In this document: positions 1 through 64,000 of the stretch, in pieces
Position numbering within the stretch: the stretch's first letter is position 1
How the letters are laid out: each line of letters opens with the position of its first letter
NCBI RefSeq assembly: GCF_006861825.1
Contig: NZ_VDGI01000014.1
Coordinates: forward strand, 1 to 64,000
Source: Psychrobacillus vulpis
Lineage (GTDB): Bacteria; Bacillota; Bacilli; Bacillales_A; Planococcaceae
Reading direction: 5' to 3'
Length of the DNA: 64,000 bases
The notes under the pieces: generated by a model
What the model was told of the DNA's origin: nothing
Database searches by the model: none
What the model saw: only the letters and a program-made list of their open reading frames with translations
Program-made: the position numbers and the translations under genes

Positions 1-156
1 AAAGCTCATTTTGTTTTGCTGGCATCATCATTAAATGATGTCAAAATTGTTTGCTATCGGACTAACCGAAGTTAGTCTATCAAGCTATATGTCTTAACGT
101 TTTGCATGTTCAGTTTTCAATGTTCATATTGCTTAGTCGTTTTTTGCGACTTCTCT
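1..156 (-). other. Leader of an rRNA operon (16S gene lies beyond the left edge)
   Basis: Read on the minus strand this stretch contains the GAACATTGAAAACTGAAC block followed by an ATGAGCTTT end, which is the usual transcribed spacer ahead of 16S rRNA in Bacillales. Two strong promoters lie just upstream and no protein gene fits. In B. subtilis ygxA also borders rrnD. The 16S gene itself is not in the window, so the operon identity is inferred from leader sequence and synteny. Confidence 0.75.
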
Positions 157-185
157 AATTTATCATTTTACAACTAACGAGTCAA
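157..185 (-). promoter_or_regulatory. rRNA promoter P2
   Basis: Minus strand -35 TTGACT (180-185), 17-bp spacer, -10 TAAATT (157-162), just ahead of the rRNA leader. It forms a tandem pair with P1 about 90 bp upstream, as is usual for Bacillus rrn operons. Confidence 0.65.
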
Positions 186-242
186 GAAGTTTTTCAAAAA
201 ACTTTTTCAGCTATTTTTTCTGTGTCGTTTCTGACGACGCTT

Positions 243-275
243 ATTATAATACAACAGATTAAACATTATTGTCAA
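243..275 (-). promoter_or_regulatory. rRNA promoter P1
   Basis: Minus strand -35 TTGACA (270-275, perfect consensus). An 18-bp spacer leads to TATTAT (246-251), overlapping a TATAAT at 243-248. It is followed at once by a G/C-containing discriminator. It sits directly downstream of the ygxA terminator. Confidence 0.6.
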
Positions 276-277
276 CA

Positions 278-307
278 AAAAAAACGAACAAAATATTCGT
301 CCGTTTT
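278..307 (-). terminator. Terminator of ygxA
   Basis: Minus strand hairpin with outer AAAACG/CGTTTT and inner GAA/TTC pairs ending in a run of T. It lies between the ygxA stop and the rRNA promoter P1. Confidence 0.5.
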
Positions 308-319
308 TGTGTATCGAGT

Positions 320-1186
320 TTATCTCTTCACTTTATAGTATCTATGCATGATTTCATTACCTTTAGTAGATCGTTTTTCAATAAAGATAAATCCTTTATC
401 TACTAGATACTCAATAAATACTTCCAAATCGACTGAGTAATTTTTTAGTTCTTCTTGTTCGTGAATCTCTTGAATTGTCCAATGTTCTTTCAATGCTAAT
501 ACTTCTAAAATGTGTTGAGCACCATCTTTCGTCCTTGAATGTATTAAAAATTCACTCGCTAGAAATAGAAGTTCTAACCTCTTCGCTAACGATTCTTGAC
601 TAGAAATAAGCTCATCATAAAGTTTATATATAGAAGGATCTAATTGTTTTACTTGTTTCCATACCATAACTTCAGGATGCATTCCTCGTTCGAAGACTGC
701 TAATCGTGCTAAATGATGGAGAGAGTCTACTATGTGATTATATGCATCTAAATAATTCAATTGCTCAAAAAATAACTTACCTTCTAAATACCTTCTACTT
801 AACTTTGCAAATTCAATACCCATTCTTGCTTTTCTTCCGTTGATAGGAAATTCGTGTAATTCTCTTTTTAATTGCTCAATATATTCATTGCGATCAAAAA
901 CTACTCTTCCATTAATTAACCAATCTACTAATTTCGGATTTTTCCCAAGCAATAACCATTTCCTTAACTGCTTCTCCGTAATGATATGCATAGCTGCTTT
1001 CTTATCATTAAACGTATAATGTTTTGTGAAAATCGGTTGGTCAGCATCTTTAGTTAATACAAATAAGATAGAATCGAAAGTATCTGTTATCGGACTAACT
1101 TCTTCTCTTTTTTCTACTAATATTATTCCTAACGTATTTGCCTCACTTGCTCGTTCTTGATAAATTGGTCTTAACAATGCTTCCAA
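320..1186 (-). CDS. ygxA: YgxA, nucleotidyltransferase-like protein
   Basis: 288-residue soluble protein matching the YgxA family (nucleotidyltransferase-like fold followed by a helical substrate-binding half), close to the usual length of about 290. Its biochemical role is not established. Start is TTG at 1186, chosen because AAAGGAGG lies 7 bases upstream. In B. subtilis the gene sits between ygzB and rrnD; the same order is seen here, with ygzB divergent at 1316 and an rRNA leader downstream. No signal peptide or membrane segment is seen. The family call rests on remembered family features plus synteny. Confidence 0.85.
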   Translation of the reverse strand: MEALLRPIYQERASEANTLGIILVEKREEVSPITDTFDSILFVLTKDADQPIFTKHYTFNDKKAAMHIITEKQLRKWLLLGKNPKLVDWLINGRVVFDRNEYIEQLKRELHEFPINGRKARMGIEFAKLSRRYLEGKLFFEQLNYLDAYNHIVDSLHHLARLAVFERGMHPEVMVWKQVKQLDPSIYKLYDELISSQESLAKRLELLFLASEFLIHSRTKDGAQHILEVLALKEHWTIQEIHEQEELKNYSVDLEVFIEYLVDKGFIFIEKRSTKGNEIMHRYYKVKR

Positions 1187-1315
1187 AATGGCTCCTCCTT
1201 TATTTCCTTATATAGTTTTTCGACAGTGTCTTTGTTTTTCCTCCCGTAATTATATAAAAACATTACTTATAATGAAAATATGATATAGTGTATTTAGTAA
1301 TTAGGAGGTAAAAAT

Positions 1316-1660
1316 ATGAAGCCTTATAAAAACAAAATAAATAGAATACGTTCCTTTGCATTAGGACTGGTATTCTTTGGATTCATCATTATGTATGGAG
1401 CAATATTCTTTCGTGAAAGTGCAATTCTAGTAACTATTTTCATGGTACTTGGATTGGTTTCTATTTTAGGAAGTACTGTTGTTTATGGTTGGATTGGTTT
1501 ACTTTCAACTAAAGCTGTTCAAGTTGTTTGTCCAAATTGCGGAAAACACACTAAGGTTTTAGGTAGAGTTGATATGTGTATGTATTGCAAAGAACCATTA
1601 ACACTTGATCCATCATTAGAAGGACAAGAGTTCGATGAATCTCTAAATAGAAAAAGATAA
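1316..1660 (+). CDS. ygzB: YgzB family membrane protein with zinc ribbon
   Basis: 114 residues. Two hydrophobic segments (about 15-35 and 38-62) are followed by a C-terminal zinc ribbon with CPNC near residue 73 and CMYC near 88. This is the UPF0295/YgzB layout, function unknown. ATG follows a strong GGAGG. It is divergent from ygxA and convergent with perR, the same neighbours as in B. subtilis. A clean terminator follows within 10 bases. Confidence 0.88.
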
Positions 1661-1665
1661 CCTGG

Positions 1666-1693
1666 CACCTTGCTTTTTAGCAAGGTGTTTTTT
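1666..1693 (+). terminator. Terminator of ygzB
   Basis: Perfect 8-bp stem CACCTTGC/GCAAGGTG with a 6-base loop followed by T6. Confidence 0.85.
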
Positions 1694-1792
1694 CAATTCT
1701 CTATGTACTTACACTAATCGATGGAGCAAAATCAAAAAGAAGTGACACGTTCTTTTTTTAAAGAACATTTGGAAATACAACTTCCAAAGCAT

Positions 1793-1828
1793 AAGAAAAC
1801 CAAGCGTAAATAAAATACGCTTGGTTTG
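1793..1828 (-). terminator. Terminator of perR
   Basis: Perfect 12-bp inverted repeat (1797-1808 with 1816-1827), loop of 7, then a short T-rich tail on the minus strand. Confidence 0.8.
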
Positions 1829-1829
1829 T

Positions 1830-2273
1830 TTATTGGACTTTTGTTGAATGTTCTTTACAAGATGGGCATGTTCCGTAGATTTCCATACGGTGTGAACTAA
1901 CTTCAAAGCCAGTTAAATGCGAGGCTAAATGCTCTACCTCATCAAGTCCTGGATAATGAAAGTCAACAATCCTTCCACATGAATTGCAGATCATATGATA
2001 ATGATCATTTGTGATAAAGTCGAATCTACTCGAAGCATCACCGTATGTGAGCTCTTTTACAAGTCCAGCTTCTCTAAATACACGTAAATTATTATATACG
2101 GTTGCAACACTCATATTAGGAAATTTACCTTCAAGTGCTTTATATATATCGTCCGCTGTGGGATGTGACATGGATTGGATAATATATTCCAATATCGCAT
2201 GGCGCTGAGGTGTAATTCGTACACCAGTTGATTTTAATGTATCTAAAGCATCTCTTAAATGTACTTCCGTCAT
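1830..2273 (-). CDS. perR: Peroxide-responsive repressor PerR
   Basis: 147-residue Fur-family repressor. All PerR hallmark residues fall at B. subtilis numbering: regulatory metal ligands H37, D85, H91, H93 and D104, and the structural zinc set C96, C99, C136, C139. H37 and H91 are the residues oxidised by peroxide in characterised PerR. The winged helix covers roughly residues 1-80. The ATG has GAGAGGTG upstream. A PerR box lies 33 bases before the start, so autoregulation is expected. Likely regulon members in the window include pfeT at 31269, which has its own box. Confidence 0.97.
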
Positions 2274-2306
2274 CGCAATGCACCTCTCTTCATATTTATT
2301 ATTAAT

Positions 2307-2321
2307 TTGTAATTGTTATAA
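2307..2321 (-). promoter_or_regulatory. PerR box upstream of perR
   Basis: Minus strand TTATAACAATTACAA matches the Per box TTATAATnATTATAA at all but positions 7 and 13. Its position in the perR upstream region fits the autoregulation known in B. subtilis. Confidence 0.8.
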
Positions 2322-2385
2322 TAAGTATAAGGAAGAAAAGCATTACCTGTCAAACTTTTATAGTGATAGAAAACAAGTACTTCCT

Positions 2386-3330
2386 TTAGTATCCTTTTTC
2401 CAAATCGATAATATTCTCCATTTTTTCAATCCCACTCATCCAAGCTGATAGATTTCTCGAGAAAATATCTAGTGCTCGTATTACATATTGAGAAGAGTGA
2501 CTAGACATATGTGGGGAAACAATTACATTATTCATCGACCAGAATGGATGTCCTTCTCGAAGTGGCTCTTTTTCAAAAACATCTAAAACAGCGTGAGCGA
2601 TGCATTCATCTTTTAGCGCCCGAACTAGCACTTCCTCCTTTACAACATCACCTCTACCAAAATTCATAAAGATAGCTGATCGTTTCATACAATGAAAATG
2701 CTTATATGTCAGTAACTCACGTGTTTCATCTGTACTTGGCAAAATCGAAAGTACTATATCAGCTGTTGGAAGTACTGCTTTCAAGTCGGCAAAAGATGTC
2801 ATTTCATCCATGTAATTCGATATCTTTCCACTACGATTACAGCCAATTGTATGTACACCAAAAGCTTGAAGAATTCTGCCTACTTCTCCACCAATTGCTC
2901 CAGGTCCTAAAATTAATGCCGTTGAACCAAAAAGTTCGGAAGATTTCACTCTATTAGACCATTCACCTTTTCGCTGATTTTCAGCTACTGTTGGAAGGGA
3001 TTTTTTAATAGATAAAATATGAGCGAGTATCGATTCTGCCATAGGTGTTTTATGAATCCCTCTTACATTCGTCATCAAAATATTGCGATTTGCTATTTCC
3101 TTCAATGGCATTTTCTCTAATCCAGCGGATGCAACCATAATCCATTTCAATCGATCTGCGTTTTCGATATGTGACGCATGTAGGTCTTCTCCATACGTTA
3201 CAAATACATCTGCGGATTTTAACGTTTCTTCGTCTAATGGTTTTTGAAAAATAAACTCTGCTTCTGGAAATCTCTCTATTAAATTAGTTTGTTGTTCTGG
3301 CTTAGGTAAAAAAGAAAATAATATCTTCAT
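2386..3330 (-). CDS. D-2-hydroxyacid dehydrogenase (NAD-dependent)
   Basis: 314 residues. N-terminal substrate domain, then a Rossmann fold with GPGAIGGEVG near residue 140, then the family's catalytic Arg (FGRGD, about 225), Glu (VFEKEP, about 252) and His (SPHMS, about 272). It should reduce 2-keto acids to D-2-hydroxyacids or the reverse; substrate cannot be read. It starts 2 bases after the bcp stop, and its GGAG lies in the last codons of bcp, so the two genes are co-transcribed and probably translationally coupled. B. subtilis does not have this gene between perR and bcp. Confidence 0.88.
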   Translation of the reverse strand: MKILFSFLPKPEQQTNLIERFPEAEFIFQKPLDEETLKSADVFVTYGEDLHASHIENADRLKWIMVASAGLEKMPLKEIANRNILMTNVRGIHKTPMAESILAHILSIKKSLPTVAENQRKGEWSNRVKSSELFGSTALILGPGAIGGEVGRILQAFGVHTIGCNRSGKISNYMDEMTSFADLKAVLPTADIVLSILPSTDETRELLTYKHFHCMKRSAIFMNFGRGDVVKEEVLVRALKDECIAHAVLDVFEKEPLREGHPFWSMNNVIVSPHMSSHSSQYVIRALDIFSRNLSAWMSGIEKMENIIDLEKGY

Positions 3331-3332
3331 TT

Positions 3333-3815
3333 TTATACTCCGTGTCTTGTAATTGTATTTAAAGTTTCTAATGCTTCTTCTACGTGACCATTAACCTTTA
3401 CTTTACGCCATTCCTTAACGACAGTTCCTGTTGGATCAATTAAGAAAGTGGAACGCTCAATACCCATAAACTCTTTTCCAAACATTTTTTTTAACTTCCA
3501 TACACCATAAGCTTCAGATACTTCGTGTGTGTCATCCACTAGCAACGAATATGGTAGACCATGTTTTTGGATAAACTTCGAATGTGCTTTTTCATTATCT
3601 GCACTTATTCCTAAAATGACCGCATTCAAGTCATTAAATGCTTCATGAGTATCTCTAAAATCACATGCTTCCGTTGTGCAAGTTGGGGTAGAGTCCTTTG
3701 GATAGAAAAACAATACTACATATTTCTTTCCAGCATAATCTTCAAGTGACACTGATTCTCCTGCTTCATTTTTCAATGAAAACTTTGGTGCTATCATTCC
3801 TTCAAGTGTTTGCAT
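3333..3815 (-). CDS. bcp: Thioredoxin-dependent thiol peroxidase (Bcp/YgaF)
   Basis: 160-residue peroxiredoxin of the Bcp type. The signature TPTCTTEAC places the peroxidatic Cys at 46 and the resolving Cys at 51, the short spacing typical of this class. It reduces hydrogen and alkyl peroxides with electrons from thioredoxin, in the cytoplasm. Start ATG has AAAGGAGG. It lies between hemL (divergent) and perR as in B. subtilis, which groups peroxide defence, its regulator and haem synthesis. No PerR box was found in its upstream region by eye. Confidence 0.95.
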   Translation of the reverse strand: MQTLEGMIAPKFSLKNEAGESVSLEDYAGKKYVVLFFYPKDSTPTCTTEACDFRDTHEAFNDLNAVILGISADNEKAHSKFIQKHGLPYSLLVDDTHEVSEAYGVWKLKKMFGKEFMGIERSTFLIDPTGTVVKEWRKVKVNGHVEEALETLNTITRHGV

Positions 3816-3939
3816 ATAGGAACCTCCTTTGTTTCTACCTCCATCGTATCGAATTAGTCAAACAGTTTCAATTTTCTTTAGCGTTTTTCTCCATTTTTGT
3901 CTACAATAGATACAGACAAAATAGGCGGAGGTTTTACAA

Positions 3940-5232
3940 TTGAACAGAACAACATCAGAACAAATACATGAAGAAGCTCTTGAACATATTGTAGGTGGAG
4001 TAAACAGCCCATCTCGGTCGTATAAAGCAGTCGGTGGCGGTTCTCCAACTGTCATGGAAAAAGCTGAAGGAGCTTACTTTTATGATGTTGATGGAAATAA
4101 ATACATTGACTACTTAGCTGCATATGGACCAATCATTACAGGTCACGCACATCCACATATTACAGAAGCAATCACAAAAGCTGCACAAACTGGGTTATTG
4201 TACGGTACTCCAACAAAACATGAAGTGACATTTGCTAAAATGTTAAAAGAAGCAATCCCTTCAATGGATAAAGTGCGTTTCGTAAACTCTGGTACTGAAG
4301 CAGTGATGACAACTATACGTGTTGCCCGTGCTTATACAGGAAGAACAAAAGTAATGAAGTTTGCAGGCTGTTATCATGGTCACTCAGATTTAGTGTTAGT
4401 TGCAGCTGGATCTGGTCCTGCTACATTAGGAACACCTGATTCTGCCGGAGTACCTCAGTCAATCGCTAAAGAAGTTATAACGATACCTTTTAATGACCCT
4501 AACGCATATGAAGAAGCTATGGAAAAATGGGGAGAAGAACTAGCTTGTATTTTGGTAGAACCGATTGTTGGAAACTTCGGTATGGTTGAGCCAAATGAAG
4601 GATTTCTACCTCTTGTTCATAAATTAGCAAAAGAGAAAGGCACTTTAGTTATATATGATGAAGTAATCACTGCTTTCCGTTTTCACTATGGTGCTGCATC
4701 GACGATGTTAAATGAGACACCTGACTTAACTGCACTAGGAAAAATTATTGGTGGTGGTCTTCCAATAGGTGCTTATGGTGGTAAAAAAGAAATCATGGAG
4801 CAAGTCGCACCACTTGGTCCAGCTTACCAAGCAGGAACTATGGCAGGAAATCCTGCGTCTATACAAGCAGGTATCGCTTGTTTAGAAGTGTTACAAAAAC
4901 CAGGTGTATATGAAGAATTAGACAGACTTGGAGCACTTTTAGAATCCGGCATTTTAGAGTCTGCTAAAAAAAATAATATAACTATTACGATTAACCGAAT
5001 AAAAGGTGCATTATCCGTTTATTTTACCGATGTAAAAGTAGAAAACTACGACCAAGCAGAAGCAAGTGACGGAGAACTATTCGGTAAATTTTTCAAACTT
5101 ATGCTGGAACAAGGCATAAATCTTGCTCCTTCTAAATATGAGGCTTGGTTTATAACGACCGCTCATACAGAAGATGATATTAAAGACACAATAGTTGCGG
5201 TCGATAATGCTTTTGCTAAACTCAAGCAATAG
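3940..5232 (+). CDS. hemL: Glutamate-1-semialdehyde 2,1-aminomutase
   Basis: 430-residue PLP enzyme that converts glutamate-1-semialdehyde to 5-aminolevulinate, the first dedicated precursor of haem. The PLP lysine is K268 in [15 protein letters not shown]; the upstream IYDEV carries the Asp that binds the pyridine nitrogen. Start is TTG at 3940 with GGCGGAGG 8 bases upstream. This corresponds to the solitary paralogue gsaB of B. subtilis, which lies at this locus beside bcp; the hem biosynthesis operon copy would be elsewhere. ygaE follows 36 bases downstream in the same direction. Confidence 0.96.
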
Positions 5233-5268
5233 TTACATACATCGCACGTTATGAAAGGATAGGATTAA

Positions 5269-6351
5269 ATGAAATTAGGAGCTCGAGTATTTAAAACTGG
5301 AGTAGCTATTGTTTTCTCATTGTTTATAGCTGATTTACTCCAGCTTCCTTCTCCTGTATTTGCAGGAATAGCTGCAATTTTTGCGGTTCAGCCTTCTATC
5401 TATAGATCCTATTTGACTGTTATAGAGCAAGTACAATCTAATTTAATTGGAGCGGCAATCGCGGTCATTTTTGCATTAGTATTTGGCAATCATTTTATTG
5501 CCGTTGGATTCGCCGCAATCGTTGCAATAATGATAATGTTAAAATTCAAGTTAGAAAAAACGATTTCATTAGCGCTAGTAACTGTTATTGCAATTATGGA
5601 AGTACAAAGCGATGATTTCTTTACGTTTGCATTAATACGATTTTCTACCATACTTGTTGGTGTCATATCGGCATTTGTCGTTAACTTAATATTTTTGCCA
5701 CCTAAATTCGAAACAAAACTATTCAATGCTATTCACTATTCACAAGATGAAATCATTCGTTGGATTCGAATTGCAGTTAGGCATGCGTCCGATCATAGCG
5801 CTACTAAACAAGCGATCAGTCAAATGAAAGACCGTTTAAGTCGAATTGATCAATTGTATTCATTTTTTAAAGAAGAACGCGGCTATTCAAAAAAAGCAAT
5901 CTATACAAAAGGTAGAAAATTAGTTGTTTATAGAGAATTGATTTCTACTTCTTATAAAAGCTTAGATGTACTAAAAAGACTTCATCTCTACGAAAATGAA
6001 CTATTAGAACTTCCAGAACATTTTCGAATGATGATTAAAGAACGGTTAGATGCACTTCTAACCTATCATGAACAGTTACATTTGAAGTTTATTGGAAAGT
6101 TAAAGCCAGAACATATGGAATGGAACGAATCAGAGGCTTTTCTTCAGAGGCAAGAAGTTATGGATATCTTTGTCCAACAAATCAATTTAACTAAAGAAGA
6201 GCAAGAGTTTTCAACATATCACTTACTTCATATATTGTCGTCTATATTAAAATACGAAGAACAATTAGAACATGTGGATACTCTTATCACTTCCTATCAA
6301 AACTTCCATAGCAAAGAACTAACTGTTCAAATAGAAGAAACACCATACTAA
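5269..6351 (+). CDS. ygaE: YgaE, aromatic acid exporter-like membrane protein
   Basis: 360 residues. The first 150 hold about five hydrophobic helices with the ArAE/FUSC-like pattern (FAGIAAIFAVQP motif near residue 32-43), followed by a long cytoplasmic helical half. This matches UPF0421/YgaE. Function is not proven; the fold suggests an exporter of organic acids. Synteny hemL-ygaE is as in B. subtilis. ATG follows GAAAGGATAGG. Two hairpins follow the gene. Confidence 0.85.
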   Translation: MKLGARVFKTGVAIVFSLFIADLLQLPSPVFAGIAAIFAVQPSIYRSYLTVIEQVQSNLIGAAIAVIFALVFGNHFIAVGFAAIVAIMIMLKFKLEKTISLALVTVIAIMEVQSDDFFTFALIRFSTILVGVISAFVVNLIFLPPKFETKLFNAIHYSQDEIIRWIRIAVRHASDHSATKQAISQMKDRLSRIDQLYSFFKEERGYSKKAIYTKGRKLVVYRELISTSYKSLDVLKRLHLYENELLELPEHFRMMIKERLDALLTYHEQLHLKFIGKLKPEHMEWNESEAFLQRQEVMDIFVQQINLTKEEQEFSTYHLLHILSSILKYEEQLEHVDTLITSYQNFHSKELTVQIEETPY

Positions 6352-6370
6352 GAAAAACCATAATTCATCC

Positions 6371-6404
6371 AAAAAAAGTGCCACCTTTTTTAAGGTAGCA
6401 CTTT
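6371..6404. terminator. Hairpin after ygaE
   Basis: 13-bp stem (6375-6387 with 6392-6404, one mismatch). There is no T run on the plus strand, but A7 on the left gives a T run for minus-strand transcripts, so it may serve either strand. Confidence 0.5.
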
Positions 6405-6420
6405 CAAATTGAAGACAACA

Positions 6421-6460
6421 GGCAGTTGGAATGAGCTCATTCCAACTGCCTTTAAAATTT
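6421..6460 (+). terminator. Terminator of ygaE (30-bp perfect palindrome)
   Basis: 6421-6450 is a perfect palindrome centred on GAGCTC, followed by TTTAAAATTTTT. Confidence 0.75.
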
Positions 6461-6479
6461 TTACTAACTGTGCTAAAAA

Positions 6480-6960
6480 AGTGAGACAGACGAGACCCTG
6501 CAGTAGCGTAGAGAAGATCTGAAAAAGTCCTTATAATTGACTTTATCAGATGGGGTTGTTCAATCTCCTAATAAATAAGAAAATCGTTGAAACGGCTCCC
6601 TTTCCGCGGGCGTTGCCTCAGTCTCCTCGCTTCTAGGGCACTGAAAACCTCGAATTAGTATTATTGTAGGAACTTTTTCTGTATTTATTTAAGAGAATTT
6701 AGCGCGACGCATGAGACTCCTGCGGGAAAGCGAGACAGACGAGACCCCACACGAAGGAGGAGGCTCGTCGCTCGCCCGCGGAAAGCGAATGCCAAAGCGA
6801 TAAATTCTCTTAACGAATATTTGATAGAAAATTTATTAGAATAACACTTTTTCAGTGCCCTCCTCGCTTCGCTGTAGGGGCTTCGACCAACGCTATTCCC
6901 GCAGGAGTGTCGCCTTTTTCAACGATTTTCTAGAACTAAAAAGTAGAGTGTGGATTGTGG
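6480..6960. repeat. GC-rich repeat cluster 1 between ygaE and the peptide importer
   Basis: No gene in this stretch. A copy of the 115-bp palindromic repeat (terminal GAAAATCGTTGAAA, 6579-6592 and 6917-6930) is split by a 229-bp insert, listed separately. To the left lies a decayed fragment of the same family. Open frames here are by-products of the repeats. Confidence 0.85.
6634..6862. mobile_element. MITE-like insert with 8-bp target duplication (type A, copy 1)
   Basis: 229 bp bounded by TAGGGCACTGAAAA and its inverse TTTTCAGTGCCCTC, flanked by the direct repeat CTCGCTTC (6626-6633 and 6863-6870). It carries a GC-rich core whose ends are AATTTAGCG and (G)ATAAATT. It encodes no protein. 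Confidence 0.75.
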
Positions 6961-7014
6961 AGGATCTCCTAGCGAGCGGTAAGCTTCGGAAAACCAGAAT
7001 CTATCAAAGCAACA

Positions 7015-7064
7015 ACAAAAAGACTGTAGATAACTCATTTTTCTTTCGAGTTTTTCTACAGTCT
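7015..7064 (-). terminator. Terminator of the peptide importer operon
   Basis: Stem AGACTGTAGA/TCTACAGTCT (7021-7030, 7055-7064) with an inner AACTC/GAGTT, followed on the minus strand by TTTTGTTG. Its sequence resembles the motB terminator at 41090-41136. Confidence 0.75.
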
Positions 7065-7096
7065 GAACGTGCCATTTTATTTAATTTAGTATGTTT

Positions 7097-7996
7097 TTAG
7101 TTTTTCATTCGAGGATCCAACGCATCTCGGAGACCATCCCCCATTAAATTAAAGCCTAAAACGGTCAACATGATAGCAAGTCCCGGAAAAATCATCGCCC
7201 ACGGTGCATTACGTAAAACAACACGGGCATCTGCTAACATTTTCCCCCATTCCGGTGCCGGTGCCTGTGCCCCAAGTCCAAGAAATCCTAGAGCTGCAGC
7301 TTCAATAATTGCTGATGCAATTGCTAAAGAGCCTGCAACAATGACAGGCGCCATTGAGTTCGGAAGAATATGAGAAAACAGTATCCGCATATCCTTCATA
7401 CCAATCGCTTTTGCAGAAGTTATGTATTCCTCTTCTTTAATGCTCAACACTTTCGAACGAATGAGTCGACCAAAGTTAGGAACATTTATAATAGCAATCG
7501 CGATTAATGCATTTCGCAATGAAGGTCCTAATACAGAAACAACTGCAATTGCAAGTAAGATACTAGGAAACGCTAGCATTATATCAAAAACACGAGATAT
7601 AATCATATCCACCCATTTTCCGTAATAGCCAGCGATAATACCTAAAATACTTCCTACAATTACAGACCCGATTACCGAGAAAAATCCGACACCAAGCGAA
7701 ATGCGTGCCCCATGTATAATCCGCGAAAAAATATCGCGACCAAAATCATCTGTACCAAACCAGAACTCACTAGATGGGGGAAGCAAACGGTGGTCTTTAA
7801 TCGATTGCTCATTAATCCCTTGCGGTGCCAATAAAGGACCAAAAATCGCTAAAAATACGAAGAAAAGAACAATCCCTGCTCCAACGAGCGCTACTTTGTT
7901 TTTACGAAAGCTTCGCCATGCATCGAGCCAAGGACCGGTCGACTTTTCTTTCACAGCAACTGTTTTAATTGTCGAATTCGGTACCATTTCGGTCAT
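7097..7996 (-). CDS. Peptide ABC transporter permease, DppC/OppC type
   Basis: 299 residues, about six membrane helices. The cytoplasmic EAA loop, contacting the ATPases, is in the SAKAIGMKDMRILFSHILPN region (about 200-220). The N-terminal OppC segment ending in FGTDDFGRDIFSRIIHG is typical. Start is taken as the second ATG (7996) because AAAGGAGG is 8 bases before it and only 2 before the first. It is the last gene of the D-F-A-B-C operon and pairs with the 8012-9016 permease to form the membrane channel. Substrate (di- or oligopeptide, or nickel complex) cannot be settled by reading. Confidence 0.9.
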   Translation of the reverse strand: MTEMVPNSTIKTVAVKEKSTGPWLDAWRSFRKNKVALVGAGIVLFFVFLAIFGPLLAPQGINEQSIKDHRLLPPSSEFWFGTDDFGRDIFSRIIHGARISLGVGFFSVIGSVIVGSILGIIAGYYGKWVDMIISRVFDIMLAFPSILLAIAVVSVLGPSLRNALIAIAIINVPNFGRLIRSKVLSIKEEEYITSAKAIGMKDMRILFSHILPNSMAPVIVAGSLAIASAIIEAAALGFLGLGAQAPAPEWGKMLADARVVLRNAPWAMIFPGLAIMLTVLGFNLMGDGLRDALDPRMKN

Positions 7997-8011
7997 ATCC
8001 ATTTCCTCCTT

Positions 8012-9016
8012 TTAGTCGTATTTAATCCTTGGATCGATCAAACCGTATAAAATGTCTACCAATAAATTAATCATTACGAAAATAAATGCTACTACAAGAA
8101 TCCCTGATTGAATAACTGGATAATCTCGGAATTGAATGGCTTCATAAATGTATCTTCCGATTCCCGGCCAGCTAAAAATTGTTTCTGTTAAGATTGCTCC
8201 TCCAAGTAACAAACCTGTTTGAAGCCCAATAACAGTTAACACGGGGATAATGGCATTCTTTAAAGCATGTTTGTATACAACCCAAAACATCTTTTGCCCT
8301 TTTGCTCTAGCAGTTCGAACAAAATCAGCACGCATTACTTCTAGCATACTGGATCTTGTCATACGAGCAATGATAGCCATTGGAATAGTTGCAAGTGCTA
8401 TCCCTGGTAACACTAAATGCTTCAGCACTTGGCCTAACTGATCAAAACGACCATTAATGATTGTATCTAATACATATAAGTTTGTAACAGCTGAAACCGG
8501 ATTCCGAACCTCTTCCCTACCTGATGTAGGTAACCATTGAAGTTCAATACCAAAAAACCATTGTTCCAGTAACCCTAACCAAAATATAGGCATCGATACA
8601 CCGATTAAAGCAATTACCATCGCCAAATAATCAAACCAAGAATTTTGAAACCATGCAGAGATAATACCCGCATTCACTCCAATAATGACTGCAATAATAA
8701 TTGCAAACAAAGCTAACTCAAAAGTTGCAGCTAAATATGGCCAAATCTCATCCGCGACAGGCTGAACGGTTCGCATCGACTCTCCTAGGTCTCCTTTAAA
8801 TAGACCGATTAAATAATCGAAGTATTGCGTGTACCAAGGATTATCTAATCCAAGCTTTCCTCGTAATGCTTCTATTGCCTCTTTTGAAGCTAGCTGTCCT
8901 AAAATAACTTGTGCCGGATCTCCAGGTATTGCACGGATAATCATAAAAACGATGAATGTCATTCCTAGCAAAACAGGGATCAATTGTAATAGTCTTTTTC
9001 CGATATAGTGAAGCAT
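8012..9016 (-). CDS. Peptide ABC transporter permease, DppB/OppB type
   Basis: 334 residues. N-terminal helix, then the OppB signature IRAIPGDPA, about six helices, and the EAA loop around TARAKGQKMFWVVYKHALKN. ATG at 9016 is preferred over the GTG 9 bases upstream, because GAGAGGTG sits about 7 bases before the ATG but abuts the GTG. A 15-base gap separates it from the DppC-type gene. The 195-bp space to the upstream binding-protein gene contains nested stem-loops, listed separately, which should lower permease expression relative to the binding protein. Confidence 0.9.
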   Translation of the reverse strand: MLHYIGKRLLQLIPVLLGMTFIVFMIIRAIPGDPAQVILGQLASKEAIEALRGKLGLDNPWYTQYFDYLIGLFKGDLGESMRTVQPVADEIWPYLAATFELALFAIIIAVIIGVNAGIISAWFQNSWFDYLAMVIALIGVSMPIFWLGLLEQWFFGIELQWLPTSGREEVRNPVSAVTNLYVLDTIINGRFDQLGQVLKHLVLPGIALATIPMAIIARMTRSSMLEVMRADFVRTARAKGQKMFWVVYKHALKNAIIPVLTVIGLQTGLLLGGAILTETIFSWPGIGRYIYEAIQFRDYPVIQSGILVVAFIFVMINLLVDILYGLIDPRIKYD

Positions 9017-9046
9017 TGTCTTCACCTCTCCATTTAATCAATTGCG

Positions 9047-9164
9047 CCTCCGTAATTGCGTCCAGATTTTGAATTGCGCTTGCGCAATTAACTCCCTTCA
9101 AAATCTGTGACATCCGCCGGAGGCTTAACTTGAATCAGCAAAAAACAACTGCTGAGTCAAGTTA
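9047..9164 (-). repeat. Nested stem-loops between binding-protein and permease genes
   Basis: An outer GCCTCCG/CGGAGGC pair encloses CAGATTTTGAA/TTCAAAATCTG, which encloses AATTGCGC/GCGCAATT (9047-9124). A second stem follows at 9126-9140 with 9150-9164 (one mismatch). It lies inside the operon, where abundant binding-protein mRNA is commonly protected or partly terminated. It may itself be a small dispersed repeat, but no second copy was found in this window. Confidence 0.7.
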
Positions 9165-9211
9165 AATAAAGAAAAGGGAGAAATCACGAAGACCTCTCCC
9201 CTTCAAGCTTA

Positions 9212-10849
9212 TTACTTAAAGTCAACGTTAGTTAATTTATCAGATCCAGTCGGATGTGGTAAGAAACCTGTCAAATCCGCCTTACCTGCAAGTAATGGAG
9301 TTGAGTGAGCAAGTGGTACCCAAGGAGCATCTTTATAGATAATTTCTTGAGCTTGCTTATACAATTCATTACGTTTATCTTCGTCAACTTCTGTTTGTGC
9401 TTCAATTAGGATTTTGTGTAAGTCTTCGTTGCTATAGTAAGTGTAGTTATTGCTTCCAATATTGTCTTGATCCAGTAATACATAGATGAAATTATCTGCA
9501 TCCCCGTTATCACCAGTCCAACCTAACATAAATGCATCTGCTTCTCCGTTTCGAGCTTTTTCTAAATAAGTAGCCCACTCATAAGAAACGATTTTTGCTT
9601 TTACTCCAATGTCTTCCAAGTTTTTTTGAATAACTTCAGCAACTTTTGTTCCATCTGGCATGTATGGTCGTGGTACAGGCATTGCCCATAATTCCATTTC
9701 AAATCCATCAGCAAATCCAGCTTCTGCTAAAAGTGCTTTTGCTTTTGCAGGATCATATTCATAGCCAGGAATATCCTCATTGTAACCACTAATCGAAGGT
9801 GGCATTGGGTTTTTCGCTATTTCTGCACGACCTTCAAAGAAAGCATCAATAATCGATTGTTTATCAATTGCATAGTTAATCGCTTGACGTACTTTTACAT
9901 TGTCAAATGGTGGACGAGTAGTTGTTAAACCTAGGTATCCCACGTTCATAGATGGACGCTCAAACAATTGTAGGTTAGAATCACCTTCTACAGTCTTACC
10001 GTCCGCTGGGTTTACACCATCTGCTAAATCAATCTCACCAGTAAGTAGTGCGTTTAAACGAGCTGAATTATCTGGAATCGAACGGAATATAATTTTATCT
10101 AGCTTCGGTAAACCATCTGCCCAATAATCTGCAAATTTCTCAATAGTAATAGAATCATTACGTTTCCATTCAACGAATTTGAATGGCCCAGTACCTACTG
10201 GACTGTCGCCAAATTTTTCTCCTGCAGATTCAAATGCAGTTGGACTAGCTATACCGAAAGGACTCATCGCAATATTTTTTAAGAAAGGAGCTTGTGCGCG
10301 TTTAAGTTTAAATACAACTGTATAGTCACCATCTGCAGTAACAGACTCGATTACATGACCTTCATCATCTTTAAACCCTCCAAACATCGAAGCATAGTAA
10401 GGGAATTTATCTTCAGAACCACTAGCCCAACGTTCAAAGTTTTTTACAACCGCTTCAGCATTGAAATCAGTACCGTCGTGGAACTTTACTCCTTCACGAA
10501 GGGTAAATGTATACGTAAGCCCATCTTCTGATGGTTCCCATTTTGTTGCTAAACCTTCATGAATTGTTGTATCTTGTTCTCCAAAGTTTAAAAGCGTTTC
10601 AAAGACGTTTTGCGTAACTTTAAAAGATTCCCCATCTGTAACTGCAATAGGATCTAGAGAAACTGAATCTCCACCACGACCAAAGATTAACACCTTATTT
10701 CCAGTAGATGAAGTTTCTTTTTCTGTTGTTCCTTCATCCTCTTTTTTAGGTTGTTCACTGGATGTGTCATCCGACGAACATGCAGCTAGTACTAGAATTA
10801 AAGCAAATACCATCAAAGTTATAAATGACCATATTTTCTTTTTCCCCAA
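9212..10849 (-). CDS. Peptide ABC transporter substrate-binding lipoprotein
   Basis: 545-residue family 5 solute-binding protein. Signal peptide with lipobox LAAC (Cys about 24), then a Ser/Glu/Lys-rich linker and the SBP_bac_5 domain from about residue 50, including LDP near the start of the domain, GTGPF near 210 and YAIDK near 330. It is anchored outside the membrane and delivers peptides or related ligands to the permeases. TTG start at 10849 has GGAGGGG upstream. It lies centrally in the D-F-A-B-C operon and is followed by stem-loops. Confidence 0.93.
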   Translation of the reverse strand: MGKKKIWSFITLMVFALILVLAACSSDDTSSEQPKKEDEGTTEKETSSTGNKVLIFGRGGDSVSLDPIAVTDGESFKVTQNVFETLLNFGEQDTTIHEGLATKWEPSEDGLTYTFTLREGVKFHDGTDFNAEAVVKNFERWASGSEDKFPYYASMFGGFKDDEGHVIESVTADGDYTVVFKLKRAQAPFLKNIAMSPFGIASPTAFESAGEKFGDSPVGTGPFKFVEWKRNDSITIEKFADYWADGLPKLDKIIFRSIPDNSARLNALLTGEIDLADGVNPADGKTVEGDSNLQLFERPSMNVGYLGLTTTRPPFDNVKVRQAINYAIDKQSIIDAFFEGRAEIAKNPMPPSISGYNEDIPGYEYDPAKAKALLAEAGFADGFEMELWAMPVPRPYMPDGTKVAEVIQKNLEDIGVKAKIVSYEWATYLEKARNGEADAFMLGWTGDNGDADNFIYVLLDQDNIGSNNYTYYSNEDLHKILIEAQTEVDEDKRNELYKQAQEIIYKDAPWVPLAHSTPLLAGKADLTGFLPHPTGSDKLTNVDFK

Positions 10850-10876
10850 ATTTACCCCTCCGTAAAAAATATATTA

Positions 10877-11860
10877 TCAATGTTGCGCCAACTCATTATA
10901 TAAATGGCAGGCAACAAAATGACCTGGTTTTACTTCTTCCAATTTCGGTACAATGGTTGTACAAGCATCCATTTTAAAAGGACATCTCGTGTGAAAAGTA
11001 CAACCAGTAGGAGGATTGGAAGGACTTGGAATATCTCCCTCTAATATAATCTGCTCTCTTTTATATTCTGGATCAGGAACAGGAACTGCTGAGAGCAACG
11101 CTTTCGTATAAGGATGAAGCGGATCCGCATAAAGTGATTCACTTGTAGCGAGTTCAGCCATTCTTCCTAAATACATAACACCAACGCGATCACTAATATG
11201 GCGGACTACCCCTAAGTCATGTGCGATAAAAATGTACGTTAGCTTTAATTCTTTCTGTAAATCTTGCATGAGATTTAGAACTTGCGCTTGAATGGAAACA
11301 TCGAGAGCAGAAACTGGTTCATCCGCAATGATTAACTTTGGATTCGTCATTAATGCTCTTGCAATGCCTATCCGTTGTCGTTGTCCCCCACTAAATTGGT
11401 GTGGGTATCTCTTTGCATGATAGCTGCTTAACCCTACGATTTCTAAAAAGTCATATACTTTCTTTCTTCGACTTTTGGCATCCCCAATATTATGAACAAT
11501 AAGTGGCTCAGTTAATATTTTTTCCACATTATGTCGTGGATTTAGAGAAGCATACGGATCTTGAAAAACCATTTGAATTTCTCTTCGTACTTTCCGCATA
11601 TTTGAACTCGAAAGATTCGTCAGCTCTTTCCCTTCAAAAGTTACTTTACCTTCTGTAGGTTCTAGCAATCTCATAAGCATTCGACCTGTAGTAGATTTCC
11701 CACATCCAGACTCTCCTACAATTCCAAGAGTTTCGCCTTCATTTACATAAAAAGAAACATCGTCCACAGCTTTTACAAAACCAGTTTGTTTACCTAATAA
11801 ACCTTTATGAATAGGAAAATACTTTTTTAACCCTTCAACTTGTAGCAGCGGTTTTGTCAT
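10877..11860 (-). CDS. Peptide ABC transporter ATP-binding protein, DppF/OppF type
   Basis: 327 residues. Walker [10 protein letters not shown], signature [10 protein letters not shown], Walker [14 protein letters not shown]-loop IAHDLGV, and the C-terminal oligopeptide-family tail with Cys pairs ([12 protein letters not shown]). Start is placed at ATG 11860, where translation gives [11 protein letters not shown] and AAGGAGATAT lies upstream. A longer open frame upstream overlaps the partner gene out of frame and has no family similarity. The chosen start overlaps the DppD-type gene by 26 bases, indicating coupling. Confidence 0.92.
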
Positions 11861-12854
11861 TAACCAATATCTCCTTTTCATCATATAAAAAACATCTCGT
11901 TTTATGACCTTCGGATGTTTCATATAGCGGAGGATTTTCTTCCGTACAACGTCCAAACACAGATTCACAACGAGCTGCAAACCGGCATCCCTCTTTAACT
12001 GTGCCTGGCTTTGGCACATTTCCTTGAATGGAATATAAACGTTGTTTTTTATAACGCATATCTGGAACAGAAGCGATTAACCCTTTTGTATAAGGATGCT
12101 GTGGATTATTGAAAATTGTTTCAACTAATCCTTCCTCGACAACTTTTCCTGCGTACATTACGACCACTCGTTCACATGTTTCAGCAACTACTCCTAAATC
12201 ATGAGTGATTAATATGACTGCTGTATTTAGTCTTTCATTTAGTTCACGCATAAGCTTTAATATTTGAGCTTGAATCGTTACATCTAACGCGGTTGTCGGC
12301 TCATCTGCAATTAATAGTTGCGGATCACAAACTAGTGCCATCGCGATCATTACACGCTGTCTCATTCCCCCAGATAGCTGATGCGGATACTCTTTTATCA
12401 ACTCTTCTGCTCTAGGTAGTCCAACGAGCTTCATCATTTCAATCGCTCTTGCTTTAGCTTGTTTTCTACTCCAATCTTTTTTATGGAGTGTAATAGCTTC
12501 TATCAGTTGATTTCCAATTGTAAATAAAGGATTCAAAGATGTCATAGGTTCTTGAAAAATCATCGCAATATCATTTCCACGAACGTTTCTCATTTCTCGC
12601 TCGGATAATTTTGTCAAATCTTTTCCTCTAAATAGAATTTGCCCATTCGTTATCTTGCCTGGCGGACTAGGTACAAGGCCCATTATGGACAATGAAGTGA
12701 CACTTTTGCCACAACCGGATTCGCCAACAATTCCGAGTATTTCACCTTCTCTAACATGAAAATCAACATTGTCCACGGATGGAATAACGCCATCATCAGT
12801 GAAAAAGGAAGTTTGAAGATTTTTTACTTCTAAAATTAGTTTGCTTTCCGTCAT
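11835..12854 (-). CDS. Peptide ABC transporter ATP-binding protein, DppD/OppD type
   Basis: 339 residues. Walker [10 protein letters not shown], signature LSGGMRQRV, Walker B LLIADEPTTALD, H-loop ITHDLGV, and the OppD C-terminal region with conserved cysteines (CRFAARC). First gene of the operon. ATG at 12854 follows AAAAGGAGG by 7 bases; the 12 codons in frame upstream are not needed. With the DppF-type protein it forms the heterodimeric motor. It overlaps the next gene by 26 bases. Confidence 0.93.
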   Translation of the reverse strand: MTESKLILEVKNLQTSFFTDDGVIPSVDNVDFHVREGEILGIVGESGCGKSVTSLSIMGLVPSPPGKITNGQILFRGKDLTKLSEREMRNVRGNDIAMIFQEPMTSLNPLFTIGNQLIEAITLHKKDWSRKQAKARAIEMMKLVGLPRAEELIKEYPHQLSGGMRQRVMIAMALVCDPQLLIADEPTTALDVTIQAQILKLMRELNERLNTAVILITHDLGVVAETCERVVVMYAGKVVEEGLVETIFNNPQHPYTKGLIASVPDMRYKKQRLYSIQGNVPKPGTVKEGCRFAARCESVFGRCTEENPPLYETSEGHKTRCFLYDEKEILVNDKTAATS

Positions 12855-12911
12855 AATATTCCTCCTTTTCACGAAAATTAGAAAATTCACTCTATTATTA
12901 TCATAATTGAT

Positions 12912-12939
12912 ATTTTACACATATTCTTTTTATATGCAA
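12912..12939 (-). promoter_or_regulatory. Candidate sigma-A promoter of the peptide importer operon
   Basis: TTGCAT (12934-12939), 16-bp spacer, TAAAAT (12912-12917) on the minus strand, about 60 bases before the first start codon. Fair but not perfect match. Confidence 0.4.
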
Positions 12940-13040
12940 TACTTTTTATGAAATTCATATGTCTTTTCTCACAAATATTAGCCATTATTAACTGTATTTT
13001 CATACAACTACTTCAATAGTCATTCAATGCTTGTTTAACC

Positions 13041-13086
13041 AAAAAGCACCCTATAAGTTTGTCAATCACTTATAGAGTGCTTTTTT
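13041..13086 (-). terminator. Terminator of ygaD
   Basis: Long stem (13041-13057 with 13069-13086, one mismatch) that overlaps the stop codon and ends in a T run on the minus strand. Confidence 0.8.
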
Positions 13087-14839
13087 AGCTTTCAGTATCT
13101 AATTGTTGGATTTGGAATAGATTATAATATACACCTTTATCATTCATTAATTTATTGTGATTACCTTCTTCAACAAGTTCACCATTTTCAATTACGAATA
13201 TTTTATCTGCATGTGTTATGGTTGAAAGTCTGTGTGCAACGATTATTGTTGTACGATTGGACGCTAATCGCTCTAAGGAATCTTGTATTAAAGCTTCACT
13301 CTCTAAATCTAATGCAGAAGTCGCTTCATCTAGAACTAATATTGTTGGATTTTTTAAGAATACTCTAGCAATTGCTACACGTTGTTTTTGACCACCAGAA
13401 AGCTTTACTCCACGTTCTCCGACTTTTGTTTCGTAGCCTTCTGGCAACTCCATGATGAAATCATGTGCATTAGCAGCTTTTGCTGCTTCAATCACCTGTT
13501 CTTCGGATGCCTCAGGGTTACCCATTAATATATTGGATTTCACCGAATCGCTAAATAGTATATTGTCTTGTAATACTATTCCTATATGTTTTCTTAAAGA
13601 TTCTATAGTTACTTCTCGAATATCCTTTCCATCCAATTGCACACTACCACTTGTTACATCATAAAACCTTGGTATGAGGCTAATAATCGTTGACTTTCCG
13701 CCTCCGCTCATACCAACAAATGCTACAGTTTCACCCGCACTTACATGGAAGTTGACATTGTTTAATATTGTTTGTCCATCTTTTTCGTACTGAAAAGATA
13801 CATTAGAAAAAGTGACATTTCCTGTAGAATTTTCTAAAGGAATAGCGCCTTTTTTGTCGATAATATCGTATTTTTCATCCATAAGTTCAAAAACACGGTC
13901 CATGGAAGCGAAAGATTGAGTTAACGTAGTCGAAGAATTAACTAATCGTCTTAACGGACTATATAATCGTTCAATATATGCTATAAATGCTGCCATCGTT
14001 CCTACGGATAATCTTCCATGAATGGCTTCGTATCCTGCATATGCAATCACGAGCAGTGGTGCAATATCTGTTATTGTGTTAACTACTGCGAATGCTTTTG
14101 CATTCCAAACAGTTTGATCGATTGCTTTATCTAAAAACTCTTCATTTGTTTTATTAAATAATTTTTGTTCATGCTTCTCCAAGGTGAATGTTTTAATAAT
14201 ACTCATTCCTTGTACACGTTCATGTAAGTAACTTTGGACACCTGCTAATGCTTGCGATCTTTTTTTCGTTAAATCACGTAGCCTTCCAAAAAAGTATTTC
14301 ACACTAAATGCATAAAACGGAAAGGCTAGCAATGTAACAAGGGTTAACTTAACATTCATCGTAAGCATAATGGCAATTGCAATAACTATGGTCGCTAAAT
14401 CTAGCCAAACATTCATTAAACCGATCATGACAAAGTTTTTCGTTTGCTCTACATCATTGATGACTCTTGAAATAACTTCTCCAGCTCGAGTATTCGAGTA
14501 GTATTTTAGACTTAGTTTTTGTAGATGAATATATAATTTTTGACGTATATCATATAATATTTTGTTACTCACAAGTTGTGCCAAATATTGTCGATAATAC
14601 TCGATTGGTGGACGAACTACTAAAAAGACTAATACAGTACCTCCAAGCCAATAAAATAATTGTTTCATTTTTTCATCCGCTGTTAATGATTCCTCACCGA
14701 CGATATCGTCAATAACAATTTTAATGAGGATTGGGATAAATAAAGGGATTGCAAACTTAATAATTCCAATAACAATCGTTAATATTATTTGTACGTTGTA
14801 CGGTTTAACGAATTGCATATATCTTTTCATCGAACTCAT
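13085..14839 (-). CDS. ygaD: ABC exporter half-transporter, YgaD type
   Basis: 584 residues. Six-helix ABC exporter domain (about 15-310) fused to an ATPase domain with Walker [10 protein letters not shown] (about 375), signature [13 protein letters not shown], Walker [13 protein letters not shown] and H-loop AHRLST. It works as a homodimer in the membrane; substrates are probably lipids or hydrophobic drugs, unproven. The gene lies downstream of ygaC as in B. subtilis. A terminator between them argues for a separate transcript. Confidence 0.9.
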
Positions 14840-14865
14840 ATTTATTACTTCCTTTCTAAAACTGG

Positions 14866-14902
14866 AAAAACCTGTTGGAATATATTCAACAGGTTTTTTG
14901 TC
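14866..14902 (-). terminator. Terminator of ygaC
   Basis: Stem AAAAACCTGTTG(G)AA with TTCAACAGGTTTTT (14866-14880, 14885-14898). It lies between the ygaC stop and the ygaD start. Confidence 0.75.
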
Positions 14903-15441
14903 TAATCATTTAACTGTTTATAAAAATGATAACGACTTGTCCATGCCTCAATAAAATCGGGAGCAAATGGACCTCTTCTTTGCTTTATCCATGTCATTAG
15001 TTTTTCCAAATTTCTATCAAGAATAACATCAATTTCTTTTGGATAACACATTTCTTTTTTATGCTGGTCATATTCGTCTTCATCTAGAATCGTATAGGTC
15101 ATGTCTGGAAAAACCTTTACGTCTAAATCATAATCGATGTACTTTAATCTCTTATTTTTATAGACAAATGGCGAACTCATATTAACGTAGTAATAGACAC
15201 CATCTTCCCTAAGCATACAAATAATATTAAACCAATGTTCAGCATGAAAGTAACAAATAGAAGGTTCCCTTGTAACCCAGGTTCTACCGTCCGCCTCTAT
15301 TACAAGTGTCCGTTCGTTTGCTCCAATGACAATATTTTTGGTGCCTTTTAAAACCATCGTTTCCTGCCAGACACGGTGGATACGGCCATTATGCTTGTAG
15401 CTGTGAATTTGAATAATTTCTCCTTCTGTTGGAATCGCCAT
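14902..15441 (-). CDS. ygaC: YgaC, DUF402 nucleoside tri-/diphosphate phosphatase family
   Basis: 179 residues matching the DUF402/UPF0374 family, for which the Staphylococcus aureus member hydrolyses nucleoside tri- and diphosphates. Acidic residues likely to bind metal lie in the [11 protein letters not shown] and ILDEDEYD stretches (about 100-125). Cytosolic, no signal. ATG follows AAAGGTGG. It lies between sspE and ygaD, the B. subtilis order. The specific substrate in this organism is inferred from the family only. Confidence 0.88.
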
Positions 15442-15525
15442 GATTTAGCCACCTTTTCATCAAGCGCAAGATTGAATTTTTAACTTATTTTCTTATTATA
15501 GCAATCCATACCAAAAAACTGTAGT

Positions 15526-15564
15526 AAAAAAAATCAGCGAAGGCAAAATGCCCTCGCTGATTTT
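15526..15564 (-). terminator. Terminator of sspE
   Basis: Stem AAATCAGCGAAGGC/GCCCTCGCTGATTT (one G-U type pair) followed by T8 on the minus strand. Confidence 0.8.
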
Positions 15565-15579
15565 GGTGAATCCATGTAA

Positions 15580-15735
15580 TTATTTTGTTTCATTAAAAGA
15601 ACGATTTGCTTTTGGTCCGCTAGCTTGTTGTTTTTTCAACTCCGCTTGACGGTTTTGTCCTTTTACTTGTTGAATATCAGTTTCTGAAGCAAACTCTTGG
15701 TTTTGGTTTGGTTTTTTACTGTTATTCTTTTTCAT
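15580..15735 (-). CDS. sspE: Gamma-type small acid-soluble spore protein SspE
   Basis: 51-residue hydrophilic protein, rich in Lys, Gln and Asn, with the gamma-SASP repeat motif EFASETDIQQVKGQN at residues 14-28. Gamma SASPs are spore-core proteins degraded at germination to supply amino acids. B. subtilis SspE has two such repeats, so this is a short single-repeat form. GGAGGTG lies before the ATG. A sigma-G promoter upstream and a terminator downstream make it monocistronic. It sits between ygaC and fabL, as in B. subtilis. Confidence 0.93.
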   Translation of the reverse strand: MKKNNSKKPNQNQEFASETDIQQVKGQNRQAELKKQQASGPKANRSFNETK

Positions 15736-15757
15736 GGATTTCACCTCCGTACACATA

Positions 15758-15787
15758 TATCATGTGCACAACCATAAGATCTATTCA
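15758..15787 (-). promoter_or_regulatory. Sigma-G promoter of sspE
   Basis: Minus strand -35 TGAATA (15782-15787), 17-bp spacer, -10 CATGATA (15758-15764), matching the forespore sigma-G pattern TGnATA and CATnnTA. Confidence 0.8.
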
Positions 15788-15851
15788 TTAAAATTTTTAA
15801 ATTTAGACCTTAGGTAAAGGTTGCCTCCTGCACGACTTATAATCCATTTTT

Positions 15852-17665
<1,814 letters not shown>

Positions 17666-17788
17666 TGTAAATTCCTTCCTTGCGATTATTGTCAATAATA
17701 ATCGGGTATATAATAGTATGTACTTTGTTATTTTAATGATTTTATTTTAAGATGAAAGTAACTTGTTGTCCAAAAAGGAGCTGGTAGC

Positions 17789-18769
17789 ATGGATACAGGT
17801 ACACATATCGTTATGGGAATTGCACTCGGAGGATTAGCACTTGCTGATCCCGTAGTTGCTAGTAGTTCTCTTACTACTACTGCAGTTATTGCAGGTACTA
17901 TAATCGGATCTCAAGCACCTGACATAGATACAGTTTTAAAATTGAGAAATAATGCAGTATATATTCGACATCATCGTGGAATAACACATTCCATACCTGC
18001 CGTTATACTATGGCCTTTACTTATTTCAACTGTTTTGTGGTTAATCATACCGAATGTGAACTTCCTACATCTTTGGCTTTGGACATTTTTAGCAGTTTTT
18101 CTTCATGTTTTTGTAGATATTTTCAATTCATATGGAACCCAAGCAATACGACCTTTTTCCAGGAAATGGGTAGCACTTGGTGTTATTAATACATTCGATC
18201 CTATAATTTTTGGTATGCATATTGTCGGATTATTATTTTGGATGTTTGGTGCAAATCCAGTGACAACTTTTCTTATTATGTACGCAGTCATCGTTTGTTA
18301 TTATATTTTACGATTTGCGGTACAGGCTGCGGTTAGAAACGCAGTAAAACATACGATTCCAGATGCAAAACAAATCATCATCGCACCAACAATGAAGTTT
18401 TTCCAATGGCGAGTGGCAGCTTTATCAGAATCACATCATTATGTTGGACGAGCATACGGTCGGTCTATTACGATTTATGACAAATTCGAACGTGTTCCTC
18501 TTCCAGAATCGGATTTAGTAAAGGCAGCTTTATTAGATGTAAACTTAAGCGCATTTATTTCTTTTTCTCCTATCTATCGATGGGAAATCACGAAATTTGA
18601 TCAATTATACGAAGTACGCTTAATCGATTTAAGGTATAGAAGTAATGACTTCTATCCTTTCGTTGCAGTAGCGCATCTAAATGAAGAACTTGAAATAGTT
18701 AATTCGTACACTGGTTGGATTTTTAGTGAAGATAAACTACGTAAAAAGTTAGATTTCATGCCTAATTAA
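17789..18769 (+). CDS. yfhP: YfhP, membrane-bound metal-dependent hydrolase (DUF457)
   Basis: 326 residues. N-terminal motif MDTGTHIVMG and the HxxxxD/HHRGITHS signature (about 60) of the YdjM/DUF457 family, 4 to 5 membrane helices up to about residue 185, then a soluble C-terminal half. Divergent from mutY. In B. subtilis YfhP has been described as affecting expression of the yfhQ(mutY)-yfhR(fabL)-sspE cluster; whether it does here is unknown. ATG follows AAAAAGGAG. Confidence 0.88.
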   Translation: MDTGTHIVMGIALGGLALADPVVASSSLTTTAVIAGTIIGSQAPDIDTVLKLRNNAVYIRHHRGITHSIPAVILWPLLISTVLWLIIPNVNFLHLWLWTFLAVFLHVFVDIFNSYGTQAIRPFSRKWVALGVINTFDPIIFGMHIVGLLFWMFGANPVTTFLIMYAVIVCYYILRFAVQAAVRNAVKHTIPDAKQIIIAPTMKFFQWRVAALSESHHYVGRAYGRSITIYDKFERVPLPESDLVKAALLDVNLSAFISFSPIYRWEITKFDQLYEVRLIDLRYRSNDFYPFVAVAHLNEELEIVNSYTGWIFSEDKLRKKLDFMPN

Positions 18770-18816
18770 TCCGAATAGGCAAACTAACTTGAATAGCTAG
18801 ATATAACTAAATGCAG

Positions 18817-18850
18817 AAACGCTAGGACAGTTAGATTCCTAGCGTTTTTT
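18817..18850 (+). terminator. Terminator of yfhP
   Basis: Perfect 11-bp stem AAACGCTAGGA/TCCTAGCGTTT with a 9-base loop and T6. Confidence 0.85.
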
Positions 18851-18852
18851 CA

Positions 18853-19119
18853 TTAATTTAAAAAGTCGTCCACTTCGAGTAGATGTTTATATTTTTCATT
18901 CGTGCTAGCAAATTCATGTAACTGATGGCCGTACCCTTCAATCCACTTTTTAATAACCTTTTCAGTTACCGCTGCCCCTTTGTAGTCATAGCCAGCACGT
19001 GCATAAGATGATTCAAAGTCTGACCAGAGCAATTCAATCCAAGCTCTAGCTTTAGCGGCAGACAATTGTTCATTTTTTTCTATTAATTGTTTTGTTAATT
19101 CGTCTATTTTATCTTGCAT
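18853..19119 (-). CDS. yfhJ: YfhJ family protein
   Basis: 88 residues, helical, matching the WVELL/YfhJ family (core motif ARAWIELLWSDFE near residue 24-36). Function unknown. It lies 1 base after yfhH, with the ribosome site GGAAGGG inside the end of yfhH. It is the last gene of recX-yfhH-yfhJ. B. subtilis has the transporter yfhI between yfhH and yfhJ, which is missing here. Confidence 0.85.
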   Translation of the reverse strand: MQDKIDELTKQLIEKNEQLSAAKARAWIELLWSDFESSYARAGYDYKGAAVTEKVIKKWIEGYGHQLHEFASTNEKYKHLLEVDDFLN

Positions 19120-19120
19120 T

Positions 19121-19450
19121 CTATTTCCCTTCCTTCAAAGGCATTAATAAAGAAATCGGTAAGGCTTCCTCATATTTATCTCCACCTAATCGATATCCCC
19201 AAGCAAATCTTCCTTTTAAATATTCCACTTGAAAGTACATTCCTGGGTCACCAGTAATTTGATACATCTCCCCTGGTTTAATGGATCCTGGATCTGTTAA
19301 ATAAGCTTGTGCCATCGTGGCTTTTCTTTCATATACTGCATATTCATTTACAATCCCTAGTTGCTCCGCTTTCCGGGCCTTCTCTTTTAAATTTGCAATT
19401 TCTGTTCTCAATTCTTGTTCGTTCATATCACTATACTTTTTTTCACTCAT
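19121..19450 (-). CDS. yfhH: YfhH family protein (DUF1811)
   Basis: 109 residues: an N-terminal helical hairpin (residues 5-50) and a small beta domain with YLKGRFAWGYRLGG near 80-95. Matches YfhH/DUF1811, function unknown. Its ATG overlaps the recX stop by 8 bases, so it is translated with recX. Confidence 0.87.
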   Translation of the reverse strand: MSEKKYSDMNEQELRTEIANLKEKARKAEQLGIVNEYAVYERKATMAQAYLTDPGSIKPGEMYQITGDPGMYFQVEYLKGRFAWGYRLGGDKYEEALPISLLMPLKEGK

Positions 19451-20255
19451 TTTGCTGTTCCATCTCCTTCTTTTCTATATAAAGGTCAATATGTTCTGAG
19501 GGGAATCCTTTTTGATATAACGCTTGTTTCACTCGCTTTTTCAAATCATATCCCGAATATTTAGTTGAATACTTTCTCCAAATCTTATCACCTTGCGTGG
19601 CAATAATTGTTTCCCATTCATCCTGTTCTTTTTCCAATTCAAAAGAATCGATTGCCTGAGAAATAATCGTAAAATTATATCCTTTTCTTTGTAAAGCATC
19701 CTGCACTTTTTGTTTAATTTGTCTTGGTGTTTTGCTTTGGTTTTGATTTATTATTTTTTCAGTAAGTGTTCGTGCAATTATCAATTGCTCGTCTTCCGAG
19801 TAAGTTGCTAACACTTCTTCTTGGAGATCTTTTTCAATCCCTTTTTTCTTTAATTCTTGGCGGATTGCTGCAGGTCCCTTTTTGCTATTTTTCTTTTGCG
19901 TTGCTACTAATGCTTTTGTAAAGCTTTCGTCGTTTAAAAACCCATGCTCATATAGTTTGCGAATTGCCTCCAAAACAACTGCTTCACCAAAGTCACTCAT
20001 TAGTAATTTTTTCTTTACTTCATGTTCACTTCTCATTCGGTAGCTTAAAAAGTGAATTGCTTTATTATAAGCCTTTCTTACTTCATCATCAAAGACGATT
20101 TCATCAAGCGTAAACCGTTCAATTACTTTGCCTTTTGTAAGTTGGTACTTTATCAGAACTGCTTCATCTACACTAAATGCATATTTTTCATCTAAGTATA
20201 TATTGTATCTTTCATTATTGTTTTTTTGACGACCTATTTTTGTAATAATCGGCAC
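19443..20255 (-). CDS. recX: Recombination regulator RecX
   Basis: 270 residues made of repeated three-helix units, with the RecX hallmark FLSYRMRSEHEVKKKL near residue 69-84 and RQELKKKGI later. RecX modulates RecA filaments. GTG start at 20255 with GGAGAGG upstream. Divergent from yfhF. The length of about 270 is normal for Bacillales RecX. Confidence 0.93.
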   Translation of the reverse strand: MPIITKIGRQKNNNERYNIYLDEKYAFSVDEAVLIKYQLTKGKVIERFTLDEIVFDDEVRKAYNKAIHFLSYRMRSEHEVKKKLLMSDFGEAVVLEAIRKLYEHGFLNDESFTKALVATQKKNSKKGPAAIRQELKKKGIEKDLQEEVLATYSEDEQLIIARTLTEKIINQNQSKTPRQIKQKVQDALQRKGYNFTIISQAIDSFELEKEQDEWETIIATQGDKIWRKYSTKYSGYDLKKRVKQALYQKGFPSEHIDLYIEKKEMEQQNE

Positions 20256-20354
20256 AAATAAACCTCTCCATTCATCTTCCTACTATTATAACGTATAAGT
20301 TCATAGGTGATAACCGTTTAGCATGCTATTATACTTTTAAGGGAGGTTTGGATA

Positions 20355-21251
20355 ATGAAAATTGCCATTACTGGTGGTACAGGTTTTGTAGGAAGGGAAT
20401 TAACAAAGCTTTTAGTAAAGAATGGTCATGAAGTATTTATATTGTCTCGTACTGATAATAAAACAAGTATGGATGCGAAATATATTAAATGGCTAACAGA
20501 TGATGCTAATCCTGAAAAAGACCTTGATGAGATCGATGCCATAGTCAATCTTGCAGGTGAATCGATTAATAATGGCAGATGGACAGAAAATCAAAAACAA
20601 AAGATTTTTAATAGTCGTTTGCAATCTACAAACGAAGTGCTTCGCATTATACAATCGATGCACCTTAAACCAAAAGTTCTTGTGAATGCAAGCGCAATAG
20701 GCATTTATCCAGCCTCAAACGAAAAAACCTATACTGAAAAATTTACTGAGATTGGATCAGACTTTTTAGCTAAAACAGTTCACGAATGGGAACAAACAGC
20801 CGCAACTGCAGAGCAACTAGGCATTCGCGTAGCCTATGGGAGATTTGGTATTATCCTTGGAAAGAAGGAAGGTGCATTACCTCTCATGGCACTTCCATAT
20901 AAAATGTTTGTTGGTGGAACTGTTGGATCAGGTCAACAATGGGTTTCGTGGGTTCATGTAAAGGACGTTGCAAGGGCTTTATTGTTTGCAATTGAAAATG
21001 ATATACACGGTGCATTCAATGTAGTGGCTCCGAATGCAAAAGTGATGAAGGATTTCGGCAAAACACTTGGAATAGTTTTAAAGCGTCCTCACTACTTACC
21101 AGTACCTGCACTTGCACTTAAAATAGCACTTGGAGACAAAAGCCAATTAGTTTTAGAAGGACAACACGTTATTCCTGAAACTTTATTGGAAAAAGGTTTT
21201 ACCTTTCAATATCCTAACTTGTTAAACGCTTTAACTGATATTTATAAATGA
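20355..21251 (+). CDS. yfhF: YfhF, TIGR01777 family NAD-dependent epimerase-like protein
   Basis: 298 residues. N-terminal nucleotide-binding motif ITGGTGFVG (residues 4-12), conserved NLAGESINNGRW (about 68) and a C-terminal DUF1731 region. It belongs to the SulA/YfhF (TIGR01777) SDR family; the substrate is unknown. ATG follows GGGAGG. Divergent from recX as in B. subtilis. Confidence 0.9.
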   Translation: MKIAITGGTGFVGRELTKLLVKNGHEVFILSRTDNKTSMDAKYIKWLTDDANPEKDLDEIDAIVNLAGESINNGRWTENQKQKIFNSRLQSTNEVLRIIQSMHLKPKVLVNASAIGIYPASNEKTYTEKFTEIGSDFLAKTVHEWEQTAATAEQLGIRVAYGRFGIILGKKEGALPLMALPYKMFVGGTVGSGQQWVSWVHVKDVARALLFAIENDIHGAFNVVAPNAKVMKDFGKTLGIVLKRPHYLPVPALALKIALGDKSQLVLEGQHVIPETLLEKGFTFQYPNLLNALTDIYK

Positions 21252-21268
21252 ATAAATAAAACACTCTA

Positions 21269-21298
21269 GCGCAACCTATCTAAAAAGAAAGGTTGCGT
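21269..21298 (+). terminator. Terminator-like hairpin after yfhF, copy 1 of a 30-bp duplication
   Basis: Inverted repeat GCGCAACCT/AGGTTGCGT. The same 30 bases recur at 21464-21493. No T run follows. Confidence 0.55.
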
Positions 21299-21463
21299 CA
21301 GGTTGTAGACAAAATCAGATTTCGAAAGTGGCATTTCAGACTGTCTTGAAAACGCTTGTCAGTCGAGGCGCGCCAGCATGAGGCGGAAGCGAATAGAACT
21401 TAAGTTCATGAGCTTACAACGAAGTGCAAGCAACGAAGAATGAAAGCGTTTGTCAACAGTCTG
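21299..21463. repeat. 165-bp element between duplicated hairpins, upstream of pdaA
   Basis: Non-coding. An imperfect inverted pair (CAGACTGTCTTGAAAACGCTT near the left third; AAGCGTTTGTCAACAGTCTG at the right end) brackets a GC-richer middle. The flanks are identical 30-bp hairpins. This separates yfhF from pdaA and probably displaced the native pdaA upstream region. Confidence 0.65.
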
Positions 21464-21493
21464 GCGCAACCTATCTAAAAAGAAAGGTTGCGT
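21464..21493 (+). repeat. 30-bp hairpin, copy 2, carrying the pdaA ribosome site
   Basis: Identical to 21269-21298. The AAAGG that would serve pdaA lies in its 3' arm, 10 bases before the ATG, so folding would hide it. Confidence 0.7.
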
Positions 21494-21497
21494 TTCT

Positions 21498-22304
21498 ATG
21501 TGGAAATATCATGTTTTCGGTTTATTGTTTGCAGCAGTTGTAATCAGTATGGGATTCTTCTATCAACCGTTCTCTGCACAAAATGGAGAAATCCATTGGG
21601 GATTGAAAAAAGCAACAAATGAACAACCAGCAGAAGCTGGTGCAGAGCTAGATACAATGCTCGAAAGGCATGGAGCTATTTACAAAGGAGATGCGGATAA
21701 AAAAATCATTTACTTTACTTTCGATAATGGTTATGAAAACGGTTATACAGAAAGTATTTTAGATACACTAAAGGCTGAAAATATTAAAGCAACTTTCTTC
21801 TTAACAGGGCATTATTTAGAAAGTGCCACCCCACTAGTAAAAAGAATGATTGAAGATGGTCATCAAATTGGGAATCATTCATACGGGCATCCAAACTTAG
21901 CTAGGCTTTCTAAAGATGGTGTAAAAAAAGAATTACAAAAGTTTGACCAACGATTAAGTGAATTAACCTCTCTTAAAAGAACGACAGTTACGCGACCACC
22001 TGAAGGTATATTTAACGAACAAGTTTTAGAAGCAGCAAACGAAATTGGTTATCAACATATTTTTTGGTCTATAGCCTTTATTGATTGGCATAGAGATCAG
22101 AAAAAAGGTGGCAAATACGCTTATGACCAACTTATATCTCAAATTCATCCCGGGGCAATTATTTTAATGCATACTGTTTCACCTGATAATGCGGAAGGTC
22201 TCCCAATGTTCATAAAAGAAGCAAGAAAAATGGGCTATACTTTTGGAACACTCGATGAACTAAACATGAATAATCTGGATATTCCGCTTTCTTTCCAACC
22301 TTGA
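21498..22304 (+). CDS. pdaA: Delta-lactam-biosynthetic de-N-acetylase PdaA
   Basis: 268 residues. Hydrophobic N-terminal segment (4-24, signal or anchor), then a polysaccharide deacetylase domain with FTFDNGYENGYT (catalytic Asp, about 76), metal motif GNHSYGHPNL (about 131-140), RPPEG and a late LMHTVS His motif. PdaA deacetylates N-acetylmuramic acid during formation of cortex muramic-delta-lactam, so it acts in spore germination. ATG 21498 is preferred to an earlier in-frame GTG/ATG that lies inside the duplicated repeat. It is followed by rlmCD, as the pdaA/yfjO region in B. subtilis. Confidence 0.9.
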   Translation: MWKYHVFGLLFAAVVISMGFFYQPFSAQNGEIHWGLKKATNEQPAEAGAELDTMLERHGAIYKGDADKKIIYFTFDNGYENGYTESILDTLKAENIKATFFLTGHYLESATPLVKRMIEDGHQIGNHSYGHPNLARLSKDGVKKELQKFDQRLSELTSLKRTTVTRPPEGIFNEQVLEAANEIGYQHIFWSIAFIDWHRDQKKGGKYAYDQLISQIHPGAIILMHTVSPDNAEGLPMFIKEARKMGYTFGTLDELNMNNLDIPLSFQP

Positions 22305-22349
22305 TTAACTCCTTTATAATAGAAGGAAGATTATAAAGGACGTGAAGAA

Positions 22350-23726
22350 ATGAAAGAACAAGCAGTGATTCAAGTAGGACAAGAATTCCCTTTAACGATA
22401 AAAAGGCTCGGAATAAACGGAGAAGGTGTTGGATTCTTTAAACGAAATGTTGTGTTCGTAAAAGGTGCTCTTCCTGGAGAAGTAGTTACAGCACAAGTGA
22501 CAGAAGCTAAACCTAAGTACGCAGAAGCAATGATAAAGAAAATCCGCCAAGCTTCTCCCGACCGAGTTACTCCCCCATGCCTCATTTATGAAGCTTGTGG
22601 CGGCTGCCAATTGCAACATATGACATACGAGAGACAACTTATTGAGAAAAAAGATTTAGTCATTCAAGCACTAGAACGTTACGTAAAAGATTTAGTTCCA
22701 ACGATTGAAGTAAAGCATACTATCGGGATGGAAGACCCATGGAATTATCGAAATAAGAGCCAATTTCAAGTTAGACAGCTTGGCAATAAAGTCATAGCGG
22801 GTTTATACGCTGAAAGCTCAAACAAGCTAATAGATATTAACAAATGTATCGTGCAACACCCTGTAACAACCCATATTACAAATGAAATCAAAAAACAATT
22901 ACAACACCTGAACATTCCTATTTATGATGAAAAAAATCCACAAGGCATTGTTCGTACAATTGTTGTTCGTACAGGTATGAAAACTGGACAAATTCAAGTG
23001 ACACTTGTTACGACAAAAAAGAAAATGCCACATAAGGAAGAATTAGTACAATTCATTCGTGCGATCGATTCTAATATTGTGTCCATTAGCCAAAACATTA
23101 ATGCAGAAAAAACATCGCTTGTCTTTGGTGAAACAACATTCAATTTATTTGGAAAAGAAACGATTCATGAAAAGCTAGGAGAACTTGCTTTTGACTTATC
23201 TGCTCGTGCGTTTTTCCAGTTGAACCCAGAACAGACGGAGCATCTGTATAATGAAATTGAAAAAGCAGCTGCACTTACTGGAAAAGAAACTGTAGTAGAT
23301 GCTTACTGTGGAGTCGGAACTATTGGACTCTGGCTTGCGAAAAATGCAAAAGAAGTTCGTGGAATGGACGTTATCGAAGAATCAATTCAAGATGCAAAAA
23401 GGAACGCAAAACGAAATGGCTACAGCAATACTAAATATGTACACGGTACTGCAAAAGAGTGGCTCCGAAAATGGGAAAATGAAGGCTTCGTTCCAGATGT
23501 ATTAACAGTAGATCCACCACGTGCTGGCCTTGATGATGAATTATTAAAGACCATTCTTGAGATCAAACCAAAACGTTTTGTCTACACATCCTGTAATCCA
23601 TCTACCTTAGCAAAGGATTTGCAACAGCTGACAAAGGTATATAACGTGAAATACATTCAACCAGTAGATATGTTTCCTCAGACATCTCATGTTGAAGCTG
23701 TTACATTGTTGGAATTGAAGAAATAA
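22350..23726 (+). CDS. 23S rRNA (uracil-C5)-methyltransferase, RlmCD/YfjO type
   Basis: 458 residues. N-terminal TRAM domain (about 10-65), Fe-S cysteines C-x5-CGGCQ (about 76-86), SAM motif [10 protein letters not shown] (about 317), DPPRAGL (about 391) and the catalytic Cys in [11 protein letters not shown] (about 416). It methylates uracil in rRNA. Which positions it modifies cannot be told: B. subtilis has two paralogues, YefA (RlmCD) and YfjO, and synteny with pdaA points to YfjO. A strong terminator follows. Confidence 0.93.
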
Positions 23727-23729
23727 AAC

Positions 23730-23764
23730 AAAGCCCGAGAATCGATGACCGTTTCTCGGGCTTT
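23730..23764 (+). terminator. Terminator after the rRNA methyltransferase gene
   Basis: Perfect 12-bp stem AAAGCCCGAGAA/TTCTCGGGCTTT with an 11-base loop. Confidence 0.8.
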
Positions 23765-23806
23765 ATGTTCGTTTTCATCTTCTAATTATTCACGATATCA
23801 TGATTG

Positions 23807-23932
23807 CTCTCGGATAGGGTGCGGATTCTCTCGGATAAACTGTTTATTCTCTCGGATAAGGTGAGGATTCTCTCGGATAAGGTGAGGATTCTCTCGGATA
23901 GTTGTCGGTTTCTCTCGAAGAGGATTAAAATT
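23807..23932 (+). repeat. 21-bp tandem repeat array, about six units
   Basis: Units begin CTCTCGGATA at 23807, 23828, 23849, 23870 and 23891, with a decayed sixth from 23912. Units 3 and 4 are identical. Because 21 is a multiple of 3 the array reads through as a heptad (LSDKVRI) on the plus strand. The only start is a TTG without a ribosome site, so it is treated as non-coding. Confidence 0.85.
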
Positions 23933-24078
23933 CCAAATTACAAGTTGGGAGCAATTTTTCTACACTTCACCCAAAAAATACTACTAATTTTCAGAAAAAT
24001 TTTTGATTAATAAACTCTTCTGATATATTATAAATGTGAAATATGGAAAAAATCTTATACAGAATGGTGGGAAATAGA

Positions 24079-24504
24079 ATGACAAGTGAAAGCAATTCCA
24101 AAATAACAGTTGAAACAACAGTTCATGCTCCGGTAGAAAAAGTGTGGAAATATTGGACAGAGCCAGAACATATCAAAAAATGGAACAGTGCTTCAGATGA
24201 TTGGCACACACCAATTTCTGAAAATGATCTAAGACCTGGAGGCAAATTTCTTTCCAGAATGGAAGCTAAAGATGGAAGCTTTGGATTTGATTTTGGTGGA
24301 GTGTATGATGAAGTGAAATTAAATGAGTTCATTTCTTATACTTTGGGAGATGAAAGAAAAGTAGAGATAACTTTTATCAAACAAGATAATGACACTAAGA
24401 TTATAGAAGTATTTGATGCAGAAACGGTTAATTCTACCGAGATGCAACAAGCAGGCTGGCAGTCAATTTTAGATAATTTTAAAAAATACGCTGAGCAACA
24501 ATAA
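24079..24504 (+). CDS. SRPBCC (AHSA1-like) domain protein
   Basis: 141 residues forming one START/AHSA1-type domain: N-terminal strand with TTVHAPVEKVWKYWTEPEHIKKW (about 12-34) and C-terminal helix ending GWQSILDNFKKYAEQ. This is the YndB-like family that binds hydrophobic ligands; no enzymatic motif can be named. ATG 24079 has GGTGGGA upstream and trims an unsupported N-terminal extension. Stand-alone gene between the 21-bp array and its own terminator. Confidence 0.85.
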   Translation: MTSESNSKITVETTVHAPVEKVWKYWTEPEHIKKWNSASDDWHTPISENDLRPGGKFLSRMEAKDGSFGFDFGGVYDEVKLNEFISYTLGDERKVEITFIKQDNDTKIIEVFDAETVNSTEMQQAGWQSILDNFKKYAEQQ

Positions 24505-24512
24505 TTTTCCGA

Positions 24513-24549
24513 GGGTAGTCAAAACTTCATCGTTTTGACTACCCTTCTA
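24513..24549 (+). terminator. Terminator of the SRPBCC gene
   Basis: Perfect 13-bp stem GGGTAGTCAAAAC/GTTTTGACTACCC with a 6-base loop and TTCT. Confidence 0.8.
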
Positions 24550-24732
24550 TATACTTACTCAAATAAAGAGTTTCATTTTCTGTTTTTATTATACCTTCAC
24601 TAATAAATTGCTATGCTCCCTCCTTTTCAGAATCACTTTTTCCATCCTCTCTATCCTTAATTCGACCAAAAAATTGGCCCGTAAATCCATTCCTGACTTA
24701 CAGGCACTTTTTAAGCTCTAGACATTATTCGT

Positions 24733-25161
24733 TTATGTCTTCTGACTAAATAAACCTACCATCAGTGTTAACCCAGCTACAATTGATGGAATTCCAAGAG
24801 AATTTACATTAAGCATCCAAAATGAGGTGGCCGCAAAATAATTAGTTTGTAAGAATGGAATATCTTGAGCAATTGTAAATATAACAGGATTATATAATGC
24901 AATTATTAGACATGGAACAGTCACGCACAGTGTTAAGGGCGCACTCCATCTAAACGACCATACCTTTACGAAAATCAAAGAAATATAAATTCCAAATATA
25001 AAAGGTGCAATAGATTTATACCAAACTATAGGTAGCATATTAAAGTCTGTCTGAGCATGATTTTTTATCCTCAGTTCCAAGGTGTAACTTATATATGCCA
25101 ATAAAATTAAACCAATAACCCAAAATAATATCCAAATATACTTTGACCAGTTTTGGCGCAT
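24733..25161 (-). CDS. Hydrophobic membrane protein, paralogue of the upstream gene
   Basis: 142 residues, four predicted membrane helices (about 9-28, 46-66, 75-97, 120-138). I do not recognise the family. It aligns over its full length with the product of 25179-25661: shared NWSxYxWxLxWxxGLI start, IxxFxxGIYxSLxFxKVW middle and SLGIPSIVAGLTLMVGLFS end. ATG has GGGGGG upstream. It is the second gene of a two-gene transcript, 17 bases after its paralogue. Function unknown. Confidence 0.75.
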   Translation of the reverse strand: MRQNWSKYIWILFWVIGLILLAYISYTLELRIKNHAQTDFNMLPIVWYKSIAPFIFGIYISLIFVKVWSFRWSAPLTLCVTVPCLIIALYNPVIFTIAQDIPFLQTNYFAATSFWMLNVNSLGIPSIVAGLTLMVGLFSQKT

Positions 25162-25178
25162 TATCTCCCCCCTTTATC

Positions 25179-25661
25179 CTATTTATAAGAATCTATCGAT
25201 GATTTTAAAGCTCTTAGTTCATTGATTTTTCGTTTTGCAGTTTTACTAAATAAACCTACCATCAGTGTTAACCCAGCTACAATTGATGGAATTCCATGAA
25301 GGTTTACTTTCATCATCCAATATGGAAATGGCACTGAATAATTATTAGGATCTAATGAAGTGCTTTCAAATGTCGTTACAATTATTGGAAAATAACTAGC
25401 GATGATTAGAAGTGGTAGAGTCACACAAAGAATTAATGCCCAGTTCCATTTAACTAACCATACTTTGATGAAGAGTAAAGAAAGATAGATACCTAATACA
25501 AAACTAGCAATAAATTGGAACCAAATATAAGGGAGCGGACGAAATGTAGTTGCAACATGATTTTTCACTTTTATTTCCAGATCGTAACTGATAATCAATA
25601 AAGCAATCAACCCAACAGCCCATAATAACTTCCAAACATACGAAGACCAGTTTTTTCGCAA
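25179..25661 (-). CDS. Hydrophobic membrane protein, paralogue of the downstream gene
   Basis: 160 residues, four predicted membrane helices and a basic C-terminal tail (KTAKRKINELRAL) absent from its paralogue. Start is TTG at 25661, with AAGGGGGG 6 bases upstream, mirroring the paralogue's start. The last 52 nucleotides of the shared membrane part are identical to the other gene although the rest has diverged strongly, pointing to gene conversion. Function unknown. Confidence 0.72.
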   Translation of the reverse strand: MRKNWSSYVWKLLWAVGLIALLIISYDLEIKVKNHVATTFRPLPYIWFQFIASFVLGIYLSLLFIKVWLVKWNWALILCVTLPLLIIASYFPIIVTTFESTSLDPNNYSVPFPYWMMKVNLHGIPSIVAGLTLMVGLFSKTAKRKINELRALKSSIDSYK

Positions 25662-25762
25662 AATACATCCCCCCTTCACTAAATATTCCCTTTTGATTAT
25701 CATATACATAATTGGATACATTTGTATACCTAATAAGTTGCAATATTCAGAATTTATAATCT

Positions 25763-25826
25763 AAAAAAAGCACTACACCTTTGTACACCTTAACTAAAAG
25801 GGTTCCATAGATATGTAGTGCTATTC
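25763..25826 (-). terminator. Terminator of the chemoreceptor gene
   Basis: Stem AGCACTACA/TGTAGTGCT (25769-25777, 25814-25822) with a T7 tail on the minus strand. Confidence 0.7.
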
Positions 25827-25830
25827 CTAT

Positions 25831-27582
25831 TTATAGCTTAAACTGTCCAATTGCTTTGTTCAGTTGTTCAGCTGATTGTTGCAATTGATTAATCGTTTGT
25901 TCTAAATTTTCCACCGTTGCAACTTGGTCATCTGCCGAAGTAGCAACGATTTTTGTTTGCTCCACTGATTCATTTACGATAGAAGTTACTTGCTCCATCG
26001 AGGCAAGTACTTCTTCCGAGCTAGCAGACATTTGCTCTGTAACAGCAGAAACGTCTTGAATTTCTTCATTTACTTTTAGAACAGATTCAAGCACTCTATT
26101 CAAATCGTCTCCAATGGATTCTACTGCTCTTGACCCAGATTGGACATCTTCCGCGCTTTTCGTCATTTCTTCTAACGCTTGCACGGTTATTGTTTGGAAT
26201 CCTAGAATATGATTGCGTATTTCTTCCGCTGATTGTCTAGACATTTCTGCAAGTTTTCTAACCTCATCTGCAACTACAGCAAAGCCTTTCCCCGACTCCC
26301 CTGCTCTAGCAGCTTCAATTGCAGCATTTAACGCAAGTAAGTTCGTTTGATCTGCAATTCCTGTAATAACGGAAACCATTTCTTCGATCGATTGATATTT
26401 CTCTCCTAATTCTTTTACATGTTTTTCAGTTGTTAAAACAGAATTTTCAACGTTTTTAATCTGTTGTACTACTGTTTGTGAATCACGAACACTTGAGTTC
26501 ACTAAATTCGTCATATCATTAGAAGAAGAAGCTACCGTCGTTGAAGAATCGGCAATGCGCTGAATTCCAACTGTCATTTCTTCCATTGCACTTAAAGCTT
26601 CATCATTATTTGTTTTTTGAATTTCAGAACCAGATGCAATTTTATAGATACTTTCGGCAATTTCATCATTTGATACCCGGACTGTTTTCATCACGTCATC
26701 TAAATCTCTAGAAACTTTTACAAGTGAAATTGCTGTTCCATTCATATTTGCTAATATTGTTTTTAGTTGCTCAATCGATTTCCTAAACGATTTAGCAAAG
26801 TCAGTAATTTCATTTTCTTGCTTGTGAGAAATATTAGATAATGTTTTCTCAGCACTCTTTAAATCTCCTTGAGCAAATTCAATAGAAGCACCTTGCATAA
26901 AAGTAAGTGGTTTAAGTGCATTTTTAACATATCTATATAGAAAGAATATGAGGAAAGCACTTAGCAAAATAATTGATACTAATGCAAATGGTAGTATTGT
27001 CTTTAATATATCTTGCTGGGCTTCTTTAACTTCCGTAGCAGCTGTATCAACACCCACGATTGCAATTGTTTCACCTGCATTGTTTTTTATCGGTGCATAC
27101 GCAGATATATATTCCCCATAAACCTCATCCACTATAACATCTGCATAGCTACCTTCTCCGTTGATAGCGCCTTCTACTTTTTCATATTCTGTCCCTACAC
27201 TAGTTTCTCCAGGCATATACACTGTAGAGTCGTTTACATCCCCAGCATCTACTAATATTGTTGCAGTTTTACCTTTTACTGGTACATCTGTCACATAAGC
27301 ATACATGACTCCATTTTGAACTAACAGATCATACAACTCTGCTCGAAGTTCCCAGTATAAATCATTCTCTTCTGGATCTTGTTTAAATTCTTCATATGCA
27401 GATACGTCTATTAAGGAAGCTATATTTTGAGCGATATGCATCCCATTGTTACCCATTGTATTTTCGACTGTTTTATTTGTACTATAAATAATCACGGCAC
27501 TGAAAAAAACAACAAGCAACAGAATCGCAAACATTAAGTAAAAGACAATTTTATTTCCTAGTTTCGAAGATTTTTTGTTCAT
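25831..27582 (-). CDS. Methyl-accepting chemotaxis protein
   Basis: 583 residues. Membrane helix about 12-34, an extracellular Cache-like sensor (about 40-190, with [13 protein letters not shown] and [13 protein letters not shown]), second membrane helix about 194-216, HAMP-like linker, then a long coiled-coil signalling domain with the hairpin tip [18 protein letters not shown]. It signals through CheW/CheA to the flagella. The ATG overlaps the stop of the MFS gene by ATGA, so receptor and transporter are translated together. motAB at 41-42.7 kb shows that the cell is motile. Confidence 0.92.
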
Positions 27583-28757
27583 ATTAGTCGACCCTTCTTT
27601 TGAGGATTAGCGAAAAGAATAATACAAGAAAGAATTCCTAAAAGGATAGCTATTAATACTAAAAAACTTATCTCATCAAATAATTGAATAAAGAGTCCTC
27701 CGAAAAATGGACCGGACAGACTTCCAATACTGAAAGAAATTCCGCACATCAAATTGCCAGTTGGGAGTAGTTCCTTTGGCGTCAAATCAGCCATGTAAGA
27801 AATTCCAAGTGAAAATGTTGATCCTACAAACATTCCTGCTATGAAAAATAAAGTGCCGATAATTAGTGCTGATGTCTCAAAAAAGCTAGCCGTACCAAAA
27901 GTTAACGCACCTAAGCCTAACATGATGATCAACACTTTTCGTCTTCCTATTTTGTCGCTTAATACACCAAGAGGTAATTGTGAGACAACCCCTCCTATGG
28001 AAAATGCTGCTAATATGTATGACAAGCTCGTTATTTCAATAGCATTTCGTAGCGCATAAACAGGGTATATTGCATTTAAAGATGATTCTAAAAATCCATA
28101 ACTAAACGGTGGTATAAATGCAACCCAAGCAACAGCAAAAGCTGCTCCAAAACGTTTCCACGTCCCTTCGTAAACAGGAGAACCTTTAACTATCTCTGGC
28201 TTTTCATTTTTTACGAAGAAAACAAGAACCCATGCACCTAAACAAAGAAGACTAGAAATAATAAAAGGCAAGCCTTCAAAAATTTCTACTAGTTGAACAA
28301 ACAAAGGACCAACTGCAAATCCAATTCCAAAAGAAAGACCGTAAATGGCAATATTTCTTCCTAATCGATGTTGTGGAGAAAAACTAGTTATCCATGTTTG
28401 TGTAGAGAAATGAAGCGCATGATCACCAATCCCAATTAATAACCGCAAAATAAACCAAAATGCGATGCTTTTCCAGAGAGGAAAAAGTAATAATGATACA
28501 ATTACGATTAGACCACCTATTATGATAATCGGCTTATATCCAAATTTTCGTAGTGGTGGCTCTATAAATGGTGATATCAATAAAGTACCGACATAGAGAC
28601 CAGTCGCACTTAATCCATTCAACGTAGCACTTACTCCGTCTTGTTCAAATATAACGGAGATTAGTGGTAATAACATTCCTTGTGAAAACCCAGAAATTGA
28701 TACAATAGTGACTAGTATCCAAAACCTTCTTCTTTCAACTTCTGTAAATTGCTTCAT
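27579..28757 (-). CDS. Major facilitator superfamily transporter
   Basis: 392 residues, about 12 membrane helices, with the MFS loop-2 like signature in [14 protein letters not shown] and a second [15 protein letters not shown] at the start of the second half (about 262-276). Substrate not readable; efflux of small molecules is likely. RBS AAAGAGG. First gene of an operon with a chemoreceptor (4-base overlap). A leader with a hairpin precedes it. Confidence 0.88.
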
Positions 28758-28844
28758 ACACTACCTCTTTACTATTTCAATATCGTTATAACAAGTAGTG
28801 TATCAAACAATCCCTTTACTTTATATAGAAATTTCATCAACAAA

Positions 28845-29040
28845 AGGCCCAGTCGGATCTACATGAGATTTGACTGAGCCCTTTATACATAACTATTATC
28901 CTTTAGAGTACTCATAATTGCATTTGCGGCGACTATGCCGGTGAAATGTCTGAACCCCCTCCTTCTATTGATTGAATTGGTTTCGACTATTCACTACGGC
29001 CTCCCTTCTATGTATGGGTTATTAGTACTTTAACACATAC
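28845..29040 (-). other. Possible structured leader or small RNA upstream of the MFS gene
   Basis: The 393 bases between the MFS gene and the next gene hold no clear gene. On the minus strand there are two ribosome-site-like stretches (GGGAGG near 29010; AAGGAGGGGG near 28970), then an 18-bp imperfect hairpin (28852-28894) with a TTTTG tail about 100 bases before the MFS start. This could be an attenuator with a leader peptide, or an unrelated small transcript. I match it to no known riboswitch. Confidence 0.4.
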
Positions 29041-29150
29041 TATAAATAAAGTAAATATTCAAAATAAACAAATGATTAAAATAACTCTTTAGACCTATCT
29101 TTTCTATGTCATTTCCATTATTCTTATTATATAAAGTGAGGTGTTATTCT

Positions 29151-29336
29151 GTGGGTAAACAAATTTCAAATCCAGAACAACAAGTATCTTATTTAAAAGA
29201 TCGATTACAGATGTTTTTAGAAGTACTAGAAACAATTGAACCTGAAACGACTGAATTAGAAGATATCGACCGTCTTATTCAAATGATGGATGATTTAGAA
29301 TTAAAAATGGAGCAGTTTAAAAACACAAAAGAGTAG
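29151..29336 (+). CDS. SE1561 family small protein
   Basis: 61 residues, strongly charged and helical, with the family pattern NPEQQVSYLKDRLQMFLEVLE at the N-terminus. Conserved across Bacillales, function unknown. Start is GTG at 29151 with GAGGTG upstream; earlier in-frame codons are hydrophobic and lack a ribosome site. Followed by a 170-base stretch with hairpins and a terminator. Confidence 0.8.
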   Translation: MGKQISNPEQQVSYLKDRLQMFLEVLETIEPETTELEDIDRLIQMMDDLELKMEQFKNTKE

Positions 29337-29502
29337 CTTTCAAACGGTTAACAAAACTTTTTTGTGATGAGTATACGCACGAATAGTGTGCCTTCATGTA
29401 AACTGTTGAAAAAACAGTTCTATTCGTTTCCACCTCGTGAAACAAGCGTTTCTATGTTTGTCACAAACAGTTACCTTTGTAAATAGAGATCGATTCAATC
29501 TA

Positions 29503-29530
29503 AGAGCAGCTTACGAGCTGCTCTTTTTTT
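29503..29530 (+). terminator. Terminator upstream of fumA
   Basis: Perfect 9-bp stem AGAGCAGCT/AGCTGCTCT, 4-base loop, T-rich tail. It ends either the SE1561 transcript or a separate short RNA from 29340-29500, where further hairpins occur (for example AACTGTT/AACAGTT). Confidence 0.85.
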
Positions 29531-29594
29531 CATGTAAAGAAAATAGTATACTTGTAATGTTTATTACTTACATATCTAAAGGAGCGTTTACACC

Positions 29595-31124
29595 ATGCAA
29601 TTGGAGCAGTTAGAAAAGAGTATTTATGACTTAATTACTGAAACATCTACTAATTTACCAAAAGACGTACGACGTGCTATTAAAAAAGCGAAAGCAGCAG
29701 AAAATGCCGGTACACGTGCGGCTATGAGTCTAGATACAATTACGAACAATATTCAAATGGCAGATGACAAAGTATCACCTATTTGCCAAGATACTGGTTT
29801 ACCAACATTTAAAATTAAAACACCAGTTGGCGTAAACCAACTAGAGATAAAAGAAGCTATTAAAAGAGCAATTGTTACTGCTACAAAAGATGCTAAGCTT
29901 CGTCCTAACTCTGTCGATTCATTAACTGGAGCAAATAGTGGAGACAATCTTGGTGAAGGTATCCCTGTGATTAAATTCGATCAATGGGAAAAAGACTATA
30001 TTGAGATGAAGCTCATCTTAAAAGGTGGCGGATGTGAAAACAAAAACATTCAATATAGTTTACCAACTGAGCTAGAAGGCTTGGGTCGTGCAGGTCGTGA
30101 CTTAGATGGTATCCGAAAATGTATTTTACATTCTGTTTACCAAGCACAAGGACAAGGTTGTTCGGCAGGCTTCATCGGTGTAGGTATTGGAGGAGATCGT
30201 TCTTCTGGTTACGATCTTGCAAAAGAACAACTATTCCGTCATGTGGAAGATACAAATTCTAACCCAGACCTTGCTAAATTAGAAGAGTATATTGTAGAAA
30301 AAGCAAATACATTAGGAATCGGAACAATGGGGTTCGGTGGAGAAGCAACTTTACTTGGATGTAAAATTGGCGTAATGCACCGTATTCCTGCTAGCTTCTA
30401 TGTATCTGTCGCGTACAATTGTTGGGCATACCGTCGTATGGCTATTAATATTAATCCTACTTCTGGAGAAATAATCGAATGGCATTACCAAGATGGAGAA
30501 AAAATCGAATTTAAAGAAAATACGAATGAAGAAGCTCCTAAAAAAGTAGTAGAATTACAATCTCCTATTTCAGAGGAACAAATTCGTTCATTAAAAGTTG
30601 GTGACGTTGTTTCTATTACTGGTCGAATGTTTACTGGCCGTGATGCCATTCACCATCACTTAATGAGTAACGATGCACCTGTTGATTTAAATGGTCAAAT
30701 CATTTATCACTGTGGTCCAGTTATGCAAAAAGATGAAGAAGGTAACTGGCATGTAAAAGCTGCAGGGCCAACAACCTCTATTCGAGAAGAACCATACCAA
30801 GGAGATATTATGAAAAAGTTTGGTATCCGTGCGGTTATCGGTAAAGGTGGGATGGGACCAAAAACACTTGCTGCATTAGAAGAACATGGTGGAGTATATT
30901 TAAATGCAATTGGTGGTGCAGCTCAATATTATGCGGACTGTATTAAAGGCGTAGATGGCGTCGATTTAATGGAGTTTGGTATTCCAGAAGCAATGTGGCA
31001 CTTACGTGTAGAAGACTTCACAGCTGTAGTAACAATGGACTCTCATGGTAACAGCCTACATGCAGATGTTGATAAATCATCATTAGAAAAATTAGCTAAC
31101 TATAAAGAGCGTGTTTTTAACTAA
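29595..31124 (+). CDS. fumA: Fumarate hydratase class I, single-chain
   Basis: 509 residues combining the alpha and beta parts of class I fumarase in one chain. The Fe-S half has the conserved CQDTGLPTF (Cys about 64), GGCENKN and GCKIGVM cysteines; the C-terminal half holds TTSIREEPY and GKGGMG. It interconverts fumarate and malate in the citric acid cycle using a 4Fe-4S cluster that is sensitive to oxygen and superoxide. ATG follows AAAGGAG. B. subtilis uses class II FumC instead. The next gene is the PerR-controlled iron exporter. Confidence 0.93.
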   Translation: MQLEQLEKSIYDLITETSTNLPKDVRRAIKKAKAAENAGTRAAMSLDTITNNIQMADDKVSPICQDTGLPTFKIKTPVGVNQLEIKEAIKRAIVTATKDAKLRPNSVDSLTGANSGDNLGEGIPVIKFDQWEKDYIEMKLILKGGGCENKNIQYSLPTELEGLGRAGRDLDGIRKCILHSVYQAQGQGCSAGFIGVGIGGDRSSGYDLAKEQLFRHVEDTNSNPDLAKLEEYIVEKANTLGIGTMGFGGEATLLGCKIGVMHRIPASFYVSVAYNCWAYRRMAININPTSGEIIEWHYQDGEKIEFKENTNEEAPKKVVELQSPISEEQIRSLKVGDVVSITGRMFTGRDAIHHHLMSNDAPVDLNGQIIYHCGPVMQKDEEGNWHVKAAGPTTSIREEPYQGDIMKKFGIRAVIGKGGMGPKTLAALEEHGGVYLNAIGGAAQYYADCIKGVDGVDLMEFGIPEAMWHLRVEDFTAVVTMDSHGNSLHADVDKSSLEKLANYKERVFN

Positions 31125-31133
31125 TCGAATTAA

Positions 31134-31162
31134 TTGACTTGTAATCACTTCTAAATTACAAT
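31134..31162 (+). promoter_or_regulatory. Sigma-A promoter of pfeT
   Basis: -35 TTGACT (31134-31139), 17-bp spacer, -10 TACAAT (31157-31162). The PerR box covers the -10. Confidence 0.8.
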
Positions 31163-31170
31163 AATTATAA
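31156..31170 (+). promoter_or_regulatory. PerR box over the pfeT promoter
   Basis: TTACAATAATTATAA matches the Per box TTATAATnATTATAA except at position 4. It overlaps the -10 element, as expected for repression. PfeT of B. subtilis is in the PerR regulon. Confidence 0.88.
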
Positions 31171-31186
31171 AGTAGTAACGAATATA

Positions 31187-31217
31187 AAATGGATTTCCTA
31201 CCGGGAATCCATTTTCG
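31187..31217 (+). terminator. Hairpin after fumA, inside the pfeT leader
   Basis: Stem AAATGGATTTCC/GGAATCCATTT with one bulge and a weak T tract. It lies downstream of the pfeT -10, so it would end fumA transcripts but also sits in the pfeT 5' leader. Confidence 0.6.
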
Positions 31218-31268
31218 TTGTTTTATAGGGTTATTAATAGTGAAATTCATTATCAGGGAGGGAATGAC

Positions 31269-33179
31269 ATGTCAACAATTCGAAATTCGCCAGGAAAACA
31301 ATCTTTCTACCAATCTTTAGTTTCTCATATCGAATTACTAGCAGCTCTTTTATCTGGAGTATTCATATTAATCGCCTGGTTCATCGGCAAACAGGGCGAG
31401 GAATCAGTCTCCATCATTTTTTATTTAATGGCATTTGTTATCGGTGGATTTGCTAAAGCAAAAGAAGGAATTAAAGCTACGATTGAAGATAAAGAGTTAA
31501 ATGTAGAAATGCTAATGATCTTAGCTGCTGTAGGGTCGTCCATTATCGGATATTGGACAGAGGGCGCTATTCTGATTTTCATCTTCGCTGTCAGTGGTGC
31601 ACTTGAAACATATACGATGAATAAAAGTCGAAAAGAAATTTCTTCTCTTATGAAATTGCAGCCTGAAGAAGCTTGGAGACTAAATGAAGATGGGTCAACA
31701 ACTCGTGTATCTATAAGAGAACTTGCATTAAAAGATCAGTTAGTTGTAAAACCTGGAGAACGAATTCCTGCAGACGGAGTCGTTCTAAGTGGTACAACTG
31801 CTATCGATGAATCAGCAATTAGCGGTGAATCCATACCTGTTAATAAACAAATAAATGACGAACTATATGCTGGAACTGTAAACATAAGTGGCGTTATTAC
31901 AATGGAAATGACAAAAACTAATGAGGAATCACTATTCCAGAAAATTATTAATCTTGTTCAAACCGCTCAAGATGAAAAATCTCCAGCACAACAATTTATA
32001 GAAAAATTTGAAGGAACTTATGTAAAATTTGTTTTACTAGGCGTTGCTATCATGATGTTCCTCCCTCATTATTTGCTTGGATGGGATTGGACTACGACAT
32101 TATATCGCGCAATGGTTTTATTAGTTGTAGCATCTCCATGTGCACTTGTAGCATCTATTATGCCAGCAACATTAGCAGCCATTTCGAACGGAGCAAAAAA
32201 CGGAATTTTGTTTAAAGGCGGCATTCATTTAGAAAATATAAGTGAAATGAGAGCCATCGCGCTTGATAAAACAGGTACTTTGACACAAGGGAAGCCAGTA
32301 GTTACAGATTTCTTTGTTCGAGAAGGGTTAGATCGAATGTCAACTCTTACCACTTTAGCTGCAATGGAAGCACAGTCGAATCACCCATTAGCGCAAGCTA
32401 TTTCATTGTACGCTAGGTCTGAAGGTATTGGTCAGCTTCCTCTTATTCATATAGAGGATAAACCTGGATTCGGCTTACAAGCAACGATAAACGACCAAAC
32501 AATCCTTGTTGGTAAACCTGACTTCGTCAATAAAGAAGATGCTTTTACTTTCCATGATGGTATTGCTACTAAACTAGCAGATGAAGGGAAAACAATTATC
32601 TTTATGAGAGATGAATTTGGTATAGCAGCGGCTGCAGCTTTAAAAGATACAGTACGTGAAGAAGCAAAAGAGGCAATTAAGCTACTACAATCTCTAGGGA
32701 TTAAAACAGTCATGCTAACTGGAGACAATGAAAAGACAGCTAGTGTAATCGCGAAAGAAGCAGGAATCGACCAGTACATTGCAGAATGTTTACCTGAAAC
32801 TAAAGTTGAACATATGAAAGTATTATTAAAAGAGTATAAATTCGTTGGAATGGTCGGAGACGGGATAAATGACGCTCCTGCTCTAGCAACTGCTACTACT
32901 GGGTTTGCTATGGGAGAAGGTACGGATGTGGCACTCGAAACTGCGGATGTTGTTCTAATGAAGAGTGATTTATCTAAAATTGCATATGCAATTAAAATGT
33001 CTCGTAAAATGCAGAGAATTGTAAAACAAAATATTGTATTTTCTCTCTCGGTCATTGCTTTATTAATAATCTCAAACTTTCTTCAAGCCGTAGATTTACC
33101 TTTAGGAGTTATAGGTCATGAAGGAAGCACAATTCTAGTAATTTTAAATGGATTAAGAATGCTTAATAGAAATATATAA
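31269..33179 (+). CDS. pfeT: P1B4-type metal-exporting ATPase, PfeT/ZosA-like
   Basis: 636 residues, the size of B. subtilis PfeT. No N-terminal metal-binding domain. Actuator SGES (about 200), metal site SPC in ASPCALVAS (about 295), phosphorylation DKTGTLT (about 335), hinge GDGINDAPAL (about 535) and the P1B4 hallmark HEGST in the last helix. P1B4 pumps export Fe(II), with Co or Zn in some. The PerR box at the promoter supports iron export under peroxide stress. Start ATG 31269 has AGGGAGGG upstream. The symbol rests on motif plus regulation. Confidence 0.88.
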   Translation: MSTIRNSPGKQSFYQSLVSHIELLAALLSGVFILIAWFIGKQGEESVSIIFYLMAFVIGGFAKAKEGIKATIEDKELNVEMLMILAAVGSSIIGYWTEGAILIFIFAVSGALETYTMNKSRKEISSLMKLQPEEAWRLNEDGSTTRVSIRELALKDQLVVKPGERIPADGVVLSGTTAIDESAISGESIPVNKQINDELYAGTVNISGVITMEMTKTNEESLFQKIINLVQTAQDEKSPAQQFIEKFEGTYVKFVLLGVAIMMFLPHYLLGWDWTTTLYRAMVLLVVASPCALVASIMPATLAAISNGAKNGILFKGGIHLENISEMRAIALDKTGTLTQGKPVVTDFFVREGLDRMSTLTTLAAMEAQSNHPLAQAISLYARSEGIGQLPLIHIEDKPGFGLQATINDQTILVGKPDFVNKEDAFTFHDGIATKLADEGKTIIFMRDEFGIAAAAALKDTVREEAKEAIKLLQSLGIKTVMLTGDNEKTASVIAKEAGIDQYIAECLPETKVEHMKVLLKEYKFVGMVGDGINDAPALATATTGFAMGEGTDVALETADVVLMKSDLSKIAYAIKMSRKMQRIVKQNIVFSLSVIALLIISNFLQAVDLPLGVIGHEGSTILVILNGLRMLNRNI

Positions 33180-33210
33180 AAGCAGAGAAGCTAAACTAGC
33201 TTCTCTGCTC
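33178..33210 (+). terminator. Hairpin after pfeT, copy 1 of a 33-bp duplication
   Basis: AGCAGAGAAGCTA/TAGCTTCTCTGCT palindrome directly after the stop. The same 33 bases with one change recur at 33892-33924. No T run at this copy. Confidence 0.7.
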
Positions 33211-33891
33211 AGACTCTCTAGACAAACTTAAAGAAATTTAAGTTTGTCTATATTTTTTTCCGCGGAGGGCTTGAGCGTCCTTGATCGCTATGCTCGAGGT
33301 CACAGAAAAATTGTCATCCTAATAATTTTCTCTCAAATAGTCGCTGAAGAATTTAGCGCTTTGGCATTCGCTTTCCGCGGGCGAGCGACGAGCCTCCTCC
33401 TTCGCTACGCTTTCGTGCGGGGTCTCGTCTGTCTCGCTTTTCCCGCAGGAGTCTCATGCGACGCGCTAAATTCTTTTAAATAAAATACAACAAATAGTTC
33501 CTACAAAAGATACTAATTTCTAGTTTTTCAGTTGCTTTTCTTTCCCGTTGTCTCAGTCTCCTCGCTCGCTGCGGGGTCTTCGACTAACGCTTTTCCCGCA
33601 GAAGCGTCGCCTTATTCAACGATTTTCTAGAAATGAAAAAGTCCCTATAATTCGACGTTGCCTGATGAGGTTGTCCAATATCCAATACATTAGAAAATTC
33701 ATCCTAATAAATTTCTCCCAAATAGTCGGTGATAGAATTTAGCGCTTTGGCATTCGCTTTCCGCGGGCGAGCGACGAGCCTCCTCCTTCTCTACGCTTTC
33801 GTGCGGGGTCTCGTCTGTCTCGCTTTCCCGCAGGAGTCTCATGCGACGCACTAAATTCTTTCCACTATTTTTTCGAGCGTGTCTAAACAGT
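33211..33891. repeat. GC-rich repeat cluster 2, flanked by duplicated hairpins
   Basis: 681 bases without genes. Two inverted-orientation copies of the A core (33349-33473 and 33735-33858; ends GAATTTAGCG and CGCTAAATTC) flank the right half of a 115-bp palindromic repeat ending TTCAACGATTTTC at 33628. Open frames here are repeat by-products. Confidence 0.8.
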
Positions 33892-33934
33892 AAAAGCAGA
33901 GAAGCTAACCTAGCTTCTCTGCTCTTTTTTTTCC
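33892..33934. terminator. Terminator between pfeT and yihY, copy 2 of the 33-bp duplication
   Basis: 13-bp palindromic stem followed by T8 on the plus strand. On the minus strand the yihY stop lies in the loop and TTTT follows, so it works in both directions. Confidence 0.8.
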
Positions 33935-34878
33935 AATGCAATCTTTCGTTCTTGCATTACTGCATTTACTTGTCCACCAACTAACAAAATAATTCCTGTA
34001 AGATATAGCCATAACATAAGAACGATTATTCCTCCAATACTTCCATAAGTAGAGGAATAACTTGCAAAGTTGCTAACATAATAAGAGAATCCAAGAGATA
34101 CTATGATCCAACCTAATGTGGCAAAAGCTGCTCCTGGAAAAATACTTCTTAAAAACAACTTTTTGTTTGGCACAATCCAATATAAAGCAGATAAGATTAG
34201 AAAAATAAGTAGGGGACTGATTGTCCACCTTAAACTATTCCATAATCTAACAAATCCTTCTTCAAAACCAAAATAAGAAAATAGTATTGTACCGATTTGT
34301 TTACCAAACACTGGAAGCACTAATGCTACTATAAGCAATATAATCATTAGTAATGTAAAAACTATTGATAATCCTCTGACGATAAACATTGGCCGTGTTT
34401 CATCCAAATTATACGATCTATTTAAAGACTTCACTATCGCATTCATTCCATTTGAAGCGGACCAGATTGTACCGATAATTCCAATGGACAATAGTCCCCC
34501 ATTTCGATTAGCTAAAGTATCTGAAATAGTTCCTTCAATAAGAATATATACATCCTTTGGAGCATAATTTTCAAGAAAGCGAAATACTTGTGCTTCGTCC
34601 AAATTTAAATATGGCAATAAAGTAAAGATAAAAATAATCATTGGAAATAAAGATAAAAGAAAGAAATAAGCCAACTGTGCACCTAGACCTGTAATGTCGG
34701 TTTTCTGAATATGTAAAATTAAATGTTTAAAATAACCTGTCCATGTAGTTAAATCTTGATGCTCAGAAGTATTTATCTCTTTCTTTTTTATATGTAAAAA
34801 TTTTAGTCTGTCGTACCAACTAATAGAGGATGAAGCATTTTGTTCTTGTAATTGTTCTTTTGAACTTTTATCTTTCAC
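33910..34878 (-). CDS. YihY/BrkB family inner-membrane protein
   Basis: 322 residues. Charged cytosolic N-terminus (1-70), then six membrane helices with the YihY pattern LGAQLAYFFLLSLFPMIIF and YGSIGGIIVLMLWLYL. Function of the family is uncertain; older ribonuclease BN labels are wrong. GTG at 34878 with AAAGGAGG 7 bases upstream is preferred to an ATG 21 bases earlier. The stop codon lies inside the terminator hairpin. It follows a YtxH-like gene by 30 bases, likely an operon. Confidence 0.87.
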   Translation of the reverse strand: MKDKSSKEQLQEQNASSSISWYDRLKFLHIKKKEINTSEHQDLTTWTGYFKHLILHIQKTDITGLGAQLAYFFLLSLFPMIIFIFTLLPYLNLDEAQVFRFLENYAPKDVYILIEGTISDTLANRNGGLLSIGIIGTIWSASNGMNAIVKSLNRSYNLDETRPMFIVRGLSIVFTLLMIILLIVALVLPVFGKQIGTILFSYFGFEEGFVRLWNSLRWTISPLLIFLILSALYWIVPNKKLFLRSIFPGAAFATLGWIIVSLGFSYYVSNFASYSSTYGSIGGIIVLMLWLYLTGIILLVGGQVNAVMQERKIALEKKEQRS

Positions 34879-34908
34879 TTCATCCCCTCCTTTATTCATT
34901 TTGTTTAC

Positions 34909-35286
34909 TTACTGCTTAACAATTGAACTATCATCAGCATCAGGTACTACAAGCGATTTGTATTCTTCTTTGGATTGAACAAATGCATCTTTCGTTTCAG
35001 TTAGCAACGTCTTAACTTGAGGTGTAATCTCTTTCACTTCATTTACTTTTTGCGATAAGTATGTCGCATCTGAGGCAAATTGATCGTACAGAGATTTCCA
35101 TTTTGTTACTTGCTCTTCTATTGTAGTTTTTAACTCTTGTCTATTTTTACAGTAATATTGTATTTGATTACCTACATATCTTGTCTTACTAGCTACAGAA
35201 TCTCTCGTCTTTCTATCCATCATAGTCAATGCACCACCTACAAGTGCGCCATATACAATACCCTTTAATAACTTACTTTCACTCAT
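34909..35286 (-). CDS. YtxH-like general-stress type protein
   Basis: 125 residues. Short glycine-containing hydrophobic N-terminus (LLKGIVYGALVGGALTMM), then a long amphipathic helix with heptads (40-115). This is the YtxH layout, seen in small stress proteins. The second of two adjacent ATGs is used (GGAGG 7 bases before). Precedes yihY in the same direction. Exact function unknown. Confidence 0.7.
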   Translation of the reverse strand: MSESKLLKGIVYGALVGGALTMMDRKTRDSVASKTRYVGNQIQYYCKNRQELKTTIEEQVTKWKSLYDQFASDATYLSQKVNEVKEITPQVKTLLTETKDAFVQSKEEYKSLVVPDADDSSIVKQ

Positions 35287-35491
35287 CATCTAACCTCCAT
35301 GTTTTATTGTATATGTATATAATTATACCCGTGACTTGACGGAATAAAACAAATTATTTCAAATTCGACAAAATAGTCTTGACTATATGACGGAATTTTA
35401 TGAATATTAGTAACAAGGGGAAAATAAATAGAAAGGGTAGAGATGTTCACGTTGTAGTTTATTAGAAATATATTATTGGGGGTAGGAATGA

Positions 35492-36859
35492 ATGGAAAAA
35501 CTGAATGAGTTTTTAGGAAGTGTTTCATCTTTTTTGTGGGGTATTCCACTACTTGTTTTAATAGTTGGTACAGGTATATATTTAACTATTCGTGTAGGTT
35601 TTTTACAAGTGAGACTATTACCTACAGCTTTAAGACTAGTATTCTCTAAAAAGCATGATAAAACTGCTGAAGGAGATATTACTCAATTCCAAGCACTTAC
35701 AACAGCGCTAGCTGCAACAGTTGGTACTGGAAATATCGTAGGTGTTGCTACTGCAGTTGTACTTGGTGGACCAGGTGCAGTATTTTGGATGTGGTTCTCC
35801 GCTTTCTTCGGTATGGCAACTAAATATAGTGAAGCTATTTTAGCAGTAAGATTTCGTGTAAAAGATGCAAAGGGACAAATGGCTGGTGGTCCAATGTATT
35901 ATTTAGAACATGGACTGAAGCAAAAATGGTTAGCTGTGTTATTTGCAGTTTTCGGTGCAATTGCAGCATTTGGTATTGGAAATGGAACGCAATCTAACTC
36001 GGTTGCTGGTGTAGTAAAATCGACATTCGGATTAGATACTTGGATTACTGGAGCTGTACTTACTATATTTACTGCACTTGTTATTCTTGGTGGAATTAAA
36101 TCTATTGGTAATGTAACCGCAGTTTTTGTACCTATTATGGCATTATTTTATTTATTAGCGGGTTTAATCGTTATGGTTATGAACATTACTGCAATTCCAG
36201 ATGCATTTGCAACCATTTTTAAAATGGCATTTTCCGGAGAAGCTGCTGCAGGTGGTGCAATTGGTGCCGCTATCCGTTATGGTATTGCTCGTGGGGTATT
36301 CTCCAACGAAGCTGGTTTAGGATCTGCACCTATTGCTGCTGCTGCTGCAAAAACAGATCTTCCAGGACGTCAAGCACTTGTTTCGATGACACAAGTATTT
36401 TTAGATACATTCCTAATTTGTTCGATTACAGGTATTACGATTGTAATGTCTGGAATGTATAAAGATACTAGTCTAGCAGCAAATGAGTTAACTTCTGCAT
36501 CATTTGGACATTTCCTAGGAGACTTTGGTCCATATGTTGTAGCAATTGGATTAATTTTCTTTGCTTCATCTACTATTTTTGGTTGGGCTTATTATGGGGA
36601 AAAGTGTTTCCAATACTTATTTAAAAATCCATCCTTATTAATTATATATCGTATTGCATTCGTTATTATGGTATTCATCGGTTCTGTTGTATCATTAGAC
36701 TTAATCTGGACGTTCTCAGATATTACAAATGCTTTAATGGCCATTCCGAACTTAATCGGATTACTCGGACTTTCTGGTGTAATTGTGTATGAAACAAAAC
36801 GAATTTCGGATAAGTTAAAAGAGGAGAAAGAAGCTGCAAAAGCAGCTAAATCTAATTAA
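35492..36859 (+). CDS. Sodium:alanine/glycine symporter family (AGCS) transporter
   Basis: 455 residues, about 10 to 11 membrane helices. AGCS features: LIVGTGIYLTIRVGFLQVR near residue 25-43, AATVGTGNIVGVA (about 74-86), MAGGPMYYLEHG and the FSNEAGLGSAP signature (about 270). Imports alanine, glycine or glutamine with sodium. Start ATG with GGGGGTAGG. AlsT-like, but the substrate is not readable from sequence. yfkK follows 66 bases later. Confidence 0.92.
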   Translation: MEKLNEFLGSVSSFLWGIPLLVLIVGTGIYLTIRVGFLQVRLLPTALRLVFSKKHDKTAEGDITQFQALTTALAATVGTGNIVGVATAVVLGGPGAVFWMWFSAFFGMATKYSEAILAVRFRVKDAKGQMAGGPMYYLEHGLKQKWLAVLFAVFGAIAAFGIGNGTQSNSVAGVVKSTFGLDTWITGAVLTIFTALVILGGIKSIGNVTAVFVPIMALFYLLAGLIVMVMNITAIPDAFATIFKMAFSGEAAAGGAIGAAIRYGIARGVFSNEAGLGSAPIAAAAAKTDLPGRQALVSMTQVFLDTFLICSITGITIVMSGMYKDTSLAANELTSASFGHFLGDFGPYVVAIGLIFFASSTIFGWAYYGEKCFQYLFKNPSLLIIYRIAFVIMVFIGSVVSLDLIWTFSDITNALMAIPNLIGLLGLSGVIVYETKRISDKLKEEKEAAKAAKSN

Positions 36860-36925
36860 TAATTGACAATCCATCTGTAGCGTGAAATGATAAACTTCTA
36901 ATGTATGAAAGGTAGGAACATATAA

Positions 36926-37147
36926 ATGAATTTATCACAACCGTCTGTTGAAAATATTACGTATATGATTGAAACTATAAAAGAAAAGCTTCGTATGGTA
37001 AATGTAGATGCTATGAAATCTGAGGATTTTAATGCAACGCAGTATGAAGATCTTGTTTATTTATACGAAATGGTTCAAAAAAGAGACTCCTTTAGTCCTA
37101 GTGAAATGCAAGCGATTGCTGCTGAGCTAGGTAACTTACGAAAATAA
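36926..37147 (+). CDS. yfkK: YfkK family protein (DUF1128)
   Basis: 73 residues, all-helical, matching UPF0435/YfkK ([27 protein letters not shown]). Function unknown. It is followed at once by a hairpin-rich 3' element of the family described at 53 and 61 kb. Confidence 0.85.
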
Positions 37148-37262
37148 GAGAAGTGAAAATGTCGTATTCTTCGCTTGTTCGCTTTCGGTTCTCTTTGGAC
37201 GAAATGATCGCTACATTATTACAGTAAATCAATCGAGAAGGGAAGTGACCGAGTCACTTCCC
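37148..37262 (+). repeat. 3'-end hairpin element after yfkK (divergent copy D1)
   Basis: Starts at the yfkK stop. Contains TTTGGAC, GCTACATTATTAC and the strong stem GAAGGGAAGTGAC/(G)TCACTTCCCTTC, the same order as in the clearer copies. Membership is tentative. The hairpin would terminate yfkK. Confidence 0.5.
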
Positions 37263-37348
37263 TTCTTGCTTTATCAGTATCTGTCTAGTTGAGGTAAAAA
37301 AACAGGAACTTCAACAATCCCTCACTCTATACTACTTTTTCATCTCTA

Positions 37349-37709
37349 GAAAATCGTTGAAAAGGCGATACTCCTACGGGAATAGCGTTAGCATAAGACC
37401 CCACCGCGAAGCGAGGAGGCTGAAGCAACGCCCGTGGAAAGGGAGGCCACTGAAAAACTCAAAATTATTATTTTTATAGGAACTATTTGCTGTATATCAT
37501 TCAAAGAATTTAGCGCGACGCATGAGACTCCTGCGGGAAAGCGAGACAGACGAGACCCCGCACGAAGCGAAGCGTAGGAGGAGGCTCGTCGCTCGCCCGC
37601 GGAAAGCGAATGCCAAAGCATTAAATTCTCTTAGGACTATTTGATAGATAATTTATATGAATGACACTTTTTCAGTGTCCTCTGGAAAGGGAGGCGTTTC
37701 AACGATTTC
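37349..37709. repeat. 115-bp palindromic repeat interrupted by a type A insert
   Basis: Ends GAAAATCGTTGAAA and TTTCAACGATTTCC. Split at GGAAAGGGAG by a 240-bp element listed separately. No gene in 37148-37739. Confidence 0.85.
37443..37682. mobile_element. MITE-like insert with 8-bp target duplication (type A, copy 3)
   Basis: 240 bp from GAGGCCACTGAAAAA to TTTTTCAGTGTCCTC, flanked by TGGAAAGG at 37435-37442 and 37683-37690. Contains the A core (AATTTAGCG to ATTAAATT). Non-coding. Confidence 0.8.
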
Positions 37710-37739
37710 CTTACTTATTGGACAGCCCTGTTGTTTATT

Positions 37740-38648
37740 TTATTTATTTAATTCTACCGCAATTTTAGCTCCAACTCTTGCGTTGTTATAAACTAGCTCG
37801 ATGTTCGATTCTAATGATTTTCCTTCTGTTAACTCTTTCACTTTTCCAAGTAAGAATGGTGTTACATCTTTACCTTTAATACCATTCTCCTCTGCTTCTT
37901 GTAAAGCTTTTTCAATAATAGTAGTAATATACGCCTCATCCATTGAGAACTCAGCAGGAATTGGATTTGCAATAATAGCTCCACCGTTTAATCCTAACTC
38001 CCATTTCACTTTTAACATTTCAGCAACCTCTTGTGGCTCATCCAATCGGAAGTTTGCTTCAAATGGACTAGTTGCAGAATAAAACGCAGGGAATTTATCT
38101 GTTTGGTATCCAACTACAGGAACACCTTTTGTTTCTAAATATTCTAAAGTTAAGCCAATATCTAAAATAGATTTTGCTCCAGCACATACTACTGCAACAT
38201 TTGTTGAAGCTAGCTCTTCTAAGTCTGCTGAAATATCCATAGTAGTTTCAGCACCTCTATGCACACCGCCGATACCACCCGTTACGAACATTTTAATTCC
38301 AGCAAGTTCTGCACAAATCATTGTAGTAGCAACTGTTGTTGCACCAATTTCTTTCGAAGCAACTACATATGCTAAATCTCTTCTAGAAGTTTTTCTTGCA
38401 TGTTTACTTGTTCCTAGAGTTTCCAGTTCCTCTTCAGAAAGACCAATTTTAATCTTTCCATCCATAATTGCAATCGTTGCTGGAACAGCACCATTATCAC
38501 GAATAATTTGCTCTACTTTTCTTGCCATCTCGACGTTTTGAGGGTAAGGCATACCATGTGAAATAATCGTTGATTCTAATGCTACGATTGCTTTTCCAGC
38601 CGCCATTCCTTCTGCTACTTCTGTTGAATATGTTAAATAGTTTTTCAT
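37740..38648 (-). CDS. psuG: Pseudouridine-5'-phosphate glycosidase
   Basis: 302 residues matching the PsuG/IndA family: [16 protein letters not shown] at the N-terminus, [21 protein letters not shown] (about 130) and NPIPAEFSM. It cleaves pseudouridine 5'-phosphate to uracil and ribose 5-phosphate. ATG has GGAGG and overlaps the psuK stop by ATGA. Together the two genes salvage pseudouridine from RNA turnover. Confidence 0.95.
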
Positions 38649-39745
38649 AATATATATTCCTCCAATTCGTTATTTAAAGTAATTTTTGAAAGTTCTGTTC
38701 GAACCGTTTCTGATGATAGCAATGTTTTACTTGCATTCACCATTCCTGCATTTACTGCTAACTTCATGTCAGTTCCTTCTGTCCAGGCATGAAGAGTTCC
38801 TGAAACAAAAGCATCTCCTGCACCCGTAACGTCCACAACCTCATCAACTTTAATAGCAGGGACAAATGTAGGGGGTAGAGACTCACTAGCATACATAACG
38901 CCTTTACTACCATTTGTTACAATGACATGCTTTACACCCTTTTGCACGAATGCTTCCGCTGCTTTTTCCCAAGCTTTATTATCAGCCATCTTCATCTGTA
39001 AATACGTTTCAGCTTCATCTCTGTTTATAAAGAGCCATTCGATTCCAATCAATGTTTCAGGCATTCTTTCCATTTTAGGAGACGAAACAGGGATAATTGC
39101 AAGCGGGATATTATTTCCAACAGCAAGCGTCTGTAAATATTCAATTACATTTTTAGGGCAATTCATATCAACGATTAATAACTGTGCATTCGTTAGATGA
39201 GATTCTTGTTTTTTCATATATTCAACGGTTAACTGATCATATATTTCCATATTAGCTAAGGCAAATAGCATCTCACCATGTGTATCTAAAACTGCCGAAT
39301 ATGTTCCAGTTGAATAATTTGCGAGCTTTTCTACCGAATATAAGTTCATCCAATGGCTAGATGTTTTTTCAATAATTTGATACTCCATATCATTACCTAC
39401 GACTGATAATAGTCGCACACTATGACCAAGTCTACCAAGATTTTCGGCAATATTCCTAGCTACTCCACCGACACTTTGCATACTGGTTGTCGGATTGGAC
39501 GTGCCCATCTGCAATTGATTTTTCACTAAATACTTTCTATCTACATTTGCACCACCGATACAAATAATTTCTTTGTTTTCGGGAAGTATATATGCCCTAC
39601 CTGTAATCTTTCCATTTTTTATTAATTGGGAAATAATATTTGCAACTGCTGGCCTGGACATATTAAGATCATTAGCAATTTCTAATTGAGACGCGTATGG
39701 ATTTTTTTTAAGGTACTGCAAAATTTGTATTTCCTTTGGTTGCAA
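38645..39745 (-). CDS. psuK: Pseudouridine kinase with N-terminal winged helix (PsuK)
   Basis: 366 residues. Residues 1-55 form a winged helix-turn-helix ([25 protein letters not shown]), and 57-360 a PfkB sugar kinase with GGANVD near the start and [12 protein letters not shown] (catalytic Asp) near 315. It phosphorylates pseudouridine for PsuG. The fused DNA-binding domain suggests that it also regulates its own operon. Start TTG 39745 with AAGGAGGG. Two AAACTTTTGTTT sites lie just upstream. Confidence 0.9.
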
Positions 39746-39767
39746 AATCTTACCCTCCTTTCAATAC

Positions 39768-39798
39768 AAACTTTTGTTTTAATTATAAACTTTTGTTT
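39768..39798 (-). promoter_or_regulatory. Paired operator candidate upstream of psuK
   Basis: AAACTTTTGTTT occurs at 39768-39779 and 39787-39798, 19 bp apart (about two helical turns). Each has AAAC/GTTT ends. Position is 23 to 53 bases before the psuK start. Candidate site for the kinase's own winged helix; inference only. Confidence 0.5.
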
Positions 39799-39839
39799 GA
39801 AAAAGTCAAAAGAAAAACTGACAACAATTTTGTTGTTAG

Positions 39840-40098
39840 CGCAGATTACCGGCTAACTCTAAAAAATAGAATGGCTACAATCTTTTTTTAAAGTTAGGTT
39901 TCCGAAGCTTATCGCGGGAGAAATACCAAGCCGATTCGTCGTCAATATGCCCCCGCTGGAGTCGAAGAGCACTAGTTGATTGGGGCAGAGACGATGACTC
40001 CTACGGGAGTAGCGTGAGTCTTGAGACCCTGCTGGGAGCATTGCGAGGGCACTATAACCAACTTTGCCAGACAGGGTTGTGCATAACCTAATAGATAA
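39840..40098. repeat. Decayed GC-rich repeat fragments, left part of cluster 4
   Basis: No gene between psuK and motB (39746-41173). This part holds degenerate pieces with GACTCCTACGGGAGTAGCG and GAGACCCTGCTGGGA, related to the B repeat. Confidence 0.6.
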
Positions 40099-40213
40099 GA
40101 AAATCGTTGAAATGGCTCCCTTTCCGCGGGCGTTGCCTTAGCCTCCTCGCTGCGCTGTGGGGTCTTCGGCTAACGCTATTCCCGCAGGAGTGTCGCCATT
40201 TTCAACGATTTTT
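40099..40213. repeat. Intact 115-bp palindromic repeat (type B)
   Basis: Uninterrupted copy with ends GAAAATCGTTGAAATGGC and GCCATTTTCAACGATTTT. The whole unit can fold into one long hairpin. Used as reference length for the interrupted copies. Confidence 0.88.
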
Positions 40214-40393
40214 TAGAAATGAAATAGTATTTATTATCTTAAAAAATAGAAATTTTTCAATGCCCGCTTTACACTACACGGGATCTTGGAGACTCCTTTT
40301 TTCCGGAGTCTAGTCCTTATAATCAGCTTTGTCAGACGTAGTTGTATAATAACCCCAGTAAATAAGAAAATCGTTGAAATGGCTCCCTTTCCG

Positions 40394-40553
40394 GAGGCCA
40401 CTGAAAAAGTCACTTTTTTTCAAAAAATAAAAACGAAATCCCATAATTCCTTCACTTTTTAGGGTGTTTATGGGGACGTCATGCCAATTTTGATACAAAT
40501 ATACTTCTCAAGTGGTGACTTTATTTTCTGAATTTTGGTTTTTCAGTGGCCTC
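40394..40553. mobile_element. 160-bp MITE-like insert (type C, copy 1)
   Basis: From GAGGCCACTGAAAAA to TTTTTCAGTGGCCTC, flanked by CCTTTCCG at 40386-40393 and 40554-40561. Near-identical in sequence and equal in length to 62214-62373. Confidence 0.85.
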
Positions 40554-40588
40554 CCTTTCCGCGGGCGTTACCTCAGCCTCCTCGCTTC

Positions 40589-40886
40589 GAGGCCACTGAA
40601 AAACTCAAAATTATTATTTTTATAGGAACTATGTGCTGTATTTCATTTAAAGAATTTAGCGCGACGCATGAGACTCCTGCGGGAAAGCGAGACAGACCCC
40701 GCACGAAGCAACAGAGATGAAGGAAGGCTAAGGGCGCCTCTTCCTGAGGCAACGCCTTCATGACCAACATCGTGTTGGCCTGAGGAGGCTCGTCGCTCGC
40801 CCGCGGAAAGCGAATGCCAAAGCGCTAAATTCTCTTAGGACTATTTGATAGATAATTTATTTGAATGACACTTTTTCAGTGCCCTC
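40589..40886. mobile_element. MITE-like insert (type A, copy 5) with extra internal segment
   Basis: 298 bp from GAGGCCACTGAAAAA to TTTTTCAGTGCCCTC. Left flank CTCGCTTC; right flank reads CATCGCTTC, so the duplication is imperfect. The core has about 60 extra bases with their own short inverted repeats (GACCAACATCGTGTTGG). Confidence 0.7.
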
Positions 40887-41089
40887 CATCGCTTCGCTGC
40901 AGGGTCTTCGGTTAACGCTATTACCGCAGGAGTGTTGCCTTTTTCAACGATTTTCTAGAAATGATAAAGTATTACCTTAAAAAATAGAAAGTTTTTCAGT
41001 GCCCTCTAACGTAGCAACTGAGGAGGATCAAGCCGCACCCGCGGAAAGCGTTCGCCCGTAGAGGAAATCAACTGGTTTAATTTTGAATA

Positions 41090-41136
41090 AAAAAAAGACT
41101 ATAGACAACTCAATTTTTTTGAGTTGTCTATAGTCT
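41090..41136 (-). terminator. Terminator of motAB
   Basis: Perfect 18-bp stem (41096-41113 with 41119-41136) ending in T6 on the minus strand. Confidence 0.9.
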
Positions 41137-41173
41137 GAACTGACGACGATTTTATTGTCAGCCATTTAGCCTC

Positions 41174-41941
41174 TTATTGAGGGGAATCGTTTAACGTTCC
41201 ATCTTCTAATACTCGAGGTTGAATTAAAACTTCCACACGTCTATTTTTAGCACGACCATCTTCGGTGTCATTAGAAGCTACTGGTTTAAATTCACCATAA
41301 CCTTTTGCACTAAAATAAAGTGGATCTATCGTTTCTTTGCTAACTAAAATTTTCAAGAAATTCACTGAACGCATGACACTTAGTTCCCAGTTCGAAGAAA
41401 ACTCACTGCTTGAAATTGGGATATTATCGGTATGTCCAGTTATTACTACGTTTCTTGGGGGGTCAAATACTAAAAGTTCAGCTATATCCTCCGCAATTTG
41501 GCGATATTCTGTCTTCACTTCTGCTTTTCCCATATCGAACAAAATACTATCTCGAATAGTTACTAGTAATCCTTCGTCTGTTAATTTAGTAGCAAACTGT
41601 TTTTCTAATTCATTAACAGCTATATACTCATCTACACTATCTTGTATTTCAGATAATGCTTTCTGATCTTCAATATAGGCAGTACTTTGCTCTGTCTCAT
41701 TTGTCTTATTTGGAGTCTTTGGAACATCAACTGGTGAAGGATTCTCCATAAAGCTCGTACCACCGTCAAAAATTTGGTTAAAAACTTGTGACATTTGTTC
41801 AAGTTTTTGCTGATCTACTGTACTAGTAGAAAAAAGTACAATAAACAGCGCTAACAATAATGTCAATATATCTGCGTAGGGAATAAGCCAAGATTCATCT
41901 ATATGCTCTTCTCCCTTATGCTTTCTACGCTTCTTAGCCAA
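41174..41941 (-). CDS. motB: Flagellar motor stator protein MotB
   Basis: 255 residues. Basic N-terminus, one membrane helix with the proton-binding Asp in WLIPYADILTLLLALF (about 22-37), then an OmpA-like peptidoglycan-binding domain with VVITGHTDNIPI and SAKGYGEFKPVASN. With MotA it forms the stator. Start TTG 41941 has GGGAGG 6 bases before and overlaps the motA stop by 8 bases; the GTG 15 bases earlier lacks a ribosome site. The lack of a polar tail and the PYAD motif suggest proton rather than sodium coupling; uncertain. Confidence 0.95.
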   Translation of the reverse strand: MAKKRRKHKGEEHIDESWLIPYADILTLLLALFIVLFSTSTVDQQKLEQMSQVFNQIFDGGTSFMENPSPVDVPKTPNKTNETEQSTAYIEDQKALSEIQDSVDEYIAVNELEKQFATKLTDEGLLVTIRDSILFDMGKAEVKTEYRQIAEDIAELLVFDPPRNVVITGHTDNIPISSSEFSSNWELSVMRSVNFLKILVSKETIDPLYFSAKGYGEFKPVASNDTEDGRAKNRRVEVLIQPRVLEDGTLNDSPQ

Positions 41942-42728
41942 GGCCAGCCTCCCCACTTTCGCTTAAAATTTTCTTGCGATCTGACATGGACAAATATGAA
42001 GCAAGCTTTTGTTCAATAACTCTTGGTGCATCTCCTTCTAAAACAGAAAGAATTCCTTCTAACATCATCATTTTTTGACGAACCTCTTGTTGAGATTTAC
42101 GTTTTAATTTATTTGCAAATGGATGCCAAATAACATATCCGGTGAAAATCCCCATTAGTGTCGCAACAAAGGCAGCTGAAATGGCATGTCCTAGTGCATC
42201 AATATCATTTAAATTCGACAAAGCAGCGATCAAACCAATAACAGCTCCAAGTACTCCTAGAGTAGGAGCATATGTACCCGCTTGAGAAAAAATTTGAGCC
42301 CCTCCAATATGTCTTTCTTCTAATGCTTCAATTTCTTCCGTTAATACATCGCGAATATAATCTGCATTTTGTCCATCAATTGCTAATGTCAAACCGTTTT
42401 TCAAAAACTCATCTTCTACATCTGTAATTTTACTTTCTAATGCAAGCAAACCTTCTCTTCGAGCCAAATCTGCCCAGCTCGAGAACATTTTAATAACTTC
42501 TCCATCGTCTACTAATTTTTTATCTTTGAAAAGAACTCCAAAAAGTCTCGGTATTCTTTTCAACTCATTCATAGGAAATGCAATTGTAACAGCAGCAACA
42601 GTTCCAAAGATGATAATCAATATAGCAGCAGGATTTAAAAGAGCATCTGGAGTTACTCCTTTTAGAAACATCCCGACCAATAAAGCAACAATCCCAACGA
42701 TTAGACCAATAACTGTAGACTTATCCAT
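41934..42728 (-). CDS. motA: Flagellar motor stator protein MotA
   Basis: 264 residues with four membrane helices (two near the N-terminus, two around 150-210) and a large cytoplasmic loop that contacts FliG. Conserved YAPTLGVLGAVIGLI and the basic R/E cluster in LARREGLLALES. First gene of motAB, with a sigma-D promoter 33 bases upstream. ATG with GGGGG. Confidence 0.95.
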   Translation of the reverse strand: MDKSTVIGLIVGIVALLVGMFLKGVTPDALLNPAAILIIIFGTVAAVTIAFPMNELKRIPRLFGVLFKDKKLVDDGEVIKMFSSWADLARREGLLALESKITDVEDEFLKNGLTLAIDGQNADYIRDVLTEEIEALEERHIGGAQIFSQAGTYAPTLGVLGAVIGLIAALSNLNDIDALGHAISAAFVATLMGIFTGYVIWHPFANKLKRKSQQEVRQKMMMLEGILSVLEGDAPRVIEQKLASYLSMSDRKKILSESGEAGLG

Positions 42729-42760
42729 TCATTTACCCCCACATTCTATTTCTTTGATTT

Positions 42761-42786
42761 ATTTCGGCTATTTTATTCAGATTTTA
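42761..42786 (-). promoter_or_regulatory. Sigma-D promoter of motAB
   Basis: Minus strand TAAA (42783-42786), 14-bp spacer, GCCGAAAT (42761-42768), one base off the flagellar sigma-D consensus GCCGATAT. Confidence 0.75.
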
Positions 42787-42919
42787 ATAACAAACTATCT
42801 TTCCTCCAATATAATTTCATGAAATATGAACAATATCTGATTTTTCTTGAATAATGCTGATTGATAAACCGTCCCTAAAACTGATATTATGAAATTAATT
42901 ACAGAAAGGGAGTATGAGA

Positions 42920-44152
42920 ATGTCAACTTTTAATCAAAAACTAGAAAAGTATGCTGCATTGGCTGTAGAAGTAGGGGTAAATATACAGCCTGGTCAAAAC
43001 TTATATATTGCTGCATCTATTGATAGTGTAGAACTTGTTAGACTTGTTACAAAAAAAGCGTATGAAATTGGGGCAAATCAAGTATTCGTCGATTTTTCAG
43101 ATGATGAAATCACTCGTTTACGTTATGATCTAGCTCCTAAAGAATCCTTTGAGTCCTTCCCTTCATGGAAGGTTCAAGAAAGAGAGCAACTTGCTGAGCA
43201 AGGAGCTGCTTTTATGAGCATTATGAGTCAAAGTCCAGATCTTCTAAAAGGTGTGGATACGAGCAAGATTGCTGCATTCCAAAAAGCAACTGGAACTGCA
43301 CTTAGTAAATACCGTCAATATGTCCAATCAGATAAAATAAGCTGGACAGTTATTGCGTCACCTTCAAAAGAATGGGCTAAAAAGGTTTTCCCGAATGTTG
43401 CTGAAGAAGAACAAGTTTCTGCACTTTGGGATGCTATTTTTAAAGCAGTGCGTGCAGACTTAGAAGATCCAGTAGCAGCTTGGAAAGAGCATGATATACT
43501 TTTGCATACTAAAGTTGATTATTTAAACAATAAAAACTATAAAAAGCTTCACTATACTGCACCTGGAACTGATTTAACAATCGAACTTCCAAAAGGTCAT
43601 TTATGGTGTGGAGCAAGCAGTGTGAACGAAAAAGGAGAAGACTTCATGGCTAATATGCCAACCGAAGAAGTATTCACAGTTCCTTTAAAAACCGGTGTGG
43701 ATGGGTACGTAGCAAGCACAAAACCATTAAGTTACGGTGGGAATATCATCGATAACTTTAAGATTACTTTTGAAAGTGGACGTATCATTCAAGTAGAAGC
43801 AGAACAAGGTCAGGAAGTACTTGAAAATCTTGTTGCGACTGATGAAGGTTCTCATTATTTAGGAGAAGTTGCACTAGTTCCACACGACTCACCTATTTCA
43901 AATTCTAATTTATTATTCTATAACACACTTTTTGATGAAAACGCATCCAATCACTTAGCAATTGGTAGTGCATACGCTTTTTGTTTAGAGGGTGGAAAAA
44001 AAATGAGTCGAGAAGAACTTAATGAGAATGGATTAAATGAAAGTATTACGCACGTAGACTTTATGATTGGTTCAGACCAAATGGATATCGACGGTATAAA
44101 GGAAGATGGATCAATCGAACCTATTTTCCGTAAAGGAAATTGGGCATTTTAA
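42920..44152 (+). CDS. M29 family aminopeptidase
   Basis: 410 residues, AmpS/PepS (thermophilic aminopeptidase) family. Metal-binding residues are expected in NMPTEEVFT, DEGSHYLGEVALVPHDSPI, ASNHLAIGSAY and THVDFMIGS (about 250-380). It trims N-terminal residues from peptides in the cytosol. The second ATG (42920) is used because GGGAG is 7 bases before it. A paralogue lies at 56040-57269 on the opposite strand. Confidence 0.93.
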   Translation: MSTFNQKLEKYAALAVEVGVNIQPGQNLYIAASIDSVELVRLVTKKAYEIGANQVFVDFSDDEITRLRYDLAPKESFESFPSWKVQEREQLAEQGAAFMSIMSQSPDLLKGVDTSKIAAFQKATGTALSKYRQYVQSDKISWTVIASPSKEWAKKVFPNVAEEEQVSALWDAIFKAVRADLEDPVAAWKEHDILLHTKVDYLNNKNYKKLHYTAPGTDLTIELPKGHLWCGASSVNEKGEDFMANMPTEEVFTVPLKTGVDGYVASTKPLSYGGNIIDNFKITFESGRIIQVEAEQGQEVLENLVATDEGSHYLGEVALVPHDSPISNSNLLFYNTLFDENASNHLAIGSAYAFCLEGGKKMSREELNENGLNESITHVDFMIGSDQMDIDGIKEDGSIEPIFRKGNWAF

Positions 44153-44243
44153 TCACAACTCCTGAATTTCTATATTATTCTACTTACTTTCTATCTGAAT
44201 TTAGGCTATAATAATATTAACATGACTAGTGAGGTGTTTAATA

Positions 44244-44378
44244 ATGGGCTTATTCACAGTTACAGTTCTTGGTTTTGTAGTGTGTATCGGAATTACTGGG
44301 TATACAATTATGCATTACTTCGGTAAATCAATGAACTCACACGATTCAATCCAAGTTGATCCAAAAACTTCTAACTAA
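44244..44378 (+). CDS. Small single-pass membrane protein (44 residues)
   Basis: Translation starts MGLFTVTVLGFVVCIGITGY: one hydrophobic helix (residues 3-26), then a polar C-terminus ending DPKTSN. GAGGTG lies 8 bases before the ATG and a perfect terminator follows the stop by 6 bases, so it is a complete small gene. I do not recognise the family. Confidence 0.75.
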   Translation: MGLFTVTVLGFVVCIGITGYTIMHYFGKSMNSHDSIQVDPKTSN

Positions 44379-44383
44379 TACAA

Positions 44384-44413
44384 AACAACCGCAGAAAATG
44401 CGGTTGTTTTTTT
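44384..44413 (+). terminator. Terminator of the 44-residue gene
   Basis: Perfect 10-bp stem AACAACCGCA/TGCGGTTGTT with a T9 tail. Confidence 0.9.
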
Positions 44414-44635
44414 ATTTTAATAGTTTGTCATTACTTCTCTTTTTCCTTTCAATTGTGAAACAATCATATTTCGAAACAATGACAATCGAGTACTATTTTA
44501 TTATTTTATAAGCTTATTTTATGTATATATTACTATTATTTTATGAAATATACGTAAACTTCCACAAAGTAACAAATGGCAACATAACTTTTATCCTTTA
44601 TACTAAGGAAGTATGATTGAATTGGAGGAATTCAC

Positions 44636-45643
44636 ATGTTTTCAAATACTCATATTGGAATAGATTTAGGAACAGCAAATACATTAGTATATACAAAAAG
44701 CAAAGGCTTACTTATAAATGAACCTACTGTTGTTGCAGTAGATACTAAAACGAAGGAAATCATTGCGTTTGGAGAAAAAGCAAAAGAAATGATCGGAAAA
44801 ACTCCGCCTTCTATAGAAGTAATTCGTCCTTTAAAAGATGGAGTAATTGCTGATTTTGATATAACGACACAATTGTTAAAACTAATTATGCAAAAAGCTA
44901 GTAAAAAACTAGGTAGTTCTTTGAGAAAACCAACTGTAGTTGTTTGTACTCCTTCAGGTGCTACATCCGTTGAGAGAAGAGCAATTCAAGATGCTGTAAG
45001 ACACAGCGGTGCAAAAGAAGTACAACTTATGGAGGAACCAGTTGCTGCTGCAATAGGTGCTGGCCTTCCTGTAAACGAGCCAGTAGCTAGTATGATTGTC
45101 GATATTGGTGGCGGTACTACTGAAGTCGGGATAATTTCTTTTGGAGGAGTTGTTGCCTCCAACACGGTTAAAACTGCCGGGGACAAAATGGACGAAGCTA
45201 TTATTCACTATATCCGCAAAGAGTTTAATATATTAATTGGGGAGCCTACTGCAGAAGAAATTAAGAAAACGATTGGTCATGCACTATTACCTCATACAGT
45301 AGAAGAAATGGATATTAGAGGAAGAGATGTGGTTACTGGTTTGCCTAGAACGATTAATCTTTCTTCTTTACAAATTCAAGGCGTGTTAGCAGAATCATTG
45401 GAAACTATTTTAGAAGTAATCCGAGCGACACTAGAAATATGTCCGCCAGAACTTGCAGGAGATATCGTGGACCATGGTGTAGTTCTAACTGGTGGAGGGG
45501 CACTACTGAAAGATCTAAAAGAATGGCTTTCTAGCGTCATCGATGTACCAGTTCATATTGCTCCAGAACCTCTTCAATCTGTTGCGATTGGAACAGGAAA
45601 ATCATTTTTTATATCTGATCGAAAACAAAAAGTAGCGAAATAA
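44636..45643 (+). CDS. mreBH: Rod-shape actin homologue MreBH
   Basis: 335 residues, the length of B. subtilis MreBH. Actin-fold phosphate motifs [15 protein letters not shown] (6-20) and [17 protein letters not shown] (about 158), adenosine motif LTGGGALL (about 285). It forms membrane-associated filaments that guide wall synthesis. Distinguished from mreB by lack of mreCD downstream and by sequence resemblance to MreBH; Mbl cannot be fully excluded. GGAGG before the ATG. A hairpin-rich 3' element follows the stop directly. Confidence 0.85.
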
Positions 45644-45646
45644 TAA

Positions 45647-45785
45647 ATGTGCAAGAGCACCTTTTCTCCGACATTCCTGGAGAGCTTAGTACTGCACGTT
45701 TGCTACTTCATTACCGTAGGATAATTTTTAGAGGGATGGAAGTGGCTATGCTACTTCCACCCCTCCTTTTTCTAACATCACCTAC
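45647..45785 (+). repeat. 3'-end hairpin element after mreBH (divergent copy D2)
   Basis: Starts 4 bases after the stop. Order: GCAAGAGC, then GCTACTTCATTACCGTAGGATAA, then GAGGGATGGAAGT paired with ACTTCCACCCCTC and a T run. The arrangement parallels copies D3-D5. The rest of the 342-base gap to the next gene (45786-45985) shows no gene. Confidence 0.5.
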
Positions 45786-45985
45786 TAAATTCGAGCTAAG
45801 TTTGGGAGTTACACTTGTTCAAAAGAAATTCAGTATTACTACATATCTAACTATCCACAACATTAACAAAGATTATGCAATTTAGCGAAAAAGTAGTTTC
45901 ATTCAGTAACAATTCAATCAAAATAGAGGAAATCTCTTCTCCAATCATATAAAATAAAAAGATGAAATTATGAAGGGGGAATTCT

Positions 45986-46555
45986 ATGCCTAGTTTACAT
46001 GAGATATTAGCCTACAATGAAGACTTTGTGAAAAACAAAGAGTATGAGCCATTTATAACTACGAAGTTTCCAGATAAACGAATTGTTATATTAACGTGTA
46101 TGGATACAAGGCTTGTTGAGTTGCTACCAAAATCCATGAATTTTAAAAATGGGGATGTTAAAATAGTAAAAAGCGCAGGAGCTGTTATTAATCATCCTTT
46201 TGGTGGTATTATGCGTAGCCTAATCGTTGCTGTTTATGAACTTCAGGCAGATGAAATTTATGTAATTGGTCATTATGATTGTGGTATGAGCTCTATTCAA
46301 ACTGATAAGATTATCGACAAAATGAATTCAAGAGGGGTAGATCCTCGCATACTTGAAATATTAAAGAACTCTGGAGTAAACGTTGAGAATTGGCTTGAAG
46401 GCTTTTCAGATGTAAAAGAAAGTGTTCAACATAGCGTTGATATGATTCGAAACCATCCTCTTATGATTAAAGATATTCCCGTTCATGGATTAATTATTGA
46501 TCCTACTTCTGGAAGATTAGACTTAGTGACAGACGGAACTATCGACCAAAAATGA
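45986..46555 (+). CDS. Beta-carbonic anhydrase, YtiB type
   Basis: 189 residues. Zinc ligands C38, H96 and C99 with the catalytic dyad D40-R42 (TCMDTRL, GHYDCGMS). Interconverts CO2 and bicarbonate in the cytosol. Resembles B. subtilis YtiB in length and in KFPDKRIVILTCMDTRLVELLP. ATG follows AAGGGGG. Single gene with a strong terminator. Confidence 0.93.
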   Translation: MPSLHEILAYNEDFVKNKEYEPFITTKFPDKRIVILTCMDTRLVELLPKSMNFKNGDVKIVKSAGAVINHPFGGIMRSLIVAVYELQADEIYVIGHYDCGMSSIQTDKIIDKMNSRGVDPRILEILKNSGVNVENWLEGFSDVKESVQHSVDMIRNHPLMIKDIPVHGLIIDPTSGRLDLVTDGTIDQK

Positions 46556-46576
46556 ATTATTTCCCAGGAAATCGAC

Positions 46577-46620
46577 AAAAAGTTGGTTATTCATTAAGTG
46601 AATAACCAACTTTTTATTTT
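46577..46620 (+). terminator. Terminator of the carbonic anhydrase gene
   Basis: Perfect 17-bp stem (46577-46593 with 46599-46615) and T-rich tail. Confidence 0.88.
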
Positions 46621-46653
46621 TCCATTAAACTTTTTTAAAATACTCTTACCTTT

Positions 46654-47199
46654 TCAGAAGTCTTGACTTAAAGAAGCATAGATATAATGATCTTCCCATT
46701 TTCCATTAATAAATAATAGCTTTCTTAGCAAGCCTTCTCTTTGGAACTTATTATTTTCTAACACTTTAATTGATCCAAAGTTTCTAGGTGATACATATGC
46801 TTCGATTCGATTTAACTGAACATGTTCAAATCCAAATAACTTCACAAGGTGGACAGATTCCGAAGCAATTCCCTTACTTGTAAATTGTTCATCTATAGAA
46901 TATCCGACAAACCCACTGGAAAAGGGCATCCTTTTTAAGCTATATAATGAAATACTGCCAATCATTTGGTCTGTTTCATGAGCAAACACACCAAAAGTAT
47001 ATTCTCTTTTTTCATTCATTAATGATAGCGACTCTCGAATTTTCTCTCGTTGAACGCTAGTTGTATAATAATCTTCTCGGTGTAAAGGTTCGTAAATAGA
47101 CCAATAGCCTTTATTTCTATATACGAGTTCAGCTAGGCTTGATGCATCTTTTACATTTAAAGTCCGCAAATAACAAGTATCACCTTCTAAATAGATCAA
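46654..47199 (-). CDS. GNAT family N-acetyltransferase (RimJ/RimL type)
   Basis: 181 residues. Typical RimJ/RimL layout: N-terminal YLRTLNVKDA, central MIGSISLY strand, acetyl-CoA loop region SKGIASESVHLV (about 110) and NRIEAYVSPRNFGSIKVLENNKFQREG (about 130-155). Probably acetylates a protein N-terminus or small amine. TTG start at 47199 with AGGGTGAAGG, 6 bases after the pepF stop, so it is co-transcribed. Confidence 0.87.
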   Translation of the reverse strand: MIYLEGDTCYLRTLNVKDASSLAELVYRNKGYWSIYEPLHREDYYTTSVQREKIRESLSLMNEKREYTFGVFAHETDQMIGSISLYSLKRMPFSSGFVGYSIDEQFTSKGIASESVHLVKLFGFEHVQLNRIEAYVSPRNFGSIKVLENNKFQREGLLRKLLFINGKWEDHYIYASLSQDF

Positions 47200-47205
47200 G
47201 CACCT

Positions 47206-49011
47206 TCACCCTTTTGCATTAGTTAATTGAATGAACTCGTTTACATCTTGAATACATAAGTCAATTCCTTTTATCCAAAATGCTTCCTGCGTAATATCTT
47301 CCTCTAAATGTTTCATTGCTAAATCTTCTACTGACATGACTGCAGTATCTTGTAACAATGCAATATACTTTTCTTCGAAGTTTGCTCCTTCTCTAATCGC
47401 TTTAGCGTAAATGCTTAACGAAAACAAATACCCAAATGTATATGGGAAGTTATAGAAAGGAACTTCCGTAATGTAGAAATGCAATTTCGATGCCCAGAAA
47501 TGAGGATGTGTTGTTTTCAATGCACCACCATAAGCTTCTCTTTGAGCATTTTCCATTAACTCATTCAGTTTGGCTGCCGATACTATTCCATTCTTACGTT
47601 CTTCATAAAATCTTGTTTCAAATAGGAAACGCGCATGAATGTTCATGAAAAATGCAACGCTTCGTTGAATTTTATCTTCAAGTAATGCAATTTTTTCCTC
47701 ATCCGTTTTTGCTTCTTTCACAGCTGCATCCGCAACAATCATTTCAGCAAATGTAGAAGCAGTTTCTGCAACTCCCATTGCATATTGACGATTTATCCAA
47801 TGCACTGGCTTTAAAGCAAATGAGTGAAATGCGTGTCCTAATTCATGAGCTAAAGTAGATACATTCGACATTGTTCCACTGTATGTCATGAAAATACGTG
47901 ATTGTTCTGAAACTGGCATTCCAGTGCAAAAGCCACCTGGACGTTTGTTTGGACGATCTTCTGCTTCAATCCATCCATTTTCAAATGCGTTTCTTGAAAA
48001 TGCTTCTAATTTAGGGCCAAACTCTTTAAAGTGTTTTAGAATGAATTCAGCACCTTGTTGATAGTCCATTTTCTCTGTAGAAGAGCTTACAGGAGCATCT
48101 AAATCGTACCAATGCATTTCTTTTTCTCCTAGCATCGTCGACTTCACATTCAAATATTCGATAAATGGGCCTTTATTTTTAGAAATGGCTCCCCACATTG
48201 CATCCAATGTTTCTTGTTTCATTCGATTGATATCAAGTGGTTCTTGCAGGATAGATTCCCATCCTCTTTTTTCATAAACAGCTAATCGGAAACCAGCTAA
48301 ATGATTTAATGTTTTTGCAAAGAACTCTTCTTTTTCTGTCCATGCAGCTTCTAGCGCTTCAAAAGACTCTTTTCGAATAGCTGCATCTTCATGTGAGCTT
48401 AAATTATTTGCTTGCCCGACAGAAAGTTCCTTCTCTACTCCATCTACAGTTACTTTTATGCGAATATCCCCAACTAATAAATCATATAATTGCCCCCAAG
48501 CGTGGTAACCATCGACTCCAAGGGAAGTAATCATATCCTCTTCTTTTTCAGACAGCATTTTCTTTGCTTCATTTCTCCACTCATTTAAGACAAACGAAAA
48601 TGCAGATAACTCTTTTGTTTGAAGTAATTTACTCCATACTGAATCATCGGTCTTACTTAACACTTGTTGAATAACAAGCATCTGTGAAGAAAATTTCGCG
48701 TATAAAGAACCAATTTCACCCTGTAAAAGTGCCGCTTTCTTATCCGTTGTATCTTGAGCTAGAAAACAACCAATAACTGCTCCAGCCTCCGATAAATTTA
48801 CAGCAATATCTTTTGAATCGTTAATAATACTATCTATTTTATGTACATCATTTACAGAATTTGGAGAAGAAAAGGATTTCAACTTCACTTCAAATTCTTT
48901 TTGTTTTTCTTTTACTGCATCTAAGTGACTTCTCAGAGCATTAGAATCACTACCACCTTCAAAAAAGACATCTAAATTCCAAGTAATTGGATATGCTACT
49001 TCACCCATCAT
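47206..49011 (-). CDS. Oligoendopeptidase F-type M3 metallopeptidase
   Basis: 601 residues. Zinc motif HELGH at residues 389-393 within TLAHELGHAFHSF and the downstream Glu in ETASTFAEMIV. Cytosolic endopeptidase that cuts medium-length peptides. Length is normal for PepF-like enzymes. Two adjacent ATGs follow GGGGGAG; either could start. First gene of an operon with a GNAT acetyltransferase. Confidence 0.93.
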   Translation of the reverse strand: MMGEVAYPITWNLDVFFEGGSDSNALRSHLDAVKEKQKEFEVKLKSFSSPNSVNDVHKIDSIINDSKDIAVNLSEAGAVIGCFLAQDTTDKKAALLQGEIGSLYAKFSSQMLVIQQVLSKTDDSVWSKLLQTKELSAFSFVLNEWRNEAKKMLSEKEEDMITSLGVDGYHAWGQLYDLLVGDIRIKVTVDGVEKELSVGQANNLSSHEDAAIRKESFEALEAAWTEKEEFFAKTLNHLAGFRLAVYEKRGWESILQEPLDINRMKQETLDAMWGAISKNKGPFIEYLNVKSTMLGEKEMHWYDLDAPVSSSTEKMDYQQGAEFILKHFKEFGPKLEAFSRNAFENGWIEAEDRPNKRPGGFCTGMPVSEQSRIFMTYSGTMSNVSTLAHELGHAFHSFALKPVHWINRQYAMGVAETASTFAEMIVADAAVKEAKTDEEKIALLEDKIQRSVAFFMNIHARFLFETRFYEERKNGIVSAAKLNELMENAQREAYGGALKTTHPHFWASKLHFYITEVPFYNFPYTFGYLFSLSIYAKAIREGANFEEKYIALLQDTAVMSVEDLAMKHLEEDITQEAFWIKGIDLCIQDVNEFIQLTNAKG

Positions 49012-49162
49012 TTTCTCCCCCTAAACTTTCATACTAGTTCGAAATATATTATACCATGTTTTTCTAATATTCGATTATCCGGTTTCTGACATGAAACATT
49101 CACAAATGCCATTTGTCGAACGAATATTTGGAAGGTATACTATAATAAAAGGAGGTATGCGT

Positions 49163-49900
49163 ATGATTAAAATAATCCTTTTGATTATAAGCTTGATCTC
49201 TACCATTATGGTACATATTCTTGCAAATACCCTACCGATTAATCATCATACAACTAGAGAAATTGCCAACAGACTCCCTACTTTCTTTACTCCTGCAAAC
49301 TACGTTTTTTCCATCTGGTTTGCCATATACTTTTTACTAGCATGTTGGATATGGTATATATGGAAAGAATACCGAAATGATAAATTGATTTCTATGAGAC
49401 AAGTATTATTATTTGTCGGTAGTTCCATTCTAAATATTGTATGGATTATTTTATGGCATTATGAGTTATTTTTACTCTCATTTTTAGATATGTTTGCATT
49501 AGTTGGAATACTATTTTTATTGTATAAAATTTATTCCGTAGAGGAACAACATTGGCTGAAAAGACTTCCTATCTCCATTTATATTGGATGGATGTTTATA
49601 GCTACTTTTATAAATATAGATTATCTTCTTACATACAATGAGTTTAGTGGATGGGGTATTACGAAATCTCTCTGGGTAGTTATTTACCTTACAGTGGCTA
49701 CAGCAATTGCATTGCATTTTCGATTCCATTACAGCGATCCAGCAATCGTACTTGTTTTTATATGGTCCTTTATCGGAATCGCAGTACATCATCTGTTGAA
49801 CGAAATGTTAATCACTGCGGCTTCCATATTTTTAAGCAGCGTGCTAGTAGCAGGAATATTTTTCATTAAAAAGCGTAAGGAAGTAAGTGACGGACTGTAA
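49163..49900 (+). CDS. TspO/MBR-like tryptophan-rich membrane protein
   Basis: 245 residues with about seven membrane helices. The TspO-like signature FFTPANYVFSIWFAIYFLLACWIW lies at about 41-64. Longer than the five-helix TspO proteins, as in the Bacillales tryptophan-rich sensory protein family. Ligand unknown (porphyrins in classical TspO). ATG 49163 follows AAAGGAGG; earlier in-frame codons are not supported. Confidence 0.7.
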   Translation: MIKIILLIISLISTIMVHILANTLPINHHTTREIANRLPTFFTPANYVFSIWFAIYFLLACWIWYIWKEYRNDKLISMRQVLLFVGSSILNIVWIILWHYELFLLSFLDMFALVGILFLLYKIYSVEEQHWLKRLPISIYIGWMFIATFINIDYLLTYNEFSGWGITKSLWVVIYLTVATAIALHFRFHYSDPAIVLVFIWSFIGIAVHHLLNEMLITAASIFLSSVLVAGIFFIKKRKEVSDGL

Positions 49901-49921
49901 AAAGAAGTAAGTTTTTATGAT

Positions 49922-49961
49922 AAAAAAATGCCTCGGAAATCATAATTTCCGAGGCATTTTT

Positions 49962-49963
<2 letters not shown>
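49922..49963. terminator. Bidirectional terminator between the TspO-like and map genes
   Basis: Perfect 16-bp stem around CCTCGGAAAT/ATTTCCGAGG with A7 on the left and T7 on the right. Confidence 0.92.
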
Positions 49964-50753
<790 letters not shown>

Positions 50754-50765
50754 TCATATTTACGT

Positions 50766-51341
50766 CTAGTTAGGCAGTACAAGGCGAGGAGCTTTTACAA
50801 ACAAGATTGTGCAAATGAAAGCTGCGAGTAAAAATACTGGAATCATATAAGTAGAGTTATAGACTAATGAGTAGATAATAACATTTTGATCTCCAGCAAA
50901 TTCACCAAAGAACAGAATTCCAGAAAGAACATGAGCAAAATAACGTAATAATGCAGCAACAAAAGTTCCTGCTATTACTGCAGTTACCATTTTCTTTGTA
51001 TCTTTATTTTCGAAAGCCTTCATAAATGCAGGTCTAAAGAAACCTGCAAATCCTGCAACCATAAATGCGATAAAGTAATCGATCGCTACTTGTATAATAA
51101 CAATTTCGAAAGACAAAGGTGCTGCGTAAAAACGACCTGTTACTACTTGCAGTAAACCGATTAAAAGTCCTGTAATTAACCCTGCTACTACACCTCTACG
51201 AAATGCTATTAGGATGACTGGAACTAACACGAATGTAACGGTTCCACCTTGTGGCATTCCAAAGCCGATTATATCTAAAATGTATCCAAGTGCTGCAAAA
51301 ATAGCAATTTCTACTAACAGTAATACTCGTTGATTTTTCAT
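50766..51341 (-). CDS. thiT: Thiamine ECF transporter S component ThiT
   Basis: 191 residues, six membrane helices. The ThiT/YuaJ pattern includes ALGYILDIIGFGMPQGGTV and YNSTYMIPVF near the C-terminus. It binds thiamine and works with the shared EcfAA'T module encoded elsewhere. A TPP riboswitch with terminator precedes it, which supports the thiamine assignment. ATG 51341 with AAGGGG; the longer frame upstream runs into the riboswitch and is not used. Confidence 0.94.
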   Translation of the reverse strand: MKNQRVLLLVEIAIFAALGYILDIIGFGMPQGGTVTFVLVPVILIAFRRGVVAGLITGLLIGLLQVVTGRFYAAPLSFEIVIIQVAIDYFIAFMVAGFAGFFRPAFMKAFENKDTKKMVTAVIAGTFVAALLRYFAHVLSGILFFGEFAGDQNVIIYSLVYNSTYMIPVFLLAAFICTILFVKAPRLVLPN

Positions 51342-51363
51342 TGTAATCCCCTTTTTTGACCAC

Positions 51364-51397
51364 AAAAAAACGACGCCTGGGATAGACCCAGACATCG
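51364..51397 (-). terminator. Terminator of the TPP riboswitch expression platform
   Basis: Stem CGATGTCTGGG/CCCAGGCGTCG (with G-U pairs) followed by T7 on the minus strand, 23 bases before the thiT start. Confidence 0.85.
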
Positions 51398-51404
51398 CGC
51401 GATT

Positions 51405-51493
51405 GTCAGTTTCCATCCACATCCCTACGCAAGCATGAACTTACAGGTTCGAAGGGTACTATCTCAGCCGCGTAAGCGACGCCCCTTGTGGTT
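51405..51493 (-). promoter_or_regulatory. TPP riboswitch (THI box) upstream of thiT
   Basis: Minus strand order: AAGGGGCGTCGC, CGGCTGAGATAGTACCC, GAACCTG, then TGCGTAGGGATG. These are the conserved THI-box elements (GGGG, CTGAGA, ACCC, GAACCTG, GCGTAGGGA), closed by ACCACAAGGG/CCAC-type pairing. Thiamine pyrophosphate binding should favour the downstream terminator. Confidence 0.96.
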
Positions 51494-51602
51494 ATGAATT
51501 ATTTAGTTCGAGTTCATTGTAGCCGAATAAAATAAGTAATGCAACCCCTTATCCTTCATTGCTATACTTATAAAAATAGTAAAAGATGAGGGGATCACTA
51601 CT

Positions 51603-52670
51603 ATGATAGATTTATTAAAAGATTTGATACGAATTAAAAGTGACAGCATTGAAGGCGCAAACGAAGCATTATTATATTGTCAATCTTGGCTATTAACCCG
51701 AGGTATAGCTCCAAAATTATATGAACATGACTCCAAACTTATGCTCGTTGCAGAAATAGGTGACGGAGATGAATGCATTATATGGAATGGTCATGTTGAT
51801 GTAGTTCCAGGAAACCCTGATCAGTTTACCCCTTTTATAGATGGAGATAAATTATTCGGACGAGGATCTGCTGATATGAAAGCAGGAGTGGCAGCTATGA
51901 TGCAAGCTTTCTATGAGCTTTCTTTAACTACTGAAAATCTAACAAAAAAAGTTCAGCTTCATATTGTAACAGATGAAGAAACAGTTGGTGATACGTCCAA
52001 TTATTTAGTCAATAAGGGATTTAACGGTGATTTTGTTATATGTGGTGAGCCAACTCAGCTCCATATTGGTCTTCAAGCTAAAGGAATTGTACAAGTTGAT
52101 ATTAAAATAAAGGGAAAATCCAGTCATGGTAGTCGACCATGGGAAGGAGTTAATGCAATTGAGCGAGCATTTGCTTTCGACAACGAAATGCGTAAATTGT
52201 CCTTTATGAAAGCAAGTAATCGTTTCTATGATTATCCATCACTGAATTTGGCAAAAATACATGCAGGGGAAAGATATAATGTTGTACCTGATGAATGTGT
52301 ACTCAGCTATGATATTCGATTTGTCCCTGGTCAAAACATAGATGACATCTTAATAGAGATCCAGAACATGAGAAAGAATCACTTCCCCAACTGTGAAATT
52401 CTTGTACACTCCACTGCTCCCGCAGTTACGACTGATGAAAATGATAAGTATGTAATGAAGCTTCAAAATGTTACATCTGAAATGATGAAACGTCCTACTA
52501 ATCTGTTTGGTCAACATGGATCTGCCGATACACGTTTCTATTCGGAAAAAGGAGCTGGGGCGATAGAATTCGGCCCATGTGGAGCGGATTGGCATGGAGA
52601 CATGGAATATGTATCTATTTCTTCTATGGAACAATATAAAAATATTTTAGTCTCTTTCATAGTAAATTGA
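51603..52670 (+). CDS. M20 family metallopeptidase (ArgE/DapE type)
   Basis: 355 residues. Metal ligands in WNGHVDVVP (His, Asp about 64-66), FGRGSADMKAG, catalytic TDEETVG (about 124) and GEPTQ, with a dimerisation domain SHGSRPWEGVNAIE. Hydrolyses an N-acyl amino acid or dipeptide; acetylornithine deacetylase is one possibility but no arginine genes are nearby. ATG with GAGGGG. Confidence 0.88.
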   Translation: MIDLLKDLIRIKSDSIEGANEALLYCQSWLLTRGIAPKLYEHDSKLMLVAEIGDGDECIIWNGHVDVVPGNPDQFTPFIDGDKLFGRGSADMKAGVAAMMQAFYELSLTTENLTKKVQLHIVTDEETVGDTSNYLVNKGFNGDFVICGEPTQLHIGLQAKGIVQVDIKIKGKSSHGSRPWEGVNAIERAFAFDNEMRKLSFMKASNRFYDYPSLNLAKIHAGERYNVVPDECVLSYDIRFVPGQNIDDILIEIQNMRKNHFPNCEILVHSTAPAVTTDENDKYVMKLQNVTSEMMKRPTNLFGQHGSADTRFYSEKGAGAIEFGPCGADWHGDMEYVSISSMEQYKNILVSFIVN

Positions 52671-52716
52671 AACTAAAATCGAAAAGAAACGTACATTAGA
52701 TAACAAAAAGAAAAGG

Positions 52717-52729
52717 AGATTGTCTCCAT
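52717..52729 (+). promoter_or_regulatory. Ribosome-site hairpin before the DUF4870 gene
   Basis: GGAGATTGTCTCC immediately precedes ATG: the Shine-Dalgarno GGAGA pairs with TCTCC around a 3-base loop. This could limit initiation. Confidence 0.5.
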
Positions 52730-53063
52730 GGAAAACAATAAAATTTTATCTGCTCTTTCCTATTTTAGTATACTATTTGCACCATTTATACTACCAATTA
52801 TTGTGTACTTCGTTTCTCAAGATACAGAAGTAAAACATCATGCGAAACGCTCGCTTATTTCGCATCTAATCCCTTTTATTTTTATGATTATTTTATTTAT
52901 TGCAGTCTTTTCAAGCGTCTTTACAATGTCAATGAATACAACCTTTGATCAGCCATCATTTCTAATGGCTTCAGCTCCGATATTTTTTATACTGTTATAC
53001 TTAGTCATTTATATTGTTATTCTTGTTTGGAATATTATCCAAGGTGTAAAAGTACTAAGATAA
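52728..53063 (+). CDS. DUF4870 family small membrane protein
   Basis: 111 residues, three membrane helices, with the DUF4870 pattern ILSALSYFSILFAPFILPIIVYF and DTEVKHHAKRSL. Function unknown. The ribosome site AAAAGGAGA is sequestered in a small hairpin directly before the ATG. Confidence 0.82.
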   Translation: MENNKILSALSYFSILFAPFILPIIVYFVSQDTEVKHHAKRSLISHLIPFIFMIILFIAVFSSVFTMSMNTTFDQPSFLMASAPIFFILLYLVIYIVILVWNIIQGVKVLR

Positions 53064-53128
53064 TGTTTATACTACCTTAATAAAGGGAATGGATTTCATA
53101 ACATATAATCTATTAGGAGCGGATAACA

Positions 53129-53227
53129 ATGAAAGTAAAAAACATAGTAAAAACCGCGATAAAATGGGCACCTGTTGTCTATCCAATAGTACGAAAAATA
53201 ATAAAATCGAAAAAGACGTTGAAATAA
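53129..53227 (+). CDS. Small cationic amphipathic peptide (32 residues)
   Basis: [20 protein letters not shown] is the first part; the whole peptide has nine Lys, one Arg and no acidic residue, with hydrophobic residues spaced as in an amphipathic helix. GGAG is 9 bases before the ATG. The stop is followed at once by a large hairpin element. Possible roles are a membrane-active peptide or small regulatory subunit. I know no family. Confidence 0.6.
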
Positions 53228-53510
53228 TAAAAGCGCAAGCGTCCTTTAAGTACATCTTGTCCTTTACATTCCCGAGTGCTTTGGACTAGTCAAACTGCTA
53301 CACTATTATCGTTAGATTTAGAGGATTTGGAAGTGACTGTGTCACTTCCAAATCCTCTATTTTCGGTAATCTTGTGGCGGATATTTGTCCGTCGCTCTCT
53401 TGGAATGTGAGTGGACATGGTGCATTTGCTTTGGATAATGAGAGATAAAATCCTTTCATACTCTGTTAAATGCGTCCGAAGATACAATTTCGGACGCGGC
53501 TTCGCTTATT
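53228..53510 (+). repeat. 3'-end long hairpin element (copy D3)
   Basis: Begins at the stop of the 32-residue gene with AAAGCGCAAGCG. Nested arms: ACATTCC (53266-53272) with GGAATGT (53402-53408), GGAC with GTCC (53283-53286, 53387-53390), and a central stem GAGGATTTGGAAGTGAC with its inverse. A side hairpin GCGTCCGAA/TTCGGACGC closes the element near 53471-53499. Acts as terminator and 3' structure. Confidence 0.75.
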
Positions 53511-53840
53511 AATTCATCGGTACTAATTATTTTTTCTCTACTTCCACTTGCCATATTGATAAGCAAAGGAAAGTACACCAGTTATTGATTGGACGAAGCA
53601 TACTGTCTTTCTTATTTGACCTGTTGATTGGAGCGGAAGATGCTTACCCCTGGTCCCGATTTAACAAAAACTATTCAGTACAATAAGTGGAATTTTCTGC
53701 AAAAACAAGTCCTTGTAAGTAATTTGAATCGGTCCTCACGTTAAGTTGTTAAGAATAAAATCCACGATAAATGGATATAATCAGCATGAATTAACGTAAA
53801 AATTATGACCAGATAAAAAAGAAAATGAGGCGGTAATGAC
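53511..53840 (+). other. Intergenic stretch without recognised gene
   Basis: 330 bases, AT-rich. A piece reading GTTGATTGGAGCGGAAGATG looks like a remnant of a dispersed Bacillales repeat. Nothing else identified apart from the ribosome site GAGGCGG of the next gene. Confidence 0.5.
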
Positions 53841-54485
53841 ATGTCTATGGAATGGTTTAACAGAGTAACTGGTGAACTTCAAGATCATTTGAAATCGATT
53901 TGCGAAGAATATGACCAAATCGGTCATATGAATATCAATCGAGGTTCAAAACATCCACGAATTGAATTTTTTATCACGACAGAAGATGACGACAGGGATT
54001 ACTTTTGCACCCTCCTCTTTGATCCGTATAATGAAGAATTTTACGTAGAAAGCTTTGATATTGCCCTTCAACAACCTACAAGAATTATTTTGGATGATAT
54101 TACTGATGTGGTTGAAGCTGTTCATGAAAGTTTTCATGAATTTATGGACGAAGATAGTGAAGTCTTTTATGTAGATGATGAATTGGAATACGAAATTCTA
54201 GATGATGAAATTACTCATGAAGAAATTGATGTGGAATGGGAAACTCCAGAAGTCACGGCTTACCAAATTGAAGAAAATTTTGAAGTAACCTATCAGTTTG
54301 GGGTAGATAGCGCTAATGGAGATGGCGTTCTGCGAAGAGTCAATCGGATCTGGACAGAAGACGGGGAACTCTTCGAAGATGAAAGTACCTTGTCATTTAA
54401 AAAAGAAGAGGCAAGTACCATTATCGCCATGATTGCGAGCCATATGGATACTATGACTGGATATGAAGGAATTATAAACGAATAA
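53841..54485 (+). CDS. Acidic protein of unknown function
   Basis: 214 residues, about 57 Asp or Glu and only about a dozen Lys or Arg. No signal peptide, membrane segment or known motif. The N-terminal half (MEWFNRVTGELQDHLKSICEEYD) and C-terminal half look like two alpha/beta parts joined by an acidic stretch (about 115-140). ATG 53841 has GAGGCGG. It is followed directly by a hairpin element. I do not recognise the family. Confidence 0.75.
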   Translation: MSMEWFNRVTGELQDHLKSICEEYDQIGHMNINRGSKHPRIEFFITTEDDDRDYFCTLLFDPYNEEFYVESFDIALQQPTRIILDDITDVVEAVHESFHEFMDEDSEVFYVDDELEYEILDDEITHEEIDVEWETPEVTAYQIEENFEVTYQFGVDSANGDGVLRRVNRIWTEDGELFEDESTLSFKKEEASTIIAMIASHMDTMTGYEGIINE

Positions 54486-54690
54486 GAAAAGCGCGAGCGC
54501 CCTTTAAGTGCATCTTATCTTCATCGTTTCTAGCGTGCTTTGGACAGCATGTCGTCCATCTTATTTCCGGATAAGCTTTAAGAGGAACGGGAAGTGGCAA
54601 GCCACTTCCCGTTCCTCTTTTTAGTAATCCTATGGCTGTCGTTTGTCCGTCGCCCGCTTGAAACGGTTGGAGTCAGGTGGCGTTTGCTAA
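54486..54690 (+). repeat. 3'-end long hairpin element (copy D4, truncated)
   Basis: Starts at the stop with AAAAGCGCGAGCG. Central stem AAGAGGAACGGGAAGTGGC with its inverse, then T-run. Outer arms CGTTTC and GAAACG as in D5. The right end is cut by GC-rich repeat DNA from about 54690. Confidence 0.75.
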
Positions 54691-54960
54691 AAAGGCGAAA
54701 CTCCAGCGGGAATAGCGTTAGTCGAAGACCCCGCAGCGAAGCGAGGAAGACACTGAAAAACTTGAAATTAGTATTTTAGTAAGAACTATTTGCTGTATTT
54801 TAATTAAAAGAATTTAGCGCGACGCATGAGACTCCTGCGGGAAAGCGAGACAGACGAGACCCCGCACGAAGCAGAGCGAAGGAGGAGGCTCGTCGCTCGC
54901 CCGCGGAAAGCGAATGCCAAAGCGCTAAATTCTCTTAGCGGCAATTTGATAGACAGAGTA
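54691..54960. repeat. GC-rich repeat cluster 5 (partial B plus type A core)
   Basis: Part of a B unit (GGGAATAGCGTTAGTCGAAG) interrupted at GCGAGG by a type A element starting AGACACTGAAAAACTTG near 54747. The A core runs 54810-54931 (GAATTTAGCG to CGCTAAATTC). The right terminal repeat is missing; sequence joins TACATCAATTTTATATACTT, also found at 63.06 kb. Non-coding to 55116 apart from a further AAAAGCGCAAGCGC fragment near 54992. Confidence 0.75.
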
Positions 54961-55116
54961 CATCAATTTTATATACTTTCTTATCTTTTAAGAAAAGCGC
55001 AAGCGCATTAGTGAACACCCTGCGCGCGTTAAACTCTCGCGCTACAAGCTCGCTTAGGTTCATGACGATTGAGTCCGGACAATCACTATGTAGAAAAGTT
55101 TATACTTTCTTATCTC

Positions 55117-55154
55117 AAAAAACGGTCCCTAGTTCAAACTAGGGACCGTTTTTT
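55117..55154. terminator. Terminator of the GDSL hydrolase operon
   Basis: Stem AACGGTCCCTAG/CTAGGGACCGTT extended by A/T pairs, T-rich on both sides. Confidence 0.88.
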
Positions 55155-55156
55155 AT

Positions 55157-56026
55157 TTAGACGTAAGGCTTTAATTCTGTTAATGATAAATACCGATCGA
55201 AGCCTTCGATTCTTGATACAGGTTTTATCACTTCTTCTTTTTGTTTGTTTAATATTTGTTCAAAAGTTAAAGGATTTGGAACAGGTAGTTCGCTTTGACT
55301 CACTTGTAAACGCGCATTATATTGTTGGAAGAATGCATTAGCCATCAAACGATACCCTTCCATTGTTGGATGCACATCTGCTCGGTTTGGCACTAATTGT
55401 TTCTCATTTCGAGCAAATAGTTCTTCTACAGAGACGTACGTTGCTCCGTTTGCTTCCGACACTGTTTTTAAAATAGAATGAAGTGTATTTAACTCTTTTT
55501 GAACGCCTTGTTTTTGTGAATCACGTGCATGAGGATATGCAAAATAATACCCCATTATATACACTTTAGCTTTCGGTGCTATCGTTTGTACTTCTTGAAT
55601 GATCTCGGTCATGTTTTTACGCACATTGTTTAGAGCATTGTCGGCTGAAATTTGTTGAAATGCGATAGAACCATTGGATGGATTTGCTTGAACAAGCCTC
55701 AGTAAATCATTCGCTCCGGCTGATATTGTAACAACCGTTGCATTTTTTAGTAATTCTTTTGCTTCTTTAGATCTAACAGTTTTCAATACATCTGTAGTCG
55801 TATACCCTGGAAACGCAAGAGATTTAGAATAATAAGCAAGTTGCTTAGAACGAGTCAATTCTTGTGCTATTAAATCAGTATACCCTGTATCAATTGCTTT
55901 GTTAGGTGTTTGACCTGCTGCAAGCGAATCGCCAAGTGCAATGTACACAATATTACTACTCGCTTGGGCAGTTGAGGAGCTGAAGGATAATAATAAAACG
56001 ACTATTGTAATAAGCCATTTTTTCAT
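55157..56026 (-). CDS. Secreted SGNH/GDSL hydrolase
   Basis: 289 residues. Signal peptide (MKKWLITIVVLLLSFSSSTAQA), block I GDSLAAG (Ser nucleophile, about 33), block III GANDLLR (about 103) and block V DVHPTMEGY (Asp and His, about 217-220). Likely extracellular esterase or lipase. ATG 56026 with AAGGGGGCG, 13 bases after the M29 peptidase stop, so it is in that operon. Longer frame upstream overlaps the peptidase and is rejected. Confidence 0.9.
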   Translation of the reverse strand: MKKWLITIVVLLLSFSSSTAQASSNIVYIALGDSLAAGQTPNKAIDTGYTDLIAQELTRSKQLAYYSKSLAFPGYTTTDVLKTVRSKEAKELLKNATVVTISAGANDLLRLVQANPSNGSIAFQQISADNALNNVRKNMTEIIQEVQTIAPKAKVYIMGYYFAYPHARDSQKQGVQKELNTLHSILKTVSEANGATYVSVEELFARNEKQLVPNRADVHPTMEGYRLMANAFFQQYNARLQVSQSELPVPNPLTFEQILNKQKEEVIKPVSRIEGFDRYLSLTELKPYV

Positions 56027-56039
56027 TTGTATCGCCCCC

Positions 56040-57269
56040 TTAAAATGCCCAAGTTCCTTTTTGGAAAATTGGTTCCACTGTTCCATCTTCTAATTCTCCA
56101 AGTATATCCATATCCGCACTACCAATCATAAAGTCTTCATGTACGATGGATGTATTAATACCAAGGTTTTCAAGTTCACTTGGAGATAGTCCACGGGCCC
56201 CTTCCAAACATGTTGGATATGCTTCACCAATTGCAAAATGATTGGATGCATTTTCGTCAAAAAGTGTATTAAAAAACAAAACGTTTGATGCAGAGATTGG
56301 TGATTCGTGAGGAACTAGAGCAATTTCCCCTAAAAATTTTGCACCTTCATCAGTTTGAATTAGTTCTTGTAAAAGCTCTTCACCAGTTTCTGCTTTAACC
56401 TTTACAATCGCACCATTTTCAAATGTTAACGTAAAATTATCTATGACATTTCCTTGGTAGACGAAAGGCTTCGTGTTTTTCACATATCCATTGATCCCCG
56501 TTTTTAGAGGGGCAGTATATACTTCTTCCGTAGGCATATTAGCAATGAATGGAACACTTTGTGCATTTTTACTAGCTCCCGAAAGCCAAATATGTTCTTT
56601 CGGAAGCTCCACTTGAATATCTGTACCATTAGCTTTGTAATGCAGTTTTTTAAAACGTTTCGCATTCAACAGTTCTGCACGACTCTCTAAATGATCAATA
56701 TGTTCTTTCCATTTTTGAACGGCTGTTCCTTCCCCAATTCGTACTACTTGGAAAATAAGGTCCCAAAGAGCTTGCATTTGCTCTTCCGGTTGCAATTGTG
56801 GAAATACTTTGGCAGCCCATTTCGCTGATGGCATTGCTACAATTGACCAAGTAATGACATCACTCATTACAGCTTTACGATATCTTTCCAAAGCTTTCCC
56901 GCTAGCTTTTTGGAAATTTGATATTCGTTCAATAGAAACACCCTCGAGTAAGTCAGGGTTATCTGCATCAATCCATAGTAATGCACCTTTGTTTTCTATT
57001 AACTCATCTCGTTGCATAACAGACCACTTTGGAATTTCATGAAATGCTTCATCTGGAGCTAAATCATAAAACAATCTTGCATTTACTTCATCTGTATAGT
57101 TTACATCAACTCGTTTAGCACCAGCTTCATACGCTTTTTTCACAATAAGTCTTGTAAACTCAATAGTGTCAGTCGTTGTATTAATAAGTAACGGTTGGTT
57201 TTTTTGAATATTTAAGCCTACCTTTACAACTAGTTCCGCGTACTCTTCTAATTTTTGTTGAAAACTCAT
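56040..57269 (-). CDS. M29 family aminopeptidase (second copy)
   Basis: 409 residues, same family as 42920-44152 and alignable end to end: shared ANMPTEEVYT, DEGAKFLGEIALVPHESPIS, ASNHFAIGEAYP, VHEDFMIGSADMDI and the identical GTWAF/GNWAF-type ending. Middle gene of yfmL-M29-GDSL. ATG follows GAAAGGAAAA. Two copies in 14 kb on opposite strands suggest an old duplication; divergence is substantial. Confidence 0.92.
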   Translation of the reverse strand: MSFQQKLEEYAELVVKVGLNIQKNQPLLINTTTDTIEFTRLIVKKAYEAGAKRVDVNYTDEVNARLFYDLAPDEAFHEIPKWSVMQRDELIENKGALLWIDADNPDLLEGVSIERISNFQKASGKALERYRKAVMSDVITWSIVAMPSAKWAAKVFPQLQPEEQMQALWDLIFQVVRIGEGTAVQKWKEHIDHLESRAELLNAKRFKKLHYKANGTDIQVELPKEHIWLSGASKNAQSVPFIANMPTEEVYTAPLKTGINGYVKNTKPFVYQGNVIDNFTLTFENGAIVKVKAETGEELLQELIQTDEGAKFLGEIALVPHESPISASNVLFFNTLFDENASNHFAIGEAYPTCLEGARGLSPSELENLGINTSIVHEDFMIGSADMDILGELEDGTVEPIFQKGTWAF

Positions 57270-57272
57270 GGC

Positions 57273-58424
57273 TTATTTTCCTTTCTTATCGATGGTTTTC
57301 GAAGAGCCCTCTATAAGTTCTCCACGATGCCAAATTTTTTGAACTGGTTTGCTTGGAAGCTCTTTCGTCCATTTTTTATACGTTTTTTCGTCCGTGTAGG
57401 TTAACAAAGTTAATACCTCTCCGTCTTTTCCTGCACGACCAGTACGTCCAGAACGGTGTAAATATTGTTCGATCGAATGAGGAACGTCCACATGAATTAC
57501 ATGAGTTAAACCTGAAATATCAAGTCCTCTTGCAGCTACATCCGTAGCAATTAATATATTCACATTCCCTTTTTTAAAGTCATCTAACGCTTTTTTTCTT
57601 TCTTCTTTTTTCATTTCAGAGTGAAGTGATACAATCGGTGCATCTCGATATGACAGTTTTGAATCTTTCATTAAGAGTTGATCTAGACTATTAACAAATG
57701 CTAGACCTCTCATTCCTTCTACATGAGACAACCTTCTTAAAAGTTCAGTTTTATCTCTTGGCTCTGTTTTAACAAAACTATGGATAACCTCACCTTTCGA
57801 TGGAATATCCTCTGATGACACTTGAATACGAACAGGATTTATCATCATTCTTTCTGCTACTAGCTCGATTTCTTCCGTAATCGTAGCAGAAGCTACAACA
57901 AGTTGTCTTTCGACCGTTGCATCAATAAGTCCTTTTACTGTCGTACGATGTTCTCTGCTTAACAATTGGTCGCCTTCATCTAATACGATTGTTTTAATTT
58001 CATGCATTTTTAATTTTTTTGCTTTTACAAGCTCTTGTAACCTTCCTGGAGTTCCAACTACTATCGTTGGTTTCTTTTTGAGGTTTTCTATTTGTCTTTG
58101 CATATTTGCTCCGCCGATTAATTGTGCAACGGAAATATTTGTACCAGATACCCATTCACGAAATACTTCTACAATTTGCATACCTAGTTCTTGAGAAGGT
58201 ACGATAACTAATGCTTGCGTTTGTTTCTTAGCAGGATCAACCATTTGTAATAATGGAAGAACATAAGCTAATGTTTTTCCTGTTCCAGTTGGAGACTCTG
58301 CTACTATATCTGAACCATTAAGCATTTGTGGTATTAATTGAGTTTGAATTGGCATTTCAAATGCAAAATTTGCTTTAGCCCATTTTTCTTGCAATGTTTC
58401 ATTTAAGTCTTGTAAAAAAGTCAA
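57273..58424 (-). CDS. yfmL: DEAD-box RNA helicase, YfmL-like
   Basis: 383 residues, the minimal two-RecA core without a C-terminal RNA-binding tail, as in B. subtilis YfmL. Q-motif region PIQTQLIP, motif I SPTGTGKT, motif Ia VPSQELG, Ib TPGRLQEL, motif II DEGD instead of DEAD, motif III SAT, and motif VI YLHRSGRTGRAG. TTG 58424 is used because AGGTGGAG lies 6 bases before; the GTG four codons earlier abuts its own GAG. YfmL assists ribosome assembly in B. subtilis. First gene of the operon. Confidence 0.88.
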   Translation of the reverse strand: MTFLQDLNETLQEKWAKANFAFEMPIQTQLIPQMLNGSDIVAESPTGTGKTLAYVLPLLQMVDPAKKQTQALVIVPSQELGMQIVEVFREWVSGTNISVAQLIGGANMQRQIENLKKKPTIVVGTPGRLQELVKAKKLKMHEIKTIVLDEGDQLLSREHRTTVKGLIDATVERQLVVASATITEEIELVAERMMINPVRIQVSSEDIPSKGEVIHSFVKTEPRDKTELLRRLSHVEGMRGLAFVNSLDQLLMKDSKLSYRDAPIVSLHSEMKKEERKKALDDFKKGNVNILIATDVAARGLDISGLTHVIHVDVPHSIEQYLHRSGRTGRAGKDGEVLTLLTYTDEKTYKKWTKELPSKPVQKIWHRGELIEGSSKTIDKKGK

Positions 58425-58521
58425 ATTGTTCTCCACCTCATCTATGTTTGAGTAAAGTGTACCATACTTTTATTATCGACAATTAGCAATTCAAAATAGA
58501 GAGAATACACTAATTTTTCAT

Positions 58522-58554
58522 AAAAAAAGTGCCATAATCAGCTGGCACTTTTTA
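58522..58554 (-). terminator. Terminator of the FbpA-like gene
   Basis: Stem AAAGTGCCA/TGGCACTTT with 8-base loop; T7 on the minus strand and T5 on the plus strand. Confidence 0.85.
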
Positions 58555-58707
58555 TTGTTCTTCTTCTGTTGTATATTCTTTCATTAATTCATAAAAGTTA
58601 AGTTGGTATAGCTGTCGTCCATCAATTTTGAAAATGCCTTTATTAACAAGGTCTTCTATCATAATTTCTCGCTTTTCTTCCATTTTTGAATCTTTACGTG
58701 TAATCAT
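58552..58707 (-). CDS. FbpA family (Fur-regulated basic protein A-like) small protein
   Basis: 51 residues: MITRKDSKMEEKREIMIED, then LVNKGIFKIDGRQLYQLNFYELMKEY, which fits the FbpA family pattern (KR, L, G-x-F/Y, GRQLYQL, L-x-EY). In B. subtilis FbpA is linked to the iron-sparing response. No Fur box was found upstream by eye and the protein is not basic, so regulation may differ. Start ATG 58707 has AAGGAGAG. Confidence 0.7.
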   Translation of the reverse strand: MITRKDSKMEEKREIMIEDLVNKGIFKIDGRQLYQLNFYELMKEYTTEEEQ

Positions 58708-58762
58708 TTTGATACTCTCCTTGCATTGTAAATCCTTCATTTATATACCCAGACAATTGAAA

Positions 58763-59344
58763 TTATAAACTTCTTTCCTTTAGCTTTTTAAATGCCTCCG
58801 TGAACTTTGTAAACCGCTTTCTGATAAATATATAAATTATGTAACCAATCAGTGCACCAAGAGAATTCAGCCATAGATCATCAATGTCACTGCTTCTATT
58901 TTGAGGAAGTTGCATTACTTCTATAAAAAGTGAAATACATAACCCAACAATCACAGCATAAGGGAAATGTTCCATCCTTTTATAAAGAAGCGGTAAAAGA
59001 AATCCAATTGGAATGAAAAGAATGATATTACCAAGAAAATTAATGTAAAAAGGCTGCCAAAATCCTAAGTAAATAATGGCATTGTATGTTTCTTTAATAA
59101 CACGAAATAACTCGAAATTCACATTTGTAATTGCAGGTTGGATTGAGCCATACTTTGGGATAATCGTTTGAGAAAACAACCCAACGAGCGATGAAATTAG
59201 CATGAGTATACCTACCTCATGTAAGCTTTCCTTTAACTCGAATCCTCTTTTTTTCCATTTAACTAATCGCCAAATAAAGACTATCGGAAGTGCAATACAA
59301 ATGAAAAAAAGCATGTCGTCTAAATAATGGACTATTGCGCTCAT
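58763..59344 (-). CDS. VanZ family membrane protein
   Basis: 193 residues, about five membrane helices. VanZ-like core NFLGNIILFIPIGFLLPLLY and EVMQLPQNRSSDIDDLWLNSLGALIGY. Family function is unclear apart from low-level teicoplanin resistance of VanZ itself. ATG 59344 with GGGAGTG; upstream codons overlap the AAA ATPase gene. It follows that gene in the same direction. Confidence 0.85.
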   Translation of the reverse strand: MSAIVHYLDDMLFFICIALPIVFIWRLVKWKKRGFELKESLHEVGILMLISSLVGLFSQTIIPKYGSIQPAITNVNFELFRVIKETYNAIIYLGFWQPFYINFLGNIILFIPIGFLLPLLYKRMEHFPYAVIVGLCISLFIEVMQLPQNRSSDIDDLWLNSLGALIGYIIYIFIRKRFTKFTEAFKKLKERSL

Positions 59345-59397
59345 TTTTTTCACTCCCATTACAATATATAACGCTTTTAGTTTACCCAAAGTTCCTG

Positions 59398-60129
59398 TCA
59401 TTCATCTTCTAGCAACTCTTTTAAAAATTTTTCTCTATGATCCAAAAAATATTTAGTCAGCTGATAATGACCAGTCATTTCATATTCTATTTCTTCTATC
59501 TTCCCCTCATCAAAACTAAATATTGTCGCATTAGGATAACCTAAAATAATGGGAGAATGCGTTGCGATGATGAACTGACAACCTTCTGCAGTTACGAGAT
59601 CATGCATGATACGTAAAAAAGCTAATTGTCTTTGAGGTGAAAGCGCAGCTTCGGGCTCATCTAGTAAGTATATAGCTCTTCCATTGAAACGATTTAAAAA
59701 TAATGACAAAAATGATTCCCCATGTGATTGTTCATGGAGTGATTTCCCACCATAATTATGAATGACACCACCGAATTCTCTTTCTAGATCATCAATATGC
59801 GATGCAAACTGATAAAAAGATTCTGCTCGAAGGAAAAAACCATTTGTTATTTTCGGCATCCATGATAATCGAATATATTTCCCTAAAGCACTTTCGGAAG
59901 CATCTACTTCATAGAGATTATTTTTGCTTCCTCCCGCTGTATTAAACTCACAATTATCCGCAATTCCTTCTAGTAAAGTAGACTTCCCTGTGCCATTTTC
60001 ACCTACTAAGAATGTTACGTTATTTGTTAGTTCAAGTTCGGATAAATGTTTTATTGTCGGTATCGTGAAAGGATACTGTTCTTCTAAATTCGGTTCATCT
60101 CGTAATATAGTGATTTTCTTTAAAAACAT
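59398..60129 (-). CDS. AAA family ATPase (ABC-type, stand-alone)
   Basis: 243 residues. Walker A GENGTGKST (about 44), ABC-like signature HGESFLSLF (about 138), Walker B AIYLLDEPEAALSP (about 155), switch His IIATHSPI. Soluble, without membrane or nuclease domain. Resembles small OLD/RecF-like ATPases of unknown role found widely in Bacteria. The second ATG (60129) is 9 bases after AGGAG. Divergent from the DUF3298 gene. Confidence 0.85.
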   Translation of the reverse strand: MFLKKITILRDEPNLEEQYPFTIPTIKHLSELELTNNVTFLVGENGTGKSTLLEGIADNCEFNTAGGSKNNLYEVDASESALGKYIRLSWMPKITNGFFLRAESFYQFASHIDDLEREFGGVIHNYGGKSLHEQSHGESFLSLFLNRFNGRAIYLLDEPEAALSPQRQLAFLRIMHDLVTAEGCQFIIATHSPIILGYPNATIFSFDEGKIEEIEYEMTGHYQLTKYFLDHREKFLKELLEDE

Positions 60130-60183
60130 ATGCATTCACTCCTACACATAAATTGTACAATTAAACTAGAAAGGATGTGGAAC

Positions 60184-60792
60184 TTGGATCTGCCTGTTCA
60201 TATCGAAACAAAGCATATTCGCAAATCATCACCAAAAATAAACGTATATTACCCTATTGTAACGAAATTACCTCATCCACATATCGAAAAAAAAATAAAT
60301 GATGAAATTATTTCTACCCTTAATAAACTTCTCATTGAACAAGGTTTTTACAATGAGAATTTAGAAGAAATGATAGGTCAATATGAGATTAAAACAAATG
60401 AGCGCGGAATATTGAGCTTATCCTTATTAGTCTATTCCTTTACCGGTGGAGCTCACGGATTAACGCTCGTCCAATCATTAACATTTGACGTAACTACTGG
60501 CAAGCAATACTCATTAAAAGAATTATTTAAACAAGATAGTCAATATGTAAAGATTCTTTCTGAAATGATCGGAAAAAAAATTGTAGAATGGAAAGTTCCT
60601 ATTTTAGAAGAATTTAGCGGAATTCGTCCTGACCAAGACTTTTATATAGCTGATCACAGCCTCGTTATTTACTTTCAAGTATATGAAATTACACCGTATG
60701 TATATGGTTTTCCATACTTTCCAATCGCGATTAAAGATATCGAAAATATAGTTCGACCAGATGGTCCTCTAGATAAGTTGCTTCCGTTCTAG
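60184..60792 (+). CDS. DUF3298/DUF4163 domain protein (RsiV C-terminal-like)
   Basis: 202 residues. Core motifs YYPIVTKLPHPHIEKKIN (DUF4163 part) and SFTGGAHGLT...LTFDVTTGKQYSLKELF (DUF3298 part). No signal peptide or anchor is seen, unlike RsiV. TTG 60184 with AAAGGATGTGG upstream is preferred over an ATG 9 bases earlier that abuts its purine stretch; the start is uncertain. Function unknown. Confidence 0.78.
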   Translation: MDLPVHIETKHIRKSSPKINVYYPIVTKLPHPHIEKKINDEIISTLNKLLIEQGFYNENLEEMIGQYEIKTNERGILSLSLLVYSFTGGAHGLTLVQSLTFDVTTGKQYSLKELFKQDSQYVKILSEMIGKKIVEWKVPILEEFSGIRPDQDFYIADHSLVIYFQVYEITPYVYGFPYFPIAIKDIENIVRPDGPLDKLLPF

Positions 60793-60867
60793 CTTGTTCG
60801 ACAAATTATTCTTTTGTTCACTCATTAAGGTATGGCTATAGGAATAGTATGTATCAAAGGAGTGATT

Positions 60868-61659
60868 ATGTTTAGTTTATTTGTGACGAGATCATTGGAT
60901 GAAATTCGTTTTTGGTCAAGAATTATGAAAGAACATGCTTTATTTTTAAGTCTTGGCTTTAGTTTTGATGATAAGAAATTAATTCAAGAAGCACTAGAAT
61001 TTGTTTCTTTATTTGAAAAAATTGAGGAAAAGCTAAGTACTTATTCCCCACAGTCTGATCCAGAGGAAATAAAAAGATTTAATATTCAAGTGTATCAAGC
61101 CGCTACTGCCATATGGGCTTATAAAAGAAAAGTACTAGGGCTCATTTTACGATGCGAAATTAGATCAAATAACTATGCATTATTAGTAGATCATACAAGT
61201 AGAGAAGCGGCCTATTTTGTCAATCGATTAAAAGAATTAAATGCAGGAAAGCTCGAGCCTAGGGCTGACGACATTATTAAAGAAAATGTTTTCTTTCTAA
61301 AAATTATGGCAGACCATTCTAAATTTATCGGCCACCTCTTAGATCCTTCGGAAAGAAAATTAGTAGACCAAGCACGTGATTTCAGTCATGATTTTGATCA
61401 GCTTGTTTTTCAGGCACTCGATTTAGATTCCATGCGCCCACAATCCGAAACTACTCCTATTTTAGATCAATTCCTTGATCAAAACCGTGTTTCTGTTGTA
61501 TCACTTAGAGACTTTAAAAAAGCGGCAAGAGATTTAATAGAAGCTTGTCGTATAAAAAGTAATATTCATCCTCTTCTAGCCGACCATGTTTTCCGAGAAG
61601 CTGAAAGATTTCTTCATATTATTGATATGTATGAAAATACCCTTCTTTCAAATAAATAA
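60868..61659 (+). CDS. DUF2935 protein with duplicated helical domain
   Basis: 263 residues. Two similar halves: EIRFWSRIMKEHALFL (about 10-25) matches ENVFFLKIMADHSKFI (about 140-155), and TSREAAYFVNRL matches VFREAERFLHII. Each half looks like a four-helix bundle with E and E/D-H residues suited to metal binding. Function unknown; the family is common in sporeformers. ATG follows AAAGGAGTG. A hairpin element follows the stop. Confidence 0.83.
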   Translation: MFSLFVTRSLDEIRFWSRIMKEHALFLSLGFSFDDKKLIQEALEFVSLFEKIEEKLSTYSPQSDPEEIKRFNIQVYQAATAIWAYKRKVLGLILRCEIRSNNYALLVDHTSREAAYFVNRLKELNAGKLEPRADDIIKENVFFLKIMADHSKFIGHLLDPSERKLVDQARDFSHDFDQLVFQALDLDSMRPQSETTPILDQFLDQNRVSVVSLRDFKKAARDLIEACRIKSNIHPLLADHVFREAERFLHIIDMYENTLLSNK

Positions 61660-61955
61660 TATGTCTAAGAAATGCGCAGGCGCTCCTTTATGTGCATCTT
61701 CTCTTCATCGTTTCTAGCGTGCTTTGGACATCATTTCAGCCATCTTATTACCGGATAAGTTTTAAGAGGGAAGGGAAGTGTCAAGCTACTTCCCGTCCCT
61801 CTTTTTCGGTAATCCTATGGCTGTCGTTTGTCCGTTGCCCGCTTGAAACGGTTGGAGTCACGTGGCTTTTGCTTTAGGTTAATGAAAGAAATACATACTA
61901 TCTACCTGGAGAGCGGCGCCCGAAGATACAATTTCGTGCGCTCTTCGCTTCTCAA
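61660..61955 (+). repeat. 3'-end long hairpin element (copy D5, full length)
   Basis: Starts directly after the DUF2935 stop. Nested arms: CGTTTC/GAAACG (61709-61714, 61845-61850), GGACA/TGTCC (61726, 61829), CAGCCAT/ATGGCTG (61737-61743, 61817-61823), ATTACCG/CGGTAAT (61747-61753, 61807-61813), and the central 15-bp stem (61765-61779 with 61788-61802) plus T run. Tail hairpin GCGCCCGAA/TTCGTGCGC as in D3. Confidence 0.82.
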
Positions 61956-62213
61956 TTTAGAGATGCTGCTTATTTTTTTTCAACTAGTAATGCCATAAAA
62001 CATATGAACAAAAACGAGGCCGGTGAAAAACTTGAAATTAGTACTTTTATAGGTACTATTTACTGTATCCTTTTTTATATGTGGATCCTTAAGAATCCAT
62101 ACTCTACTTTTTTTTCTAGAAAATCGTTGAAAAAGGCGACACTCCTGCGGGAATAGCGTTAGCCGAAGACCCCGCAGCGAAGCGAGGAGGCTGAGGCAAC
62201 GCCCGCGGAAAGG

Positions 62214-62373
62214 GAGACCACTGAAAAAGTCACTTTTTTTCAAAAAATAAAAACGAAATCCCATAATTCCTTCACTTTTTAGGGTGTTTATGGGGACGTC
62301 ATGTCAATTTTGATACAAATATACTTCTCAAGTGGTGACTTTATTTTCTGAATTTTGGTTTTTCAGTGGCCTC
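62214..62373. mobile_element. 160-bp MITE-like insert (type C, copy 2)
   Basis: From GAGACCACTGAAAAA to TTTTTCAGTGGCCTC, flanked by CGGAAAGG at 62206-62213 and 62374-62381. It sits in the first tandem B unit. Near-identical to 40394-40553. Confidence 0.88.
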
Positions 62374-62500
62374 CGGAAAGGGAGCCGTTTCAACGATTTT
62401 CTTATTTATTGGAATATTGGACAACCTGATCTGGATGCAGGAGCGTAGCGAAGGTACTGAAAAAATGTCTATTTTTTAAGGTAATACTTTTTTATTTCTA

Positions 62501-62615
62501 GAAAATCGTTGAAAAAGGCGACACTCCTGTGGGAATAGCGTTAGTCGAAGACCCCGCAGCGAAGCGAGGAGGCTGAGGCAACGCCCGCGGAAAGGGAGCC
62601 GTTTCAACGATTTTC
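62501..62615. repeat. Intact 115-bp palindromic repeat (type B, tandem unit 2)
   Basis: GAAAATCGTTGAAAAAGGCG to TTTCAACGATTTTC. Almost identical to the third unit at 62715-62829. Confidence 0.9.
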
Positions 62616-62714
62616 TTATTTATTGGAATATTGGACAACCTGATCTGGATGCAGGAGCGTAGCGAAGGTACTGAAAAACTGTCTATTTTTTAAGGTAATA
62701 CTTTTTCATTTCTA

Positions 62715-62829
62715 GAAAATCGTTGAAAAAGGCGACACTCCTGCGGGAATAGCGTTAGTCGAAGACCCCGCAGCGAAGCGAGGAGGCTGAGGCAACGCCC
62801 GCGGAAAGGGAGCCGTTTCAACGATTTTC
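62715..62829. repeat. Intact 115-bp palindromic repeat (type B, tandem unit 3)
   Basis: Same ends and length as 62501-62615, exactly 214 bp further on. Confidence 0.9.
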
Positions 62830-63167
62830 TTATTAATTTGGACAACCCTTCTGGCAAAGAAGAATTATAGGGACTTTTCAGTGCCCTTGAGCGAAGCGAA
62901 GGAGGAGGCTCGTCGCTCGCCCGCGAAAAGCGAATGCCAAAGCGCTAAATTCTCGTAGCGGCTATTTGATAGATAATTTATTGGAATGACACTCTTTCAG
63001 CGCCCTTACGAGTCTTTACTAATCCTAGTAATGTACTATAAACACTTGGTCCATAGTACATCAATTTTATATACTTTCTTATCTTTTAAAAAAATGGATT
63101 AGCTCTAGTGACAGTCTCCCTTTACTACGGTAAAGTTATTATTATGTTAGTGAAGGGGGATTTTAAA

Positions 63168-63944
63168 ATGAAAGCTATATTTTTCGATTTAGATGACACA
63201 TTACTATGGGATAAAAAAAGTGTAGAAACAGCTTTTCAAAAGACTTGTGAATATGCATCAACGAAAGTCGATATTGATCCAAAAAAATTAGAACAAGCTG
63301 TACGTACAGAAGCAAGTGCATTATATGATACATATGAAACACGTTCTTTTACACAAATGATAGGAATAAATCCATTTGAAGGATTATGGGGAACTTTCGA
63401 CGATCCGAGTGATGATTTCCAAAAGATGAAGGCTATTATTCCTGAATATCAAAAAGAATCTTGGACAAGAGGTTTAAGGAAATTGGGGATAGACAATGAA
63501 GCTCTCGGAAGTGAGCTAGCTCATTTTTTCCCAAATGCACGAAAAGAAAACCCATTTATATACGATGAAACATATGAAGTACTAGATCAGTTAAAAGGAA
63601 AGTATACACTCCTCTTAATGACTAATGGTTCTCCTAGCTTACAAAATACAAAGCTAGAAATTACACCTGAAATTGCTCCTTATTTTGATCACATCCTAAT
63701 TTCCGGAGCATTTGGAAAAGGAAAACCTGACCCATCTATTTTTGAACATGCATTAAATCTAGTAGGATTGCAAGCAAATGAAGTTCTTATGGTCGGCGAT
63801 AATTTAATGACTGACATACTTGGATCCTCGAAAGTTGGCATGAAGTCTGTTTGGATTAATCGAGAAAATAAACAAGCAAGTGATGAAGTAAAGCCTACAT
63901 ATACAATCGAAAACTTGCGAGAACTTCTAACGATTCTGGCATAA
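63168..63944 (+). CDS. HAD superfamily phosphatase (YsaA-like)
   Basis: 258 residues. HAD motifs: I DLDDTLL (nucleophile Asp, residues 7-13), II MTNGS (about 148), III Lys in GKGKPDPSIF (about 183) and IV GDNLMTD (about 208). A helical cap lies between motifs I and II. Length and order resemble B. subtilis YsaA. Substrate unknown. ATG 63168 has AAGGGGG; the frame continues upstream but without a ribosome site. The last 56 bases of the window after it hold no gene. Confidence 0.9.
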   Translation: MKAIFFDLDDTLLWDKKSVETAFQKTCEYASTKVDIDPKKLEQAVRTEASALYDTYETRSFTQMIGINPFEGLWGTFDDPSDDFQKMKAIIPEYQKESWTRGLRKLGIDNEALGSELAHFFPNARKENPFIYDETYEVLDQLKGKYTLLLMTNGSPSLQNTKLEITPEIAPYFDHILISGAFGKGKPDPSIFEHALNLVGLQANEVLMVGDNLMTDILGSSKVGMKSVWINRENKQASDEVKPTYTIENLRELLTILA

Positions 63945-64000
63945 ACATAAAAGGGACTGAAATACCTTTTATTTAAAAAGAGCTTGTCTCATAGTCGGGA

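Follow-up and report, generated by a model that had tools for sequence, protein, structure and literature searches.

The long hairpins that follow several genes in this stretch of the Psychrobacillus vulpis genome belong to longer mobile units rather than being genes in their own right, and on balance we regard them as portable terminators, which non-autonomous elements would carry as cargo and which would substitute for the host terminator that an insertion cuts off. Judging from their ends, the units in the window (the whole stretch of 64,000 nucleotides that was analysed) are IS91-like and non-autonomous, with the hairpin module at the ori-type end.

Hairpin copies in the window

A covariance model, R1, was adopted because RNAalifold gave a poor consensus for 51 copies of the relative G011. 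R1 was built from 23 copies of the present genome, and the underlying alignment, A1, omitted copies that were truncated or rearranged and took in 23 of 29 places. Because the three strong window copies helped build the model, their E-values are partly given by construction. The matches to R1 are:

53265..53409, + strand: core nested hairpin, copy 1, with arms ACATTCC/GGAATGT (E 2e-27)
54523..54667, + strand: core nested hairpin, copy 2 (E 1e-41)
61707..61852, + strand: core nested hairpin, copy 3 (E 5e-44)
45671..45811, + strand: degenerate copy 3' of mreBH (MreBH NF010540; E 1e-5)
37213..37284, + strand: degenerate partial copy 3' of a DUF1128 gene (PF06569), called yfkK in the original prediction (E 7e-5)

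These three strong and two weak copies are the five loci that the original prediction had named, and the arms ACATTCC/GGAATGT and CGTTTC/GAAACG are present as it described. The folds have z-scores of -12.2 for copy 1 (53225-53512), -6.8 for copy 2 (54486-54700) and -7.9 for copy 3 (61660-61982); 0 of 200, 0 of 200 and 0 of 100 shuffles, respectively, were equally stable. The copies had been taken for nested stems capped by a terminator. The nested rod of about 145 nt is confirmed, but the terminator-like part is the rod's central hairpin, and the whole belongs to longer units. Some 60 nt 3' of the rod there is another, separate hairpin. The palindromic core matches in both strand directions. 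A sixth candidate in the window (6414-6464, - strand) looks like a chance hairpin.

Unit ends and insertion sites

Three units, A, B and C, carry the strong copies; the first two lie in a segment that we call island A:

53226..53254, + strand: left (ori-type) end of unit A, which differs from the consensus at 2 positions and overlaps a 32-codon ORF at its stop codon
53319..53359, + strand: central 19-bp hairpin of copy 1 followed by TTTT, terminator-like on the sense strand
53472..53497, + strand: 3' hairpin of copy 1, with the conserved loop-side sequence CCGAAGATACAATTTCGG
53841..54485, + strand: 214-aa ORF in island A, single copy in this genome
54484..54512, + strand: left end of unit B, with 1 mismatch; it starts where the 214-aa ORF has its stop codon
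54971..54991, + strand: right (ter-type) end of unit B, exact ATATACTTTCTTATCTTTTAA
55099..55118, + strand: degenerate right (ter-type) end, the right border of island A
55119..55154, + strand: host terminator AAAACGGTCCCTAG...CTAGGGACCGTTTTTT, moved some 1.9 kb away from the ORF that stops at 53227
61666..61695, + strand: divergent left end of unit C; the stop codon that ends at 61659 lies 6 nt upstream
61916..61941, + strand: 3' hairpin of copy 3, with one broken pair (by eye)
63069..63089, + strand: right end of unit C, exact

Both insertions that were tested are missing in relatives, and the suggestion that the elements are mobile is borne out by these empty sites and by ends common to the units and to transposase-bearing elements. 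Positions 61664-63090 (unit C) have no counterpart in G010, G002, G003 and G016, where the two flanks match with gaps of 3, 25, 24 and 56 nt between them, respectively. G010 and G002 lack island A, and in both a terminator stands directly 3' of the same gene (the ORF ending at 53227). The 214-aa ORF, which has no Pfam or NCBIfam match, is absent between these neighbours in five relatives. A single empty-site comparison at base level showed no target duplication beyond TAA.

The left-end pattern has 91 matches in G011 against 0 for a reversed-pattern control. For the right-end pattern there are 57 matches in G011, compared to 4 for the control, and 36 in this genome, compared to 3. TAAG is usual next to the ori-type end. 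The right ends adjoin A-tracts, often those of host terminators: an A-tract follows 11 of 11 right ends in this genome (random 10%) and 28 of 31 in G011 (random 9%), the latter figure overstating host terminators because 11 of the 31 run into the left end of another unit, which itself starts with an A-tract. A hairpin follows 8 of 11 right ends in this genome and 10 of 31 in G011 (random 7%). Perfect subterminal hairpins are found at 9 of 38 right ends only.

It had been claimed that the elements start immediately after stop codons. For the three strong copies this is nearly exact, since copy 1 starts at the stop codon 53225-53227 of the 32-codon ORF (53129-53227), copy 2 at that ending at 54485 (214-aa ORF) and copy 3 at 6 nt past that ending at 61659; across the family, however, it is a strong tendency rather than a rule. 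Of the left ends, 4 of 14 in this genome (21 of 280 random positions) and 23 of 59 in G011 (108 of 1180 random positions) have, at most 80 nt upstream, the end of an ORF of 80 codons or more on the same strand; the random controls here and for the A-tract and hairpin counts were drawn without a fixed seed. In G011, 20 of the 23 ORF ends lie at most 12 nt from the left end. Landing of the units between stop codon and terminator explains why the hairpins start at stop codons.

A terminal-inverted-repeat (TIR) element was ruled out for this genome: the left end was found in both orientations in no scanned locus, and thus the window units have no surrounding TIR pair. An integron attC array was ruled out as well, the copies being dispersed and in both orientations, and so was a group II intron or retroelement, for which no GUGYG-type 5' end was seen by eye.

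Relationship to IS91 elements

The relative G011 carries four IS91-family transposase genes, which are at least 98% identical; the one that was scanned matches NF033538 (2e-90), PF14319 and PF04986. At E 1e-20 G011 is the only one of 19 genomes of the genus with an IS91 transposase, none being found in the present genome or in 17 of the 18 others. When autonomous versions of greater length were sought around 20 right ends, one transposase locus (L332) came up. The G011 elements start with CAAGATAAGAAAGTATATG, which matches the inverted right (ter) end of the units, and end with a hairpin and TTTTTCTTA; the ori ends of the units and of these elements both consist of a hairpin and TTTTCTTA. Presumably an IS91 transposase moved the units.

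The units resemble IS91/ISCR rolling-circle elements (NF033538, PF14319, PF04986) in having distinct ori and ter ends without TIR or visible target duplication, in the match of their ends to a real IS91-family element in a relative, and in a relocated gene inside one island. They differ in being non-autonomous, in the position of their right ends at terminator A-tracts and in carrying a long co-varying hairpin. Moreover, TAAG/CTTA stands beside their ori end, whereas the target of IS91 is of the GAAC/CAAG type.

Could the module be needed for transposition itself, as a folded single-strand DNA end for an HUH transposase? The module adjoins the ori-type end in the IS91-like units, and IS91-related ends are described as folding into secondary structures, with a transposase of the HUH class of single-strand nucleases (PMC13393415). 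On the other hand, the four autonomous IS91 elements of G011 have no module at the ori end (by eye), and the same module is carried by IS4-type units with 9-bp duplications. We consider this role very improbable.

The same module in IS4-type elements

In Sporosarcina the module occurs, singly or as a convergent pair, in IS4-type elements of about 320-810 bp with the TIR CACGTCTGTTGATTAAC and 9-bp duplications. At least 7 of 9 flanking bases match in 20 of 27 TIR-bounded units, compared to 0 of 27 in the control, and an IS4-family transposase (NF033592, 3e-59) lies within such TIRs at one locus (L274). The first count came from a search in 70 of the loci: 11 of the 18 Sporosarcina/REN13 loci with a match have two convergent modules and 7 have one. 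In a second count of 20 loci, two convergent modules were present in 6 of the 12 module-bearing loci, one module in 6 of the 20 and none in 8, one of which is the transposase element. All 17 of 17 pairs read inward, which is what a barrier to transcription from either side would require.

TIR, 9-bp duplications and a transposase with such ends (NF033592) are shared with IS4-family MITEs. Unlike these, the Sporosarcina units often hold in their interior one or two of the hairpin modules also found in IS91-like units; the window units differ from such MITEs in having no surrounding TIR pair.

Covariation of the arms

The covariation of the arms is statistically firm: both sides change in 44 of 48 pairs, with 740 cells against 250 in shuffles (84 R1-aligned matches, alignment A2; this count uses 81 distinct rows, including antisense readings dropped in other counts). 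The original prediction took it as the pattern of selection on structure. The covariation itself stands, yet in individual copies G-U intermediates do not exceed A-C ones, and related copies differ by both-arm changes. Selection on RNA and template switching in DNA both fit the wobble statistics, and the latter could add to the covariation or mimic it.

We think it possible, though rather doubtful, that the covariation is mainly mutational, template switching at a quasipalindrome copying arm onto arm and so keeping a decaying palindrome perfect; such a mechanism is described in the accessible part of PMC7202029. It agrees with the G-U:A-C ratios in individual copies, 23:19 for the inner and 70:89 for the outer pairs (76 rows), compared to 11:1 for RNase P RNA of the same genus, or 6:1 for its pairs found from both strands. 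However, the RNase P comparison rests on small counts, and G-U is favoured there by prediction of the fold on the + strand; near-equal G-U and A-C also arise from neutral decay of dead copies. Private changes, at 19:17 (clusters of at least 5 only; 71 of 104 cores), point in the direction of template switching, as do the differences in both arms with few half-changed states among the 28 G011 copies shown. Against it, when 12 lineages are combined into a consensus, 32 pairs are G-U and 6 are A-C, though 11:6 after hand subtraction of two fixed wobbles (8 of the 84 A2 rows dropped and 11 ungrouped rows left out). Nor does template switching predict fixed motifs, retained wobble pairs or a T-tract on one side only.

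Terminator-like sequence and the 3' hairpin

At least 5 of the 8 positions after the central stem are T in 45 of 76 rows on the sense strand and in 0 of 76 on the antisense strand (the 84 rows of A2 minus 7 antisense and 1 duplicate), so that the central hairpin resembles a terminator on the sense strand only. By a strict count, 5 T among the 8 bases that follow the stem occur in only 5 of the 23 copies of this genome; the figure is lowered in part by pairing of the stem into the T run and by the choice of another stem in some rows. A terminator scan flagged the central hairpin of copy 1 and not those of copies 2 and 3. The predicted terminator thus has support in the sequence, while termination itself we infer: the module probably ends transcription in vivo, and this is presumably the reason why it is kept. 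Like intrinsic (Rho-independent) terminators, it has a long near-perfect stem and a T run on one strand only; unlike them, it sits inside an outer rod whose arms co-vary, and mobile elements disperse it. Transcription that ended at the centre would leave the outer 3' arm out of the RNA, and covariation of the outer arms would then need read-through RNA or a cause at the DNA level.

The portable-terminator explanation does not account for the 3' hairpin with its conserved loop. Pairs 1-4 of this hairpin are double-changed in 49, 74, 28 and 43 of 158 distinct rows, which were picked by the hairpin's conserved sequence alone, five loci with chance-looking 18-mer matches being left out. A conserved loop-side sequence in a co-varying stem would suit a functional RNA, either a stabiliser in the 3' UTR or a small RNA, carried on mobile elements with both rod and 3' hairpin active. 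We hold this to be unlikely. The conserved internal motifs that span genera agree with it, and so does the raw G-U excess in the outer arms, 312:120 (73 of 322 modules after de-duplication). This excess, however, comes mostly from three wobble pairs, because their removal by hand subtraction brings G-U:A-C from 272:115 to 119:113 (76 rows). Promoter-like sites are above chance at 61500-63200 (10 against 2.8 expected, s.d. 1.8), a region mostly of other repeats, but at chance at 53100-55300 (6 against 5.8 expected). At the gathering cut-off Rfam has two matches in the window, neither at the hairpin elements; below it, the two copies scanned (1 and 2) have only weak matches, far under threshold.

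A proposed portable terminator and the spread of the units

The explanation that we favour, the portable terminator, would work as follows. An IS91-like unit has at its left an ori-type end, with TAAG next to AAAAGCGC..., which on the other strand reads as the hairpin and TTTTCTTA, and at its right a ter-type end. It has neither terminal inverted repeats nor target duplication. It enters an A-tract, often that of an intrinsic terminator, and so lands between a gene's stop codon and the gene's terminator. The insertion would separate the gene from its own terminator, and the module would supply the replacement, a long near-perfect intrinsic terminator on the sense strand inside a longer rod. 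Such a portable terminator would block transcription coming into the element, and the replacement stop signal would let units spread without disturbing the adjoining gene.

More tentatively, within a single bacterial family the IS91-like and the IS4 transposons, which are unrelated, may both have acquired one co-varying terminator module as a portable transcription barrier. Its orientation, and often its number, would fit the insertion habit of each vehicle: a single copy if the far side keeps a host terminator, and often two facing inward if it does not. In this way the elements might cancel the polar effects that they would have themselves and settle next to genes in dozens of copies, reaching about ninety in one genome.

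By their description, the bcr1-bcr18 intergenic repeats of the Bacillus cereus group are comparable in being structured, often located in UTRs and in some cases MITE-like. In the accessible part of their account the presence of bcr3 correlates with longer mRNA half-life, and a link to IS91 or IS4 does not appear there (PMC3446304). Titles and abstract openings, with few subscription papers covered, gave no account of these units or of IS91-type insertion at terminators, which is weak evidence of absence.

Three subjects that are mostly discussed separately meet here: repeats located 3' of genes, the insertion of IS91-like units at intrinsic terminators, and hairpins in which both arms change jointly. 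The many copies changed in both arms offer a natural test of the extent to which covariation in DNA repeats proves RNA structure and the extent to which template switching can imitate it. If the terminator role is true, the units would represent a clear route by which a transposon becomes harmless to the adjoining gene.

Hairpin copies and their distribution

A covariance model of the 146-nt hairpin core, trained on 23 copies from the window genome that include the three strong window copies, recovered all five copies named in the original prediction:

Core copies in the window matched by the covariance model
53265-53409, + strand: core copy 1
54523-54667, + strand: core copy 2
61707-61852, + strand: core copy 3
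45671-45811, + strand: weak copy
37213-37284, + strand: weak copy, partial match

The strong copies fold far more stably than their shuffled sequences (z of -12.2 for copy 1, -6.8 for copy 2 and -7.9 for copy 3). A DNA search located the element, sometimes truncated, at no fewer than 29 places in the window genome. Beyond it, the model finds matches in all 19 tested genomes of the genus and, across the family, in 28 of 200 genomes and 4 of 19 genera. Rfam at its gathering cut-off lists no family at the elements, and at E up to 5 gives only weak matches far under the cut-off at copies 1 and 2. A TPP riboswitch (RF00059) at 51405-51496 on the - strand is ordinary.

Downstream of the core lies a separate 3' hairpin, whose loop-side sequence CGAAGAT[AG][CT]AATTTCG (window 53472-53497) is constant across genera and across both vehicles described below while the stem varies; among 158 distinct rows chosen by that sequence, both arms vary around it. 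An 18-base pattern from this hairpin matched 75 stretches, a few apparently by chance, in records named Sporosarcina, Paenisporosarcina, Psychrobacillus, Bacillus sp. FJAT-22090 and “Arthrobacter beigongshangensis”. Sporosarcina-like units are present in records titled A. beigongshangensis REN13 (loci L098, L104, L129, L146, L148, L157, L159 and L160); the assembly of that title may be misnamed.

Covariation and its origin

Among the 23 copies of the window genome, 20 of 48 pairs change on both sides, compared with a mean of 6.9 after shuffling and at most 13 in slid structures, and 92.1% of cells are paired versus at most 49.4% in slid structures. In 84 model-aligned matches from the genus and elsewhere, both-side changes reach 44 of 48 pairs, and double-changed cells number 740, where shuffles give 249.8 and slid structures no more than 147. 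Aligning to the structure biases this set in its favour, and seven rows are antisense readings of the near-palindrome. The predicted covariation between copies thus withstands testing.

Selection on structure, as was also claimed, was examined through G-U and A-C intermediates. The outer arms hold 312 G-U and 120 A-C cells in an unbiased alignment. The model alignment holds 272 and 115, but 153 of its G-U cells come from three pairs that wobble in many rows, leaving 119 and 113 by hand subtraction. At mostly Watson-Crick pairs G-U:A-C is 23:19 in the central stem and 70:89 in the outer arms; RNase P RNA from the 19 genomes of the genus, taken as control, gives 11:1, or 6:1 on pairs found from both strands. 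On these counts single copies look like the product of neutral decay or of DNA-level correction. Twelve lineage consensuses give 32:6 (11:6 minus two fixed wobbles), private changes 19:17, and corresponding changes at unpaired sites 7:21. The claim of selection therefore survives in part: the lineage consensus leans weakly towards folding of the + strand, whereas single copies do not. In the relative G011, the central stems of 28 copies are almost perfectly paired yet vary from copy to copy in both arms simultaneously, which selection for a strong stem and quasipalindrome template switching (PMC7202029) would give alike.

Units and insertion sites

The left end TAAG|AAAARYGCAAG... is common to copies whose central hairpins differ; it is followed on the same strand by a second conserved sequence, the right end ATATACTTTCTTATCTTnnAA. 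Together they delimit the following:

Units in the window
53226 to degenerate right end 55099-55118, + strand: island A, enclosing unit B and a 214-aa ORF
54484-54991, + strand: unit B, left and right end pair
61666-63089, + strand: unit C, left and right end pair

The 214-aa ORF (53841-54485), situated between two hairpin units, is single-copy in the window genome and has no Pfam or NCBIfam match; in five relatives it lies elsewhere, far off on the same contig (G016, G003) or on another contig (G002, G012, G010). A-tracts directly follow all 11 right ends in the window genome and 28 of the 31 in G011 (10% and 9% at random positions); hairpins follow 8 and 10 of these right ends, respectively (7% at random positions). 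Eleven of the 31 G011 right ends abut the next left end in tandem, which itself starts with an A-tract.

The proposed mobility is borne out by relatives. The sequences flanking the unit C insertion (61664-63090) are 3, 25, 24 and 56 nt apart in G010, G002, G003 and G016, respectively. G010 and G002 lack island A and have a terminator immediately behind the small gene; by eye, its site holds a different module in G014, a degenerate one in G016 and other sequence in G003 and G012.

Other repeat families (GAAAATCGTTGAAAAAGGCGACACTCC...CAACGATTTTC; GACTCCTGCGGGAAAGCGAGACAGACGAGACCCC...), widespread in the genus, are nested in hairpin-unit tails (61980-63060, 37340-37700, 39900-41020). An Rfam “Bacillaceae-1” sRNA match (40712-40778, 67 bits) falls by eye within a repeated block bounded by GAATTTAGCGCGACGC...GCGCTAAATTC, so that at this site the sRNA may belong to a transposable repeat.

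IS91-like and IS4-type vehicles

G011 encodes four IS91-family transposases at least 98% identical. Its IS91 element starts with CAAGATAAGAAAGTATATG..., which is the right end of the units inverted, and finishes in a hairpin and TTTTTCTTA, their left-end layout likewise inverted. Three of the four elements (L352-L355) begin exactly at a unit's left end, the inverse of which (hairpin plus TTTTCTTA or TTTTCTCA) resembles their own ori end, so that units can build tandem chains. Because the module is, by eye, absent from the four ori ends, it looks like cargo rather than a transposition site. No IS91-family transposase gene was found at E 1e-20 in the window genome or in 17 of 18 other genomes of the genus, and most units are therefore probably no longer mobile.

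In two Sporosarcina genomes and the Arthrobacter-titled records, modules are flanked by inverted repeats CACGTCTGTTGATTAAC; repeats of this kind also bound an element that codes for an IS4-family transposase. Among 27 distinct repeat-bounded units (one being the transposase element, and two from Bacillus sp. FJAT-22090 without module match), the 9 flanking bases agree at 7 or more positions in 20, compared with 0 of 27 controls. Convergent module pairs occur at 11 of 18 loci with a match in one search and 6 of 12 in a second, and each of these 17 pairs reads inward. In the second search, 8 of the 20 loci gave no module match at E 1e-6. The remaining matched loci carry one module each, three being short units of ~320-340 bp.

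A literature search by title and start of abstract found no account of these units or of IS91-type insertion at terminators. We filed them as a new form of non-autonomous IS91-like, elsewhere IS4-type, elements sharing a co-varying terminator-like module.

Possible role of the module

Could the module be a mobile terminator, as originally proposed? Of 76 rows, 45 have a T-rich tail behind the central stem in the sense direction and none has one in antisense, but of the three strong copies a terminator scan flagged the centre of copy 1 alone. Promoter-like sites are no more frequent than by chance in 53100-55300 (6 versus 5.8 expected) and exceed chance in 61500-63200 (10 versus 2.8 in shuffles, sd 1.8). 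RNA stopping at the centre would exclude the outer rod and the 3' hairpin, so a barrier leaves both unaccounted for. The orientation of the module in IS91-like units, and in all 17 pairs, is such that transcription arriving from outside would meet its sense strand. An IS91-like unit has a single module and retains the host terminator at its far end, while IS4-type units often have two, an arrangement that a transcription barrier would require. We infer that the module most likely acts as such a barrier; that it is a portable one, taken up by IS91-like and IS4 vehicles alike, is our boldest and a rather doubtful reading.
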